DNA of 64,000 nucleotides from contig CAJQUW010015583.1 in NCBI GenBank assembly GCA_907163375.1, positions 1 to 64,000 on the forward strand, given 5' to 3'. Shown piece after piece: positions 1-64,000 of this stretch. The notes beneath the pieces are model-generated. The model saw only the letters and a program-made list of their open reading frames with translations. It was not told the origin of the DNA and did not search any database. The position numbers and the translations under genes are program-made. The DNA comes from Prostheceraeus crozeri. Lineage: Eukaryota; Platyhelminthes; Polycladida; Euryleptidae. The first letter of the stretch is position 1. Every line of letters starts with the position of its first letter.

Positions 1-252
1 CTTTCAAACGAGCTATCGTAAGACAAAATCCGTCCACTAGAACCAAAGTTAGAAGATTGCTGTCGGGGGGGGGGGAGTCAGTGAAATTTGATGAAAAATG
101 TTTTGGTGAAGGTCCCAGGTCGAAATGCCACACTTTGGAAAATTTTCAAAATTTTACCCATACAAAGTCACTCTGACACTTAGGATTTTTTCAGGTGAGC
201 GAGCTCCGACCTAAAATCTTGTAACCGCTCTAACTTTTGAACGGCTGGTCCG
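1..252. repeat. Fragment of the Polinton-end tandem unit
   Basis: This segment matches the ~291-base unit tandemly repeated inside the right end of the Polinton (42836-43872): the same G run, the same stretch ending in CAGGTGAGCGAGCTCCGACC, and the same GGCTGGTCCG at its end. It breaks off at 252, where unrelated retroelement DNA begins. It is either the edge of a second Polinton lying left of the window or a stray copy of the unit. Confidence 0.8.
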
Positions 253-350
253 CTAATAAAAATGTTCTATATTTCTCTTTTCCACACATCTCAGATAATA
301 CTGACTCACGGATAAAACGCGTTTTCCAAAAACACAAACTTAATGTTTGA

Positions 351-749
351 CTTACAAGACGCAATAAAACACTTCGTCAACAACTGAGACGAAATGAAGT
401 AGGTACAACACAACTATGCTCTCTTGCTAACTGTAAAATGAGAAATAAAGAATTATGCAACCGAAAAAACATTATCTACAAGATCCACTGTAACAAATGT
501 GATCAATTGTATATTGGCAGCACCATACACGCCCGCTTCAAGGAACATACCACAAGCCCTTCATCTTCCGTGTTTAAACATATTCAAACGTGCAAAGTAC
601 AACATTCGGACATCGATATTGACATTCTGGCCCACGATCATGACAACAGAAATTTGAGATTACGTGAAGCATTCATCATTAACAAATGTAAACCAACCAT
701 AGATAGTAGAACAGAACTTGACCGCTACCGTGATTTCCTTTTTTACTAA
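351..749 (+). pseudogene. Penelope-like element C-terminus (GIY-YIG endonuclease)
   Basis: The frame is open upstream of the first ATG (438) to about 351 and shows the linker-plus-GIY-YIG arrangement that ends Penelope-like retroelement proteins: a Cys-rich knuckle, then NIIYKIHCNKC and LYIGST as the GIY and YIG strands, then the conserved Arg/His helix and the late Asn. Known role: cutting target DNA to prime reverse transcription. The reverse transcriptase part is missing, cut off at about 252 by the Polinton-type repeat, so this is a 5'-truncated copy. The 3' side runs into a long T tract. Confidence 0.8.
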
Positions 750-824
750 TAACTTTATCATTTCTTCACAACATCATCTGAACCATTGAAGACATTGCAT
801 TCACTGTCAGTGTCAATTTATTTT

Positions 825-1140
825 TTTTTGTTTTTTTTTTTTTTTTTTTTTTTTTTATTTTTTTCTTTTTTTTGCCACTGGTAAAGATATGTTAATCCGA
901 GTACAACCTGTTATTGCATAGTTCTACATTCCTTCATTAACATTATCATTGTAATCATCTTGTCATCTCATTGTAAATCTCATTTTCAAAAAATTCCTCA
1001 TAGTTTTTTAAACCTTTGTAATCTTTTGTACCTGAAGCGATTGATTGTGGATGGCGATCGAAAAAGGGGGAAAAAATCAAAAAGAAAAAAAAAAAAAAAA
1101 AAAGACACTAAAAAAATTTTGTACATAAGAAAAATAATAA
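825..1140. repeat. Poly(T) and poly(A) low-complexity tracts
   Basis: A T-rich run lies at about 820-875 and an A-rich run at 1070-1115. Short ORFs across them encode only Lys/Ile runs. The tracts probably derive from retroelement 3' tails. Confidence 0.6.
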
Positions 1141-2029
1141 TTTAGATCTTTAAAATCCTGACTCTTTCCGACTCAACTATTACTCAATGACTGGTCATGG
1201 CATTTTCCAAATACTGAAATGCTTTGTTTTCTTCCTTGGAGCCCTGCAAGCTAGAGTTGCAACACAAAAAACATCCCATCAATAACATTTACAAAGAGGA
1301 TCGTTTTATTATCATCAGTGTCAGAAACTCTTGAACTTAACTTTGCAATCAATGTTTCATCCTAATTTTATTTGACAGCAAAAAATCACACTTTATTAAA
1401 TACACTCTATTACATCTTTTATCTTAGATTATTTCTCAATTCCACCCACGATGCAAGAATTCTAACATAAATGAGACGTTTACAACTGGAGAATGTGTTT
1501 TCCTTTATAAGAACTATGAGTTACATATAATCAAACAGATAACTTTATTAGCTAAATGAATTATAAGCGGATTCTCCTGGAAATGAGAGTTTTGCAATGA
1601 AGCATTTTCAAATCTGCGTATGCTGCCTCCATGCGGTCAGAAAAAATTGATGCGAGCTCTTTTTAGTGACTGTAGATTAAATTTGACGAATTTTTCAAAG
1701 AGTGCTTATCATGGGATTCCTCTAGTCAAAGTGAAGCTTTCTAGAGAGTGGACAGGAGGTTACTACGGAATTATGATTGCAAAACATTCCTGTCTAGTTC
1801 ACTAAACTTTTATAACACATCACTATTCTAACAGACATCCACCTGCTCGATCCCAAACGGCATTCGAAATTAAGTGTTCTGCTCAAATGCATGTTAGATG
1901 CAGTGCGTAGTCTGATTTCATTAATTGTCAGTAGCATGAACACTACTATTGTCGGTTCATATACTGTACTGTACATACACAGATATTTCAGGACATTTCA
2001 CGTTTTCCGTGATGTTATAAATCATAGAG
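1141..2029. other. No recognisable gene
   Basis: AT-rich sequence with only short shadow ORFs (at most 71 codons). I see no domain, repeat pair or RNA gene here. Confidence 0.5.
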
Positions 2030-2855
2030 TAGGTATATTGGGTGGAGTAGTAACTCAGCATTTATTAAATCACCAATGTGTATACAGTTTCGATTTTATT
2101 AAATGAACTCGAGGTGAATGCAGTAGGAATTGTTTCCAAATGTGGCACACGCACATTTATGCAGTTTTGAAGAAATTACCATGGAATTGACTGATTATGA
2201 TAGTATAATGCAAAAGGAAATGATATTATATTGCAGATCCTCCGTGTCATGACAGCCTTGGAGTAATGTTTGCTAAATTAGCAACTCAATGGGCTGCTAT
2301 TGGTTTCATGCTCTAATCTCAAGAGTATAATCTTATGTGTGATCATATCGTAGGCAACCTGCCACTGGTAGAGCAAAATAACATAATGAAAGACAATGAT
2401 TTCAACTGACTTAAAAATATGTAGATGTTTCCACGTCACTATTCAGATTCAAGAGATGAAAATAAATTTAGTGAATCATAAAATCATGCCGATGAAAATT
2501 GAATTAAAAACATGAAATTACAGTCAAGAAAGCACAATAAGATCTCGACTTTTTCATGAAGACTTCCAATATGATGCCGTTCATTAGATTTCCTTGATCA
2601 TCAGCATAATTTCCGCTTAGTTACGATGCGTGTTAGCAAATATTCATTCATCTTGATATCCAACTTGTTTCATACATGTTTCATACTACTTATAAAGGGA
2701 CGTCAGGTCGGTAGTATATACTCGTAAATTGACAAAAATTTAGCTTTTTTAAAACTGCTCAAATATTTTTTTGGACCACAGGAACGTAATCTCCGCAAAA
2801 AAGCGGAATCTTTTCGTATAAAAATTTTCAGTGTATACAGATACCTTTTTGGGTC
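2030..2855. repeat. Half copy of a long-palindrome repeat family
   Basis: 2030-2200 and 2430-2690 align in the same orientation with 53394-53575 and 53586-53830, and 2745-2850 aligns in reverse orientation with 52560-52666. The full family therefore appears to be arm C', arm A', centre, arm A, arm C. This copy keeps only centre, A and C. Bases 2240-2430 are absent from the other copy. No protein is encoded. It behaves like a non-autonomous DNA transposon with long inverted arms; class unknown. Confidence 0.65.
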
Positions 2856-3142
2856 GACACTCTACCTACATATACTTTCCTATGTTATGAATTCTGGTGT
2901 GCTGAAGGAATTCCTTATTGTATGAAAAAAGAACAGACAGTTGATGTAAAAAGAAACTGATATTTAGAAAGTGAATTTTTCAATAATAATAATAATATAA
3001 TTAATACCGCTATTTGTTACAGCATGCTGGATTTATGAACGTTACAACAACACGAGGACACATAGAAATCGGTTAAAGTTGCAAGAATGGGATAGTTAAA
3101 GAAAGAATTAATAATAATTCAAAAATGAGAATATGACCACTA

Positions 3143-3655
3143 TTGCAAACTGTATGTAATAAAAGAACTTTAAAACGACAAATGGCATCCTTATTAGCAT
3201 CTAGAGCAACTGCACTTTCAATGAAGACAGTCATCTACAAGCCATGTGTGCGTACCAGCATGTTGAATGGTAGCGAGACTTGGGCCATGTCATCAGAGTG
3301 TTTGAGGCGACTTAGGGTAAAGGAAATGAGAAGGATCCGTTGGATGTGCGGAGTCTCCTCTCGCGACCGCATTTCCAATTAATTGCTCAGAAGAGGAATA
3401 TACCTGGAGCCTATCGGTGACTCTATCAGGCGTGGTCATGTGGAAAGGAAAGACGAAAGGATGAAGCGCGTGCGAAAATTGAGGGTGGATGGTCGCCGAC
3501 CAGTTGGACGTCCAAAGAAGACATGGAGCGCAAACATTAACGAAGACTTTCGAGCACCTGGGTCCCGTATGGAAGATGCAAGCAACCGAGCGAAATGGAG
3601 AACTGCCATACAAGCGAACCGTCGTACCCAACATGGATGGAACAATCGACGTTAA
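3143..3655 (+). pseudogene. 3' end of a non-LTR reverse transcriptase
   Basis: One frame with a single in-frame TAA at 3380-3382. Before it is the typical tail motif GSETWAMSSE followed by IRWMCGVSSRDRISN; after it come GHVERKDERM and GRRPVGRPKKTW, the conserved C-terminal tail of many LINE ORF2 proteins. Catalytic motifs are absent, so it is a 5'-truncated copy with a nonsense mutation. Confidence 0.85.
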
Positions 3656-4806
3656 ATGGTACAACTTTGCAGATGCAGATGGCAAACTACACATGTACAT
3701 AAAGAGAGGAAACAGCACGAGTAAGACTTGAAAAAACATTTCACCAAGTGGATGACATTTATCATCAACGATAAGTTTGAAAATCATATGACGAGACTTA
3801 CAAGCAGACCGAATATCGTCATTGTCTTCCTACATGCCCATTTAGCTCGCAGATTCTGTGAACGACGTGTACAATCAAAAGTTAACTGTCTTTCTGTATA
3901 GTATCATTTTACAAACATCCAGTCTACTATACTAAATATTCAGTTTTCCTGTGTATCTATAGAAGTCAGAAATCGAGTGCAACCTCTATGTCATAAATTG
4001 TTCTGTATTCAGTTGCATTTTAAAAGCAGGCCCTCGCTAAAGCCAGTTAATGGCTTCCATTTTAGTCCAACTAACCAATAGCGAATATCCGAATTTCTAT
4101 ATTGATATCACTGCTATTCGAAACTAGTCACTATTCAATTATTACTGACACCATGTCGATGAGTGCCAAAAGACAATGCGTCGAATTTATTGCTGATTGA
4201 CCTTGCATTTATAATCATGAATATGAACTATAGCTATGAATTTTATAACCAAGCAGATTTACGACGAGAGGCATGTTGAATTGCAGATTGAATTGAAGGC
4301 TGATCAGCACACGACGAATAATTAAAATTTACTAATACTTTCCTACTAAAATTATACTTAGAACAATTGGGATGTCGTACGAGGACATCCCAATGAGACG
4401 TCTGATGAAATGCGAGACGAAGATGGACTTGATACTGCATCGTTGTAGAAATTGTACAATGTACATGTATATAGCATTGTGTAGCGTTGAGCATTGCGTT
4501 GAAAAACGATGATAGCAGCACTGACAAAGTTGAACAGAGGTAAGTAATTTGACCGTTCTTCAGTGCGACAAGCAATCGAATGTCGACCCTCGTATAAATG
4601 GAAATTTGGAGAGAAAATGTTAATTACAATAAGCCGAAATGATCATCAGAGAATGTTAAATTTAATACACTGAAACTCTATCCTGTAGGTACACATTGTT
4701 TTTTGTAATTATGTGAGAGAAAACAATGATAAATTTACTTATAGAATTAAATGCACTAATACCTTAGACCCATGTGTAATTGATCAAGCGACGGGAGATC
4801 ATAATG
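3656..4806. other. No recognisable gene
   Basis: AT-rich sequence. The longest ORF (110 codons, minus) has no recognisable motif. If the exon at 5165 belongs to a + strand gene, this stretch may be part of its last intron. Confidence 0.4.
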
Positions 4807-5080
4807 ACTTTTTAGCAAAAAAGTAGAAAAAACTTCCTAAGTAGTTTAAGGACGTCGATGTAACAATTTAAGTAAATATCGTAAATGGACAGATCTTCGG
4901 CGTCCAACGCCTTCATTGGTCGATCTCCTAGTAGCGTTGCGCTTTTGTAATTCCGCTATTGTAAGATCGACGAAGGCGCTGGACGCTGAAGATCTGTCCA
5001 TTTACGGTATTTACTTAAATTGTTACATCGACGACCTTAAACTACTTTAGGAGTTTTTACTACTTTCTTGCTGAAAAATC
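4807..5080. repeat. Palindromic MITE-like element
   Basis: Two arms of ~110 bases are inverted copies of each other (4807-4940 and 4970-5080), both carrying the block around GTCGATGTAACAATTTAAGT and AATGGACAGATCTTC, separated by a short loop. The outer ends read GACTTTTTAGCA and, reversed, GATTTTTCAGCA. There is no coding capacity. It lies 84 bases upstream of a splice acceptor, inside the last intron of the ABCB6-like gene. Confidence 0.75.
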
Positions 5081-5164
5081 TTTGAGCCATGTTTTGCACA
5101 TTTATTCACTAGGAGTCCTTAGAAGCAGTTGTCGCCCTAATGAACTTTTTTTATTTCTTTGTAG

Positions 5165-5276
5165 TCACGTCGATCTGCTATCTCAAGAAGGCCTATACGC
5201 TACCTTATGGGAGGAGCAGCAACGACAACTGAAAGATTCAGAAGAAAATGATGACGATGAACCCATGATCTCGTAA
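5165..5276 (+). CDS. Last exon of an ABCB6/HMT1-like half transporter
   Basis: A polypyrimidine tract and TTTGTAG mark a good acceptor at 5164. The exon opens in phase 2 and reads HVDLLSQEGLYATLWEEQQ, then an acidic tail and a stop (5274-5276). This is the ending of half-size ABC transporters of the mitochondrial/lysosomal B6-HMT1 type, just after the nucleotide-binding domain, where the family has H-x-x-LL-x-x-x-G-x-Y-x-x-x-W-x-x-Q. Known family role: ATP-driven export of porphyrins or metal-thiol complexes. Upstream exons are not visible in the window. An ATG exists at 5082, but its codons up to 5164 look like intron. This is probably the only host gene piece here. Confidence 0.7.
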
Positions 5277-5353
5277 CCTGACCAACTCACCCTTCATTGT
5301 GTTTTTGTCTATGCTCTGTTCTTGCTCATATATTGTTTATGAATTTTATTTCC

Positions 5354-5359
5354 ATTAAA
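5354..5359 (+). terminator. Poly(A) signal ATTAAA
   Basis: The common variant hexamer lies 78 bases past the stop codon of the ABCB6-like exon, consistent with the gene ending here. Confidence 0.5.
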
Positions 5360-6107
5360 GTGACTGATGCTGTGATATGTGTTTTGCATGACTTAATTTT
5401 GATGCGACAATCAAAGCTTGAATTTGAGGAAAGGATGTGCTGAAAGTGTTCTCAAAAATGATCGAGGAACTAATAGCAGAAGTTGAAATTGGCGAATGTG
5501 GTATTTGGTAATTATGTGGGTTTGAGTGTTTTAAAATTTGCATACTTATAAACATGCACTTTCTGAACAATTCGTTGATGAATCTTCATATAAAACAAAA
5601 TTTCTTCAATTTGATGCTATTTTTGTTTTTCATAAGCTTATCATAAGGACGTATTTATGAACTAATAAAGATGGGTACCTAATGGTAATTAAATTGGCTT
5701 TGAACAGCCAGCTAGCTGTATGTCCTTCGCTGGTGCTGTGATGGAGCAGTAGGGCCTACATCCCTGTGGGAACGCATCTTGCGAAAAGTTTGAGGATTAT
5801 CAGCTGCATATGATGTCATAGAGTTCAGTATAATATTTTTTAGCATCTTCGCTTGCGATTGCGAAGTTCGCCGGCGATTTCGCGCATTTGCCCCCACCTT
5901 TAACTCCCTTAAAATTCTTATTTTCTCTGGGAATCCCTTGTCTTCGCCAGTGCCGAGGCTGAATTCCTTTCTCCCACACCTTAACGATTCTCACACATGG
6001 CCGAACTAGCTAACAAAGATGCTGCTTACTTGATAATGCACAAATAATGGAGAATCTACTTATGTCGATTTGCATACTCCTGACATAAAAAATTTACAAT
6101 TAGCCCT
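5360..6107. other. No recognisable gene
   Basis: Two overlapping minus frames (5712-5994) look protein-like for short stretches but share no motif I know and change frame; they are not called. Confidence 0.4.
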
Positions 6108-6252
6108 ATCAACCACAAAAGTCGCCCAGCGGTCGCCGCGACAGCCCTCGGCGTTGCCGAAGTCGCCGCCGCCCGGCGACTCCTGGTGGCGGTCGCCTCG
6201 ACTGTAAGTGGGCGACCGCTGTCAGCAGTTGCCTCGAGTGTCAACGGCGACC
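6108..6252 (+). repeat. GTCGCC-rich repeat, copy 1
   Basis: GC-rich island in AT-rich DNA in which GTCGCC / GGCGAC hexamers recur every 10-25 bases. It begins with CCCTATCAACCA, which is also the (reverse-complemented) edge of the copy at 11450-11705. Likely a minisatellite-like non-autonomous element. Confidence 0.6.
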
Positions 6253-6589
6253 TTCATCATATGTCTGGTTTTAGCATTTAACTAGCCTCCATGATGTCAG
6301 AAAGGCAATATTCCTGCTTCGCAAAACTGATAAATTACAAAAATTTCGGCAATCAGCTTCAGAGTTTCTAATTAAGACTCAAATGTAGAATGCTTGTGGA
6401 AAAAGATGCTTCTGATGCAGAAATTCGAACGCATTTAATCAAACTAGATCAATGCATTTCTCTCGAGAAAATGAGTCGTGGGACCTCGTCAAAAAGGTCT
6501 TGGGCCACATGGAAAAAAATGGGGGCCAACAAATTTTTCGAAAATGACTTATTTGGAAGTAAAATGCATTGATCATATCAATTTGTGGA

Positions 6590-6597
6590 CCGTTCTC

Positions 6598-6652
<55 letters not shown>

Positions 6653-6800
6653 GACAAAATGACGTGAAATGTGATGTCTTGAAGTCGAGGGTTTGACGCC
6701 CCCCTAATTTTCACGTTTTATCTTTTTTGACAGGTGACGTGGTCGTGAGCTCGGCCCTTAATGTTCACTCGAGCTCTAATTTTGAATATTAGAACCGACC
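6590..6800. repeat. Poly(C) tract and degenerate Polinton-end-like unit
   Basis: A run of about 50 C (6600-6650) is followed by a segment that keeps the order of landmarks of the Polinton-end unit: CAGGTGA, GAGCTC, a CC-AA stretch, GCTCTAATTTTGAA. Similarity is patchy, so descent from the same unit is an inference. ORFs through the run encode only poly-Pro or poly-Gly. Confidence 0.4.
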
Positions 6801-9800
6801 CCAGAGTTTGTCACACACATATTGAGCAGCGAATTTGTTGTGATTTCTAAGAAAAACGTATCTCCAAATGTTTGTGGACTGGCCCGAAACTGTCATCGAT
6901 CGGCTGTCTGGCACATGTAGGCAAGTTTTTCCTTGGAATAAATTAAGCCTTAGCTCATTTCTCTCAGTGATTGTTCGCTACATTGGATGATGATGCATTC
7001 AATCGTGAAATGTTGCGTCAAACATCTTTGGTTGCCGATGCTTCATATATATTTGCATGACGCCCATACGATGGCAATGAAAAAAATTGCTCAAAATTCT
7101 TGATATTTGACCGTTGAACTTTATATCATTCTGACCATGATTTTGACTATGGTCCTGAATTTCACCGCTTTGTCAATTTTTTTGGTCAATCAAGGTTTGC
7201 AAGTTAATTCTATCATTAAATTCTGATATGAATGGAAGAATCCTCAACTGAGTGTCTGCTTAATATCTCGGTCGCTTCAAGCCTGTGATACAGTAAGGGA
7301 AGAGAAGGGGGAGAAGGAACAGAATTCTATTAATAGAAGAGCCACAGAATTAAAAATATTTTGTTTATCTGCTTCGGGTGGGCGCGCAGGGGGGGGGGGG
7401 GGGATGAATCTATATTCTGTGAGAAGAGCGCCTTTGGATCCAGTCAGCCGATGAGCAGAATTTATCGAATATATGATGATTGAAAATCGAGATGAGAGTT
7501 AATGTATGGAAGCTCTGTATTCTTATATGATTAAAGCTGATAACTTTCTCGTGCGCCTTCGATAGCGCAGCGCAATCGGAAGGATCAACATTTCAACTCG
7601 TAGGGAGTGAAAAATAGAGGTCATCGCTATCATTTCACAAGAGAAATAGCGTCTGAATAATCTTAGACGTTACATTCGTGTCTCTACTTTTGGGAGCTGC
7701 CTGACTGACACCTGCGGACATCGCTGTGTAATATTGAATTGATCTTATTAAGGGATTATCAACCAAATTACAATATAGTAAATGCGAGGAATATCCTGAG
7801 CCGAAATATATTGATAGAACGGATTACTTATCAAACCGAAATTCGGTATCAGGTAAGCCGAATGAAGTGTAATAGGATAAAATTTAGTAAATAATAGCCG
7901 GTTAACCTGCGCACTACACATTATTACAAACACTGAATTAACTGAAATATTTCAACAAGATAACTTTTGAATTAGATGTGATGTTAAAAAAGTGTTCCTT
8001 TGGTTATAAATGTTTTGAATATAGGTTAAAGACAAGCCAACATTTCACGGACCATTCAGATCGGAATAGGTGCGGACAGTCTGAACATCGTATAACGAAT
8101 CGCTTTGTATGAATACAGTTAATCCAGTTGAAGCTCGTTAAATCCGGTACACGGATAATTAAGACTTCGGTCAATTATAGATCAGTACGGCCGCTTTTGT
8201 ACATTTGGCGGGCTCATATAAGTTGCTTTGAATTCATTCAGACTTTCAATAATTAAGAGATAGAAAACCTCGGTATTTATGCTCTTAATTATCGGAGCTT
8301 GGGACTTGCAAGATACTTTGCACAGCGTTGGCGCTCTAACTGATGGTTCGCTGCAAGTGAGATAAAGGGAGGGGTCTGAAAAATTCTGCGCGACGTGGGA
8401 ACCATTAGACCGGGCTGTGAATTAGGTTACTAGTTCCCACCTTCGACCCCCTGAACATTTCGACCCCCATAAATTAAGTCACCTTGGCCCCATAAAATGG
8501 GGTTCTAAAAACTCTACGCTTCTGTTATAGTGCGTTGGCAACAATATATTAGTTAAAATTTGATGTGCTATATTCAATTTCCTGGCCTATTAGCGTTGTG
8601 CTGTGTATAAGCTCCTCTGGTTGTTACATCGGATTTTTAACATACTATTAAAGATGTCAAATTCCGCGGTGTTGTGGGTTTATTTTTCCTAATGGATATT
8701 TCGGCCCTAATTTGACAATAGACATAACGCGGTAAACATTTTACGAGTAAGCTCGGCAACGTTTAAAATATTTCATTTAACCATACCTCATTCCCATAGA
8801 GATTTCACTAAGTTATCTCATTTTTGGAAGTTACCACTACATGCATCATCGCGATAGGCGTTACCTCTGTATAGCTGAAACTTAGACGAAGCTATTGGCT
8901 GAATTTTCTTAAATTCGCGTGCTTTACGTTTGCTCATTCGCTCATCGGCAAAAGTAGTCTTTAATTATTTTTAGTAAGCTTAATGAGGTCTCATGTTTAA
9001 TGTTTTACAGTAAAATATTTTGCAGAATTTTCAGGGATATCGTGAAATTGAGAGCGATAGCTTTGTCAATATAGGTTAATTGCGCATTGTTGCTTGAAGC
9101 AAATGATTCGTCAGATCGAGAGAGCCTGTTTAAGTCGATTGGTATTAAAGCGTCTATGCCGGTTTATAAAAAGTGTCTTATCTTCGGAAGTACTTCATCC
9201 AGGTCTCGGATTATCCCATTCCTTGAACTGCGAATATAAAAGGGCCATATACTAACACAGAGTGGCCACACTATTAGGTTAATCGTTTTGAATATGTTTA
9301 AGTTGTATGTGCGAATGGGTAGCCTTTAGAGTGCTAAATTTAAAACCAGATTTAAATCAATGCGAGCTATGCACGGTTAATTGGATTTCTCAATCCAATT
9401 TTTCAAATCTTCTAAATTATGGTTTCACATATCTTATCGGCTTACTACGGCCTGTATTTTAGCTGAGCTGATATTGTCTATCTGACGCCTTCGTCATGCC
9501 GTAAACCGTTACGCTCGCCTTTGGCCCTGTCTAGTCAATTTCTCCTGTGGGCCACGTCATCAATTCTAATAAGATAGATCTCAGAAGAAATAGAAGAGCT
9601 GTAATTAAACTTTTGCATGCTACCATTTTCTAACAAATAAATCTGATAGCTGTTTCAGGATGCGAGCGCTGCAATGATCACAGTCCAGAGAATGAATGTA
9701 TTTCCGGTTTGCGTATCTCAATCTTATAACATCTCATTTATCAACAGGAAATTGAAGAAATTTCGGGGATTTCGAAAAATATTGGATGAGTTGTTTCAGA

Positions 9801-9949
9801 CCTCCCATTCTATCTGATAAACTTCACAACCTATAGTGATGTTTTTTTTTCTATCCTGCAGGAGCGCATGATATTGACTAATTCTTACAAGAGCCGGTCC
9901 CTTATTCCTTTACTCGCCTGTCATTCACCGTTTGTGTCCTTAACTCTAG
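6801..9949. other. No recognisable gene
   Basis: About 3.1 kb without coding signal in any frame. It contains a run of about 15 G at 7389-7403 but no repeat partner that I can find in the window. Confidence 0.5.
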
Positions 9950-11349
9950 CAATATTATACTCTCAAAATTATCCCTCTCCTCAAATTCAATTCTCACCAC
10001 ACAATCCACTCACTACTACCTCCAATTCCTATACTTCCAAACATATATTAACAATCCAATTATACCAAACCATATTCACCTCTCATTCTATTACCACCCC
10101 CCCTATAAACACCACCCTCCCAATATCCCTCCAATAAAACATCCACCAACCTTAAACAACAATCCATTATACACCCCCTATAAACACTACTCTAACCATA
10201 CTCCAATAAACCATCACCAACCTTAAAACAATCATTCATCCATTATTTCACCCAAACCACAACTTCCCCCCCCTATCTCAAAACCCAAACCCCATCCTAC
10301 CACCTATCACCAACAATCCACTCACCCCCATCATACCCTTCCCAACCCCTCTCTTATCACCCCCCCCTCCATCAAACCCCATCCACCAACCCATCAAAAT
10401 CTCCCCCCCCATCAAACCATTCCACCCACTCCCCCCCACCCACCCCTAAAATCCCATATAAATCACCAAACATAACATCTAAAATTCCACATAAATCAAA
10501 CTACCACAAAAAAAAAAAAAACAACACCCCCATATACAACAAATCAATAAATCCAACATACCTACCTATTCTCCTCAACCCACAAAACCCACCTCCAAAC
10601 AAAAACCTTCCATCCTACACCATCAACCTTCTTCCCCTTCACCCCCAAACATCCCTACCTCACAAAACCTTCAAAATTCATTTCACAAACTATCATACAC
10701 CAAACCCCTTCCTTCCCCCCACCAAACCCCCAACACCTCCAAAAACCCCCTCCAAACACTATCTTACACCCCCCAAACCACTCCCCCCCCCCACCATATC
10801 ATCTCCTTCCATCTTCCACCCAAAATCATCTTACACCCTCACTCCCCCTAACTCAATCATTCAATAATCACATCTCATTACCAATATCCATCACCCCCCA
10901 AAAAACCCACTTATCCACCCAAAAAACCACACAATACAAATATAACAACCCAATTAACACATATACTCATTACATACCCACACACACACCAAATCCTTCA
11001 CAAACAACCCCCCACCCACCTCCATAAAAAATACCCCAAAAACCATTCCCAACTCATCAAAAAACATACCCAAATTATACCACCAAACCCATAAAACCTT
11101 CCTAAATTAATTCAAACTCAATACACAACAAAATACAAACTCATCCAATCCAATCCCAAAATAAACCACAACATAACACAATAAATAATACTATCTAAAA
11201 AAAAATAACCAAAATTAATCTACCCCGATCATAACCCAAACAATAAACATTCTTTCACAATAAAATTCAAATAAACTTATCATTATCTATATCCCACAAT
11301 TCAACCTTATACCACAAACCTAAAAACAACAAACACCACCACATCCCTA
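9950..11349. other. Tract almost free of G (1,400 bp, one G)
   Basis: From 9950 to 11226 the + strand has no G at all; a single G follows at 11227, then none until 11350. The tract is built of A, C and T with many C runs and is not a simple tandem repeat, although two ~80-base units around 10094 and 10175 resemble each other. Both borders return within a few bases to normal composition. The ORF at 9868-10137 is open only because two of the three stop codons need G. See findings. Confidence 0.95.
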
Positions 11350-11449
11350 GTACTCATAGTTTATTTCAGTGGAGCAATACTGATGCACCTGCATCTTAGG
11401 GAGATAGCTAGTGTTTTACTAATTAATATCACAATTGGAAATTTCAACT

Positions 11450-11705
11450 GAAGGGTAGGGGCAAATCGGTAGAATCGGCGACCGCAGCTACCTACAGGCG
11501 ACCGCACCTCATCTGCTAGGCGACCGCTGTTAGACCTCCGGGCGACTTCGCCCCGGCTCTTAAGGCGACCGCCCCAGGCAGTCAGGGCGGTGGACAAATT
11601 AATAGGAATCCCGGCGACGCTGAGGGCGACCTTTAGGCGACTCCGAAGGCGACTGACCATGGCGGTCGCGGCGACCGCTCTGGTTGATAGGGAGTGTTTG
11701 AAGTG
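11450..11705 (-). repeat. GTCGCC-rich repeat, copy 2
   Basis: GGCGACC motifs recur about a dozen times, e.g. CGGCGACCGC, AGGCGACCGC, GGGCGACTTC. It ends with TGGTTGATAGGGAG, the reverse complement of the edge of copy 1. The shared edge shows one repeat family in opposite orientation. Confidence 0.6.
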
Positions 11706-11780
11706 TGGTAAATTATCAGTGGTAAATTACCGGTAAGACTGAAATAAATTTAAGCGATTTTTCGGGGTTTCCTGATTATA

Positions 11781-13094
11781 TGGGTAAATCCAATTTAATC
11801 CACAACACTTGACGAAAATGTGTCTTTGATTTGAAAAATCCATATTTCTGAACCGATTTCAATAGTTTTTTTTAACCGAACCGTCAGGATCTCATCTATT
11901 ATGGCATGGTTTTTAAAAAGTCACAAAGCCAAGACCTTCTTCGCCATTAGTTGCCGTTTTTTGCTGAAAAGAGACCAAAAAAGCATGTCAAAAGTTACAG
12001 TATTCTCACTTCAACACGGATTTTCGATCAGCTACATTCAAATACACCCACTAATATTTATATCATCTGAAAGTAGAAGATCAGCTCTTTAAGACAGTCT
12101 AATTTATATTAATCATTGAATTTTCACTGGGTTTCCATTGTCCAATGAAAAAATGTCCTCTGACCAAGGTACCTTTTCTCGATAAATATTGATTTTTCCA
12201 TCAAACGTTTTGCATCAAACAAATCCTCTAGTGTGCTAGTTTATAAATCCGAAAAGAAAATTCAGCTTGGTGACGCTACAAGTGAGCAAGATTGATTTGA
12301 AAATATTTTTATCCGTTTTTTCGACCAGAGTAGGCCTATTTGAATATTCCCAAAAATTTCATATGGATGCTGAAACCAGAAATTTTGTCAGGAATTTTCG
12401 CGGCATAGGAGGGATGCTCTTAACATCTATGAAAAAGAAATTTTTCATTTATATTAATTGACCCTCTCAAAATCTCCAAAAACCACGAGAATGTCCTCTG
12501 ACCGAGACCCTAAAAAATCTCGGTCAGATGACAACGTTAAAATTGAAGATCTCCGTCAGAATACAAGGTCTCGGTCAAAAGACATTATAATGTATGCAAT
12601 TACATTTAGATCACTTCGTCTTACGCATTCAAGTATTCGCCCTAAGTTCCCAGTCTCATGAACCCAAATGCTGAAGCCGAAGAGTTTCCTGTTCGACATC
12701 AATTTGTCCTCTGACCGAGACCTTAAAAATCTCGGTCAGAAGGCGGGTCACGGTCAAAGGATATTATATGCAATACATTACATTTTGGTCACTTCGCTTT
12801 ATGCATGCAAGCATTCATCCTAAGTTCCCAGTCTCATCAGCAACCCAAATGCAGAAACCGAAGAGTTTCCTGTTCGACATCTATCTGACCGAGGTCGTTG
12901 TCCTCTGACCGAGATGTAGAAGAAAATGGAATTTAAAAAGTGCTAGATTTCTATGGAAAGTTTTTATTTGGTGTGGTCGCCGCTACGATTTTCGTGTTCA
13001 GCGTAAAAAATAAGTATATATGCAAATTTTCACGGAAATCTGAGACCCAAAGTTGAAAAGACAGGAATGTTGTCGAATAAATTGGATTTACCCA
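11781..13094. mobile_element. Non-autonomous element with TGGGTAAATCC ends
   Basis: The ends TGGGTAAATCCAATTTA and TAAATTGGATTTACCCA are perfect inverted repeats, extended imperfectly inward for ~50 bases. TA flanks each side, as a TA target duplication would. The 1.3-kb interior has only short ORFs. TA-duplicating superfamilies include Tc1/mariner and PIF/Harbinger-like groups; which one cannot be told. Confidence 0.65.
12491..12915. repeat. ~200-base tandem repeat with CTGACCGAGA hairpins
   Basis: Two successive units (from about 12491 and 12706) and the start of a third (12899) share GTCCTCTGACCGAGA. Each full unit then has the inverted partner TCTCGGTCAG a few bases on, giving a 10-bp hairpin, followed by a common block with CCTAAGTTCCCAGTCTCAT and AGAGTTTCCTGTTCGACATC. 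The array lies inside the element at 11781-13094. Confidence 0.8.
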
Positions 13095-16000
13095 TATGTT
13101 GCTACGACGAAGTTTCCAAAGAAGTCACAAGTTGTAACTACTGCCCTTTAATTTGCATTATAGTTTGAGAATACGGTTGAGCCACAAGAATTCTTTTGAT
13201 TCACATTAGTTAGCCTTGAATTGAATGCAATGCTTGAATTTAGTAAGCGTCACAGGCCTACCGGTTGACGCGTGCGCGCAGAAGGTGAAGTTGGCCTACT
13301 TGTAGGCCCGGCCTATAGACCTTGTATGTTTTTGACATAACATTTCTGAATTGATTCGGGAAATGAATATATGCTGCAGGGCGGACAGTTGCTTCCATAA
13401 TTCAAGGATCGATCGAATTAAACGCTGTTATACCTAGTTTAAACTTAAAGATGCCTATTGGAATAGCACTGGTTTAAGTGTCGAAAAACTATTTCTCAGG
13501 TGGCATGTTAAAGAATGTCCAGCGTGTCTAACATGTCTTATCGAATCATAGCTTATGTATCTAGCCTATGCATCTCACCAGAGATGTCTATGAATGATGC
13601 AAATGTTACATCCGCTTTGCCATTACCAATAGCAGTACCAAAGAATGCCTGAATTTATCAAATTCCAAGATAGTTGGTGTCTCTTCAACACGCATTTGAA
13701 ATCTTCTAATTCTGGTTTCTCATCGGTTGAGACGATCGTTATTAATGCCTTTATTCACTTTTTTCAAGTGTGCGCTTTGCATAGTTATGCGATAGCCTAT
13801 AGCATATTAATTTGCAATTACTTAAAATGTTATCCACGAATATATTGAAGACGATTTCGATCGCAACCCACTGTTTCAATTTCGTTCCTCAAATTTCAGT
13901 AGAAGTTGTTGTCGTTCTTATTTTCCATCTGAATCACTTGACAATTTCGCAAATTTATAGGGCTATATTAATTGTTTTACATGACTGACCAACATTCAAA
14001 TATTCTGTGAAAATCAAGTAAATGCTGTTACCTAATTGACAATCGCATTGCGTTAATCGAAAACAACATGAATAAGTTTTACAATCAAGTTCCTCATCAA
14101 GAAATTGAAATGGATCTGAAGTTGCTAAATCAGTTAATTCAATTTGTCGACGTCATATTGAAGGATTTAGAAGCTCCATGTTTATAGTGTGAATGCTACT
14201 GAATTTGCGTAGATCAGGGCAAGAGTTCCTCTTGCACTTGGAAGCCTGTCATAAACCATTTTTCAGAAGAGGCACTTGTTATTATGAACAATAACTAAAC
14301 TGCAATGCGTTGGACAAATTCCTTCAGTATGCAGGCAATTAGGACCATGTTTCTTACCTTGAGACGGTAAAGTTCCGTTTTGCTACGAAAATTGAAATAT
14401 GATTTTCACAAAGAATTGCTCCACAAAACCATGGAAATTTCATTTAAGGTTTGCTGAAAATTGCCTATTTCAATATAACTTTTCATTCCTTGACACGGTA
14501 TTCCTGCAACCAAAAAAATACCAAAAAAATTCTCCAGAAAAACTGTTTGGATTTTTTGATTCTACTAACAGCACTAGGTTTTGAAATACAAATTTTCAAA
14601 TCATCGATCGAGCTTGTTTCGAGAAAATTTGAATTTTGAATTTTATGAGTACCGTATTATGTAGCATGCGCATATTCCACAAAAAATTAAAAATTCTCCA
14701 ACCGGTTTGAATATTAAGATTATGCTGACACGTTTTGAAACCTTTTTTCAAAATTATTCATCGAGCTTTTGCTGAGAAATTTAAATTTGAATTTCAGTAG
14801 GTATAGACATCAAATGTAAGCCTACTAGGGGCTCTAGGTCTACATTGAAAATAAAGGCCTATACTTGATAATCATTGCTACTGAATTCTTTCATATTTTT
14901 GCTTTTAGCCGACGATAGATTCTGAATAATGCTGTAAGCTTATTTGAGCTCCTTTGAGGTGCAGGCCTATACTGTTAGTCGTACCCAAGTCTACAAAAAT
15001 AGAGATTCGATCCAATTACATGATATATGCAATATGCATATCACACAAAGTGCATGTGCATAGGCATGACCTACTCTGCTAAGTAGTGGCAATCTAACGT
15101 ATACCAAGATCAACATGACTGGAATTTGATTGTGTTGCTTTCGAGAATGTCGCTTGTAATATCTATCTTTACATGTAACTTACATTTTGCCCTACTTTGA
15201 GTCTCGTTTGCCTACGTTTAGATCATTTCGTAAGAGGGACGTCACTCGTACTTCCGTTGAGCAGCACTCTATCAAAAAATATACATGCACTATATATATA
15301 TTTTTTCATCATTACAAAATCACACAATAAATGATACCCTAAAAGTTCTCTATCACCTATACAAAAAGATTGTCCTAAAGAAAAGACCTACACTTGAAGT
15401 GACTAATGAGTGATACAAAACATCAACAAAATCAAACAGCCAAATCATCTGCGAAAGAAATCCGTGACAGGAGGGCACGAGAGTTAGCCCTCATAAGCAC
15501 AATGCTCAATCGTTGCAAAATGTTGCGCTTGGCTTCACTCAGGCAAACGTTGGTCTCCCAGTGTGAAAGCCAAAGTCGGCCAGAAGTCACTTCCGCCGGT
15601 TGGCATGAGTCGGCATGATTTTTTTATTTCGAAATCTGATGCTTTTGAGTAAAGAAATCATGATATAGCAAAGTAAATTATGTTCACAGTTGAATCTAGA
15701 CAGTTTGTGATTGATCTTTTATCAGTGCATAGATTTTTATTATCTTGGCAAAAGTTGGCATGCCAAGCTGGCGCATAAGTTGGCAACCGAAATTAGTCCC
15801 ATTTCCTTCAGAGTTTGGCAGAACAATTAATAGTTCTGCTTACTTCTGTGTTGTCGTTGGTTTATTTTTGCCTCTTTATGAATTGCTTGCTATTAATGCA
15901 AATGAGGTGGAGAAGTAATGCATAATTCTTTCACCACAATTCGAATAATTTTCAATTACGATTGTGCATGTGATGCATTGATTAAACTTTCTGAATAAAT

Positions 16001-16659
16001 GATTTGCATATCACCTAAGCCTACCGGAGTTCCGTTACTACTTTCAACAAGTGCATCAATTTGGCCTCTTCGGGTACCAGTTGGGCCTACTTCTTTATTA
16101 AGTGCTATCGATATCAGTAATCGAATTAAGACACGACACGGTCAAAAAAATTCGAAGGATCCTGGAAACGGAAGATACCAAAGTTAAACAACTACCCTAG
16201 TAGAGAATCCTGTAAAATTAGGTAATTAAAAGTCATGAACGAATGAATACAAATTAATACTAACTACACTGATAAACTTTTAACAGCCACCTGTCAGTCT
16301 CTGACCATGTCTCTCAGTTTTATTCGCTGCTCCGTCTTCGGATGATGTGATGTAGAATAGCCTATTACACTTTAGTGGAAAATGCAGGCTAATCCTGACA
16401 TTGCGGTGAGTTAAATTTTTCGCATTATTTTAAAAATTGTGGTCGTATTATCGAAATCAAGTAGAATTTCCATCAGTCACAAGTTATCTATTCAGAAGGC
16501 AGGTATTGGAACAATATAAGTACTAGGATAAGTAAGGATTATATAAAGGACTATTTCTATGCATATATATACGAATTCTGAGGATCATTTTTGTGCGTGA
16601 ACATTTTGGAATATCAATTTAGGAAATTTATTAATTTATGAATGAGAATTGTCATGAAT
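13095..16659. other. No recognisable gene
   Basis: About 3.5 kb of AT-rich DNA. A 70-codon + ORF at 15406-15618 has no family resemblance and no splice context; it is not called. Confidence 0.5.
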
Positions 16660-16822
16660 AATTTCTCCTCACTTATCTTCCTCTTCCATTTCTTCTCTCT
16701 CCTCACTTCTCATCTTTATCTTCCTGCTTTCTCCCTCTCTTCGTCATTTCTCTTCTGTCGTTCATCTTCTCTCTTTCTCTCTCTCTCACTCACTTCTTGC
16801 ACACATCTTGCACACACATTTC
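16660..16822. repeat. Polypyrimidine (CT) low-complexity tract
   Basis: Almost pure C and T on the + strand with CTCTCTCT runs. The ORF through it is a compositional artefact. Confidence 0.8.
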
Positions 16823-17486
16823 CTACATAGTTTTTGCAAAAGTATACTCTAATGTTCATCTTCGAAAACAGGTTGATCTTTATGCATATCCTGCGTAACA
16901 GTGGCGTAGGGTGCCGTTTTGAAACAGGTATTCAAGAAAAATCTGAATATAAGGCAACCAACATAGTATATTGCTTCACTCCATTTACATGGAAATGTCT
17001 ACTTACAAGACAAATAATTGCATGTGCGCATATACTGTACGGACATGTACAAAACTTCGCCTTAAATCAAATTATACTCCACATATATTTTGTATGGATG
17101 TAGGCCCAATATACAACTTTGCATGCAGAGTTGCATATATCAAAAACAATACACATCAACAAACTAAAAAAATGAAGTGCTAGTGTTTTATGATGAATTC
17201 CATTACTATGATTCAAACTTTGAATGTGTAGATGACGACACTATTTCATTTTACAAAATTCACAAAAATCATAAAAATTTTGGTTTGATAAAATTTTGAT
17301 AAAAATATTTTTTCAATTACTTTGGAATTACTTGTCCAATCTAATTACAATCTGTCTACAAGCACTCCAAACGATCCGATATTTCACTCCTAAAAGTTCT
17401 CAAAATGCTTCTGAATCAACTGAGAGTTGCTGAATTTCAGTAACACTATTCAAATTCCTCAGTTGAATAGTAAATGTGATAAAGCA
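16823..17486. other. No recognisable gene; possible LINE 3' tail
   Basis: AT-rich sequence next to the 3' side of the minus-strand LINE. It may contain that element's 3' untranslated region; no tail repeat is obvious. Confidence 0.35.
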
Positions 17487-20029
17487 TCATCTGCGTTTCT
17501 GCATTTGTCTCTGTATAGGTGCATGTGAATCCAATCGTATGCACGATTTGTCCAGAGTTTCCTGAAGACTGGGTTGATGGCTAGCATGTGAGTAGCACCA
17601 TCTTCTTGCCACTCGATCAAGCGCAACAAACTTTTTGAAATCCTTGCATGTTATGTCACAGATCACAGGCCAACAGTAAAAAAGATGGCAAAGTACCAGA
17701 CTGTTGTAGGCCTGCCAAATGATGGTCGGATGATTGCCATTCATTTTCAGTCTTTTCACAAGTGAGAGACTGGCACAACATTTGCGATACAAAAAATTGA
17801 TTTGGGACTCCCAACGTAGGTTTGAAGAAAATCTAACACCCAAAATCAGCAAATCATCAACATTTTCAATGATCATATCATTTATAGCGACAATAGACTT
17901 TGCATTACAATCAGAATTTCTTGAAATGTCCATGCATTTCGTCTTCTTAACATTTACACATAGATTCTTTCGGGAAGCCCAGTTGGAAAATTCTGTAACA
18001 ACATCTTGAAAAGAGTCAGTCACTTGGGAGGTTCTGCGATGAATAAGCGTCAGCATATAGAATTGCCTCAGTATTCTCAAAAGTTGGAAGGTCATTTATG
18101 AAAAGAATAAAGAGAAGCGGGCCTAAAATAGAGCCTTGGGGGACGCCGCTAGTGACCTTAACCCACGGAGTGATGGTGTCTCTGGAACATACACGTTGAA
18201 CTCTATCAGATAGGAAGCTGCGAACAATCTGAATGGCATGTGGATCGGCTTCGAATTTTTCAACAAGACTCCAATAGAAGGCGATGGCTTACGGAATCGA
18301 ATGCCTTTTTGAAATCAATGGCCAAAAGAGTCGTAGAGTTACAAGAGCTTTGAGTGATGTGCTGAAGAATGGAGAGTCTGATTGAAATAAGCGCAGCCAT
18401 TAGAAATGTATCCGAACTGCCGTTGGTTTAGGGGAATAGGTTTAGGGTTTAGGTTTAGGGGAAGGGTTTAGGAGATGGCAGAATGACAAGATCGCGCATA
18501 AGTTTTTCCAAAATCTTGCTCAGAAACGGGAGCATCGAAATTGGGCGAAAGTCGGTACTATTGCGTTTTTGCAATGGCAGAATGTTGGCGCATTTCCAAG
18601 AGATAGGAAAAGCAGCCGCCTGCAAGCATCTCTTGTAGATGAATGTGAGAGGAGTGACCAAATAGATAGCAAAATTCCTGACAAAGTGACCCGGGATGCC
18701 ATCGGGTCCGGCAGAATTGGACTTTGATTTCATAATAAGCTTATAGACCAAAGACTCAGCAACATCCGAAAAGTCAATAGTAGGGTGATACCTTGGACGG
18801 GGATCTGAAAACAGATCAATGTCTGCCGTGGAAAAGGAAGATTGGAACTTGCCATTAAGAGAATGAGCAAGGTTTTCATCTAAGCTAGTAGTTGCCTTTT
18901 TGTTTCGAATTTGTGAATTTATAGAAGCCCATCTGTTAGAGGTGGAGGAGGAGGTCGAGATATTAGCAAAGTACTTGGCCTTTGACTTGGACAATTCGGA
19001 CAAGAACTTTTCGCGGAGGCAAAGGAACTTTTCAGACTGTCCACGGGAGAGAGCTTTATCACGGGCATCAGAAATTACTTTGAGAGAAGGAGTAATCCAA
19101 GGCGGGTCATTACTGCGCATGCGAACAATTTTCACAGGGAAGTAAGTCAAGTACAGATGGGACAAGGAAAGCATGAAAACTATCAACCATCGTGTCAAGG
19201 TCAGAGTTAGAAAAGTGATCACACCAGCTTTGCCAATCGATCGATGCAAGAACTTCACAACATTTCGCATAGGAGGACGGAGAGAATGACCGCACAGCTA
19301 CTTTGGTTGTGGTTACCGGAGAGGATTTAGCAGGTTGGACCAGTACACCCTTGTGATCAGAACGACCAAGAGGACTCAAAAGCGAAGCAGTTTGATATTG
19401 CGAAGGCATGTTAGAGGCTACAATATCAAGAATGTTATGACCACGAGTTGGTCGTGAGACTATCTGATGAAGATTGTTAAGAATGAAAAAGTCATCCATA
19501 CAAATGCGAAGATCATTAACATCACCAACCGCAACATGATGAGAAAGATGACAATCATTCAAAATGCGTTGTAAAAAATCCAATACAATATCGTGACTCG
19601 AAACTCTACCGTATAAGGGTGATAAACAATGGTTAGTGAAGTATCGAAATCAGTCAGATTACAAGACAAAATGTTAGTCTCGACATTAGGAATTAGCACA
19701 TTACTCGAAACTGTGACACTCAAAGAAGTTTTGTGATATAAAAGCACACCACCACCTCTGTTGTCACGATCTTGACGGATAAGGTTGTATCCTGGTAGGG
19801 AAATAGCAGTGTCATTTACAGTCTCATCTAGCCAAGTTTCCGTTATACAAATTAAATCAGGTTGACAGGATAAGACACGAATTTTCAAGTCATCAAGCTT
19901 GTTAAAAAGGGAGCGAGCATTGAACAGAAGAATAGATGGGACAGTTAATTGAGGTTGTTGAGGCTTACGTAACTTCATCGTTCGACTTTTGGCAGTACTG
20001 TCATCACGACAGACTGTGGTCCGATCCAA
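17487..20029 (-). pseudogene. Decayed non-LTR retrotransposon ORF2 (EN-RT)
   Basis: Read right to left: an apurinic-type endonuclease (20029 to ~19300; LLFNARSLFNKLDDL, ICITETWL, then GRSDHKGVL) and a reverse transcriptase (19270 to 17487; SAGPDGIPGHFV, FRPISMLPFLSKILEK, then [20 protein letters not shown] and a YADD-box relic LYADA), with the LINE C-terminal tail GVRFSSNLRWE. At least three frame breaks and a telomere-like insertion at 18430-18475 interrupt it, so it is dead. The motif set fits the Jockey/CR1 group. The 5' part may reach ~20190, close to the Polinton border at 20592. Confidence 0.88.
18428..18475. repeat. Telomere-like TTTAGGG-type insert
   Basis: A short array of TTTAGGG/TTAGGG-like units (GGTTTAGGGTTTAGG, then TTTAGGGGAAGGGTTTAGG) sits inside the reverse transcriptase frame of the LINE, between the IL-EKL and the palm motifs, and disrupts it. 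Confidence 0.7.
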
Positions 20030-20591
20030 TTCACGCTGTGAGGTTGTCTAGTAATACCAGTTGGGAAGTTCTTATTTACCAGGCGATAATACCACAGAGT
20101 GCGACGCTGGGACCGGGAGATGGGAAGGTTGGTATGACGCAATCTAAGCAGTTCGGAGCGCGAGTACTGAATGCGGGAGGCTGACATGGTGAATCATCAC
20201 AGGCGAAGAGCGAACTTGTATTGAGAGAACACACGCTGTAGCACATGAAGACCAAGCCATGGGGAAAACAGGGAAGATGATAACGGCGACAATTGCAAAG
20301 TGAAGGAAGGATCCGTAGAGAAATTCGAAAAAATTCGAATAAATCGATGACACGTCGAGAAAACAGGATATGAGCGGCACAGTTGTTAGGCCATCAGCAT
20401 GAGGATCGCAATGATATAAAAATTGTCACAAAATTTGAGGAGACACGAGCCTGAATGGACAGTTTGCGCAGATTACCCAACAACACGGAGGAAACGTCCG
20501 CTCGCTAAGGCGTCAACAGAAGTTGTGAAAATTATATATAAAAATTATATAAAACAGATAAATGAGTCAATCATTAAATGAATTCAATAAA

Positions 20592-21352
20592 AGTAGTAAG
20601 TAAAACTCCACTTCTGGATAGCGCAAGATGGCCGCCGTCGCTGACGTCCCCCCCCCTCTGGCACGGCAGAGTGTCGTGGTCGGCCGCCGTGGTGCTTCGT
20701 GTCTGAGTCCCCCCCCCTCTGGAACGACAGAGGTTGTGGTCTGTCGTGGTGTGCCGGCCAGGTGGGTCCACGTTCACAACATGTTCGCTGACTCCCCCCC
20801 CCCTCTGCAACGACAGAGTGTGAGACTCGGGTGAGTTGGTCCGACCGCCTGGTTGACGTGGGCGACCGCCAGGATTAGTCTTGAGGCTATAGTGTGTGAT
20901 GTTTTTCGTGAAATCTGCTGAATGTTGGGTTGTAAAATGGGTTGTTTCGAGTGGAAGGAGTGGTCGGATGAGAAAACGGAGGTCGGATTCGTACTCAGCG
21001 TGAAATTCTGCATCGGTAGGGTGAGTTTCAAGTCAATCGGTGAGAAAAAATTTTCAACATTTTTCGAAAAACGACAGAGTTAAAATTTGGGACGTTTTGG
21101 TGTGTAGCGTCAAAACGAAGCATCGGATGAGAAAACGGAGGTCAGATTCGGATTCAGCGTGAAATTCTGCATCGGTAGGGTGAGTTTCAAGTCAATCGGA
21201 GAGAAAAAATTTTCGGCTGACGTCCCCCCCCTGGACAGCTTGCTTCGATTTTGGCTTCCAGTGGACGGATTTTGTCGTGCGATAGCTCGTTTGAAAGCTA
21301 AGAGTGAGACAAATTCAGTGAAAGAATCGGCTTGTTCCTATCTGTCTTCGTT
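20592..21352 (+). repeat. Polinton left terminal inverted repeat
   Basis: 761 bases nearly identical to the reverse complement of 43873-44632; I notice only a few substitutions and some C-run length changes. The outer 230 bases carry three copies of a module made of CTGA(C/G)(G)T, a run of 7-10 C, then CTCTG-N6-CAGAG. A fourth, weaker C-run module is at 21218-21240. Similarity to the right end continues a further ~25 bases (to ATTTAAGAT) opposite 42966-42998. Confidence 0.95.
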
Positions 21353-21496
21353 TAGATGTGAGACGCCATTTAAGATTTTGGGACATTGGCGAAAAACGAC
21401 AGAGTTAGAATTTGGGACGTTTTGGGCTGTAGCTTCAAAACGAAGCATCGGATTGGAAAACGGAGGCCAGATTTGGAATCAGCTTGATGTTATTGT

Positions 21497-21544
21497 CCAA
21501 TGAGGATCATCATCCAATGAGAATCAAGCATTTCTTTATAAATA
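21497..21544 (+). promoter_or_regulatory. CCAAT and TATA promoter of the left gene group
   Basis: Two CCAAT boxes (21497-21501, 21514-21518) and TATAAATA (21537-21544) lie ~100 bases upstream of the leader ATG at 21645, in the right order and spacing for a pol II core promoter. Confidence 0.75.
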
Positions 21545-21644
21545 GCGAGCCTTCCACAGTGAGAATCATTCCATCGTTGAATCACACGAGTGACGGACGC
21601 ACATTTTCTCTCTCCCTAGTTCCCTGTTCTATTATCCAACTAAA

Positions 21645-22420
21645 ATGGTAAGTCGCTACTTCCCTCCCTCTCCTCCCTTGAACGTAAACTTAATACAATC
21701 TTTTTTCATTTTCAGGCATCTACTCCATCTGCTGCACTAGTAGGACAAAATGGCGGTCAAACGTTACAAGGTTCGCTACGGTCAGATCATCTACAACTGA
21801 GGCCAGTGGAAGAAACAACCAAGGTACATAATCCTACACCGCTACAGCGTAAATTTAAACAAGTCTTGCGTTATGATGATCATAGCGTAGTACTCCAAAC
21901 GGGAATGCTCCCTTCCACGGATGTCAAGATAATGCACAATCAGTATGGGGACTACATACTGATCCCCGTGAGTCCGTACATTCGCCACCAACTTGATATT
22001 ATTGAGGAGTACGTGACATTAAATATGGACATTCCTACTCCTCTTGCTCAAGAGTGGAAGGCGAGAGATGACAAGGATACTCCCTATAGAAAGATTTGGG
22101 ATGGTAATCACATTTGCCTACCGGTATCACATTGGTGTACTTACTATAAGAAGGATGGAGATCATTCAATACCCATCAGATGTGATGAGCTCGGAGAAGG
22201 TACTTGGGATATCCTTTTCAAAGTGAATGGGCTATATTATGGTCGACACAAGGATAATAAAATAGCCTCTCTCTCCATGCATATGGAATCCATCCTATAT
22301 ATTCCGAAACCACCCAACGTGGACGACATAATTGATCAAATCCTTAACAGCAGTGGTACGAAGCGCAAGTCGGAGAAGAATGCTACATCAAAACGCAAAT
22401 CAAAGAAGGAGAATTGCTAG
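21645..22420 (+). CDS. Polinton early-region protein, spliced, unknown function
   Basis: Exon 1 is only the ATG (21645-21647), directly followed by a consensus donor GTAAGT. The 68-base intron ends in a pyrimidine-rich CATTTTCAG (acceptor at 21715), and exon 2 begins GCATCT and stays open to the stop at 22418-22420 (~235 residues in all). No ATG serves the frame otherwise; the first usable codon within it is a GTG at 21806. The protein is mixed alpha/beta with a Lys/Arg/Ser tail (SEKNATSKRKSKKENC) that could be a nuclear localisation signal. I recognise no family. Promoter-proximal position and sharing of the leader structure with the polymerase gene suggest an early or replication role (inference). 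Confidence 0.75.
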
Positions 22421-22454
22421 TCCTTTCCTAACTCTTCCCTATGACAATTCGCTT

Positions 22455-22580
22455 ATGTGCTTTGAGTGTCGTAGACGTGGTCTTATTAGATACATTTTAC
22501 TTCTTCGTTGCCATCATATCATTTGTGTATTTTGTCGTGAAAAGCATCGATGTAATTCTTCATTTTGTAATATGTTATAG
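22455..22580 (+). CDS. Small RING/zinc-finger-like protein
   Basis: The frame after the ATG at 22455 gives MCFECRRRG, then LRCHHIICVFCREKH and two more Cys, i.e. C-x2-C-x(11-12)-C-x-H-x3-C-x2-C, the first part of a RING-type zinc site in 41 residues. The frame is also open upstream to 22332, overlapping the preceding gene, so the true start (or an upstream exon) is unclear. RING proteins are usually ubiquitin ligases. It may be an exon of a larger spliced product. Confidence 0.45.
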   Translation: MCFECRRRGLIRYILLLRCHHIICVFCREKHRCNSSFCNML

Positions 22581-22614
22581 AACGTTTCCTTAGATGTGTA
22601 AATTTCCGTTTTAG

Positions 22615-23163
22615 GCTTCTATCATCATTTTTATGGATTGTGAGGGTGAACCTGTACAGGAGCTCAGTGCTATTGCTATGAACAATTGGACATATCAGAT
22701 TGTTAGTGTCTATCATCAACATGCCAACTGCGATCCCAATGTTGATCAATGGGCGAGAAAACACATTCATGGACTTAATCTGAAATATTTGCAAGACTAT
22801 GGCTTTTCTTGTGAAAGTGCTCTTCTTATTGACTTTAAACGATGGTTAGCTGCTTTCAATGTTATACGCATCTTTTGTAATAATCCTGGTAAGGAGAGGA
22901 AAGTATTTCCCAATCTAATCATTGATGATATTTTGCTCCCGCCTTGGGATAGTAGAGTGAATCAACATTATCATGAAGTCACGAAACGTTTTAAGGATTT
23001 GTGTGTTCCTATTTTGTCTGTTCGTTGTAGTAGCTACGTTCATAACCAATGCTTCTTTCCTCCTTACCTCAACACTGCCAAAGTCCTGTATGGTTATCAT
23101 TGCTCGCTGTATGATAGTTATCAGCTGTATCTATTTTATCTCTTTCAAACCATTGATTTATAA
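22615..23163 (+). CDS. DEDDh-type 3'-5' exonuclease-like protein
   Basis: The first ATG is at 22633, but the frame is open back to 22615, where TTCCGTTTTAG forms an acceptor and the exon starts GCTTCT, like the other leader-spliced exons. The bases 22615-22632 add a hydrophobic strand directly before the D-x-E (MDCEG), as in RNase H-fold exonucleases. Further on (22633 numbering) come an N-rich segment near residue 83 (exo II candidate) and H156-x4-D161 (YHCSLYDSY), the exo III signature of the DEDDh class. Known role of such enzymes: trimming or proofreading of DNA or RNA 3' ends. An AATAAA follows at 23186. The assignment rests on motif pattern only. Confidence 0.6.
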   Translation, partial: ASIIIFMDCEGEPVQELSAIAMNNWTYQIVSVYHQHANCDPNVDQWARKHIHGLNLKYLQDYGFSCESALLIDFKRWLAAFNVIRIFCNNPGKERKVFPNLIIDDILLPPWDSRVNQHYHEVTKRFKDLCVPILSVRCSSYVHNQCFFPPYLNTAKVLYGYHCSLYDSYQLYLFYLFQTIDL

Positions 23164-23185
23164 TGCATGCTTGTTACCGTTATTC

Positions 23186-23191
23186 AATAAA
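23186..23191 (+). terminator. Poly(A) signal AATAAA
   Basis: The canonical hexamer lies 23 bases past the stop of the exonuclease-like gene. Confidence 0.5.
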
Positions 23192-23250
23192 TGTTACTAT
23201 GAGAAGAGTTGTTGTTTTCATGCAATGGATGGGTTAGATAAAGGGCGATC

Positions 23251-23661
23251 ATGTCTTTCTCAAACGACTGCGGAACATTACGTTTTCATAGGCAAAGTTT
23301 AAAAGGAGCTGTTCAAGATTATGTGATAAAATTTCATAAAGATGAGACCGACATCGAAGCAGTGGTCGATGATGCTAGCACTCTTTTTCTAGAATTAATG
23401 AATACATTCTCTGATAGCATTATCATGGCGCGATTAGTTGCGAAAATTAAGTTTAGTCATTTTGGAAAGCAAGAGGTGGAAAGTCGCTCTTTCCATTTTG
23501 CTTCTTACTCAATGGAAGTGGTAGATCACCCCCAAGAATTTTTTAAAAGGCATATGATAAAAATTGCTGAACGTCTTAACGCATTTAACCATCATGGTAG
23601 CAGTCTAGTGATTGAAGCGATTTCAGATATTCACATTCAACTTTCCATAAAGAAAAATTGA
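23251..23661 (+). CDS. Conserved Polinton-type protein of unknown function
   Basis: 136 residues starting at a clear ATG. It has an alternating hydrophobic pattern with F..H....V.......F.KRHM and, near the end, FNHHGSSLVIEAISDIHIQL. This resembles the segment (a Gly-Ser turn followed by an aromatic/hydrophobic strand) that in many animal Polintons and related proteins precedes a polymerase-like N-terminal domain; I recall it as a recurring accessory domain but cannot name a function. The next gene overlaps its stop by a few bases. Confidence 0.55.
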   Translation: MSFSNDCGTLRFHRQSLKGAVQDYVIKFHKDETDIEAVVDDASTLFLELMNTFSDSIIMARLVAKIKFSHFGKQEVESRSFHFASYSMEVVDHPQEFFKRHMIKIAERLNAFNHHGSSLVIEAISDIHIQLSIKKN

Positions 23662-23663
23662 AA

Positions 23664-23987
23664 ATGCAGTGGTACTTGATTGTAGCACAACTGGTTTTCG
23701 AGCTATGTCTGCTCACTCTCGAAGTATATTCCTTCTGTACATGCGTCTATTATTTAGAAAAGGCTAGCAAATTCATATCTTCAAAAAGACTTGCTATAGA
23801 CATCAGTAACGGTGAAACTATGTGTTGCGATGTATGTAAGCGAAAGGATGGAAATGAAAAGCGCATCTTCAAGAGATGTAAGCATGCTTTTTGTCAACGC
23901 TGTTTCATACGTAATTGCATTCAACTTTGCCAATGTAACCACTGTGATATTGCTCATTTCGAGTGTCACTTATGTCGCAATAGTTAG
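23664..23987 (+). CDS. Membrane-anchored RING-finger protein
   Basis: 107 residues. Residues ~4-32 are strongly hydrophobic (WYLIVAQLVFELCLLTL), a likely membrane segment. The C-terminal half has CCDVCKRKDGNEK, then KRCKHAFCQRCF and further Cys pairs, a good C3HC4-type RING. Known role of such proteins: E3 ubiquitin ligase, often altering host proteins in large DNA viruses (inference here). The ATG chosen is the first in frame; it lies 3 bases after the previous stop. Confidence 0.65.
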   Translation: MQWYLIVAQLVFELCLLTLEVYSFCTCVYYLEKASKFISSKRLAIDISNGETMCCDVCKRKDGNEKRIFKRCKHAFCQRCFIRNCIQLCQCNHCDIAHFECHLCRNS

Positions 23988-23991
23988 TACC

Positions 23992-23999
23992 TATGCAAA
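23992..23999 (+). promoter_or_regulatory. ATGCAAAT motif before the basic-protein gene
   Basis: It lies 40 bases upstream of the ATG at 24039. One of six ATGCAAA motifs before gene starts in this element. Confidence 0.45.
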
Positions 24000-24038
24000 T
24001 GTGGTAAAGATAGGTTTTAGCAAAGACTAACACGGAAA

Positions 24039-24395
24039 ATGGCGAAACGTAAAATGACGAAACGTAAAAGTCAAAAGTTTTCTTCAGCCATTCAAGCTCT
24101 CCGACGAATGAAAGCAAATCAGCGATACAATGCTATACGACATGCTAACGATAAATTCATTTGTGAAATTATTTCTCATGTGAGGAAGTTGAGGACGAAG
24201 AAATTAGCGCCAAAACAACGAAAGTTACTTAAGCGATATGCTACGAAATTGCGTTTCATCTCCAATCCTAAAGTCACCCTTCAAAGAAAGAGGAAAACTC
24301 TAACACAAAAGGGCGGTTTCCTTTCAGCAATACTTCCAATGATAGCTCCTGCCGTGGGCAACCTATTGGGTAATATCTTTGGCTCTAAGCGTTAA
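24039..24395 (+). CDS. Small basic protein with C-terminal hydrophobic helix
   Basis: 118 residues, very rich in Lys/Arg (starts MAKRKMTKRKSQK) and ending in GGFLSAILPMIAPAVGNLLG, an uncharged membrane-active or amphipathic helix. This composition matches the small core/minor virion proteins of Polintons and adenovirus-like entities, which condense DNA and can disturb membranes. No enzyme motif. The stop is 31 bases before the ATPase start. Confidence 0.65.
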   Translation: MAKRKMTKRKSQKFSSAIQALRRMKANQRYNAIRHANDKFICEIISHVRKLRTKKLAPKQRKLLKRYATKLRFISNPKVTLQRKRKTLTQKGGFLSAILPMIAPAVGNLLGNIFGSKR

Positions 24396-24397
24396 TT

Positions 24398-24405
24398 ATG
24401 CAAAT
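24398..24405 (+). promoter_or_regulatory. ATGCAAAT motif before the ATPase gene group
   Basis: It lies 22 bases upstream of the ATG at 24427, between two tightly packed genes. Confidence 0.45.
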
Positions 24406-24426
24406 GTTGAATCTCAAAGTAATAAA

Positions 24427-25044
24427 ATGGATTTCAGACTTCAATGTGATAAAGTTCTGACTGTATCAGGTCCATCTCATGCAGGTAAAACTGTTTTCAC
24501 GCTGAATTTATTGGATAAAAGAAGGGAGTTGTTTAAGGAACCTATCAATCGAGTGATTTGGTGTTATGGTATTTATCAACCGTCGCTGTTTCAGGAATTG
24601 CAAAGTCGCAACTTTATTCGACATGAAGGAATTATTCCAGTGGATAAACTTCAGTCTAATGATGTTGTTGTATTGGATGATTTATTAAAAGAAAGTAAGA
24701 ATTCAAAAGATGTTACAGATATGTTCACTCGCGCAGCACACCATAAAAGGTGTTTTATCATCTATATTACACAAAATTTGTTTCCTGATGGAAAAGAAGC
24801 TCGTACACGAAACCTGAATACACACTATTATGCTATTTTCAAGAATCCGCGAGATAAAAGTCAATTTGAAATTTTAGCGCGACAAGTTGCACCCAGAGGA
24901 TCAAAAGCCTTAATTGAAATTTTTCAAGCAGCTACTGAAAAACCATACGGTTACTTATTCATTGACTTTACGCAAGAGTGTCCGGAAGAATTTAGATTTC
25001 GAAGTGATATTTTGAAAACTCCCATGATTATCTACAAACTATGA
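24427..25044 (+). CDS. FtsK/HerA-type genome packaging ATPase
   Basis: 205 residues. Walker A GPSHAGKT at 15-22 and Walker B NDVVVLDDLL at 78-87, then a sensor-like IIYITQN and the segment YYAIFKNPRDKSQFEILARQV typical of the viral A32-like packaging ATPases carried by Polintons. Role: ATP-driven DNA translocation into capsids. The first ATG with the P-loop in register is 24427; the frame also runs upstream without an ATG. Its stop overlaps the next start (ATGA at 25041-25044), so the two genes are probably read from one transcript. Confidence 0.92.
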   Translation: MDFRLQCDKVLTVSGPSHAGKTVFTLNLLDKRRELFKEPINRVIWCYGIYQPSLFQELQSRNFIRHEGIIPVDKLQSNDVVVLDDLLKESKNSKDVTDMFTRAAHHKRCFIIYITQNLFPDGKEARTRNLNTHYYAIFKNPRDKSQFEILARQVAPRGSKALIEIFQAATEKPYGYLFIDFTQECPEEFRFRSDILKTPMIIYKL

Positions 25045-25733
25045 GTTCTTATTCTCGCATGATTGTTATTCCTCAGGATGAATATGTACAATTGACTGCC
25101 ATGCAGCAAGTAAAGCAACCTCTTGCAAATCAAATGTATAGGAAAGAAATAGATTATCAGCAAAATGTTCACATCAAAGATCCACATCGTGCTGTATTAT
25201 TACAATCGGAAACTGTTGAGCAATTGAAAAACTTGAAGAATAAGATGCGTGACTCTGTATCGACTGCTACACCTTTAGCATCTCGCGCACATGCCATATC
25301 TCTTTTCAACAGTATTGAACCACATCTCAATGTAAATGATAGAGGAGAAATCATTACAGATGAAAATAAAGTGATTGATGCTTCACGTTATGAAGACTTG
25401 ATTCAGTATGCGACACGTAGAAAGCGCCGTCAGGGCTATGTTCCACCTGGTTGGTCATACTTTCTTAAACTATTGAAAAAGCATAATGTACCAAAATTTG
25501 CTTTAAATAATGAGACATTGAAAGAACTTGATTCAACAGTGGCTACTACTCCAATGCCTCAGACGATGAAAATGCCAACAAATTGGTTTAAGACGTCACC
25601 TGCTACATCCCCTCCCACACTCACTAAGCAAACAAGAGGAAGAACTCGACGTAGATCTACATCGCCACTAAAACTGGTAAAAGGAAAACGTAAAACAGCT
25701 CCTCCTAGGAAATACATGTTCTCAGACTATTAA
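25041..25733 (+). CDS. Conserved Polinton protein, probable virion component
   Basis: 230 residues beginning MSSYSRMIVIPQDEY. An alpha-helical first half precedes a small domain around RQGYVPPGWSYFLKLLKKHNVPKF and a Pro/Thr/Arg-rich tail (RTRRRSTSPLKLVKGKRK). Proteins with this IVIP-x-x-EY start followed by a basic tail recur next to the ATPase in animal Polintons (from general recall); their function is unknown, with PY/virion-associated roles suggested. The 4-base overlap with the ATPase and the 1-base gap to the next ORF indicate tight coupling. Confidence 0.7.
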   Translation: MSSYSRMIVIPQDEYVQLTAMQQVKQPLANQMYRKEIDYQQNVHIKDPHRAVLLQSETVEQLKNLKNKMRDSVSTATPLASRAHAISLFNSIEPHLNVNDRGEIITDENKVIDASRYEDLIQYATRRKRRQGYVPPGWSYFLKLLKKHNVPKFALNNETLKELDSTVATTPMPQTMKMPTNWFKTSPATSPPTLTKQTRGRTRRRSTSPLKLVKGKRKTAPPRKYMFSDY

Positions 25734-25734
25734 T

Positions 25735-25950
25735 ATGAAGCAGATGTGTTGCTTGCCATGTAATGAGCCGCCAGAGGTGAATGTCGTTGTCACTTGCACT
25801 TGCTGCGCCAGCTCTCATAATGAAACCCCTAAGCAATGTGAACACGATCGCAAAACCGCTAAAGCTAAATGCTGCAGTTGTTGTAAATGTAGAAAGGGAA
25901 GAAAACAAAAAGATGAGAAGGAGGAAAAAGAGTCAGCCGTCATCGACTGA
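25735..25950 (+). CDS. Cysteine-rich small protein overlapping the integrase
   Basis: 71 residues with 13 Cys, most in pairs: CCLPC, CTCC, CCSCCKC, then a Lys/Glu tail. It starts one base after the upstream stop and ends inside the integrase frame, overlapping by 38 bases if the integrase begins at 25913 or by 170 if it begins at 25781. Many paired Cys suggest a zinc or metal site or a disulfide protein. It looks more like real coding than the frame it overlaps, but no family is recognised. Confidence 0.5.
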   Translation: MKQMCCLPCNEPPEVNVVVTCTCCASSHNETPKQCEHDRKTAKAKCCSCCKCRKGRKQKDEKEEKESAVID

Positions 25951-27001
25951 ACGTTTGAAGTCAATCTATTATGATGTAAAACATCCGGCAGGATTTGCAT
26001 CTATCAAGAAATTATCAAAAGCGAGTGGTCTTCCACAATCACAAGTGAAACGATGGTTAAAGGGTCAGGCTACCTATACACTCCACAAACAAGCGAAAAA
26101 GAAGTACCGCACCCGCCATTATATTGTTCATGACATCGATGAACAGTGGCAAGCAGATTTGTGTGATGTTGCCTCCATTTCAAAACATAACTCGGGCAAT
26201 AATTTTATTTTAACCGTCATTGATATTTTCTCGCGTTATGCGTGGGCTCAACCTTTAAAAACTAAAGAAGGGAAAGGAGTAGCAAAAGCATTCCAAACAA
26301 TTTTTCGAGAAGGTCGCATTCCAAAAAGAATTCAGAGTGATCAAGGAAAAGAGTTTGAAAATCAGCATGTGACAAGATTATTTGAGAGGCATGACATTGA
26401 GTTGTTTAGTGTAAAGAGCGCTTATAAAGCTGCACTCGTTGAACGTTTTAATCGCACATTAAAAAATCGCTTGTGGCGACATTTTACTGCCAACTTGACA
26501 CAAAATTGGACAAAGGTTCTACAAGATACACTCCATGCCTACAATCACTCTATCCATCGTTCTATTGGACTCAGACCAGTAGATGTAAATGCTGACAATG
26601 TAGATAAAGTGCGCGAATCATTCCAACGTAAACGCACTCATGTGAAAAGTGATGTGAAAATTGGCGATAAAGTTCGTATCTCAAAAGTGAAAAGTGTTTT
26701 TGCTAAAGGGTACCTCCCGAATTGGACAGAGGAGGTATTTACAGTATCAAGGATTAATCAAAAAGACTCTCCGACCACCTACAAGTTGAAAGATTACGAT
26801 AATGAAGAAATTGAGGGTAGCTTTTACCGCGATGAGATTGAGGTAGTCACTGAAAGTGAAACATATTTGGTAGAGAAAATCATTCGATGTAAAAAACGGC
26901 AAGGTGAAGAATGGTGTCTTGTTAAATGGACTGGTTATCCTTCAAGTATGAACTCTTGGATGCGTCGTGCCGACATCTTTCATCTAAGTGATCGACAGTG
27001 A
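25913..27001 (+). CDS. Retrovirus-like integrase with chromodomain
   Basis: 362 residues from the ATG at 25913; the frame is open with an earlier ATG at 25781, but that extension is compositionally odd and overlaps the Cys-rich ORF. In 25913 numbering: an N-terminal helical DNA-binding region, then the catalytic core with WQADL (D82), SDQGKEF (D143) and VERFNRTLK (E177), a normal D,D-34-E triad, and near the end a chromodomain (YLVEKIIRCKK to LVKWTGYP to SW). Role: cutting and joining the element ends to target DNA, giving the 6-bp duplication seen here. The chromodomain may guide it to modified histones. Confidence 0.95.
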   Translation: MRRRKKSQPSSTERLKSIYYDVKHPAGFASIKKLSKASGLPQSQVKRWLKGQATYTLHKQAKKKYRTRHYIVHDIDEQWQADLCDVASISKHNSGNNFILTVIDIFSRYAWAQPLKTKEGKGVAKAFQTIFREGRIPKRIQSDQGKEFENQHVTRLFERHDIELFSVKSAYKAALVERFNRTLKNRLWRHFTANLTQNWTKVLQDTLHAYNHSIHRSIGLRPVDVNADNVDKVRESFQRKRTHVKSDVKIGDKVRISKVKSVFAKGYLPNWTEEVFTVSRINQKDSPTTYKLKDYDNEEIEGSFYRDEIEVVTESETYLVEKIIRCKKRQGEEWCLVKWTGYPSSMNSWMRRADIFHLSDRQ

Positions 27002-27004
27002 TTC

Positions 27005-27012
27005 ATGCAAAG
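27005..27012 (+). promoter_or_regulatory. ATGCAAAG motif before the capsid gene group
   Basis: It lies 31 bases upstream of the ATG at 27043, just past the integrase stop. The three genes downstream are packed with 2-base or overlapping joints. Confidence 0.45.
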
Positions 27013-27042
27013 TTGTAACTAACAATGTTTAGGGTTTGAGCT

Positions 27043-27498
27043 ATGAATCCAACTGCCTCATTTTATTCACGACCCTCCTACGTAAGTGGTGGAGGACAAA
27101 TTTACATCGGTGCTCGCCGCCAACGTGGAGGTAGCATACTTGGTGCACTGAAATCTGTTGTAGCACCTCTCATATCCAATGTCGGTAGATCTTTAAAACG
27201 AAATGTTTTAAGTAATGCCGTTGGCTTTGCTGGTGATGTTGCTAGTGATCTTTCCAGAGGTAGAAGTTTTAAGAGCAGTTTGTTGAATCGTGGGAAGGAA
27301 CGCGGTTTAAAAACATTGAAGCAGACCATTGCTGGTGTTACTCAAGGAAAGAAATCACCTAAACGAATGAATAAAGGAAGGAGGAAACATCGCGGAGCTG
27401 GTAAGGTGCGATCTTCAGTCAAAAGGCATTCACGCAAACGTCGTAGAGGCTCTAATCATTCATCAGGCGCTAAACGACGACGCTGCTATAACTTCTAA
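27043..27498 (+). CDS. Basic core-like virion protein
   Basis: 151 residues. A Gly-rich start with YIGARRQRGGSILGALKSVV, a hydrophobic/amphipathic middle, then an Arg/Lys-rich tail (KRHSRKRRRGSNHSSGAKRR). The R-Q-R-G-G-x-I-x-G motif followed by an amphipathic stretch and basic tail is common upstream of Polinton capsid genes and resembles adenovirus core or pVI-like precursors; GG sites could be cleaved by the adenain-type protease (inference). The capsid gene starts 2 bases after its stop. Confidence 0.7.
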   Translation: MNPTASFYSRPSYVSGGGQIYIGARRQRGGSILGALKSVVAPLISNVGRSLKRNVLSNAVGFAGDVASDLSRGRSFKSSLLNRGKERGLKTLKQTIAGVTQGKKSPKRMNKGRRKHRGAGKVRSSVKRHSRKRRRGSNHSSGAKRRRCYNF

Positions 27499-27500
27499 TC

Positions 27501-28778
27501 ATGGAGTGTAAAACTTCCGGTTTTTGTTTGTTTGATCAACAAGCCATACAGACAGATATTCTTAGTTCAAGTATTGTAGATTATCATCCTCGAACAGCTG
27601 AGAATGCTGGCCCCATTGAATTTGTTATTCCTGGTGGTAGTGATGACTACATAGATTTGAGTTATGCGATGCTTGATTTGAGGTTTAGAATTCAGCAAGC
27701 AGATGGAACTGCTATTGACGATGCACATAAAGTTGGACTGAACAATTTACCATTGACTACATTACTTCGCGATGTTTCTCTAACGATTGGAGAGCAGCAG
27801 GTGGAAGGTGGTCAAAGCGATTATCCCTATAAATCATATTTCAATCATGTATCACAGTTTCATCCAGCAGCACAAAAAAGTCATATGGAAGCCATGGGAT
27901 GGTACAGAGATGAAGCAGGAAAATTTGATGTTGAAACAAACAGTGGCTTTGTAAAGCGATCTGCTATGATTAAAGATAGTAGAGTATGTCAGCTATATGG
28001 TCCGCTGAATTTAGACTTCTTTAGACAGTCAAAGTTTTTACTCTGTAATACCAGCATGCGACTCAAGCTGACATTGAATAAGCCTGAATTTGCGCTGAAT
28101 GCATTTGCTAAAGTTGACAATTTTAGAATTCATGTGGAAGATATTGCACTTTACATTCGTCGAGTAGTACCGAATCCAAGTGTCATTAGAGGGCATGCTG
28201 AAGGTCTTAACCGCCAAAATGCCATTTACCCCGTTCAGCATACAAAGCTTCTCACCTTTACAATTCCGAAAGATCAAAAGAGTTTCATGAAAGATGGCCT
28301 CTTTCCATCGGAAGCACCGAAGCTCCTCATGGTGGCAATGGTTGAAAATGATGCATTTAATGGTAATATAAAGAAGAATCCTTTCAATTTTAAACACAAT
28401 CAGTTAAGTGAAATTGCTTTACGTGTAAATGGTGTGAGTCATCCTGGTCCACCCTACAAACCAGATTTTGCTTCGGATCAATTTATGCGCAGTTATGTTG
28501 ATTTTATGGATGTCTTTGGCTTTTACAATACGGATGACACCAACGGACTTACTATGAAAGAGTTTAAGAGTGGATATACTATTTATGCATTTGATTTGAC
28601 TGCTGACAGCGATATTAGTGCACCCTATCGTCAAGCGAACGTACCTCATAATATTCGTTTGGATTTGACGTTCAAAAGAACACTAGCTGAGACGATCAAT
28701 GTATTAATTTATGCAGTCTTCGATTCAAATATTGAAATTACAAAGTATCGTGACGTGATTCTTCAGTATAATCGTTAA
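27501..28778 (+). CDS. Major capsid protein (double jelly-roll, hexon type)
   Basis: 425 residues, with the order of motifs seen in the metazoan F54H12.2-like family, which represents Polinton/adintovirus hexon proteins: LFDQQAIQTDI, DYHPRT, PIEFVIPGGSDDYIDL near the start; YPYKSYF; the central NPFNFKHNQL and NGVSHPGPPYKPDF; and FKSGYTIYAFDLT near the end. Role: trimers forming the capsid shell. Its stop overlaps the protease start (TAATG). Full length and intact. Confidence 0.88.
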   Translation: MECKTSGFCLFDQQAIQTDILSSSIVDYHPRTAENAGPIEFVIPGGSDDYIDLSYAMLDLRFRIQQADGTAIDDAHKVGLNNLPLTTLLRDVSLTIGEQQVEGGQSDYPYKSYFNHVSQFHPAAQKSHMEAMGWYRDEAGKFDVETNSGFVKRSAMIKDSRVCQLYGPLNLDFFRQSKFLLCNTSMRLKLTLNKPEFALNAFAKVDNFRIHVEDIALYIRRVVPNPSVIRGHAEGLNRQNAIYPVQHTKLLTFTIPKDQKSFMKDGLFPSEAPKLLMVAMVENDAFNGNIKKNPFNFKHNQLSEIALRVNGVSHPGPPYKPDFASDQFMRSYVDFMDVFGFYNTDDTNGLTMKEFKSGYTIYAFDLTADSDISAPYRQANVPHNIRLDLTFKRTLAETINVLIYAVFDSNIEITKYRDVILQYNR

Positions 28779-29239
28779 TGAGTTGGTTGACTGCTGACGA
28801 TATTAAGACTAAAGTGCAGCGTAATGCAGACGAAGCGACGTTGAAAGCTTTCGATAATGTCTATTCACTCGATACCTTACCACCTGCAGTAAATCACTAT
28901 CCCATCTTTATTGTACTAAACACTCATTCGCAGAATTTAGGCGGTGAGCATTGGAAAGCGATCTTTATTGGAGAAGACCGACGTGGTGAACTATTTGACT
29001 CTCTTGCTCAACCTCCAAATATACCAACACAGCAGTGGTTGAGAAAACATACGCGTCAATATCAGCGAAATGAACGCATACTACAACATCCACTTTCATC
29101 AACGTGTGGTGCTTTTGTACTGTACTTCATCTTAAGACGTTTACATGTATCTCGATTTGCATCTGTTATTCAAAACTTTTCATGTAATCCATCCTCTAAT
29201 GAAAAAATGATTTGTAAGTTCTATCATGATTTGAAATAA
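28778..29239 (+). CDS. Adenain-like cysteine protease
   Basis: 153 residues of the C48/C5 fold: catalytic His58 in GGEHWKAIF, Asp74 in GELFDSL and Cys110 in SSTCGAFVLYF, in the order and spacing of adenovirus-type maturation proteases. Role: processing of virion precursors during assembly. It starts inside the capsid gene stop. An AATAAA overlaps the stop codon (29235-29240), so the capsid group probably ends here. Confidence 0.93.
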   Translation: MSWLTADDIKTKVQRNADEATLKAFDNVYSLDTLPPAVNHYPIFIVLNTHSQNLGGEHWKAIFIGEDRRGELFDSLAQPPNIPTQQWLRKHTRQYQRNERILQHPLSSTCGAFVLYFILRRLHVSRFASVIQNFSCNPSSNEKMICKFYHDLK

Positions 29240-29270
29240 AAACATCATGTTGGAAAAATTGTTTTTTATT
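29235..29270. terminator. Convergent poly(A) signals
   Basis: AATAAA on the + strand (29235-29240) overlaps the protease stop, and TTTATT at 29265-29270 is AATAAA on the minus strand overlapping the stop of the TBP-like gene. Two converging transcripts thus end within 36 bases. Confidence 0.6.
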
Positions 29271-29811
29271 TTACAATCCGCTGGGTACGTACATACTCAA
29301 TGAGATAGTCTAGGATCATATTTGCTTGTACATGAGATTTTAGTCCAGTAATGATCACTTTACTATTATGAAAGATTGCCACATGCACAGGTAACCAACA
29401 ACTAATGAGAGCTGCAGGAAAAAGTTCGGGTTCATAACACAAACTGTAACTGCTGGTACGAATCTTCAAAAATGATAGACTGTCACTCAATTGAGTAGAG
29501 ATCACCATATTGTCCACAGTCAGATTCGACATCACACACCTCTCCCTCTTCCATATCCGACGTAGTAGTCTTTGTAGCTCTAAGCGCATTGACTGCGCCG
29601 ATGAATGAGAAAGGGCGCCGAGAATCTGTACAGTCCCATTTGGGAAGAGTTGAAGATTCCGTGAATTGTTCATCTTCACCACTAACATTTGAGGACGGCC
29701 CGGGTAATACTTGCTGTTTGGAAGCTGTTGGTGTAATGTTGTGAGATCGATTTTGGTGTAGAGTCTGAAGCGACGGAGAATGTTGACGATGGTGTAGTGA
29801 TGGCGCTTCAT
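29266..29811 (-). CDS. TATA-binding-protein-like protein
   Basis: 181 residues from the ATG at 29811, the length of a bare TBP core. Two imperfect repeats follow the TBP saddle pattern. Repeat 1 (~7-83): YTIVNILRRFRLYTKIDL, SKYYPGRPQMLVVKM, LQLFPNGTVQILGALSHSSA. Repeat 2 (~96-175): NLTVDNMVIS, YEPELFPAALI, HVAIFHNSKVIITGLKSHVQA. TBP has (V/I)N(V/I)V, YNP-x-x-FP, IF-x-SGK and TGA-K-S at the same places. The phenylalanines that kink DNA in TBP are only partly kept, so DNA specificity may differ. The frame is open upstream to 29955, but the fold starts at 29811. From 29483 to 29811 the same DNA encodes the C-terminal part of the neighbouring protein in another frame. Confidence 0.75.
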   Translation of the reverse strand: MKRHHYTIVNILRRFRLYTKIDLTTLHQQLPNSKYYPGRPQMLVVKMNNSRNLQLFPNGTVQILGALSHSSAQSMRLELQRLLRRIWKRERCVMSNLTVDNMVISTQLSDSLSFLKIRTSSYSLCYEPELFPAALISCWLPVHVAIFHNSKVIITGLKSHVQANMILDYLIEYVRTQRIVK

Positions 29812-30133
29812 GATGAAAGAATGAGTAAATTGAGCGATGTACCTTCCTTTTATACTTTTCCCAACTACCTTGATGAAATGTGAAGTTAGTATGAAGTTGG
29901 GAATGATAGAGTTGAATTCGCCGATTGTTGACGCGCAGCCAGATGCGATTTCCAATACGTGAATGTCTTTTCATATAGAAGTATTTCAAGTCCTTCATGA
30001 TATGATGTAGAGATTGAAAATGACGATAAGATAAAGCAAACTCTCTTCTCACATTTCCAGTTGAATCTTTGAAATAGACGTTTCGATCATGATCCGTTTC
30101 AATACGTTGTAGGGAATCTAATTTCCAACTCAT
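29483..30133 (-). CDS. PC4-like(?) DNA-binding protein with long tail
   Basis: 216 residues. Residues 1-105 are paralogous to the gene at 30156-30512: W-x-LDSLQ, RDGNV-type FK-x-S-x-G, R-x-(I/F)-x-L-x-x-R-x-F, IM-x-DL-x-YF, WEKY-(R/K)-x-x-HRSI. The pattern 'turn, then G...RGITLT..QF..L' recalls the PC4/p15 ssDNA-binding coactivator fold; this is a guess from pattern. Residues 106-216 form a Ser/Thr/His-rich tail ending in an acidic patch (MEEGEVCDVESDCG); this tail overlaps the TBP-like frame. The paralogue lacks the tail. Confidence 0.6.
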   Translation of the reverse strand: MSWKLDSLQRIETDHDRNVYFKDSTGNVRREFALSYRHFQSLHHIMKDLKYFYMKRHSRIGNRIWLRVNNRRIQLYHSQLHTNFTFHQGSWEKYKRKVHRSIYSFFHHEAPSLHHRQHSPSLQTLHQNRSHNITPTASKQQVLPGPSSNVSGEDEQFTESSTLPKWDCTDSRRPFSFIGAVNALRATKTTTSDMEEGEVCDVESDCGQYGDLYSIE

Positions 30134-30155
30134 GATGTGTGGTAGTCATGTCTGA

Positions 30156-30512
30156 TTAAGATTTGCATAGTAGGGCGATGAACTCACGACGAATAAATGT
30201 CATGATGGAGCGATGTATATATCTTCTATACTTCTCCCAATTGTATTTGCGAAATGAGAAACAGTTTGCGGAATGAGAATGGTAGATTTGAATTTCATTT
30301 CTGTAATGTTGAAGCCAAACTTGATCACCCAAGGAGATGAATCTTAATGTTTCAAAATATTCCAAATCCCTCATGATATCATTGAGGTTGACAAATTGTC
30401 GCCATGTTAATGTAATTCCTCTTGATGTATGACCATGAGAATTTTTGAAATGTACGTTTCCATCACGATCAACTCTGATATATTGTAGAGAGTCCAAAAT
30501 CCAAGTCTTCAT
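30156..30512 (-). CDS. PC4-like(?) paralogue, short form
   Basis: 118 residues from the ATG at 30512. Shares the whole ~105-residue domain with the downstream gene (LDSLQYIRVDRDGNVHFKNS, RGITLTWRQF, NWEKYRRYIHRSI) but ends right after it. A tandem duplication explains the pair. It lies head to head with the + gene at 30548, with only 35 bases between starts, so the two share a compact divergent promoter. Confidence 0.65.
   Translation of the reverse strand: MKTWILDSLQYIRVDRDGNVHFKNSHGHTSRGITLTWRQFVNLNDIMRDLEYFETLRFISLGDQVWLQHYRNEIQIYHSHSANCFSFRKYNWEKYRRYIHRSIMTFIRREFIALLCKS
30161..30168 (-). promoter_or_regulatory. ATGCAAAT motif (minus) before the 30133 gene
   Basis: Reads ATGCAAAT on the minus strand, 27 bases upstream of the ATG at 30133; it overlaps the end of the preceding coding region. 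Confidence 0.4.
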
Positions 30513-30518
30513 GATGTT

Positions 30519-30526
30519 ATGCAAAG
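30519..30526 (+). promoter_or_regulatory. ATGCAAAG motif in the divergent promoter
   Basis: It lies 21 bases upstream of the + strand ATG at 30548 and 6 bases upstream of the minus start at 30512; the only space between two divergent genes. Confidence 0.45.
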
Positions 30527-30547
30527 TTGCAGATTAGCAATATAAAA

Positions 30548-31945
30548 ATGTCGTTTTATCATATTTTGCTTAGCAATGCGGCTACAAAGAGATTTACTAG
30601 TAATCGAGCTGCACTCTTTTCTACTCCCATTGATCATGCACAACAGCTAAATGGGAATTGGGAAGTGGGTGTCACTCAACTTGTTTATAGCAACTGTGTC
30701 TATACTTTTGATCATGAGGTGATGACTATTAATATGAGACGTACAGCTGCTTATCAATGTGAAAAGGGGTGCCGAGTATACATTCCACAGTGGCCAAAGA
30801 AAGATCTCTTATCATGTAAAAAGTTTATATATGATTTCTTGAATAAAGCGTGTAAACATATTGTCCAATTTACTCCGCACAATGATGATTATAATTATGT
30901 ACATCATGTAGTTGAGAAAGATTGGATTGTTGGTTTAAGTCCAAGTTTAAGAAATGATTTAGGCTACCTCGCTAGCGCCTTGACAAGCTATGATAATTTT
31001 AACGTTAATTACCACATAAGTGGCCATAAACAGTTAATATATCGAGAGGAAGCTTATTATGTAGATCTTATTCCAAGAAATGAGAAGACGTTGGTGAAGA
31101 AGATTGTGATTAAGCCAAGAAAGACAAACATGACTCCTGAAACATTATTGAAGAAATTTAATTATCTCCTTCGAGTTGATGGTAAACAAGTGGCAGCATT
31201 GACTTATATTAAATCATCTAATCATATTGCAATAAGTAAATTAAATGATGATGATCTAGTATTAGTTTGTTCAAAAGATTTTCATCAGTTCTTACGACAT
31301 CGTTCTGCAGCTGTTCATGGAAAATCTGATATGCAACATTTACCATGTGAAAGGTCAAATCAATTTGATACAGAATGGACCGTATCTTTATACAGAAAGT
31401 GTGTAGAGCCTTTAGGTGGTATCTTACATGAAACAAGAGTGTTGATGCCTCGCATTATTACTTCGGTTAAATTGGTTGTAGATTATTTAAATGAAGTGAT
31501 TAATGAGCAACATATTTCATTTTCTGAAAAAGAAGGTACTTTGTCTCTCACTATAAGTGGAAAAGGTATTGAACTAATTATGGATAAAACTCTAATGGAC
31601 ATTTTGGGTTTTGACCAAAATATCTTTAAAAGTGGTACTGTAACCAAAGCTAGCGCAGACATGTCGCTATCGCGTCGTATTAACTATTTTCAGATATATT
31701 CCAATATTGGTGAAGATGTACGTGTGGGAGATGTTGAAGCTCCATTGCTAGCAATGATACCATACCAGCCAAAAAGCTGCAGTATTTTATCTGAGCATAC
31801 TTTCAAGAAAGTGCATTATACAAAGCTGAAATCAAACTACATCCCACAAATTGATATTGCCATTTATGACGATGCTGGTGCGTTGATTCCTTTTCATAAA
31901 GATGCTGTGACAAGTATCACACTCCATTTCCGAATGAAGAGTTAA
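30548..31945 (+). CDS. Minor capsid/penton-type structural protein 1
   Basis: 465 residues. Opens FYHILLSNAATKRF and LNGNWEVGVTQLVYSN, the LPSN...WEVG-x-x-x-(I/L)-x-Y signature of a structural protein family common in animal Polintons, and closes with the matching tail (YSNIGEDVRVGDVEAPLL, then TFKKVHY and IDIAIYDDAGALIPF). The related gene downstream has the same layout. Assignment as penton or fibre-like capsid protein is inference from context. The ATG at 30548 is the first in frame. Confidence 0.7.
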   Translation: MSFYHILLSNAATKRFTSNRAALFSTPIDHAQQLNGNWEVGVTQLVYSNCVYTFDHEVMTINMRRTAAYQCEKGCRVYIPQWPKKDLLSCKKFIYDFLNKACKHIVQFTPHNDDYNYVHHVVEKDWIVGLSPSLRNDLGYLASALTSYDNFNVNYHISGHKQLIYREEAYYVDLIPRNEKTLVKKIVIKPRKTNMTPETLLKKFNYLLRVDGKQVAALTYIKSSNHIAISKLNDDDLVLVCSKDFHQFLRHRSAAVHGKSDMQHLPCERSNQFDTEWTVSLYRKCVEPLGGILHETRVLMPRIITSVKLVVDYLNEVINEQHISFSEKEGTLSLTISGKGIELIMDKTLMDILGFDQNIFKSGTVTKASADMSLSRRINYFQIYSNIGEDVRVGDVEAPLLAMIPYQPKSCSILSEHTFKKVHYTKLKSNYIPQIDIAIYDDAGALIPFHKDAVTSITLHFRMKS

Positions 31946-31951
31946 TGCAAA
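31944..31951 (+). promoter_or_regulatory. ATGCAAAC motif before the second minor-capsid gene
   Basis: It overlaps the upstream stop and lies 33 bases before the ATG at 31985. Confidence 0.4.
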
Positions 31952-31984
31952 CGTATGCTAATATATTTTTCCAATGTGAATAAT

Positions 31985-33505
31985 ATGGAAAGTGAAAATA
32001 AGGACTCGTTTCTAATCTACTTGCCCAGTAATGCTTCTATGAATAAATTTCCCAAAAATAAACCATCAGACTATCGAGTAGAATTAAATCGCCCACTGCA
32101 TTTAGAAGGTGAATGGGAGGTTGGCGTTTCTAGTATTTGCTATGATAGCAATATTCAGAATGTGAATGATTTGGAAGAAATGATATTGACTCCTCGCACC
32201 CATGATGGAATAACGATGAATAATGCATTTCAGTTCCCATACAATTTAACATCAGATGGAAAGTGGAACTATGAATGGATTCAGATAAAATCAGATTCTT
32301 ATGAGCCATTTGGGAATGAGAAAATTATTAAGGCATTCAACAGTGGTAATACTTCCATCATGAAGAATAAAAATCAGAAAGCTTATGAGTTTACTATCTA
32401 TCATTGGAGTGGGAGACAGTTCCTCCGCTTTCATTCTTTTACTAAAGGTCTTACGCTGAGGTTGGATAGTGAATTCTATCCACATCTTGGTTTTGGTCAT
32501 GGACTACATCTAACGTCAATTGCTACTGCAAATGTTAAAAAAGTTTATTCAAATCGAATCAACAAATTTCATTATAGATTTAAAATATTTGATGAAGATG
32601 TTGTAGAATGCGAAGAACGCATCATTTTGAAAAAGCGTGGTGTTCAACCTTTATCACTTATTGAGTTAGTAAAACGATGGAATGAGACTGTGGGTAAGAA
32701 GTATGGAGAGAAAATTATGGCGGACAAAAATAAGTTGGTTATTCAGAAATATAATGACAAACTTACAGTTTATTTCTCTCCAACCTTGCGTCATTTTGTA
32801 AGACATTATACGCCTATTATTGGAAGCGGTGTGGTGTATGCTTCTCATGAATATCACACTAAAGCTGATTCAGTTAATGATGAATGGTGGGTGGACATCT
32901 ATGGCGATCGCATCAAGAAAATTTACCAGTCTTATGAAGAATCTAAAGTTGCTATCAATATAATGCCGCGTCTATATCATACAGTTGAAAGCTTCATTCA
33001 TGTAGTAAATCCTTATATACAACAGAAGTTGAAGCATGTGATGAAAAGTAAATATGATGCAAAGACACACCACATTTCGTTTTCAATTGAAAATCAACGC
33101 GTTGTTCTGAAACTGGGTGATGACATTCAATGTCAATTGAGTAAAAATTTGAAAAAACTCTTTGGCTTTTCAATGCTACAAACAGTGTTTGCTGCTGCGC
33201 ATACGATTGGTATAGAAACACCAATGACACTTGATAAACATGAACAGCACCTTTACATTCAAAGTGATTTGATTTTACCTATTTCTGTTGGCGAGAAAAA
33301 AGAATACATTTTACGTGATTTCATTCATGATAAAGACGCTTCATATGGAATAGTCGAGAAGATGTTTGAATCTATTTTCTATCATCCCGTCATCAAACAA
33401 ACTATACCCTCTATTGCTATCAAAATTACCAATGGTTTACAAGAGTGCATCCACGTGAAAGATACTAAATCCCTCGTAACTTTAGTGTTTCGGAAAACAA
33501 AGTGA
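31985..33505 (+). CDS. Minor capsid/penton-type structural protein 2
   Basis: 506 residues from the second ATG (an ATG at 31955 is also in frame). DSFLIYLPSNASMNKFP and LEGEWEVGVSSICYDSN match the start of the upstream paralogue; SDLILPISVGEKKEYILRDF near the end matches its tail. The two proteins are diverged duplicates that could make hetero-oligomers at capsid vertices (inference). Followed by AATAAA at 33529-33534. Confidence 0.7.
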   Translation: MESENKDSFLIYLPSNASMNKFPKNKPSDYRVELNRPLHLEGEWEVGVSSICYDSNIQNVNDLEEMILTPRTHDGITMNNAFQFPYNLTSDGKWNYEWIQIKSDSYEPFGNEKIIKAFNSGNTSIMKNKNQKAYEFTIYHWSGRQFLRFHSFTKGLTLRLDSEFYPHLGFGHGLHLTSIATANVKKVYSNRINKFHYRFKIFDEDVVECEERIILKKRGVQPLSLIELVKRWNETVGKKYGEKIMADKNKLVIQKYNDKLTVYFSPTLRHFVRHYTPIIGSGVVYASHEYHTKADSVNDEWWVDIYGDRIKKIYQSYEESKVAINIMPRLYHTVESFIHVVNPYIQQKLKHVMKSKYDAKTHHISFSIENQRVVLKLGDDIQCQLSKNLKKLFGFSMLQTVFAAAHTIGIETPMTLDKHEQHLYIQSDLILPISVGEKKEYILRDFIHDKDASYGIVEKMFESIFYHPVIKQTIPSIAIKITNGLQECIHVKDTKSLVTLVFRKTK

Positions 33506-33520
33506 AGTCATTGTGATATG

Positions 33521-33534
33521 TTTATTGAAATAAA
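33521..33534. terminator. Bidirectional poly(A) signal
   Basis: TTTATTGAAATAAA holds AATAAA on both strands between the convergent minor-capsid and polymerase genes, serving both with 14 bases. Confidence 0.65.
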
Positions 33535-33684
33535 AATATGTATATGAAAAAGTCTTTTCACAGATATAGGGGGAATGGGCTGACTGTAGGCATATATTCA
33601 CAAGGAAGAAACGATCTCATGCGATACATAAAACAACCATGTATATCTACAAAAAGCAACATCAAAATACTGAGTTAAAGTTGA

Positions 33685-36600
33685 TTATGTCAATACATCT
33701 CCTGAATGTGGTAGCGTGAGTTTTATTCTTTTGGGTGGAGGTATGTTTGTGTCAGGATGTCCATGTGGAAGAGATGTGTTATGTCCTATCCAACACCTCT
33801 TATCCTCCCATGCTGAAAGTGCTCGTTTCTTAAATGTGTACGTTTTCACAGTATGAACTTGAGATTTTAAGATTGTCATATTGACAAACGTTATAGTTTT
33901 ATTTTTATAGGCCTTCTTATAGGACCGATGTTTCATTTTATGAACAATGGATTTTGATATACCTTTAGCACGCTTAATACTATCTGCACATTCTTTTAGT
34001 TTCATGGAATACATTTTAGGACGGAGGAGAATCATTTCATCTATTTCCTTTCCTGCTGTTTCATCCTTAAAACAACCAAGTTTGGCTTTATTCTGTATGG
34101 AATAGAGTGGATGAGTGGGATTGTAGTTAGATGTGTCGAAATATTTTTCTAATGACTTGCCTACTTCATTAAAATTTAAATCTTTTTGAGTGGTAATTCC
34201 TAAAAAGAAACTATCTGTATCACCACCCAGCAAGCGAACCTCTTTTACGAGAGGGCATGGTTTTAATATTTTGTAGAAGAGTTGATACATTTCAAGCTTG
34301 GAATAATCTAAAACGGCTTGCCCAATATAGATGGGTTTGCACAACTCAACTTCTGATTTAATCATTTTAACACCTACAAGATCCTCATCGATGATGTCTC
34401 TATCAATGAAAAGAGGTGATGAGGTCAATTTGTGATATTTTTGTTCATCAACGACTAGTTTGTAGTTTATGCGTTTTCTAACATCCTCCATGGTCTTTCC
34501 GAATAGACTGTTATTCTTATATTTATAAAAATCCTTTTCAAAATTATTTTGGGCTAGTGCACGTTTTTGACTGTTACTATCTATGTAGGGTTTGAGGAAG
34601 GCTTTCTGTCTAAATTTGATAATGCGGTGAACTGACTTTAGAAGCATGCCCATTTCTAAATAGAATTTTAATATGCAGAAGTGTACGAGATAATTTTTCT
34701 TATCATATTGGGTGAGTAAAAGTTTGCGGCATGGTTTGTACCTTGGCTGTCCACACTCTGTTAAGTTATTATGAAATTGTGACATGAATGGTGAAAACAT
34801 ATCTTCAGTCACTTCGCCAGATTCAGGTGCGAGTGGGAAATCAGCAGTTTTATTTTTAATGCTATTTGGATAAATCAAATCCACTTCAAAATAATATCCC
34901 CAATCACCTTCATCTGGAATCTTCAGTATGTTTGAAGGGTTGGAGTAATACTCAAGCTCATCTTGATTTAACCAACTAAACTCGGAATGAGGTAGTGGTT
35001 TAGACAGTGAACTACCATATAAATTATTTTGGTCATAGTACTTTAGGTGGATATGATCATCACCTACTGTTTCAGATTTTATATGATGTTTATTTACAAA
35101 TGTGAGACCACCGCGTATTCCGCGCTCAAATATATTATACATCTCCGGGTCTTGTAAGAGATGAATGGTCTCACCAGTCATTTTAAAGGCTGATTTAAAG
35201 GACATGGCTGGTAGACTGACAAAGTGGACAGGATCTAATTTGTCTTCTTCTAATGCCACTCGTCGAAATTCCTGAAAGACATCAGCCAGCAAAATGACAT
35301 CTAATTCTAAGTAAGCGATCATATAATCGCCAAACGTTTTACAATCAAATTTTAACCATGCCTCTTGAGCATGTTCATAGTCCTCTACTGGACAATCTTC
35401 ACCCGTCAAATCGTTTTTGAATTTGTCAATGGAAGGAAGGGTTGTTTCATTTAGTTTAGACATTGAGCTAAAATACGCATAAGGAAAGACTCCTTTGCGA
35501 GTGATTATTTCATCCGTTAAGTTTGGATAGTGTTTCTTCAAAGTTTGACTATGGGGAAGAAACTTGAGATTACGAACGAGAGAAGCTAGTGACGCTGACA
35601 TGAATTGAAATGAATCTAAAAATTTTATTTCGAAGAAGACTGTCTTATTTTCTTTAGTTTTATCTACTGGTACTTTTGCTGTCATTGCCATGAATTTTTC
35701 TCTCGTTTGTGCTATTACATTAAACTGCCACGATTTCATCTGGCTCAACCCTCCTTTTATGAGCATATGACTGTCATAGCCCTTAAAGTTATGAAAAATG
35801 ACGGGTAGTACACGACGTCTCAACCTAAGTGAAAAGTTACATTTGGAGCAGAGTGCGTTTCTAAATTTACCAGTGATGTGATCATGATCACGCACTTTCT
35901 TAATTTTATCGTCATCAAACGTTTTATGACATTTAGGACAGGATGTGCAACTTTCAAATTTTTGTTTGTCTTCATCTGACATATGTAGTGACTTACGCTG
36001 CAATTGGGAATCATATGATTGTTGAAATTTAGCAGCTTTATCGAGAAATTCTAGAAATTTTGAAATGCAATCTTCACCTTGCCAAGTATGCATTTTGTTT
36101 TGTCTATTCCTAAAGTGGTCATGCCATACTTCATAGCAGGATATGGCTGCTGGCTTGTGGATGATATCATCAATGTAGCATTCTATGTCTGCGTAAATGA
36201 CACGCAGGGGACTTAATTCGTCACCATTATCCCTATGTGAAAATATTTTATCTTTGGGCATGCGTTCCATTTGTAATTTACCTCGCTTGCACCATTCATA
36301 GTGAGTTTCAAATTTATCTTTACTCCAAAAGGAGCGGATGCAGCGGTCGCATACAAAATGTTCACCTCTTTTAGAGTGCCCCAAGTGAGTGTACAAGCGA
36401 GAGATTTTGGGAATACCACAGTAGTGCCATTCCTCGCTATCATCTTGTTTTACTAATAAGAGGTTGACTACACGTTCATAACAAGTTGAACGTGAATTAT
36501 AGCGGGCACCCTTCAACCCCTTCTCCCACACGTGAACGACAATTTTAATCTTATTATGTTTTTCGAACGTTTCTACATCTTTGATTTTCATGTTGTTACT

Positions 36601-37659
36601 ATCACAACCTTCAAAGTCTAGTTCATCCTCCCACTGTCTATAGCTATAGGTATGATTTCGATTCGCGTTGATATCATTATAGTGAAGGATGGATAGGACT
36701 GCATATTTGAAACACTGTGATTTACAATCGACATTGATGACAGCTTTCTTATTATACAACGTTTTTGGTAGTTTAAATGTGCCTCGAGCTGCATGACTTT
36801 CTAATAGGGAAATTTTGAATATGGCTGAGTCCACACCATCAAAAATGAGAGCGCTGTCGCGTTCATTGAATTTATCTACATTTGATTTTAAACATTGAAT
36901 GTGAAAATTTAGCCAAGACTCGCAGTCTACAACTTCGGTTGCGGAAGAGGAAGGAACATGAAACTGTATTCTCTCCGTCACTTGACCCGTTTGAAAATCT
37001 ATCTTAATATATTTTAGTTTGAGGTAGATGAGGGCCTTCATTCTAAAATTGTCTAAATTGTTGAAGAGCGCTTCGATAATGTTAGAATTTTGAAGGAGCC
37101 ACTCAGGAAAATCTACTATTTGAGTATTGGACTCCATGCAGTAGTCGCGTACTAAATTATTGTGTGAAACATTAATGAGGGAGATGGTAGAGGTACCGTT
37201 GGTGTAGTGATCATTTGCATGCGTGTGTTGAAGTCTGTGCGAAGATCGCTGAAAGTGACTATCAAAAGAAAGAGGGCACAAATCGCAAGGAAAGGAGATG
37301 TCATCGTCAGAATCAACTTCACCTCCGGAGATTGACGCCGCTTTGCGTTGACACACACGTTGTTTGATGTGTCGAAGGAGACTGTGCTTCCTTGTAAACA
37401 TATGTCCGCAGTCGGCACATTCCCACTCGTTGCCTTGCCGCGAGAGTCCTGAGCTGGAACTCACATCACCTGAAAGAGAAATCATTCTTTCATCTCTGTT
37501 CAAGCCTCAGTGTAGTGTTACAACCTACCTTGACTCAATAACTCTAAACTTTCCTCGAGAAGAGAGGGCGTTGGTGATGAAGTTGATGCCTGAAATTGAG
37601 GAAGATGCTATTAGTCACACGTTTGAGGGAGATGAGAGAGGAAATCTTTAACTTACCAT
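33685..37659 (-). CDS. Protein-primed family B DNA polymerase
   Basis: Three exons on the minus strand: ATG alone (37659-37657), 37589-37529 (61 nt) and 37469-33685, ~1,282 residues, with GT-AG introns of 67 and 59 bases. The ATG at 37503 lies inside intron 2 and is not needed. In the large frame (residue 1 at 37503): C2H2-like fingers at 29-52 and 73-95; an N-terminal domain with Cys/His site 385-405; exonuclease D439/E441, then an endonuclease-VII-like C-x2-C...DHDHITG...C-x2-C insert at 522-555; exo II HNFKGYD 571; exo III ~731-741; polymerase motif A YDQNNLYG 823, motif B NNSLFGKT 997, motif C GGDTDS 1093. All catalytic residues are present. Role: replication of the element from protein primers. 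Transcribed from a divergent promoter shared with 37885. Confidence 0.95.
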
Positions 37660-37884
37660 TTTAATGAAATATGATCAGACAGAATAATAGTCAAAGAGAG
37701 AGATCGTGCGTTCGTCACTTGTATGATTCACAGATTAAATGAAATGACCTGAATGTCACTTTGCTTATATACTTTCATTCTCTTCATTCATTGGATGTTC
37801 ATTCTGATTGGCTGCTTGTGTATACTTAAGAATTAGAAAAATGTTAAAGTTATCATTATTCAAAGTCAGCATTTCAAAGACAAC
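37660..37884. promoter_or_regulatory. Divergent promoter, polymerase and 37885 gene
   Basis: On the minus strand two CCAAT boxes (within 37783-37812) precede TATATAAG (37764-37771), about 105 bases before the leader ATG, mirroring the layout at 21497-21647. On the + strand the weak TATA-like GTATACTTAAG (37818-37828) precedes the 37885 gene. The 5' leaders of both CCAAT/TATA genes end in a stretch with GAATCA and GTGACG(A/G)ACGCAC. Confidence 0.7.
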
Positions 37885-38322
37885 ATGACAAGTCCTCCAA
37901 CAACACCAAATACCGCATTGGAGTTCTCCTCTCCATGTACATCAGCAAAGGTGCTCGTTACACCAAATGCACCAAGAAAGGTGAAGGTGGAGAAGGTGTA
38001 CCGACTGGACAATATACGAAAGTTATCATTATCGGAGGAGGATGAAGAGGAGTTGCCCGACCTAACAGGCATACGGTGGAAATATTTACAATATGATGCC
38101 GAAGGGGTGATGGAGATGACCAGCAAGTCGCACTTGCATCAAATATGGGAGTGGTACACCCCTAACTCCCAACCGCGAACCGTGGCGGAGTGGGCGTACA
38201 TTGAGAAAGTGAGGGACGCTGCAGAAGAACGTTTAAAGCAGCTCAACTGTTTTTGTGATCTATGTGAAGCCAGACTCTGGGACGATATTGACGATGAAGA
38301 CCTTTTGAAATACATGCCATAA
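37885..38322 (+). CDS. Acidic accessory protein, unknown
   Basis: 145 residues. A Thr/Pro/Ser-rich start, an acidic cluster (SEEDEEELPDL), a Trp-rich middle (WEWYTPNSQPRTVAEW) and near the end CFCDLCEARLWDDIDDEDL with three Cys. AATAAA (38321-38326) overlaps the stop. Divergent from the polymerase gene, so perhaps expressed with it. No family recognised. Confidence 0.65.
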   Translation: MTSPPTTPNTALEFSSPCTSAKVLVTPNAPRKVKVEKVYRLDNIRKLSLSEEDEEELPDLTGIRWKYLQYDAEGVMEMTSKSHLHQIWEWYTPNSQPRTVAEWAYIEKVRDAAEERLKQLNCFCDLCEARLWDDIDDEDLLKYMP

Positions 38323-38367
38323 TAAATGTTTATTTCGTATTATCTTTGCTTTCATACTGACTTACTT

Positions 38368-38781
38368 GAATGGGGCTTTAGTGAATAATTTAACCATGTA
38401 TACTTTTTCATTTGGAAATAGTAGCACGCTTAGTCTAACTTGTAAATCTTAAAACATTTCATATGGACGATGATGGTAGATGAAATAGTGTCAAATAAAT
38501 TAAGATAGCTTACACTTCTGATACAGGGATAGCAATCGACTGCGATCCATGTGTAAAGAGCTTGTTAGACTACGGATGGGCTTAAGTGGATGATTTAACC
38601 ATGTATACTTTTTCATTTGGAAATAGTAGCACGCTTAGTCTAACTTGTAAATCTTAAAACATTTCATATGGACGATGATGGTAGATGAAATAGTGTCAAA
38701 TAAATTAAGATAGCTTACACTTCTGATACAGGGATAGCAATCGACTGCGATCCATGTGTAAAGAGCTTGTTAGACTACGGA
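38368..38781. repeat. 205-base direct tandem duplication
   Basis: Two adjacent, essentially identical units with a 205-base period, from the GGGCTT(T/A)AGTG block to TTAGACTACGGA. No coding frame. The piece CAGGGATAGCAATCGACTGC in each unit also occurs at 39622, next to ribozyme copy 2. Confidence 0.9.
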
Positions 38782-39120
38782 AGAGAGAAGTGTGTTATGT
38801 TGCGTGTGGCGCGTGAGTGTCCTCCCATTTCATTCCATTCATCAATTCGTCTCATTGATAGAGACAGGTAGAACTCATGGTTCTCATAACGTATGCAATG
38901 GAAAGTTTTAGGCAACCTTCGACAGTTGGCTAAATGTCGCCCTGGCGCGAATGCATACTACGTTGAGACAGAGGCAATCACTTGCAAACATGACGCAGAG
39001 AGGTTTAACAAGATTGACCATTGCCGAATGTCCCTTGCGGTATACATAGCTACGGGTTTCACCGCCGCCCTTTACAGGAACGCCCGTCGAAAGGAAGTAT
39101 TACACCGAACTGCATTTGCA
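38782..39120. other. Non-coding spacer
   Basis: No convincing gene. A 124-codon + ORF (38893-39267) runs antisense through ribozyme copy 1 and is regarded as a shadow. Confidence 0.4.
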
Positions 39121-39155
39121 ACGTTCAAGTTGACTGATAGCAGATTCAACTTAAT

Positions 39156-39222
39156 GATAGTATTCGCCAGTCCGAAGACTGCCCAGGGCAAACCGCGAGG
39201 AGGTTCTATCATGTCTTGCCCC
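39156..39222 (-). ncRNA. HDV-like self-cleaving ribozyme, copy 1
   Basis: Minus-strand 67 nt, cleavage predicted just 5' of 39222. P1: GGGGCAA with TTGCCCT (7 bp with the G-U wobble at the cut site). P2: GATAG with CTATC. P3: ACC/GGT closing the loop TCCTCGC, the same L3 as in HDV. P4: CAGTC-TTCG-GACTG. J4/2 is GCGAATA, holding the catalytic C. This is the nested double pseudoknot of the HDV family, in order and with family lengths. Cutting would fall 52 nt after the stop of the 39274-39528 gene. Part of a ~140-base block (39121-39260) repeated three times. Confidence 0.88.
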
Positions 39223-39273
39223 ATGGTGGCCCTTAAGAGAGCCGATGGTTCGTTCTCGGGGACGTGAATTTGA

Positions 39274-39528
39274 CTATTGACTGGAATAGTCAATAGGTAT
39301 GACGGTTAGGTTCTCGTATACCCTATACCGCCTAAGCCGTGCTGGTGCATCTGGCACCTTTCGGATGCGGGTGGTATTTGGAGTCCATACCTCATCCGTC
39401 CAAACGATCCTCTTGATCTTCCCCTTCTTCTCATCCTCCTCATCCCACTCGTCGAGGATGACGAACTCGGGAATGCCGTTGTCTTCATCAGTGAAGACGG
39501 GAATGTTGTGGGTAGATGTCGCTTCCAT
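39274..39528 (-). CDS. Small accessory protein C
   Basis: 84 residues, acidic in the middle (EWDEEDEKKGK), no recognised family. The own TATA box TATATAAG lies 41 bases upstream (39569-39576); no AATAAA follows, but ribozyme copy 1 does. Frame, promoter and 3' element repeat the layout of the two neighbouring minus genes, which supports it being real. Confidence 0.6.
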   Translation of the reverse strand: MEATSTHNIPVFTDEDNGIPEFVILDEWDEEDEKKGKIKRIVWTDEVWTPNTTRIRKVPDAPARLRRYRVYENLTVIPIDYSSQ

Positions 39529-39568
39529 CGTGACTTCAAATTGAATGAGAAGCGCTACAATCTTCTGG

Positions 39569-39576
39569 CTTATATA
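39569..39576 (-). promoter_or_regulatory. TATA box of gene C
   Basis: TATATAAG on the minus strand, 41 bases before the ATG at 39528 and ~100 bases beyond ribozyme copy 2. Confidence 0.65.
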
Positions 39577-39677
39577 GGGTTTTCAACAATGAATTGCTCA
39601 ACAGCGAATCAGAATGCTTCAGGGATAGCAATCGACTGCATAATGTTCAAGTTGACTGATAGCAGATTCAACTTAAT

Positions 39678-39744
39678 GATAGTATTCGCCAGTCCGAAGA
39701 CTGCCCAGGGCAAACCGCGTGGAGGTTCTATCATGTCTTGCCCC
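39678..39744 (-). ncRNA. HDV-like self-cleaving ribozyme, copy 2
   Basis: Same 67-nt fold as copy 1, cleavage predicted just 5' of 39744, 51 nt past the stop of the 39795-40061 gene. P1, P2, P3, P4 and J4/2 are unchanged; the single difference is in L3 (TCCTCGC becomes TCCACGC), a loop position next to the P1.1 pairing cytosines. Block 39645-39782. Confidence 0.85.
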
Positions 39745-39794
39745 ATGGTGGCCCTTAAGAGAGCCGATGGTTCATTCTCGGGAGTAACGTCATC

Positions 39795-40061
39795 TTACAC
39801 CCTACCAATTCTGCTGAGAGAGTCTTTGACTCTCGCTTTGGTAGCACTGTCGACTTCCACACTGACTGGCACATGGCTAAAAAGTGGAATGTAGCGCCAT
39901 TCCGTTGGATTGACAGCAGTTGCTGTCATCGGATTGCCAATCCGAGCAAGATTATTAAAAACTCTGTCTTGCTCCTCTAGCCTGACAAACTCCTCAAATA
40001 AATTTCGCGGCCTTAACTGCGGTCCGCGAGGAGAGCTGACTTGACTGTTCGGCGTCTGCAT
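39795..40061 (-). CDS. Small accessory protein B
   Basis: 88 residues (starts MQTPNSQVSSPRGPQ; LRPRNLFEEFVRLEEQDR in the middle), no recognised family. Preceded by TATATAAA 32 bases upstream, followed by ribozyme copy 2 and no AATAAA. Confidence 0.6.
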   Translation of the reverse strand: MQTPNSQVSSPRGPQLRPRNLFEEFVRLEEQDRVFNNLARIGNPMTATAVNPTEWRYIPLFSHVPVSVEVDSATKARVKDSLSRIGRV

Positions 40062-40092
40062 GATTGAAATGAAATGAAATGAGAGGCAGTGG

Positions 40093-40100
40093 TTTATATA
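40093..40100 (-). promoter_or_regulatory. TATA box of gene B
   Basis: TATATAAA on the minus strand, 32 bases before the ATG at 40061 and ~55 bases beyond ribozyme copy 3. Confidence 0.65.
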
Positions 40101-40153
40101 CCCCTCTAACGCGACGCAACGTTCAAGTTGACTGATAGCAGATTCAACTTAAT

Positions 40154-40220
40154 GATAGTATTCGCCAGTCCGAAGACTGCCCAGGGCAAACCGCGAGGAG
40201 GTTCTATCATGTCTTGCCCC
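40154..40220 (-). ncRNA. HDV-like self-cleaving ribozyme, copy 3
   Basis: Same 67-nt fold and L3 as copy 1; cleavage predicted just 5' of 40220, downstream of the 40358-41560 gene. The bases before the cut differ (CTA here, CAT in copies 1 and 2) while the ribozyme itself is unchanged, as expected if only the RNA fold is under selection. Block 40120-40258. Confidence 0.88.
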
Positions 40221-40357
40221 TAGGTGGCCCTTAAGAGAGCCGATGGTTCGTTCTCGGGAGTAAATTGATGGGGTGGTGAAGGCAGGCAAAGATCTGCAAT
40301 GAAAATGATATGTATTAGAATAGGATATACTATCTTATTTGCTTTTCACTTACCAAG

Positions 40358-41560
40358 TTAGTCATCCTTAGGCAGTCTCGCGGGCTTCCTGATTGAAAAT
40401 TTGTGCAGATGCCCGCGCATTCTTAGTGTGGCGTGGAGGCATTTCTTACTCGGATGTCCATGATAGCATACAATACTTTCGTCCAGACTTTTATTGACGA
40501 GGACTTCGCCGGCCAGATGGTTATCCCGAATAGGGATGTGGAACTCAAACAAACGATCCTCATTCACACGTTCCCACTCATCCCTCATGCGCTCCAACTT
40601 CTCACACGCCTGCCTCTCATCACCCCGCCGAGCCACAGTCCTCTCCAACTCAACATTCCTCGCTCTCAACACACTCATCTCCTTCATCATCTCCTCAAAC
40701 TTCGCTTCTGCCTCTCCCATTCTCCTCTCCGCAGCACTCGCCCTCTTCTCACACTCATCATTCTTGTCTTCCAACACTCGCACATTCTCCTTCAACTCTT
40801 TCACAACACGCCTCATACGGATATTCTCATCTGCCACCTCCTTACATTTCACCTCCTTCATTTTCAGCTCACTCAACTCACTCAACGTTCTCTCATTCAC
40901 CTTCTTCAAACTTTCGTAGCGATCTACCAACAAAGCATGTGCCGCTTGCTGCGACACATGCTTCTTTTCCATGTCCTCATCCCACCGCGCCGACTGCTTC
41001 CGTACCCCACCACCCTTCACTATTGGGGAAGATGAGCTCTTCGGGGGGTCGGTGATGACGATATTGGACACCTCCGATGACGAAGAGCTCAACTTCCTCA
41101 CACACTTCCTCACTCGCTCCCTATCCAAATCCACATCATCCTCATCATCACTCTCAAACACTCTCTTCCGCCACTTGTCAGCCTTCAAACCGGCCACAGC
41201 ATTCTCTACCTCATTCTCCACAGCATTCCCACTAGCATTCTCCACAGCATTCCCACTAGCATTCTCAACAACATTCTTGGCCTCTTTCCCCAACATTCGC
41301 TCCTTCTCAGCATTCATCAACTCCACAAATCTCAAATCGGTCACCAACCCTCCTGTGCACTCACCATGCCTCAAATAAAACTCGGCCTCCTGCCCAACAA
41401 CCAACAGCACCCTGCACTTCACACAGGCAACCCTACTCAGGATAACCATGTGGTCGGCCCCTGCCTTCTTGATGTGGTCCTTGAGACCGTCTCGGCGGTT
41501 GATCCGACCGCACACACACATTTTGATGTGAAATTTTTTGTTTTTGTCGTTATTGACCAT
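40358..41560 (-). CDS. Zinc-knuckle coiled-coil accessory protein A
   Basis: 400 residues. Residues ~15-70 have C-x-C, H, then C-x2-C and a late H/C (CVCGRINRRDGLKDH, CVKCRVLLV, RHGEC), a possible zinc-binding head. A short repeat (ASGNAVEN twice) and an acidic stretch follow; residues ~195-335 are a long charged coiled coil; the C-terminus has CYHGHPSKKCLHATLRMRGH. No enzyme motif. Codon use is GC-richer than in the core genes. A small intron (40353-40294) appears just after the stop, and the 5' region may hold another (42473-41572) reaching a TATA box at 42515. No AATAAA; ribozyme copy 3 follows. Confidence 0.75.
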   Translation of the reverse strand: MVNNDKNKKFHIKMCVCGRINRRDGLKDHIKKAGADHMVILSRVACVKCRVLLVVGQEAEFYLRHGECTGGLVTDLRFVELMNAEKERMLGKEAKNVVENASGNAVENASGNAVENEVENAVAGLKADKWRKRVFESDDEDDVDLDRERVRKCVRKLSSSSSEVSNIVITDPPKSSSSPIVKGGGVRKQSARWDEDMEKKHVSQQAAHALLVDRYESLKKVNERTLSELSELKMKEVKCKEVADENIRMRRVVKELKENVRVLEDKNDECEKRASAAERRMGEAEAKFEEMMKEMSVLRARNVELERTVARRGDERQACEKLERMRDEWERVNEDRLFEFHIPIRDNHLAGEVLVNKSLDESIVCYHGHPSKKCLHATLRMRGHLHKFSIRKPARLPKDD

Positions 41561-41648
41561 TTTTGTCGTTACTGAGATTTCTCGTTAACTGTAAGATAAT
41601 GAAAATTGTATAAGTTTGGAATCATGTAGTATACAGACTAAAGCATAA

Positions 41649-42231
41649 CACTTAGTGAGGAATGATAGATTTGAGTGTAGTGAGTGGCACTCGATCCCGT
41701 CGACAGCCCGAAGGCCTTGTACTGATCACTAGGGAAGTGAGAGATCTTCCCCGATACCCGCTCTTTACAGCTGAAGACATCATTGTCACTGCCCCGAAGT
41801 GGTAACAGGAACGCCGAGTCAAAGGTAGTGATCAGTAACTGGGATCTAACCCCTCAAAGCTGCCTTAGACTGAGTTAAATTTCAAATCTGATAGCAGATT
41901 TGAATGTAGCATACGGCCTAGAACATAATATCATCATTCAACATTCAACTTAGTCAACATTCAACATAATATCAACACTTAGTGAGGAATGATAGATGTG
42001 AGTGTAGTGAGTGGCACTCGATCCCGTCGACAGCCCGAAGGCCTTGTACTGATCACTAGGGAAGTGAGAGATCTTCCCCGATACCCGCTCTTTACAGCTG
42101 AAGACATCATTGTCACTGCCCCGAAGTGGTAACAGGAACGCCGAGTCAAAGGTAGTGATCAGTAGCTGGGATCTAACCCCTCAAAGCTGCCTTAGACTTA
42201 GTTAAATTTCAAATCTGATAGCAGATTTGAA
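41649..42231 (-). repeat. Tandem structured units (2 x 256 bases)
   Basis: 41649-41904 and 41976-42231 are nearly identical. On the minus strand each folds well: GATCCC/GGGATC outside, then ACTGATCACTA/TAGTGATCAGT (11 bp), a GGGGAAG/CTTCCC hairpin and GGCC-TTCG-GGCT, and at one end the hairpin TTCAAATCTG-ATAG-CAGATTTGAA. TTCG loops are stable in RNA in this orientation only. The ATAG loop closed by CTG/CAG also occurs beside the ribozymes. The fold is not HDV-like (no P1/P3 arrangement fits). Both units would lie in the candidate 5' intron of gene A. Confidence 0.7.
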
Positions 42232-42514
42232 CTCAGGATACTTGAAAACCTTAGTCTATATGTTAAAACTTTGAAAAAACTGAAAATTAAGAATTTTTAA
42301 AAAATTCCGCATTTTACTACTCATACTACTTTTAAAAAATTTTATCAGTAGTAAAGACACTATCAAACTCTATCATACAAACTTTGAAGTAAGAAGATAG
42401 CTTGCCTACTTCAAAAGATAGAGTCCTTTGAAACACCCGATATCGGGAGCTCAGAGCGACGACCGTCGCTTACCTCGTCTTTCGATGAAGTGATCAGACT
42501 TACGTTGTCGGGGG

Positions 42515-42523
42515 TTTATATAT
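42515..42523 (-). promoter_or_regulatory. TATA box upstream of gene A
   Basis: ATATATAAA on the minus strand; candidate donors follow (GACGAG then GTAAGC at 42473), and an acceptor AAATCTCAG at 41572 lies 11 bases before the gene A ATG. Confidence 0.5.
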
Positions 42524-42724
42524 GCTCGGAAGAAAACTTAAAATGGCTCTATCTCCGAAAGTATTCATCGTAGCGACATGCGGTTTGTTGCAAACGATTC
42601 GTCTCATCATTCTTTACAATATGACACCTGAACCATTCTCATATGACCACGGGAAGTTGGTCCGTCAGCACATGTGCATGTAACATGCCACAAGTGAAAA
42701 AATTCCTAAGTGTGAGAGCTCCAG

Positions 42725-43872
42725 TGTGGTGAAAATTTTGAAAAATTTAAAACTTCCGAATTTCGACCTGGGACCTTTACCAAAACATTTTTCATCAAAT
42801 TTCACTGACCCCCCCCCCCCCCCTCATTCAGAGAAATTTGATGAAAAATGTTTTGGTGACGGTCCCAGGTCGAAATTCCACACTTTGGAAAATTTTCAAA
42901 ATTTTACCCATACAAAGTCACTCTGACACTTAGGATTTTTTCAGGTGAGCGAGCTCCGACCTAAAATCTTAAATGGCGTCTCACATCTAAACGAAGACAG
43001 ATAGGAACAAGCCGATTCTTTCACTGAATTTGTCTCACTCTTAGCTTTCAAACGAGCTATCGCACGACAAAATCCGTCCACTGGAACCAAAGTTAGAAGA
43101 TTGCTGTCGGGGGGGGGGGGAGGTCAGTGAAATTTGATGAAAAATGTTTTGGTGACGGTCCCAGGTCGAAATTCCACACTTTGGAAAATTTTCAAAATTT
43201 TACCCATACAAAGTCACTCTGACACTTAGGATTTTTTCAGGTGAGCGAGCTCCGACCTAAAATCTTGTAACCGCTCTAACTTTTGAACGGCTGGTCCGAT
43301 TGACTCGCAACAAAAAATGTTGTCGAGCAGTTTTTTCTCCTCTTTCAAACGAGTAGCTGTAAGACAAAATCCGTCCACTAGAACCAAAGTTAGAAGATTG
43401 CTGTCGGGGGGGGGGGGGTCAGTGAAATTTGATGAAAAATGTTTTGGTGGTGGTCCCAGGTCGAAATTCCACACTTTGGAAAATTTTCAAAATTTTACCC
43501 ATACAAAGTCACTCTGACACTTAGGATTTTTTCAGGTAAGCGAGCTCCGACCTAAAATCTTGTAACCGCTCTAACTTTTGAACGGCTGGTCCGATTGACT
43601 CGCAACAAAAAATGTTGTCGAGCAGTTTTTTCTCCTCTTTCAAACGAGTAGCTGTAAGACAAAATCCGTCCACTAGAACCAAAGTTAGAAGATTGCTGTC
43701 GGGGGGGGGGTCAGTGAAATTTGATGAAAAATGTTTTGGTGGCGGTCCCAGGTCGAAATTCCACACTTTGGAAAATTTTCAAAATTTTACCCATACAAAG
43801 CCACTCTGACACTTAGGATTTTTTCAGGTGAGCGAGCTCCGACCTAAAATCTTGTAACCGCTCTAACTTTTG
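42725..43872. repeat. Tandem array inside the right terminal repeat
   Basis: Units of ~291 bases start near 42836, 43126, 43419 and 43710, each with a G run, GTCAGTGAAATTTGATG, the AGGTCGAAATTCCACACTTTGG block and CAGGTGAGCGAGCTCCGACC. At 42725-42818 one partial unit is inverted, making a palindrome centred on the C run at 42818. The array splits the ancestral terminal repeat: sequence at 42966-43090 matches the left end again. ORFs repeated in it (~65-82 codons) are by-products. Confidence 0.85.
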
Positions 43873-44632
43873 AACGAAGACAGATAGGAACAAGCCGATT
43901 CTTTCACTGAATTTGTCTCACTCTTAGCTTTCAAACGAGCTATCGCACGACAAAATCCGTCCACTGGAAGCCAAAATCGAAGCAAGCTGTCCAGGGGGGG
44001 GGGACGTCAGCCGAAAATTTTTTCTCTCCGATTGACTTGAAACTCACCCTACCGATGCAGAATTTCACGCTGAATCCGAATCTGACCTCCGTTTTCTCAT
44101 CCGATGCTTCGTTTTGACGCTACACACCAAAACGTCCCAAATTCTAACTCTGTCGTTTTTCGAAAAATGTTGAAAATTTTTTCTCACCGATTGACTTGAA
44201 ACTCACCCTACCGATGCAGAATTTCACGCTGAATACGAATCCGACCTCCGTTTTCTCATCCGACCACTCCTTCCACTCGAAACAACCCATTTTACAACCC
44301 AACATTCAGCAGATTGCACGAAAAACATCACACACTATAGCCTCAAGACTAATCCTGGCGGTCGCCCACGTCAACCAGGCGGTCGGACCAACTCACCCGA
44401 GTCTCACACTCTGTCGTTGCAGAGGGGGGGGAGTCAGCGAACATGTTGTGAACGTGGACCCACCTGGCCGGCACACCACGACAGACCACAACCTCTGTCG
44501 TTCCAGAGGGGGGGGACTCAGACACGAAGCACCACGGCGGCCGACCACGACACTCTGCCGTGCCAGAGGGGGGGGGACGTCAGCGACGGCGGCCATCTTG
44601 CGCTATCCAGAAGTGGAGTTTTACTTACTACT
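43873..44632 (-). repeat. Polinton right terminal inverted repeat
   Basis: Reverse complement of 20592-21352 with few changes, e.g. one base near 44315 and run-length shifts in the G tracts. Such identity means insertion was recent or that the ends were homogenised. Ends in ACTTACTACT, then the AATAAA duplication. Confidence 0.95.
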
Positions 44633-44638
44633 AATAAA

Positions 44639-45592
44639 CGGAACGGATTTGTCTTGGACATCATGATCTCAATTGGGGAAAACGGTGTCCCGCTCAGCCT
44701 CCTTGTCTACGCCAAATCTCCGATAATGCTAGCCAGGTTGGCAAGGTGGGCATCCCAGCTTCAGTACGTGGGCATTCGAATCCACTGGGTGGGCAGTTGC
44801 CCACCCGCTTTATATGTAAAAAAAGGCCTGCTGAACGAAAATTCTTGAAACTTGTCATATAACATCAGTGAATTATGCTTTACATCATGTGCCACTTCCA
44901 AGGTTTTTTGTCGCATCGCTCATCACGCAGCCGACAAAACAGCAATTTCGACCCATTGCCGTAATGCTTTTTTGCCACGATAAAGACCAGTGGCGTCGCG
45001 TGCTCCCAGACCACAGGCCTTCGCTCGGCATTGGATTACTATTTCTATACTAGACTTTTTTTTATGTTATAACATTAATTTTCATAAAAGATGAATTTCT
45101 AATAACAATTTCCCGAACATTTTTTTAATGCCAAGTGAATGTGCACATGAGAAGTTGGTTGCTCGTGTCTCCTAATCGCCTTACTCAAGGAGCTGAGATT
45201 ACTATATCACCTCTCTGTCCAGACCACATTTTCTCGAGAAAAAAGAGGAAGGGAAACAGTTCCTTGCGTTTCTCACGGCTGGTCAGCCACTCATGTGTTT
45301 GAACTTTGATGCAAATGTCTTGTGCATTTCTTATTTCTTTCTGTGTGAGTACCTTCAATTTTTAAATCAAGTGTTGGCCTACCTTGCTTGACGACTGTCA
45401 TCTTTTCAGAATATTCCCTTCGGACGAAAGGCGTGATTATGAGCTCCTACAGTAAACAAAGCGTCACGCAAAAACAAATCATGGAATTCTACGGAATCTG
45501 GGTGTTCGAGTCAGATGCATTACTGTGCACTCATTGGCGAACGCTCATCATCTGTCGACATCTGATCACAGTCTTGTCTGAACGTCAGTCAG
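44639..45592. other. No recognisable gene
   Basis: Flanking host DNA to the right of the Polinton; no domain or repeat seen. Confidence 0.4.
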
Positions 45593-46693
45593 TAGTGATG
45601 AAAATTTTCCGGAAAATTTTAAATCAAAATTTTCCATGGAAAATTATGGAAAAAATTGGAAAATTTTGGAAAATATTGGAAAATTATGGAAAATTTTGGA
45701 AAAAATTGGAAAATTTTGGAAATTTTGGAAAATTTTGAAAGTTTTGATTTTTGTGATACGCCCTATAATCTGAGCGCTTCCGCAGCCGGGGCAGGTACAT
45801 AGCCTACCAATAGATTGGGTCTAAAACTCTTGATTTCATCATTATTTCGATTAAAGCGATCGTAGCAATGCCAGTTCCGTCCGCGGATTTTTGAACATTC
45901 CTTTGCCACAGTGGCTATTTGTGCCATTTTGTTAGCATTTTTGATTATCACACAGACACCGTTTGGGATAACGTGAATCTTGCTTTACAATAGAGGTATA
46001 ATTTCATGCAATGTGAAAGATCTGGAGCAAAAATAATTTTGAAGTTTGGTTGTTAGCTTGAAAGTTAAGCTTTATTATGCAGCCTTGATCATAGTGATAC
46101 AAATTCTCCATATGTTGATGAATTTGTGAAGAATAAGCACACAGTCCACGCAGCATTATACATGAGCGACCATATTGGAAGACTGTAAACTCGTGAGATA
46201 TTTGGAAACTAAAGATATCTGTGATGATTAGAAGAATATCTATGACAGTTTCTAAGTGCTGGCATATTGTCCGATCTTCGTTGAGGACAAACTGCATGCA
46301 CATCTTCCATTTCTAGCTCAGATGGTTCAGATAGTTCCAAATCGATTTCATCCGAGATCTAGGCTACCCAAATGAATTTCAGACATTTCCAGATGAATTG
46401 GAGATTCTCCAGTTGAATTTAAGATCCTTTCAAAGTTGGGTTTCTGATAGATATCTGAAATTCAGTTAGAGAAATCTGAAATCCATCTAATATCTGAAAT
46501 TCATTTGGGATGATCTGAAATAGACATGGAGAGGGTGCATGGTTCCAAAAGGTAACATGCAGGAATGATAGAGAAGTTTTTGGTCTTTGCATATTGCATA
46601 GTCTTTTCAAACGACTACAACAGGTCTCCAAAACAAAGGGAAAATGTCAATCACCAAAAAAATAAATTTCAAAATTTTCCATTTGCATCACTA
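45593..46693 (+). mobile_element. hAT-type non-autonomous element, copy 1
   Basis: Begins TAGTGATGAAAATTTTCC and ends GGAAAATTTTGAAAT... in reverse, closing with GCATCACTA, so the 8-base tips TAGTGATG/CATCACTA are inverted repeats. It is ~1.1 kb, and nearly all of it matches 51129-52236 in reverse. Tracts of repeated GGAAAATTTT fill the left end. Flanking octamers (TCAGTCAG, GCTGCTAC) differ, so the target duplication is lost or the ends were recombined. A 62-codon frame (45763-45951, minus) is preserved almost unchanged in both copies. Confidence 0.75.
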
Positions 46694-47355
46694 GCTGCTA
46701 CTGTTGACGTACTGGCCTCTCCGACGAGAAGCGAAGGACAGGAACAATTGGGTTGCGCTTCCCTTTCTATATTTAGGTACCGAGCCTCGATCAAGAATAT
46801 AGATATAAAAATTACCGGGAAAATTGGAAAAATATGGAAAAATAAAAAAAATTTCCTGTCAACGAAAAATATTCCATCTAAGTAAATTTGCAATATAGTG
46901 TTGATTAGGTAAATGATACGGTATCTCATTTTGAATGAAACAAGTATTAAGGTACAGCAACATATGTGCAATTTTTATTTGAGAGATTGGTAAATTAAGC
47001 TTAATTTAAATTAAACAAATACGGGAAGACACAACTAGGAGTATTAAACAAACACGGATATATCGTGAAATTTACTCGACAAGAAATAGAGAAGAATATA
47101 TTAGGCCTATATGAGGGAGAAGGATATCAAGGCATTCTATGATTTTGACTTTGATTTGGACATGAATAAGCCTAAATAATCTACCGATACTTGAAAACAT
47201 CACCTAATTACAAAAATCTCTATTTCTTGATTAAAACAAAAAAATCAGTAGTCTAACAATTGGAGGCTAACAAAGTTGGATAACAAAATTATATACTCTT
47301 ACAAGTCTTCAATAAAGAAAACAATACCATATGAAGTCTTTCACTGTGCTTGAGG
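46694..47355. other. No recognisable gene
   Basis: AT-rich; a second patch of GGAAAAAT repeats near 46815-46870 resembles 50887-51000 and may be a fragment of a related element. Confidence 0.4.
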
Positions 47356-50257
47356 TTATGTCTTTTTTGCTACCTTTTTCAATAAGGATTCACGCTCTAA
47401 CTCGCAGAATACATCGATAGTTCTCCTCCTGGTAGAGCCAGAGGCCAGCTCCGGCTCCTTGACGCGTGTGCAGACTGCACGGTTTACGATGTCGATTTCC
47501 TCCACTTCCGGAAATTGATAGCTACTCACGAGAATCTGAAAGTGAAACAAATATCAAAGAACACGATATAATATGAACATATTTAACAAATGTTCTGGGA
47601 TTTATACGAATAATAATTACATACTTTTTGTGAGCATTTCATTAAAATCATATTATATATTATTTATTATATTATCTATTATATTATTAGATCATATTAT
47701 TTAGTGAATAAACAATCTCGTAGACCTAAAAAATTGTTTGTTGAAAATATCTTCTATTTTATTCACTGTTATTTTTCCTAAGTCTGTACGTACTTAATTC
47801 TACAAGCGGATACAATATGAGCTGAGTTTACTACGGACGTTCATTCATGAAAGACAGCTATTCAAAGTAAGCCAATTTAAATTAAATTATAGTAAATGAA
47901 TTTATTTGCCTTCAAATTATTATAATCATTTAAAGGCAAATCAATTACGATAATAATTCAATTTTATATGGCCAGTAGGATATTCATAATGCCAGTTTGT
48001 CCAGATTGTACTAGATAAAGCTATGGTACTGTGTGTTAAATCTACACTGTAAATCGCTCAATACCAATCACATACGAAGGATGCATACCAATATATATTT
48101 TTGGTATATTTCTGTATGATCTTGGTATATATTTGTATGCTTTTCGCATGTTATTTCAAGTGCTTTCAATGCTTTACATACTAAAGCCATACCAGCACAA
48201 TGTTAAAAGAAAGCATCAATCATGTCCAAAGTATGTTGATTTAAGGACTTTTGTCAATAAAGATCACATTAATGTTACTACTGTTCTGTAAGTAGTTAGA
48301 TAATGACATTCAAGAGTGATACCTTAAATGCTGAATTCGATTTTAATACACATAAGTCTAAAGCATTTCATGAATAATCAATAAGTATTTGACCATCAAC
48401 AATTATGCATTATGTAATTTTGGAACTAAGCATAATATCAATCCAAAATAAAGACACATTATAATTCATGAACGCAAAAATAGTTATGTTTGAGATATAT
48501 AAGTCAACATGGTTGCTGAAAAGTTGTCGTTTTATTGAAATGATGTTTATCAATTTAGTTAAAGGAAATGAGCTAATTATGAGTCTAGTGAATGCTATAA
48601 GACGAGTTGCAAAGATGACATGCGGCTTTAATTCCACAACAAATCTAATCTAGTTAAATACCACACTTTCACAAAGAAATATTCACGGCTGGTATTACTG
48701 GAAAAAAGTTATTTGTAAGTAGTATGTAGTATAACATATTTTTTGCCATATGACATAAAGCTATTCATACGAAAGACATACGAAACGCATACCAATTTGC
48801 ATCGGGTCTCGTATATAAAACATACCAAGAATTCGTATTTCAACGTAAAACAGCCAATCACAGTTAGCATAGTTCGTATCGTTTACATACCAATCACATA
48901 CGAAAGTAAATGGCCATTCGTATGAAAAACATCCCAGATTTCTTTATATATACCAGAATCTCGTATCAAATGTTGGTTTCAAATTGTATGTAAACTTGGT
49001 ATGTGTTTGTATGTAATTTTCGTATCCAGCGATTTACAGTGTAGGCTATCATACTTAGATATATTTACATGTATATGTCTCTTACCTTTTTTAGAAATTT
49101 AACAGTGATTTGGTCACCTTCAATAAATTGAACGCAGCCGTAATATAACCGTACTACTCCTCGGCGACTGCGTTGATTTTGTATCATGTACTCTACACAG
49201 ACCCAATTACCAACTTCAATTGTTTCTTCCACCATTTCCACATTGTCATTGTCATCCTCTTCACTGCAGCTTCCGACATCTTGCTCAAATTCAACAACTT
49301 GCTCTTCATCATCTTCCTTATTTGTTGTCTTCAGCATCCACAATTGCTGGTTCAGTGCCGACTTCAATAAGATCGGGAACTGTCAGGGCCTGGTGCTGCT
49401 TCTGATCAGCTTTACGTTTATACTTGATACCTTTACGTTTACCTTGATATTGTAACTCACTTTTGTAAGTTTTGCAGAGCGATCATTTGTGAGGCGATTT
49501 CTTTTTTTCGTCTTTTGCATGCCATATTCTTTGTTGGATCTCTCTACACAAGCCACAGATGCTGGAAGACTGAGAAGTTGTTTAGCGACTGGCGCTAACA
49601 CTCTGTGGCCACAAAAAGTATTCCACCATTGTAGTGGATCCGTTTCATCTTCAATCATAGACCAGTAAAGTTCATTACTATAAACTGGCCCATCTCGAGA
49701 TTTGAAAGCAATAAAATCCTTCATGACTAAATCGTTAGTTACACCGAGCATCTCAGCAATTTTAACGATTTCTTTGATAGCCTGCGCATGTTCAACTTCG
49801 TCCAAGTCATCCCCGCAGAATCTTGGGATCAGAAGATTGGTTGCCCTGAGTTGATCGCACTGAGAATTCTCTTCTTTCTCGAATAGCCGCTCTGAGTAGA
49901 TCTGCCTCGTCTTTGGTCAAAGGGCAGTTTGCCTCCCGCAAGCTATTTTCTACAGTGTTCGATGTAGCGCCAAAGTCGGGGGAGAACAGAAACTCGTACT
50001 AAGTTTCCTTCAACTTCCTTTATCGCATTCCGTATTGGCTCAAGAAGTTTTGCAGAAAATTCGACGAGAGGCCAGAGATAATCGGTATCGAAGCACATGT
50101 CCTTTAGATGCTGGTGGCTCCGTACTTCACGGCAACATCGTGGATCAGAAATGGCAATGCGCCATTGATTTTGCAACCTAAGATTGCGCTTCATCATCTC
50201 GTATTGAGAATTTTTAGTTAAATGAATAGACGAAATGATCCTAATTCTCTGATTCAT
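47356..50257 (-). pseudogene. Decayed hAT transposase gene with an intron
   Basis: Right to left: part of the RNase H-like region (50257-49943; LWPLVEFSAKLLEPIRNAIKEVEGN), then LLIPRFCG and the hAT dimerisation domain (49805-49420; DPLQWWNTFCGHRVLAPVAKQLLSLPASVACVERSN and KKRNRL), an acidic linker, and a small domain (GNWVCVEYMI...VQFIEGDQITVKFLKK) ending at donor AAAAAG/GTAAGA (49086). The acceptor TTTCACTTTCAG (47537) opens a last exon with FPEVEEID that continues it to the stop at 47356. Two or three frameshifts (near 49940, 49850, 49400) break the frame. The intron holds the element at 48045-49041. Confidence 0.8.
48045..49041. mobile_element. Non-autonomous element with CACTGTAAATCGCT ends
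   Basis: Perfect 14-bp terminal inverted repeats (CACTGTAAATCGCT ... AGCGATTTACAGTG). Subterminal regions are full of short CATACGAA / ACATACCAA / TTGGTATGT motifs in both orientations, typical transposase-binding arrays. CACTG tips occur in animal CACTA/EnSpm-like elements, but no clear 3-bp duplication is visible. It sits wholly within the intron of the hAT-type gene. Confidence 0.7.
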
Positions 50258-50259
50258 CC

Positions 50260-50886
50260 GTTTTTCATAGACGAAGTTAATCGCTTCAATAGTTCGAAAG
50301 TTCTGTTAGAGCTATATGTTTCAAATACACGAAACAGCTATCATTGTAAAAAATAAATATAGTAAGCAATTATTATTAAACATGTATTTAGGCCTATTTC
50401 ATTCACTACAGTCGACCCTGATAATGCAGCACGCTCTCATTCAATATTCAGGTTTAGGCCTTGTTCTGAGAGTTTATATTTTCAGATGACATTCTCGAGA
50501 AGTACAGCATTGAGGATTCATAGTAGGCTACAACATTAATGAAATAGTAGGCTACACGGCGTGACGGCTCACGCTTTTATACGGTTATAATATCTTATAA
50601 TTAATAAGAATGATTCATGATAATGAAATTTGAAATATTTAATTTACCATTACAACATTTTACAAAATTTAGGGCTACTATTAAAGAAATTAAAGCAAAA
50701 ACGTTTAGTTAAACTTCGCAGATAAACACATTATTATGCTCTCTATTATGATAGCAAATATTTCTCTTCCTTTGAAGCTATGGCTGTCATATGAGGTCGT
50801 ATGATACAAACCGCAATGTTGTTATTCTATCTTTTTCAAATTACTAATGAAGTGATTCATCAAAATACAGAAATTGAACGGAAAAA
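50260..50886. other. No recognisable gene
   Basis: AT-rich spacer, probably the eroded 5' part of the hAT-type gene. Confidence 0.35.
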
Positions 50887-51010
50887 TTACAAGTGGAAAA
50901 ATATTATATTTTTCCGGAAAAATATTATATTTTCCCGGTAATTTTTCCGGAAAATTACCGGAAAAATTTCCAGAAAATTTTCCATTTCATATCCTTGATC
51001 AAGAATAACG
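50887..51010. repeat. TTTTCCGGAAAA palindromic cluster
   Basis: Several overlapping TTTTCCGGAAAA palindromes of the same kind as in the tips of the hAT-type elements, ending near CTTGATCAAG; likely the edge of a further related element. Confidence 0.5.
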
Positions 51011-51128
51011 GAGAATTTCATTGTAAAAATTGGAGAAGGCAAAGCATTATGTCTATCGGGAAAGCCAACATTGGTGCGGGCGCGTGCTCTTGCTGCCTCA
51101 CACGCACACAACTCTCTTTCGCTCCGTC

Positions 51129-52236
51129 TAGTGATGCAAATGGAAAATTTTCCAGAAAATTTTCCGGAAAATTTTCCAATTTTTTCAAAATTTTCCGGAA
51201 AATTTTCCAATGGAAAATTTTGAAATTTTTTTTTCGGTGATTGACGTTTTTGCCATTGTTTTGGAGACTTGTTGCAGTCGTCTGAAAAGACTATGTAATA
51301 TTCAAAGACCGAAAACTTCTCTATCATCCCTGTATGTCAACTTTTGTAACCAACTGCACCTTTAAGTTTCAGATCTTTCCAAATGAATTTCAGACATTAG
51401 ATGGATTTCAGATTTCTCTAGCTAAATTTCAGATATCTGTTAGAAGCACAGATGAAAATATCTTAAATTCAATTGAAGATTCATGTGGATCATATCTGAA
51501 ATTCATTTGGGCAGATCTGAAATCGAATTTGAACTGTCTGAACCATCTGAACTAGAAATGTAAGATGTGTATCCTCAGCAAAGATGTCGGACGATAGGCC
51601 AGAAGTTAAAGGCTATCATAGATATTCTCTTACTCATCACAGATATGTTTAGTTACCAAATATCTAACGAGTTTACAGTCTTCATGTCTTCCAAAATGGT
51701 CGCTCATGAATGCTGCGTGGACTTGCTTATACTTCACTTGTTCATCACCACATGAAGGATTTCTTTCACTGATCCACGCTGCATAATAAAGCTTAACTTT
51801 CAAGCTAATAAGTAAACTCCAAAATGAAGTACATTATTTTTGCTCCAGATCTTTCACAGTGCATGAAATTGTACCCCTATTGTAAAGCAAGATTCACTTT
51901 ATCCAAAACGGTGTCTGTGTGATAATCAAAAATGCTAACAAAATGGCACAAATAGCCACTGTGGCAAAGGAATGTTCAAAAATCCGCGGACGGAACTGGC
52001 ATTGCTACGATCGCTATAATCGAAATAATGATGAAATTAAGAGTTTTAGACCCAATTTATTGGTACGTAGCTGCCTCGGCAGTGGAAGCGCTCATTCATT
52101 TATAGGGCCTATCAAAAAAATCAAAACTGTCAAAATTTTCCAAAATTGTCCAAAATTTTCCGATTTTTTCCAATATTTTCCAAAATTTTCCATGGAAAAT
52201 TTTGATTCATAATTTTCCGGAAAATTTTCATCACTA
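51129..52236 (-). mobile_element. hAT-type non-autonomous element, copy 2
   Basis: Inverted relative to copy 1. Tips TAGTGATG and CATCACTA; flanked on both sides by GCTCCGTC (51121-51128 and 52237-52244), a perfect 8-bp target duplication as made by hAT transposases. The 1,108-bp body encodes no transposase; a 62-codon stretch (51919-52080) matches the frame in copy 1 with a single conservative residue change over the shared first ~49 codons. Confidence 0.9.
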
Positions 52237-52244
52237 GCTCCGTC

Positions 52245-52549
52245 TGAGCACACGACTAGCATGTGTGTCTAATCGTTAGAAGAAAACAGCTGTGATTCGT
52301 GCACGCGCAGCAAAACTGTTCACTCTAAGGTTGAGCGTCTGATTTGAGACGGACAGCTACCACGAGAAGCTATCGAATTTAAATGAAATATAATGAATGA
52401 TGACACTTTTCATTTTTGTAAATGCATGTTGGTAAATTATGCGCCGAAGGCCTCGCAGATACGGAGAAGTCGCCACTGATAAGGACCGTACTAAAATGCC
52501 TAAAATGGGTTCAAATTTAGGCATCTATTTCTCATCCTTTTTAACAATT
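52245..52549. other. No recognisable gene
   Basis: Short spacer; nothing seen. Confidence 0.4.
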
Positions 52550-53835
52550 AAATATCTTTGAGTATGTGTATACGTATACAGTGAAAAATTTTGTATCAAA
52601 AGATTCAGTTTTTCGCAGAGATTACATTCCCGTGGTCCAAAAAATTATTTGAGCAGTTTTAAAAGTACCGTATATACTCGCATATAAGCCGAGTTTAGAA
52701 GTATAAAATACAATGCTGAAATCAGGGGGTCGGCTTATATGCGTATAAAACAAAATGAACACAAGGACAGATACTAATGCCAATTTTCCAGCTACACGTT
52801 TTCATCGCTATCTGCCTTTTTATTTGGTTGTGTGTCACCAGTGGCGAGCCGTAACCAAGCTAGAGGTAATGATGAAGCCGACGTCATTGGTACACGGTTT
52901 GGTTTCTTAGAAATAAAAAAATTTCTTCTATTTCTTTTAGTATGTAACATAAAAGTAAGCATTTATCATCTTTACAGTAACAAATTTCTATGAACCAAAA
53001 ATATAGTGTAAAATTAGATAAGTTGAGTACCGGCTTATATGCGGGTTTTTGCAAAAACTGGTAATTCTAAAGCAATTTTAGATGGTCGGCTTATATGCGA
53101 GATCGGCTTATATGCGAGTATATACGGTAGTCAAAATTTTTCCAATTTATATCTACCGAGATGACTCCTGCAACAAGTTTGGATATCAAAAGGAATTAAT
53201 ATTTGCTAGCAAGCATCCTAACTAATGGGAAATTAAGCTGATTTAATAAGGGAATTTCATGATTCATGTTTATATTGGAAGTCCTCATGACAAAATCGCG
53301 GTATAATTCGTTCTTTATTTGCTGAAATTTCAAGTTATTAATTTAATTTTCACCGGCATGATTATATGGTTCACTAAATTCATACTAGAGTGGACAGAGT
53401 ACCTACTCTATTCTAGAGGGGTAACTCCGCATTTATTAAATCCCCAATGTGTATAAACTTTCGATTTTATTGAATGAATTCATGGGAGATACGGAGATGC
53501 ACTCGCAATTGTTTCCAAATGTGAGGTGCACATTTATGCAATTTTGAAGAAATTACAACGGAATTGTGTGATCATGCCTGTAATAGCTGTTCAGATTCTA
53601 GAAATGAAGCATGAATTTATTGAATTATAAAATCATGCCGATGAAAATTGAATGAAAATTGAAATTTCAGCCAAGAAAGCACGAATAATATCACGTTTTT
53701 TTCATGAAGACTTCCATTATAATGCTCATGTAGTTCCCTTGCAAATTAGTTTATTTTCCGCTTAGTTAGGATGCTTATTCTCAAATATTCATTCCTTTTG
53801 ATATCCAACTTGTTTCATACTACTTATATGATATG
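52550..53835. repeat. Long-palindrome repeat, second copy
   Basis: Arm C' (52560-52666), arm A' (53140-53395), centre (53395-53585) and arm A (53586-53830). A' and A are inverted copies of each other, sharing e.g. TTGGATATCAAAAGGAAT and its complement. The terminal C arm, present at 2745-2850, is lost. A MITE (52668-53127) has landed between C' and A'. Confidence 0.7.
52668..53127. mobile_element. MITE with CCGTATATACTCGCATATAAGCCGA-type ends
   Basis: Left end CCGTATATACTCGCATATAA and right end TTATATGCGAGTATATACGG are perfect inverted repeats with TA on both outer sides. GGCTTATATGCG recurs inside near each end. Ends of this sequence type are widespread in animal genomes as I recall; the superfamily is not certain. 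Confidence 0.8.
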
Positions 53836-53857
53836 ATATGATATTATATTATATGCA

Positions 53858-53935
53858 AACTTAACCCATGGTATATATCATAGACATCGGATTGCATTAT
53901 CCAATCCGATGCTTATGGTGCATATCTTGCATGTG
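53858..53935. other. Hairpin of pre-miRNA size
   Basis: CATCGGATTG and CAATCCGATG (53885-53911) form a perfect 10-bp stem with a 7-base loop, extended imperfectly for another ~13 pairs into ATATATCATAG / TATGGTGCATAT. Length and bulges resemble a microRNA precursor, but a small MITE is as likely. Confidence 0.35.
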
Positions 53936-56230
53936 AGATTGGGTCACAACTCGGGCTCACTTAGTAAAATCGAATAATGAGGAACAAATTGATGCTGAAT
54001 CCATACTGTACCTAGTGCACTTGCTCCATGTCTTATGCCTTTCAGAGTAGCCTCAAGTTTCCATCATTACTGTTATGCGATAAACGGGCAGCATGGGTTA
54101 CCGCATTAGATGAATAATATGCTATTAGACATCAAGATGCGTAATTGTGTGAGTCCCTCAGCAGCAAAGAGCTTGTCTCAGCTTTTGAAATAAACATGAA
54201 TTGTGACACATATTAGATTGGAGCTGCAATCACACATGGTAGAAGTCTCGCTCTATGTCCATCTTGACCATAGAGTAAGATCTTGACAATCAGGAAATAA
54301 GTTTTTGTTTTAATCTCGACATTTTTTGAACGCATTGACATTAGGCAAAAACCTGCTGATTATTTTGTAAAGACTAACTACATTTCGTTCTACATGACAG
54401 CCATTCCACGTTTTGGAGTTTCAAATAGATTTCGAAAGGAAGGTAAGAGTCAACATGTTTCCCGTCAACCGAGCTTCGCATCAATATTGTGTACCATTTT
54501 GCTGAATAGCGATCATAGTTCTACATTCCTCGAATGACTGCTTAGTCATCCAGTCGCGTAGGAAGATATTCACTCGACGATTCACCTACGATGCAATCTG
54601 AAAAAGATTAAACACACTATCCACCAATTATACTCATGTTAAACTAACCCAATACGTAATGAAAATCACTCAAAATAGCAAAAATTCTTCTGTAGATGTC
54701 TAGATTTCTCCCATCTACTAATTAGAGACAATTAGCTTTACAAGATCAGCCGGTGTATCACGCCGACACAGCAAAAGTGCCAGCCATCTTCTTGCCTATG
54801 ATTTGGTCCATAGAGCTTTGCTAAAAGGATTTCATTAGTCGTAAATCTGTGTTCAATGTTGTGTTTGATGTGGCATGTTGCTTTGCATTTGACAAAGTAA
54901 GCCAGTTTGCGAGTTGGGCGTTTTACATGTCATAGGTCAGTACAGAAAGTACCTGACTCGATATGATTGCTGCATTAATTAAATAGCAAAGTTGATGGTC
55001 TTAAGGTGATTTGATCCTCTTTTAAGAGCTCTGTTCGCCGAAGGCCGCCACTTCTCACGAACATGAGCGGTCACTTTTACCTTCTTATCACTGAAATTAT
55101 TACATTCACTCGGACTATGTCAAAGTCAGAATATTTCATGTCGTTCATAGTGTAAAACTGGCCTTCACAGTGGTCGGATTTGGGCATGATTACACGAAAA
55201 ATGAGTGTGGGCCCGAAATTGTACCTCCTGAAATTCATGCCGATCTCCTGAGAATTACCTGAATTTTCGAACACAATCTATATTAATACTTGTATGCTTC
55301 ATGAATTAATTCATTGTATTTATTAGAAGAATTTAATTCGTCGCTGATTCTGGAAAACAACTCTTCAAATTTTTTTCAAAAAACGAAATAATGCAGGTAT
55401 GCGTCATTCCATCTACTTATATTTACTCGTCAGCGTTGTGCAGGGAACGACGATTTTGCACTTTACCGTATTTTATTATGCGTTTAAAAATTAGCGTATT
55501 TTATCATCTCGTTTATTTGCTTGTCTTATGTTGCACAATGCATATCTGTTACACAGATATTGCTCTTATGTCAAATGGATTATCGTCATAAATCATACTC
55601 ACCACTGTCGATCCACAAAATCCTGATATCCACACCATACCCAGTAGGTATATCACACAAAAATAGGATGTTAAAACCACTAGACTACGTCGGGAGATAC
55701 TTAAGAGATTGAAAAGTGCAAAAAAATTCTATATACGAACATTTTCCACTCTTTAGTTTTTGACTATCACTCAACTTGAAAACAAAATATTTTCGTACAA
55801 TTATTGTTTGAGATCTGCCCTTACTATCGAGGTTAGATAAACTTTAATCGAATCGCTACTTTGTTGGTAGGGCGGTGAATTTTATTCTTTAAATTGGGTA
55901 TATCGGAGCAATCAGGTATTTCAGGAGCAAGGCCATTTCACGAAATGCATCTTAAGTTTGTCGTATTCGGAATCACCCAACCAGAAATTATGATAGTGTT
56001 CAATCTATTTTTTCTGATTTTATTTTGTTGGAATGCGATTGTAAAATGTTCACCGATAAATGGAATCCGGTTCTCCAAAAGCTTTGAAAGTGGACAATCG
56101 CCAACTTTTGCTAGTCATTGTGCATTTAGGTGTATTCATATACATGCTAACAATCAGATCATCACAAAAATTCGAAGCTTAAAGCAAAACTGTCTCAGTC
56201 AGGGTTTAAATGATTCAGAGGGTTGAGGAA
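53936..56230. other. No recognisable gene
   Basis: About 2.3 kb AT-rich DNA with short ORFs only (the longest is 110 codons at 55894-56226, without known motif). Confidence 0.45.
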
Positions 56231-56235
56231 AACTC

Positions 56236-56375
56236 ATGGTTGATCAAGGACGTACTAAATTAAGTGATATGCTAGGACGTTCATTGGAGAAAGTTTTGAA
56301 GGCCGACTGATTCCTCACCTCGATGCACCTTACAACTAATTTAGTAATATAGTACGTCCTTTGGTTGATGAAAAC
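56236..56375. repeat. Short palindromic MITE-like element
   Basis: GGTTGATCAAGGACGTACTA near 56236 and TAGTACGTCCTTTGGTTGAT near 56350 are inverted copies, each continuing into AAATTA / TAATTT. ~140 bases in total. Confidence 0.6.
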
Positions 56376-56544
56376 TGAATAATCAACATTATATACTCAA
56401 ACAAAAGAAGTCTACCAGGTGGGTTTTGTAAATTTTTTGCATGATTACATTAATTATGCACTAAGGCACATGTTTTTTTCTATGTTACATTCTATATATG
56501 TAGTATTAGTATGTGTGTGTTTCAAATACTGAAAATTGTTATTG

Positions 56545-56570
56545 ACAATATATATATATATATATAAATC
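56545..56570. repeat. (TA)n microsatellite
   Basis: About 10 TA units; another short TATG/TATA array is at 60066-60090. Confidence 0.8.
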
Positions 56571-56672
56571 GATAATAGAAAATCGATAATAGAAAATCGA
56601 AAATGGAAATTAATACCAGTATGTAATCACACCCAGATGTTATAAAGAAAAACTAAGCAAATATATAAGACA

Positions 56673-56711
56673 GCCCGACCGGTTTCTGCCTGTTGCAGGC
56701 TTCTCAAGGGC
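56673..56711 (-). other. Two-stem terminal motif of a Penelope-like element
   Basis: Minus strand: GCCC, TTGAGAA, GCC-loop-GGC, AGAAACCGGTC, GGGC. The same arrangement recurs at 59944-59983 in the other orientation, each at the 3' side of a GIY-YIG coding region. The GAAAC box and two stems recall hammerhead ribozymes known from such elements, but the CTGATGA core is not there. Confidence 0.45.
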
Positions 56712-56920
56712 ATAGAATGATTTATTATACAATTCGTATATCATCAAACTAAATTAAAATCATTGTATTCAAAATCTATGTAAGTATGATATCGAAATAC
56801 CAAAGAAAGATAATGATATCTCTATCACCTTTGAGCTGAAAAAGGAAAAATTAAAACAAATTAAATATCCCTATTTAAGGAGCATCAATCCTTCTGATAA
56901 ATAACTTTTCTTTCTCTTCC

Positions 56921-57295
56921 CTATACAATTTTGTGCAGGAAGGTGGGAATTTTAAAATCGGCATGACAGAACAGTGGGTTGGAGTTGCGTGCACAGTTGA
57001 ATATATGATTACTCGCATAGAGGGAGCGATAGTTCTCATCCCTTATTTGTTGACGGTGCACTCGAACTCGTGTGCGCAAAGAATCTCCTGTTTGGCCGAT
57101 GTAAGTGGCTCTACATCCTGCACATTGCAGGGCATAAATTATGTTTCTAGAATTACAGTTCATATTGGATTTGATTTGAAATTGTCTTTGTTCTCCATTT
57201 TTCTCATAATTGAATATTTTTCCGATTAACAGAGATTTACAGCACTCACATCATTCATCATGACATTTCTGCACACCATTTATCACCATTCGATT
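56921..57295 (-). pseudogene. Penelope-like element 3' fragment (GIY-YIG)
   Basis: SRNIIYALQCAGCRATYIGQTGDSLRTRVRVHRQQIRDE is a good GIY-YIG core, preceded (to ~57295, with one in-frame stop) by a CECC knuckle. Closely related to the + strand copy ending at 59761, but lacking any reverse transcriptase; a 5'-truncated copy in head-to-head orientation with the next element. Confidence 0.85.
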
Positions 57296-57314
57296 ACGTC
57301 TTGCTATTAAATTC

Positions 57315-59761
57315 AATAAAGATCAACAATGTTATGAACTGTTTCTTTCTTCTTGGCTGCGGTACTTAGACGATTGCTTTATCATTTGGTACGAATCGTT
57401 TGGTGATGTCAATGAGTTTCTTTCTTTCCTGAACACTTTAGATTCAAAAATTAAATTCACTTCAGAGATCAATTCAGAAAGACTCAACTTTTTAGATGTA
57501 TTAGTTTATAAATTAGTTAAATTAGTATTAGTTATGCTAAACAAAACTAAAAAATTAGAAAATGTACCGAAAAGGAAGAGTAATGTAAGCGGGGAGGAGA
57601 AAATTGCATTGAAAAACCTTCGTGATCTAGAGCATATACATATAACAAAAGCCGACAAAGGTGGATCGTTCGTGATAATGAACTATGAGGATTATAAGAA
57701 TTACATCTACGATGAGCATTTAAATGACACGAATACCTATAGAGCCATTTTTATATATGATGTTAATAGCACACTAAATCTTATCAAAAGATACTGTAAT
57801 GATTTCAGCCAGTGTTTAGCGACTAAAGAGACTAAAGAGACTAAGTATCTTAGTAAGTTTAGTGGAGATATCCCTTTTATATACGGACTGCCAAAAATAC
57901 ATAAAATTGCGAGCTTACATGTGGATTTAGAATCGATGGATAAATATGGCTACGCTAAAACCAACCTACCAGAAAATTTAAAATTACGCCCTGTCATATC
58001 AAGCGCTAAAGGGCCTACTAATCACCTGAGCTTCTTCTTAGATGAAATTTTGAAGCCTTTAACTTTGAAGCTTCCCAGCTTTTGTAGAGATAGCTCTCAT
58101 TTCATCTCCAAGTTACCAACATTTGTGGAAAATCTTTTGATGTAACGTCTCTATACACAACTATTGATAATGATTTAGGACTTACAGCAATTGAATTTTG
58201 GATAGAAAAGTACAGAGATTTGATCGAAGAAAGATATACAACTAATTTCATATTGAAAGGAATCTCTATTGTCTTGAACAATAATTTCTTCAGTTTTGAG
58301 GACAGGTTTTTCCTTCAAATTTCTGGTACCGCTATGGGCACAAGACTCGCCCCTACATACGCATCATTATCAGTTGGCTTCCTGGAAGAGAAAATGTACG
58401 CCCATATGAAAAATATTTTGAATGTAAATGATTTTGATTGCTTTCACATGCAGTGGGTGAGGTACTTGGATGACTGTTTTGTGATTTGGAGGGACTCGTT
58501 TGGGGACATAGAAGAGTTTCATGAATTTGTGAATAATATGAATAGCAAGATAAATTTTACAATGGAACAGAGATAAATTGAATTTTTTGGACGTAACAGT
58601 TTACAAAGAAAATAACAAAGTTGAGACTGACATATTCTATAAACCCACGGATGGTCATAACTATGCCCCGTTTAGTTTCGGCCATCCTAATCATGTCGTT
58701 CGTAATATTCCATACACCCTTGCCAACAGAGTAAGCAGAATAGTCAGGTATGAGAATCTTCCAGGTTTTTGGTGCTGAAAAGACCATTCTCGTAATTCAC
58801 CTAAATATGCAATAAAAAAGTATACCCCCTCCGAAAGTTAGATTATTTAAAAAACTTCCATTTTTTCGCCCTAGCCAACTATTTTTCTTACATTAGATTA
58901 TGCCAAATATCAATAAAAAGGTCACAAAAATTTCAAGACCAGACCCCCTTCGCAAACTTGCTCGCTCGTTCCGGGTTTTTTATTTGCCCTCAATCTCATG
59001 CCTGAATCGAAATCTGAAAGAAAATTAGTACCTTTCAATGAACTGAAAAATCAACTACTTGCCCTTGGCTATCCAATGCCTCTAATCAATGATTCGATAT
59101 CAAAAGCAAAAAGTGAGATCACTAGGGTGAAGAAAAACCAACATTCCAGTTTAACGATTCCCTTTATTTCCACATATAACCCGAAAAATCCGAAACTTTT
59201 CCGGGACGTTATTAATCCAATCTTCACTGGCTTAAAAGTGCATCCGACTTTCAGAGACTACAGAATAAGACGCACATACCGTCAGCCTCCTTCACTACTC
59301 CGGCAATTGAGAAAAAATAACTGGAAGACATTAGTGGGTGCTACAAAATGTGGCTATGGTAGATGTGAATGCTGTCATTACATCATCGAAGTTGCAGTGT
59401 TTTCTTTTAAATTTGGGGACGAAATCAAACATTTTCACGTAAAAGCAAATATGAACTGCTATTCAAAAGACCTGATTTATGTTATGAGATGTCGTGGTTG
59501 TGAAGAACTTTAGGCTATGTAGGGCAAACAGGAGATAGCTTGAGATCACGTGTAAGAGTCCATCGACAACAAGTAAGAGATCATAAATATCAAGTATTGC
59601 ATGTAAGTAAGCATATCTCCTCTTGTTCAAAAGGTAATGATCCCCCATTTTATGTCATGCCTATTTTGAAATTACCAAGTGGAAGTAACAAAATAATGCG
59701 GGAATCGAAAGAGAAAATGTGTATGGAGATTCTGAAACCAAAATTAAATAAGGATAATTAA
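57315..59761 (+). pseudogene. Penelope-like element (RT plus GIY-YIG), rearranged
   Basis: 57315-57525 encodes a piece around the catalytic box (RYLDDCFIIWYESFGDV) of one copy, which then jumps at ~57530 into the N-terminal region of a second: HIHITKADKGGSFVIM, GLPKIHK, LRPVISS, (frameshift ~58145) ISGTAMGTRLAPTYASL, RYLDDCFVIW, (frameshift ~58575) LNFLDVTVY and YKPTDGHNY. A ~200-base insertion with stops follows (58776-58990), then PLE linker sequence and a GIY-YIG domain with one more break (~59512; VGQTGDSLRSRVRVHRQQ after it). The partial tandem order is typical of Penelope-like insertions. Non-functional. Confidence 0.88.
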
Positions 59762-59943
59762 TGAAAATAAAGAAGTTGTATACCCCAGCAATTGCATGAG
59801 GAATATTTGTCTATGTCCTGAAATTTATCTATGTCTATACGTCTACATGTATTGATCTATGACACCAGTTATCCAATGTATTTTGCCTCTCTATTTCTTT
59901 GATAGCTTACAAGCTCTTGAATTTTATGAAATATATTTCACTT

Positions 59944-59983
59944 GCCCGTGACAAGCCTTGGATAGAGGTGAAACCGGTTGGGC
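59944..59983 (+). other. Two-stem terminal motif of the Penelope-like element
   Basis: GCCC, GTGACAA, GCC-loop-GGT, GAAACCGGTT, GGGC, equivalent to the motif at 56673-56711. It lies ~180 bases after the last coding sequence of the element. Confidence 0.45.
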
Positions 59984-60253
59984 TTTAGTTTGTGTTTTTC
60001 CTTTACACTTCTAAGTGAATTTATTGAGCATATTTAATTTCCATTTTTGCTTAGTCACTTTTTTGTATGTATATATATGTATATATAATTATAACAATAA
60101 TAATAATATATTTGTCAAAACACAAAGCAAGTACATTACAACTTACAAGAGAGCATAACATAATATAAAGTGACAAATATGTTAACTCGATCATAAGCTA
60201 TGCAGAAGACAGATGAGTCGTGGGTTGAGGTGTCACAATATCTTCGTTGCACT

Positions 60254-63068
60254 CTACCATTGCTCCATGCGCGAGAAATAAGAAGCAATACTGGTCTTGA
60301 ATTGAGGAATAGTTGTGACAGCGGCTTCATCAAACGTCAAGTTGCTCCAGTGCGATATCACATCGATGGTGAAGAAATTTGACCTGTACCTGTGAACACA
60401 AGATGGCATCAGAATTTTCAAAGGATTACCCCTTTGTGACCTTAAAGAAAACGTAAAGTGCTCGTTAGGATTTACATTTACAAAATTATTCACAATCTTA
60501 AAAAGAAAAATGAGCTTGTATCTGAGTCGGCGAGCAGACAATGACAGTAGATGAAGTCTGGATAGGCGATTCCGGTAATCAAGATGACGGATGTCAGGAA
60601 ACATTCTTGTAAAGCGTCTTTGAACCTTCTCAATGTTGTTGATGAATTCCTTTTGGTATGGAGACCAGATGACATTGCCGTATTGAACGAACATGAGCTT
60701 TGTAAATAGGGAGCAGAATAGATGGAGTTCTTGCATTGAAAGATTTAGACAGTAATCCGAGCATGCGATTGGCTCTAAGTATAATGTTTAATATGTTCAT
60801 CGAATGAAAACGGTAGAGAGATGGTCATGCCCAAATCTTTGAAGTCACTCACTTTATCGATGTCCGTATCACAGCATCTGTATTAGAATCTAGCATTATT
60901 ACGACCAAAGTGAATCGATTTACATTTCAAAGCATTCAGACTGAGACCATTCTTGGATGATCACAATTCTATGGATTTAATTATCCTCTGAAGCTTGAGT
61001 ATTTGTGCGTAGCCTGTCTCATGTTGACTGTGATTGTATGAAATTGCCAAATTAATGTCATCCGCGTACTTAACGAGCATGATGTCCTCAGCACATTGAT
61101 CGATTTCATTTATGAATAAAGCAAATAGGAGGGGGCCGAGCACTGACCCTTGGATGACTCCGCTCAGAATTCTTCGTGGTTTAGAGTAGTATGTGTTGAT
61201 TTTAACCATTTGGAAGCGGTTGTCAAGATACCCTGACATCCAGCGATGAAGCTTTCCCCGAATACCAAGGGCAAGCAACTTTTGAAGCAACACCATGTGG
61301 CACGGAGTCGAACGCTCTGCTGAAGTCGAGGTAGACAGCATCGACACAAAATCCAGCATCAACATATTGAGAAATGTAGTCATAAAATATAGTGTTTGCT
61401 GTCTCTACTGAACCTCCTTTAACAAATCCGTGCTGAGTAGCATGTAGTATGCCATGTTTATGAACAAGTTCTTGAATTTCATTGGCTATAATTCTCTCCA
61501 TCACTCTGAGTACACAGCTCGACACTCCGATCGGTCTATAGTTATTGAAATCAGACTTGTCACCGGATTTATGAACCGGAGTTATGACGACCGAACTTAA
61601 AGATTGTGGGATAGAGCCAGTATTAAAAGACAATTCAAAAATAAAGGCAAGTCTTGATGCTAAAATTAGATGACCATGCTTCAAGATAGTGTAACAAATA
61701 TTATCAAAACCAGACGAATTAGACATGGGTGAATTGCGAATACAATTCAAAATTCATAGGAGAAAATTCAATCATTTCAAGACATGGAGATACAGTGGCA
61801 GTATGGGAAGACACGCTAGCAAAATGCGTTGACTCATTGAAATAAGAACAGAACACATCATTAAACTTTTCGTCAATTAAACAGGAATCAAAAATGAGGT
61901 CACCATGAGCATCGCGCATGGCAGGAAATGGGCATGAATTCTTAAAACTTTGACTGACATAACCCCAAAATGCTTTAGCATTGCTTTTGGCATGTAAAGA
62001 AAGTCTAGTTTCATGCGAGCGAACAGTCTCATCAATGCAGATGTTGAGCTGGATTTGTGATTTTAAATACTTCAATTGATTAAGTAGCGACGGTGTTTCC
62101 ACATAACAGTCAAAATTGGAGCGATGCTGTCTAACTTTCGATCTTATGAGGGTGTTGTCAAAAAGATTCCACTTCCTTTTCTCCGTCTTAGGGATATGCT
62201 TATGAACTGCAGCCGATATGTTGGAGTAGTATTGGTTCCACAATTCATCAGCACTAAATCTTTCCGCAACCGACCATCTTGAATTGAGTAGGGTGCTACA
62301 GAACTTAGACCAGTTGGCCTTGGAAAAACATAACTTGTGCGAGTGACTTGTTTCGGATTCATTTACATCAGTAATGAGTACAAATGAAATGATGGCATGA
62401 TCAGATGTACCAAAACATTCACTTATGGTGATGTCTCTGATTTTCGAGTCCAATGAAGTGAAGATAAGGTCAAGTATGGAAGCAGATTGAGGCCGGGTTG
62501 GAGATTTCACATGTTGAACTAAAAAACTGTCAAGATGCCATTTGAACAAAGGATCATTGAACGAAACAGTAGTGGGAGAAAACCAATTGATACCTGGAGA
62601 ATTAAAATATCCACATATTACAAGCTGAGCGTTCGCAAAGTTACACAGTGTGTACAAATAATTTTTGAAATTGTCATTACACCAATTATAATCTGGTGGC
62701 TTATAAATACATGAAATGAATACATCTCGGTCATTGCCGTGGATACAACAAGTTACTCCTTCAACTCTATCCGAAGAGAAACTACTTGAATAGTACGACT
62801 TCAGTTGGCTAGAAACGTAGATAATAACACGTATTATACTATGTAGGTCACAACGGTACATAGTATAGTTCACAACACTAAAATACGAGTCTGGCAAGGC
62901 ATCATTAGCCCACGTTTCCACGATACAAATTGCATCAGGAAAATAAGTCGAAACATATGATCTCATAATATTCATCTTGTTTGCAAGGGAACGAGCATTC
63001 ACATAAATAATCTTAATCTCGAAAGGATGTGGACTGTTCTCATCACTGTTTAATGCATCAACACACAC
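60254..63068 (-). pseudogene. Decayed non-LTR retrotransposon ORF2 (EN-RT)
   Basis: Endonuclease from 63068 (IIYVNARSLANKMNIMRSY, ICIVETW, CGYFNSPGINWFS, FGTSDHAIISF), then reverse transcriptase (61750-60961: SSGFDNICYTILK, NNYRPIGVSSCVLRVMERII, YLDFSRAFDSVPH, SGVIQGSVLGPLLFALFINEI, KYADDINLA) and the C-terminal tail (60736-60254: WSPYQKEFINNIEKVQRRFTR). Breaks occur near 61735, 61290 and between 60960 and 60740. The YADD box is intact. The order and tail fit the CR1/Jockey group. The 3' end is close to the AAT-type repeat at 60092-60110. Confidence 0.9.
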
Positions 63069-63320
63069 ATTTTGTTCTATCTAGCTGGTTCATCGAATAA
63101 ATGAAAAAAGAAAGGTGATAACAGATGCATGGATTCTTCATAGCTATTTACAATCAGAAGCATGTACTCTTTAACAAGATCACGTGGATAATTACAGTCA
63201 TCAGTTTTAAGGAGTCAAAAGAGCTGGTTACTTATGTTGACTTTGTCAATTTTCAACAGAATTATGGAAAAGTTTTTCCGCTCCTGATGTAGAATTTTTC
63301 ACTAGGGCTTGCGGATTGTT
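63069..63320. other. ORF1-ORF2 spacer of the LINE
   Basis: Non-coding bases between the two frames of the minus-strand LINE; no separate gene seen. Confidence 0.4.
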
Positions 63321-64000
63321 TCAGTTGAGCCAGCATTTCTCTGAGTCGTTTCTCTTCTCTACGCACAAGCACTGTTGAATCGGATTTATGAAAACCCTGC
63401 CAAACGCCTCCAAAAAATCATCATCGGTTCGAACTTTTCTTTGAGAATATAACATAACATTCCTGTCATTCTTTTCCGAAAAAGTGACCTTTAATAAACG
63501 TGGTCTTTGATTAATTCTGCGACCAAGACGTGCGCATTGTTTTATTTCTGTGTGTGTATCAGATTCAGTGATGAACTTATAGATTTGTTGTACTTTACTG
63601 GGATCGTCATCAAGTATGTCGGTATCATACATAACATTTTCTTCGGGCACTCCAGATATAATTAGATTGCATTCGCGTTGTTGTGCTTCATGCTTCTCTA
63701 GCAGGTGCCTCTCTCATGTTGATCAATAATAGTGCCTTTCATCTTGTCCAATTCGACACTGACACGGAGTTGCTGTCTTAATAGCTCCAATTCTTGATTC
63801 TATAGCAGTTACTTTGTGAAGAATGACGTCTAATTTTGCTGTCAAATTCAGCTCAATTTGAGAAATAGCTTCTTGGAGCTTGCGACCAACTATTTCTTCC
63901 AATTTAGAGATGGAAATGTGTTGATCAGTCTCGTCCTTGCTTTGGGCACTCTTTGGTCTAAGTTCTCGCTCTGTAGGAGTTCCCCTTTCTGATTTAGACA
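63321..64000 (-). pseudogene. LINE ORF1-like protein, continues past the window
   Basis: Right to left: a predicted coiled coil (KLEEIVGRKLQEAISQIELN and KVTAIESRI), a frameshift near 63760-63690, then ECNLIISGVPEENVMYD and CARLGRRINQRPRLLKVTFSE, the RNA-recognition-like core of L1/CR1-type ORF1 proteins. It belongs with the ORF2 at 60254-63068. The 5' end lies beyond 64000. Confidence 0.75.

Follow-up and report, generated by a model that had tools for sequence, protein, structure and literature searches.

HDV-like ribozymes coupled to histone-type stem-loops at gene ends of a flatworm Polinton suggest self-processed mRNA 3′ ends

Introduction

Many genomes contain self-cleaving ribozymes, but a clear job is known for few of them. 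The question arises anew at a locus of the flatworm Prostheceraeus crozeri, in which a first-pass annotation of 64,000 nucleotides of DNA (here called the window) had noticed three HDV-like ribozymes that appeared to form a gene-linked set in a Polinton. What would such a set do for a mobile element? Replication-dependent histone mRNAs end in a stem–loop followed by ACC and a few nucleotides, without poly(A). Here the ribozyme is predicted to cut at the position expected for the end of a histone mRNA, so that the job of the ribozyme may be readable from its sequence. The annotation overlooked a histone-type stem–loop, the placement at gene 3′ ends and the genome-wide scale of the arrangement, which are the more surprising part.

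Results

Three ribozymes in a Polinton

The ribozymes do lie inside a Polinton (a Maverick/adintovirus-like element) of 24 kb at 20592–44632, bounded by terminal inverted repeats (TIRs) whose ends we inspected. The repeats comprise a 125-bp pair with 100% identity (20592–20716 and 44508–44632) and a 436-bp pair with 99% identity (20796–21231 and 43996–44431). On the plus strand the element encodes an integrase (25781–27001; rve PF00665, 1.3e-10; chromodomain PF00385, 6.4e-07) and a double jelly-roll (DJR) major capsid protein (27501–28778), the latter recognized from homologues (the best 120 of 258 listed), an AlphaFold2 model (pLDDT 84.7) and a structural match to the Sputnik capsid (3j26, E 7.8e-16); its predicted fold matches those of the Sputnik, PBCV-1 and mavirus capsids. 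TIRs and a retroviral-type integrase, both marks of a Polinton, are present, as is the DJR capsid protein. A protease candidate (PF02902, E 0.001) scored 19.4 bits, just under the Pfam cut-off of 20.7, and a large polymerase-like gene is a 1266-aa open reading frame (ORF) whose PolB-like motifs make it a candidate protein-primed DNA polymerase B; Pfam, PHROGs and PDB sequences gave no PolB match for it. Capsid-protein searches found no relatives in IMG/VR and one weak fragment in GTDB contigs.

All three ribozymes are on the minus strand, at 40152–40220, 39676–39744 and 39154–39222, with predicted cleavage 5′ of G 40220, G 39744 and G 39222, respectively. Each is held in a 143-nt repeat (40258–40116, 39782–39640 and 39260–39118) that is 97–99% identical to the reference copy, and a 48-nt ribozyme stretch recurs with up to three mismatches at these three places only (shuffle expectation 0). 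The near-identical sites are thus real members of a repeat. The annotation had given them as 67-nt copies with a 5-bp P2; the copies stand, but the sizes do not, as P2 has 7 bp (ATGATAG/CTATCAT) and the ribozyme 69 nt. The rest of the described anatomy held at every site: a 7-bp P1 opening with a G–U pair (GGGGCAA/TTGCCCT), P3 (ACC/GGT) closing an HDV-type L3 (TCC[T/A]CGC; TCCACGC in ribozyme 2), a TTCG-capped P4 (CAGTC-TTCG-GACTG) and the J4/2 strand, parsed as GCGAATA. In all three, the J4/2 C is followed by a purine and A, and we presume it to be the candidate catalytic C. Helices P1–P4 form a nested double pseudoknot at all three sites; a loose version of the corresponding descriptor, a check that the annotation had proposed, recovered all of them together with four unrelated matches in 128 kb.

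A further check that the annotation had proposed was against Rfam. Two HDV models aligned over their full length at all three sites, but none of the sites matched at gathering thresholds. Relaxed scores were 26.4, 25.9 and 27.5 bits for RF00094 (cut-off 50) and 26.5, 26.8 and 26.5 bits for RF02682 (cut-off 44) at ribozymes 1, 2 and 3. A gathering score is a library cut-off and not a molecular feature; by the annotation's own test, in which the absence of a covariance-model hit counted against the claim, the Rfam outcome is ambiguous. Pseudoknot-free thermodynamic folding was of little help: the ribozyme had a z score of −1.05, the 143-nt repeat one of −1.35 and a hairpin downstream of each ribozyme one of −2.08 (40123–40150, with a CTG-CTAT-CAG apex; 39647–39674; 39125–39152; minus strand). 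A similar hairpin stands behind two gene B cassettes of a second element type described below (L157 and L169) and is therefore not confined to the window type.

A histone-type stem–loop ahead of each cut

Directly 5′ of each predicted cut, and ending 5 nt before it, is a stem–loop of the form GGCUCU-CUUA-AGGGCC (minus strand; 40226–40241, 39750–39765 and 39228–39243), separated from the cut by the spacer ACCTA at the first site and ACCAT at the other two. All three have the 6-bp GGYYYU/ARRRCC stem, 4-nt loop and ACC 3′ flank. A regular expression for this element (GGYYYT-NNNN-ARRRCCAC, six pairs) matched these three sites only in 128 kb, and none of 300 Markov sequences, each 64 kb long, contained a match. 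Against the histone stem–loop model RF00032 they scored 18.9, 18.1 and 18.1 bits, below the gathering score of 34. When 44 nt around stem–loop 1 were folded alone, another structure was preferred (z −0.17); stem–loop 1 does appear in the fold of the 143-nt repeat. The minimal SLBP site includes a pair of adenines immediately ahead of the stem (PMC10388802). The window-type 5′ flank, CCATC, lacks them, and AA touches the stem in no copy, counting those of the window, the second type and the host H3 genes. Elsewhere these flanks are richer in A: CAAAC in many second-type copies, and CAAAC, GAACC and AAAAC-like sequences in host H3.

The host's own histone genes carry nearly the same element. Of 30 histone loci, only 4 yielded a match to the regular expression, GGCCCT-CTTA-AGGGCC at 26–30 nt past the stop codon of the H3 gene, one base apart from the window stem–loop and with the same CUUA loop. 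The host genome also contains two exons that together code for an SLBP RNA-binding domain. In Caenorhabditis elegans, histone mRNA ends lie 3–6 nt past the hairpin, and the loop reads CTTA in four H2B genes (PMC1924863).

One cassette after each gene

One cassette of stem–loop and ribozyme lies past the stop codon of each of three minus-strand genes, an arrangement that is conserved, so that the description of a gene-linked set was apt. Gene A (40358–41560; 400 aa; homologues P0001, 92%, and P0002, 73%) ends in a TAA at 40360–40358, 116 nt from its stem–loop, and in between is a 61-nt intron-like stretch (GGTAAGT...TTGCAG, 40354–40294). Gene B (39795–40061; 88 aa; P0123, 95%, and P0124, 70%) and the acidic gene C (39274–39528; 84 aa; homologues in related elements) have TATA-like boxes near 40100 and 39576 and stop-to-stem–loop distances of 29 and 30 nt, similar to the 26–30 nt of host H3. 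AATAAA is missing after all three genes; this is weak evidence, because 10 of 16 other window ORFs tested also lack it within 100 nt past the stop.

Thousands of coupled copies

In the 2.05 Gb of genome searched, near-matches number about 16,000 for the stem–loop and as many for the ribozyme: 16,248 sites for a stem–loop 19-mer (control 18) and 15,962 for a ribozyme 30-mer (control 0). The repeat was counted by such pattern searches; when the 143-nt repeat was compared with its own genome by DNA similarity, 0 matches came back and even the repeat itself was missed, probably because its words are too common. Among the 82 exact ribozyme sites listed (contigs C5–C88, picked blind to the stem–loop), 74 show the exact stem–loop at the offset predicted (shorter by 1 nt in one case). 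Starting from the stem–loop instead, RF00032 gave 52 matches genome-wide (best 75 candidates scored). Of the 30 inspected, 28 have an HDV-like ribozyme behind them, which in some is decayed, and among these 28 are 7 of the 9 matches above the cut-off; seven second-type cassettes reach 34.3–36.1 bits. The two top RF00032 matches that lack a ribozyme (L155 and L156) have no histone ORF upstream. RF00094 run on the whole genome returned nothing at E ≤ 0.001. A first structural parse left 64 stem–loop matches without a parsed ribozyme, mostly the same palindromes on the opposite strand; the rest were parser-missed or decayed cassettes, host histone loci, L155 and L156, and one unrelated match in the window.

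For compensatory changes we started from 115 anchors, dropped 19 and kept 96 distinct HDV-like copies; as throughout, the comparative DNA evidence comes from one genome. Paired positions change together in the ribozyme (P1-3, GC in 59 and AT in 25; P2-1, AT in 50 and GC in 37; P4-4, AT in 65 and TA in 29; P1.1 left out of scoring) and in the stem–loop of 79 copies (SL3, CG in 59 and TA in 19; SL5, CG in 60 and TA in 19). J4/2 reads GCGAATA in 29 copies, ACTGAAT in 66 and ACTCAAT in one, although its C was required by the anchor and is not independent evidence there. These changes support an HDV-like fold, as judged from sequence covariation, far better than the Rfam scores do, and with the matching anatomy and the sub-threshold alignments at three sites, the HDV-like identity proposed by the first-pass annotation is upheld. 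In 73 of the 79 copies with a perfect stem–loop, the predicted cut lies 4–5 nt past the stem.

The genome also has a second element type, in which gene A encodes a protein 23–28% and gene B one 44–61% identical to those of the window type. Its hairpin and ribozyme occupy the same gene ends, and their helices show compensatory changes. Across 60 copies of genes A and B, the ribozyme pattern follows 55, the other five having variant or decayed ribozymes, and AATAAA ahead of the ribozyme was found in none. Gene C differs between the types: in the window type all 9 copies have the cassette and none has AATAAA, whereas in the second type none of 18 has the cassette and all 18 have AATAAA (in one case counting three bases before the stop). 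This exchange may be a single event; the gene strand is also reversed, and the copies share ancestry. AATAAA within 80 nt behind the ribozyme was seen in 15 of 20 second-type copies of gene B, in 1 of 20 of gene A and in 0 of 24 window-type copies, and those gene B copies could therefore also be polyadenylated. A stem–loop-blind sample of 20 second-type copies contained 8 perfect 16-nt stem–loops, 2 with one change, 9 hairpins of 15 nt and 1 degenerate; the shorter hairpin, also seen in two first-type copies (L237 and L238), may be unable to bind SLBP. A subgroup with a P1 mismatch and a 2-nt spacer (L166, L168–L170 and L178) may cut poorly.

Pattern scans of IMG/VR gave at least 120 stretches, and 3 in a second scan; by descriptor, and read by eye, they are indistinguishable from chance, and the last three look like coding phage DNA.

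Discussion

The computational analysis shows the stem–loop, the ribozyme fold, their fixed coupling, their place after stop codons, the compensatory changes that accompany their conservation and, at gene C, an exchange against a poly(A) signal. From these we infer cleavage in cells, SLBP binding and S-phase control. The best reading is that each cassette is a self-contained 3′-end module of a Polinton mRNA. Transcription would pass the stop codon, the histone-type stem–loop and then the ribozyme, which would cut at its own 5′ side, in most copies 4–5 nt past the stem–loop. The resulting mRNA would end in the stem–loop, ACC and a few nucleotides, without poly(A), like a replication-dependent histone mRNA, and host SLBP could bind it, serving its export, its translation and a stability tied to S phase. 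We consider it probable that the cassette forms a self-processing, histone-type, non-polyadenylated 3′ end, in which the ribozyme takes the place of the U7 snRNP and CPSF73.

Could the ribozyme instead serve the gene that follows, trimming the 5′ end of the next transcript from read-through RNA and staying attached to it? HDV-like ribozymes are established at the 5′ ends of R2 and L1Tc (PMC8256844), and genes B and C do come after cassettes 1 and 2. Yet TATA-like boxes of their own sit between ribozyme and ATG, no same-strand ORF of at least 80 aa is listed between cassette 3 and the polymerase-like gene, whose start is near 37.5 kb, and the gene B stop-to-stem–loop distance is 27–31 nt in all parsable copies (22 of 29). 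A histone stem–loop, moreover, is sensible only upstream of the cut, and we regard a role for the downstream gene as improbable. Nor do we think it likely that the hairpin merely insulates the ribozyme and resembles the histone element by coincidence, the mRNA end being used without SLBP or alongside a poly(A) signal behind the cassette. The 15-nt hairpins and the AATAAA behind most second-type gene B ribozymes would fit such an insulator, and SLBP binding of the Polinton stem–loop is itself a prediction. However, stem, loop length and ACC flank match both the histone element and the host H3 stem–loops, the CAAAC flank frequent in the second type fits as well, the CUUA loop occurs in both host H3 and the window type, and the cut is predicted where histone mRNAs end.

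We give hardly any credence to the idea that the 143-nt repeat has no function, was dispersed by gene conversion or transposition and owes the likeness of its copies to recent copying. The window copies are nearly identical and copies are very many, but two types that differ so widely in gene A both have hairpin and ribozyme where the same genes end, their helices altered by compensatory changes, and at gene C a poly(A) signal takes the place of the module in one type. Plus-strand coding was rejected as a cause of the conservation: plus-strand ORFs of at least 80 aa run over copies 2 and 3 and not over copy 1, and the second type preserves pairing rather than sequence.

Returning to the self-processed histone-type end, we lean, with some reserve, towards a broader proposal: that this is a third animal way to make mRNA 3′ ends, in which a mobile DNA element or virus makes self-cleaved, non-polyadenylated histone-type mRNAs, having copied the host stem–loop for SLBP and S-phase control, and needs neither U7 snRNP nor CPSF73 nor poly(A) polymerase. 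Should this be so, nature would offer a case of a ribozyme replacing an entire protein–RNA processing machine and of a DNA transposon or virus imitating the histone mRNA pathway; Polinton genes might then be coupled to host DNA replication. In the literature searched we found no natural pair of stem–loop and HDV-like ribozyme.

Comparison with known systems

The element shares with Polintons/Mavericks and adintoviruses its TIRs, integrase, DJR capsid protein and protease-like and large polymerase-like genes. In the literature searched, neither ribozymes nor histone-type 3′ ends turned up for these groups. Its ribozymes resemble those of HDV, R2, L1Tc and Chilo iridescent virus in the nested double pseudoknot, the P1 opened by G–U, the L3 TCCNCG, the candidate catalytic C of J4/2 and the predicted cleavage 5′ of P1. 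They differ in lying at gene 3′ ends of a DNA transposon or virus-like element with an adjoining hairpin, whereas the R2 and L1Tc ribozymes make 5′ ends (PMC8256844). With replication-dependent histone mRNA 3′ ends the cassette has in common the stem–loop sequence, loop, 3′ flank and stop-to-hairpin distance, and a predicted end within 3–6 nt of the hairpin. Unlike histone genes, genes A, B and C have no histone match in Pfam, and a ribozyme stands where the histone downstream element and the U7 snRNP act. A further counterpart is an engineered reporter that joins a histone stem–loop to an HDV ribozyme, in the order seen here, and in human cells yields a 3′ end that lacks poly(A) and is stabilised (PMC4456446). 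That construct is man-made and the Polinton cassette is natural, amplified and conserved; if our reading is right, nature reached the same device as the laboratory.

A histone-type stem-loop directly precedes each ribozyme

Behind each of three minus-strand Polinton genes, A (41560–40358), B (40061–39795) and C (39528–39274), lies one copy of a 143-nucleotide (nt) repeat, and every copy contains one HDV-like ribozyme, with its first base (G1) at 40220, 39744 and 39222, respectively. The genes are single open reading frames (ORFs), except for an intron-like stretch behind A. HDV-like ribozymes cleave 5′ of P1. The three ribozymes are composed of P1 GGGGCAA/TTGCCCT, P2 ATGATAG/CTATCAT, P3 ACC/GGT, L3 TCC[T/A]CGC, J GGG, P4 CAGTC-TTCG-GACTG and J4/2 GCGAATA. 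The first-pass annotation had assigned these sites to the HDV-like class; Rfam reported nothing there at its gathering thresholds, and a relaxed search gave full-length RF00094 and RF02682 alignments at all three sites, with 25.9–27.5 bits.

Immediately 5′ of every ribozyme, the relaxed search also matched the Rfam model for the histone 3′ stem-loop (18.1–18.9 bits, cut-off 34; E 0.04–0.08 for 1.2 kb and all families). This stem-loop, GGCTCT-CTTA-AGGGCC, is followed by ACC, and the predicted cut 5′ of G1 lies 5 nt downstream. A regular expression for the six-pair stem-loop shape, run over the window in both orientations, matched these three sites alone, and 300 Markov sequences of 64 kb gave no match; random sequence with the repeat's own composition gives about 1e-5 matches per 143 nt. 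The 44 nt around the first stem-loop, folded alone, prefer another structure (z −0.17), and in the fold of the whole 143 nt the stem-loop forms. The stem-loops lie 29 nt behind the stop codon of B, 30 nt behind that of C and 116 nt behind that of A, the last distance including 61 nt of intron-like sequence.

The host genome (2.05 Gb, 14,165 contigs) contains at least 150 histone-fold matches. SLBP is the protein that binds the histone stem-loop, and its RNA-binding domain was found as two exons on a single contig (52.7 and 32.9 bits). Together, these two findings make it likely that the host is an animal. In 4 of 30 fetched histone-fold loci, an H3-like ORF is followed, 26–30 nt past its stop, by GGCCCT-CTTA-AGGGCC, which is identical to the Polinton stem-loop in loop and 3′ arm and differs from it by one base. 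The minimal SLBP site is reported to be the stem-loop with a pair of adenines on its 5′ side and a single one on its 3′ side (PMC10388802). The Polinton stem-loops have the 3′ adenine and a 5′ flank of CCATC; the flanks of the host H3 stem-loops are richer in A (CAAAC in two of four, also AAAAC and GAACC), and CAAAC recurs in many copies from a second, diverged element type of the same genome. Two adenines touching the stem were found in none of the host H3 or second-type flanks inspected.

The cassette is repeated across the genome

A 19-nt stretch of the stem-loop (up to 2 mismatches) occurs at 16,248 genomic sites (control 18) and a 30-nt stretch of the ribozyme (up to 3 mismatches) at 15,962 (control 0). 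The two are closely coupled. Thirty fetched loci contain 80 exact stem-loops, which fall into 28 distinct contexts, and in all 28 a ribozyme lies behind. On the listed contigs (C5–C88), an exact stem-loop accompanies 74 of 82 exact ribozyme sites at the expected offset (one 1 nt shorter); conversely, of 99 exact stem-loop sites, 74 are accompanied by the exact ribozyme. Of the eight remaining ribozymes, six (L235, L236, L239–L242) stand behind a stem-loop that has one or two altered bases, in some cases in its flank; the other two (L237, L238) follow a 15-nt hairpin. Such hairpins, for example GGYCU-UUAAG-AGRCC and GGTCC-TTATG-RGGCC, replace the 16-nt stem-loop in subfamilies of both element types (L215, L220, L222, L223, L228–L230, L232 and L233; L237 and L238), with ACC and the ribozyme still behind. 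In a single element on contig C8 of this genome (G000; L130–L133), which has four cassettes, gene C and its cassette are tandemly duplicated, and the gene–cassette unit therefore looks modular.

A whole-genome search with the histone model, in which 75 of 295,389 first candidates were scored, gave 52 matches, 9 of them above the cut-off. Among 30 matches read, 28 have an HDV-like ribozyme behind, some decayed (for example L160); the two top matches (L155, L156) lack a ribozyme, and upstream of them no histone ORF was found. The second type, read as 3-kb loci, has stem-loops of the form GGCTCT-TTTA-AGAGCC, often preceded by CAAAC, or GGTCTT-TTTA-AAGACC. Its ribozymes have mostly P1 GGAGCAA/TTGCTCT or GGGGCAA/TTGCCCT, with P4 CAGAC-TTCG-GTCTG and J4/2 ACTGAAT, and their 3′ part recurs at about 1,300 genomic sites (control 0). 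By tblastn, these cassettes lie behind homologues of gene A (23–28% identity; 22 distinct matches reaching the C terminus) and gene B (44–61%). The distance from the gene B stop to the hairpin is 27–29 nt in all eight window-type copies and 29–31 nt in 14 of 21 second-type copies, the ones that could be parsed.

Both structures covary

From 115 anchored ribozyme candidates, 96 were kept as HDV-like and 19 dropped. Across these 96 copies, which are related by descent and represent types, not independent events, double changes that keep pairing occur at P1 pair 3 (GC59/AT25; 87 of 96 paired, shuffled mean 71.6), P2 pair 1 (AT50/GC37; 90 of 96, 69.9) and P4 pair 4 (AT65/TA29; 94 of 96, 54.2). In 79 copies with a perfect stem-loop, its pairs vary as CG59/TA19 (pair 3), TA31/TG29/CG19 (pair 4) and CG60/TA19 (pair 5). 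Because these copies were chosen for pairing, and many were fetched through the stem-loop, samples blind to it weigh more: the exact stem-loop is present at 74 of 82 sites of the first type, and among 20 of the second type 8 are perfect, 2 have one change, 9 have the shorter 15-nt hairpin and 1 is degenerate. The spacer from stem-loop to G1 in the 79 copies is 5 nt (46 copies), 4 (27), 2 (4) or 6 (2); a subgroup (L166, L168–L170, L178) combines a P1 mismatch with a 2-nt spacer.

Gene C bears either a cassette or a poly(A) signal

Across the window-type (L125–L154) and second-type (L155–L184) genes, the ribozyme pattern lies within 230 nt behind the stops of A and B in 55 of 60 distinct copies. 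The other five have variant or decayed ribozymes, and in L158 the reading frame extends into the ribozyme. AATAAA within 105 nt or ahead of the ribozyme was found in none of the 60. Window-type gene C has the ribozyme in 9 of 9 copies and AATAAA within 300 nt in 0 of 9; its second-type homologues, 33–56% identical and on the opposite strand, have the ribozyme in 0 of 18 and AATAAA in 18 of 18 (17 behind the start of the stop codon, one counted only if the preceding three bases are included). Gene C thus bears either a cassette or a poly(A) signal.

Strict exclusion of one by the other is weakened by second-type gene B, in which AATAAA lies within 80 nt behind the ribozyme in 15 of 20 copies, against 1 of 20 for gene A and 0 of 24 in the window type. 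Second-type gene B cassettes with this layout fall within L157–L184 (for example L158, L161 and L165). In the window, no AATAAA follows genes A, B and C for 939–2,023 nt downstream, and 10 of 16 other ORFs tested likewise lack one within 100 nt.

The surrounding element

The Polinton (about 20592–44632) is bounded by inverted repeats and carries genes on both strands. Its integrase has rve and chromodomains, and a protease-like protein scores slightly below the Ulp1 cut-off. The major capsid protein has 258 homologues among public genome and metagenome proteins (the best 120 of 258 listed), and its AlphaFold2 model (pLDDT 84.7) matches the Sputnik (E 7.8e-16), PBCV-1 and mavirus capsid proteins. 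One capsid homologue (P0004), 86% identical, is filed under a 'Pseudomonadota' metagenome-assembled genome and probably reflects contaminating eukaryotic DNA. A 1,266-residue gene has what we take to be polymerase-B-like motifs; library searches returned Endonuclease_7 and a C2H2 finger. ORFs at 57534–59513 (plus strand) resemble, by eye, a Penelope-like reverse transcriptase.

Upstream of gene A lie two 268-nt minus-strand repeats, 97% identical (42241–41974 and 41914–41647). Each folds at about −78 kcal/mol (without shuffle control) with an 11-bp long-range stem, and no Rfam family scored above its cut-off; they are possibly a structured element RNA. The apex of their 5′ hairpin, CTG-CTAT-CAG, is common to hairpins behind the ribozymes. 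They also share CTTT-GAC--GGCGTTCCTGT with a stretch behind the third cassette (39098–38880, minus), which folds at −81 kcal/mol in 291 nt; similar sequence lies behind second-type gene B cassettes (L157, L169).

Discussion

The simplest reading of the cassette is a self-processing histone-type 3′ end. In such a 3′ end the ribozyme would be active, SLBP would bind the stem-loop and the mRNAs could come under cell-cycle control. In open-licence PMC literature, among the matches listed, we found neither a natural pairing of a ribozyme with a histone stem-loop, nor a ribozyme in a Polinton, Maverick or adintovirus, nor any other natural precedent for the combination as a mobile 3′-end module.

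The ribozyme and the stem-loop each belong to known kinds. In an engineered RNA that joined the two, the stem-loop is reported to have restored the level of unpolyadenylated RNA but not last-intron splicing (PMC4456446). In Caenorhabditis elegans, histone mRNAs are reported to end 3–6 nt past the hairpin; four H2B genes have a CTTA loop, and the histone genes retain a poly(A) signal downstream of the hairpin although their mRNAs end at it (PMC1924863). Second-type gene B, with AATAAA behind its cassette, resembles this arrangement.
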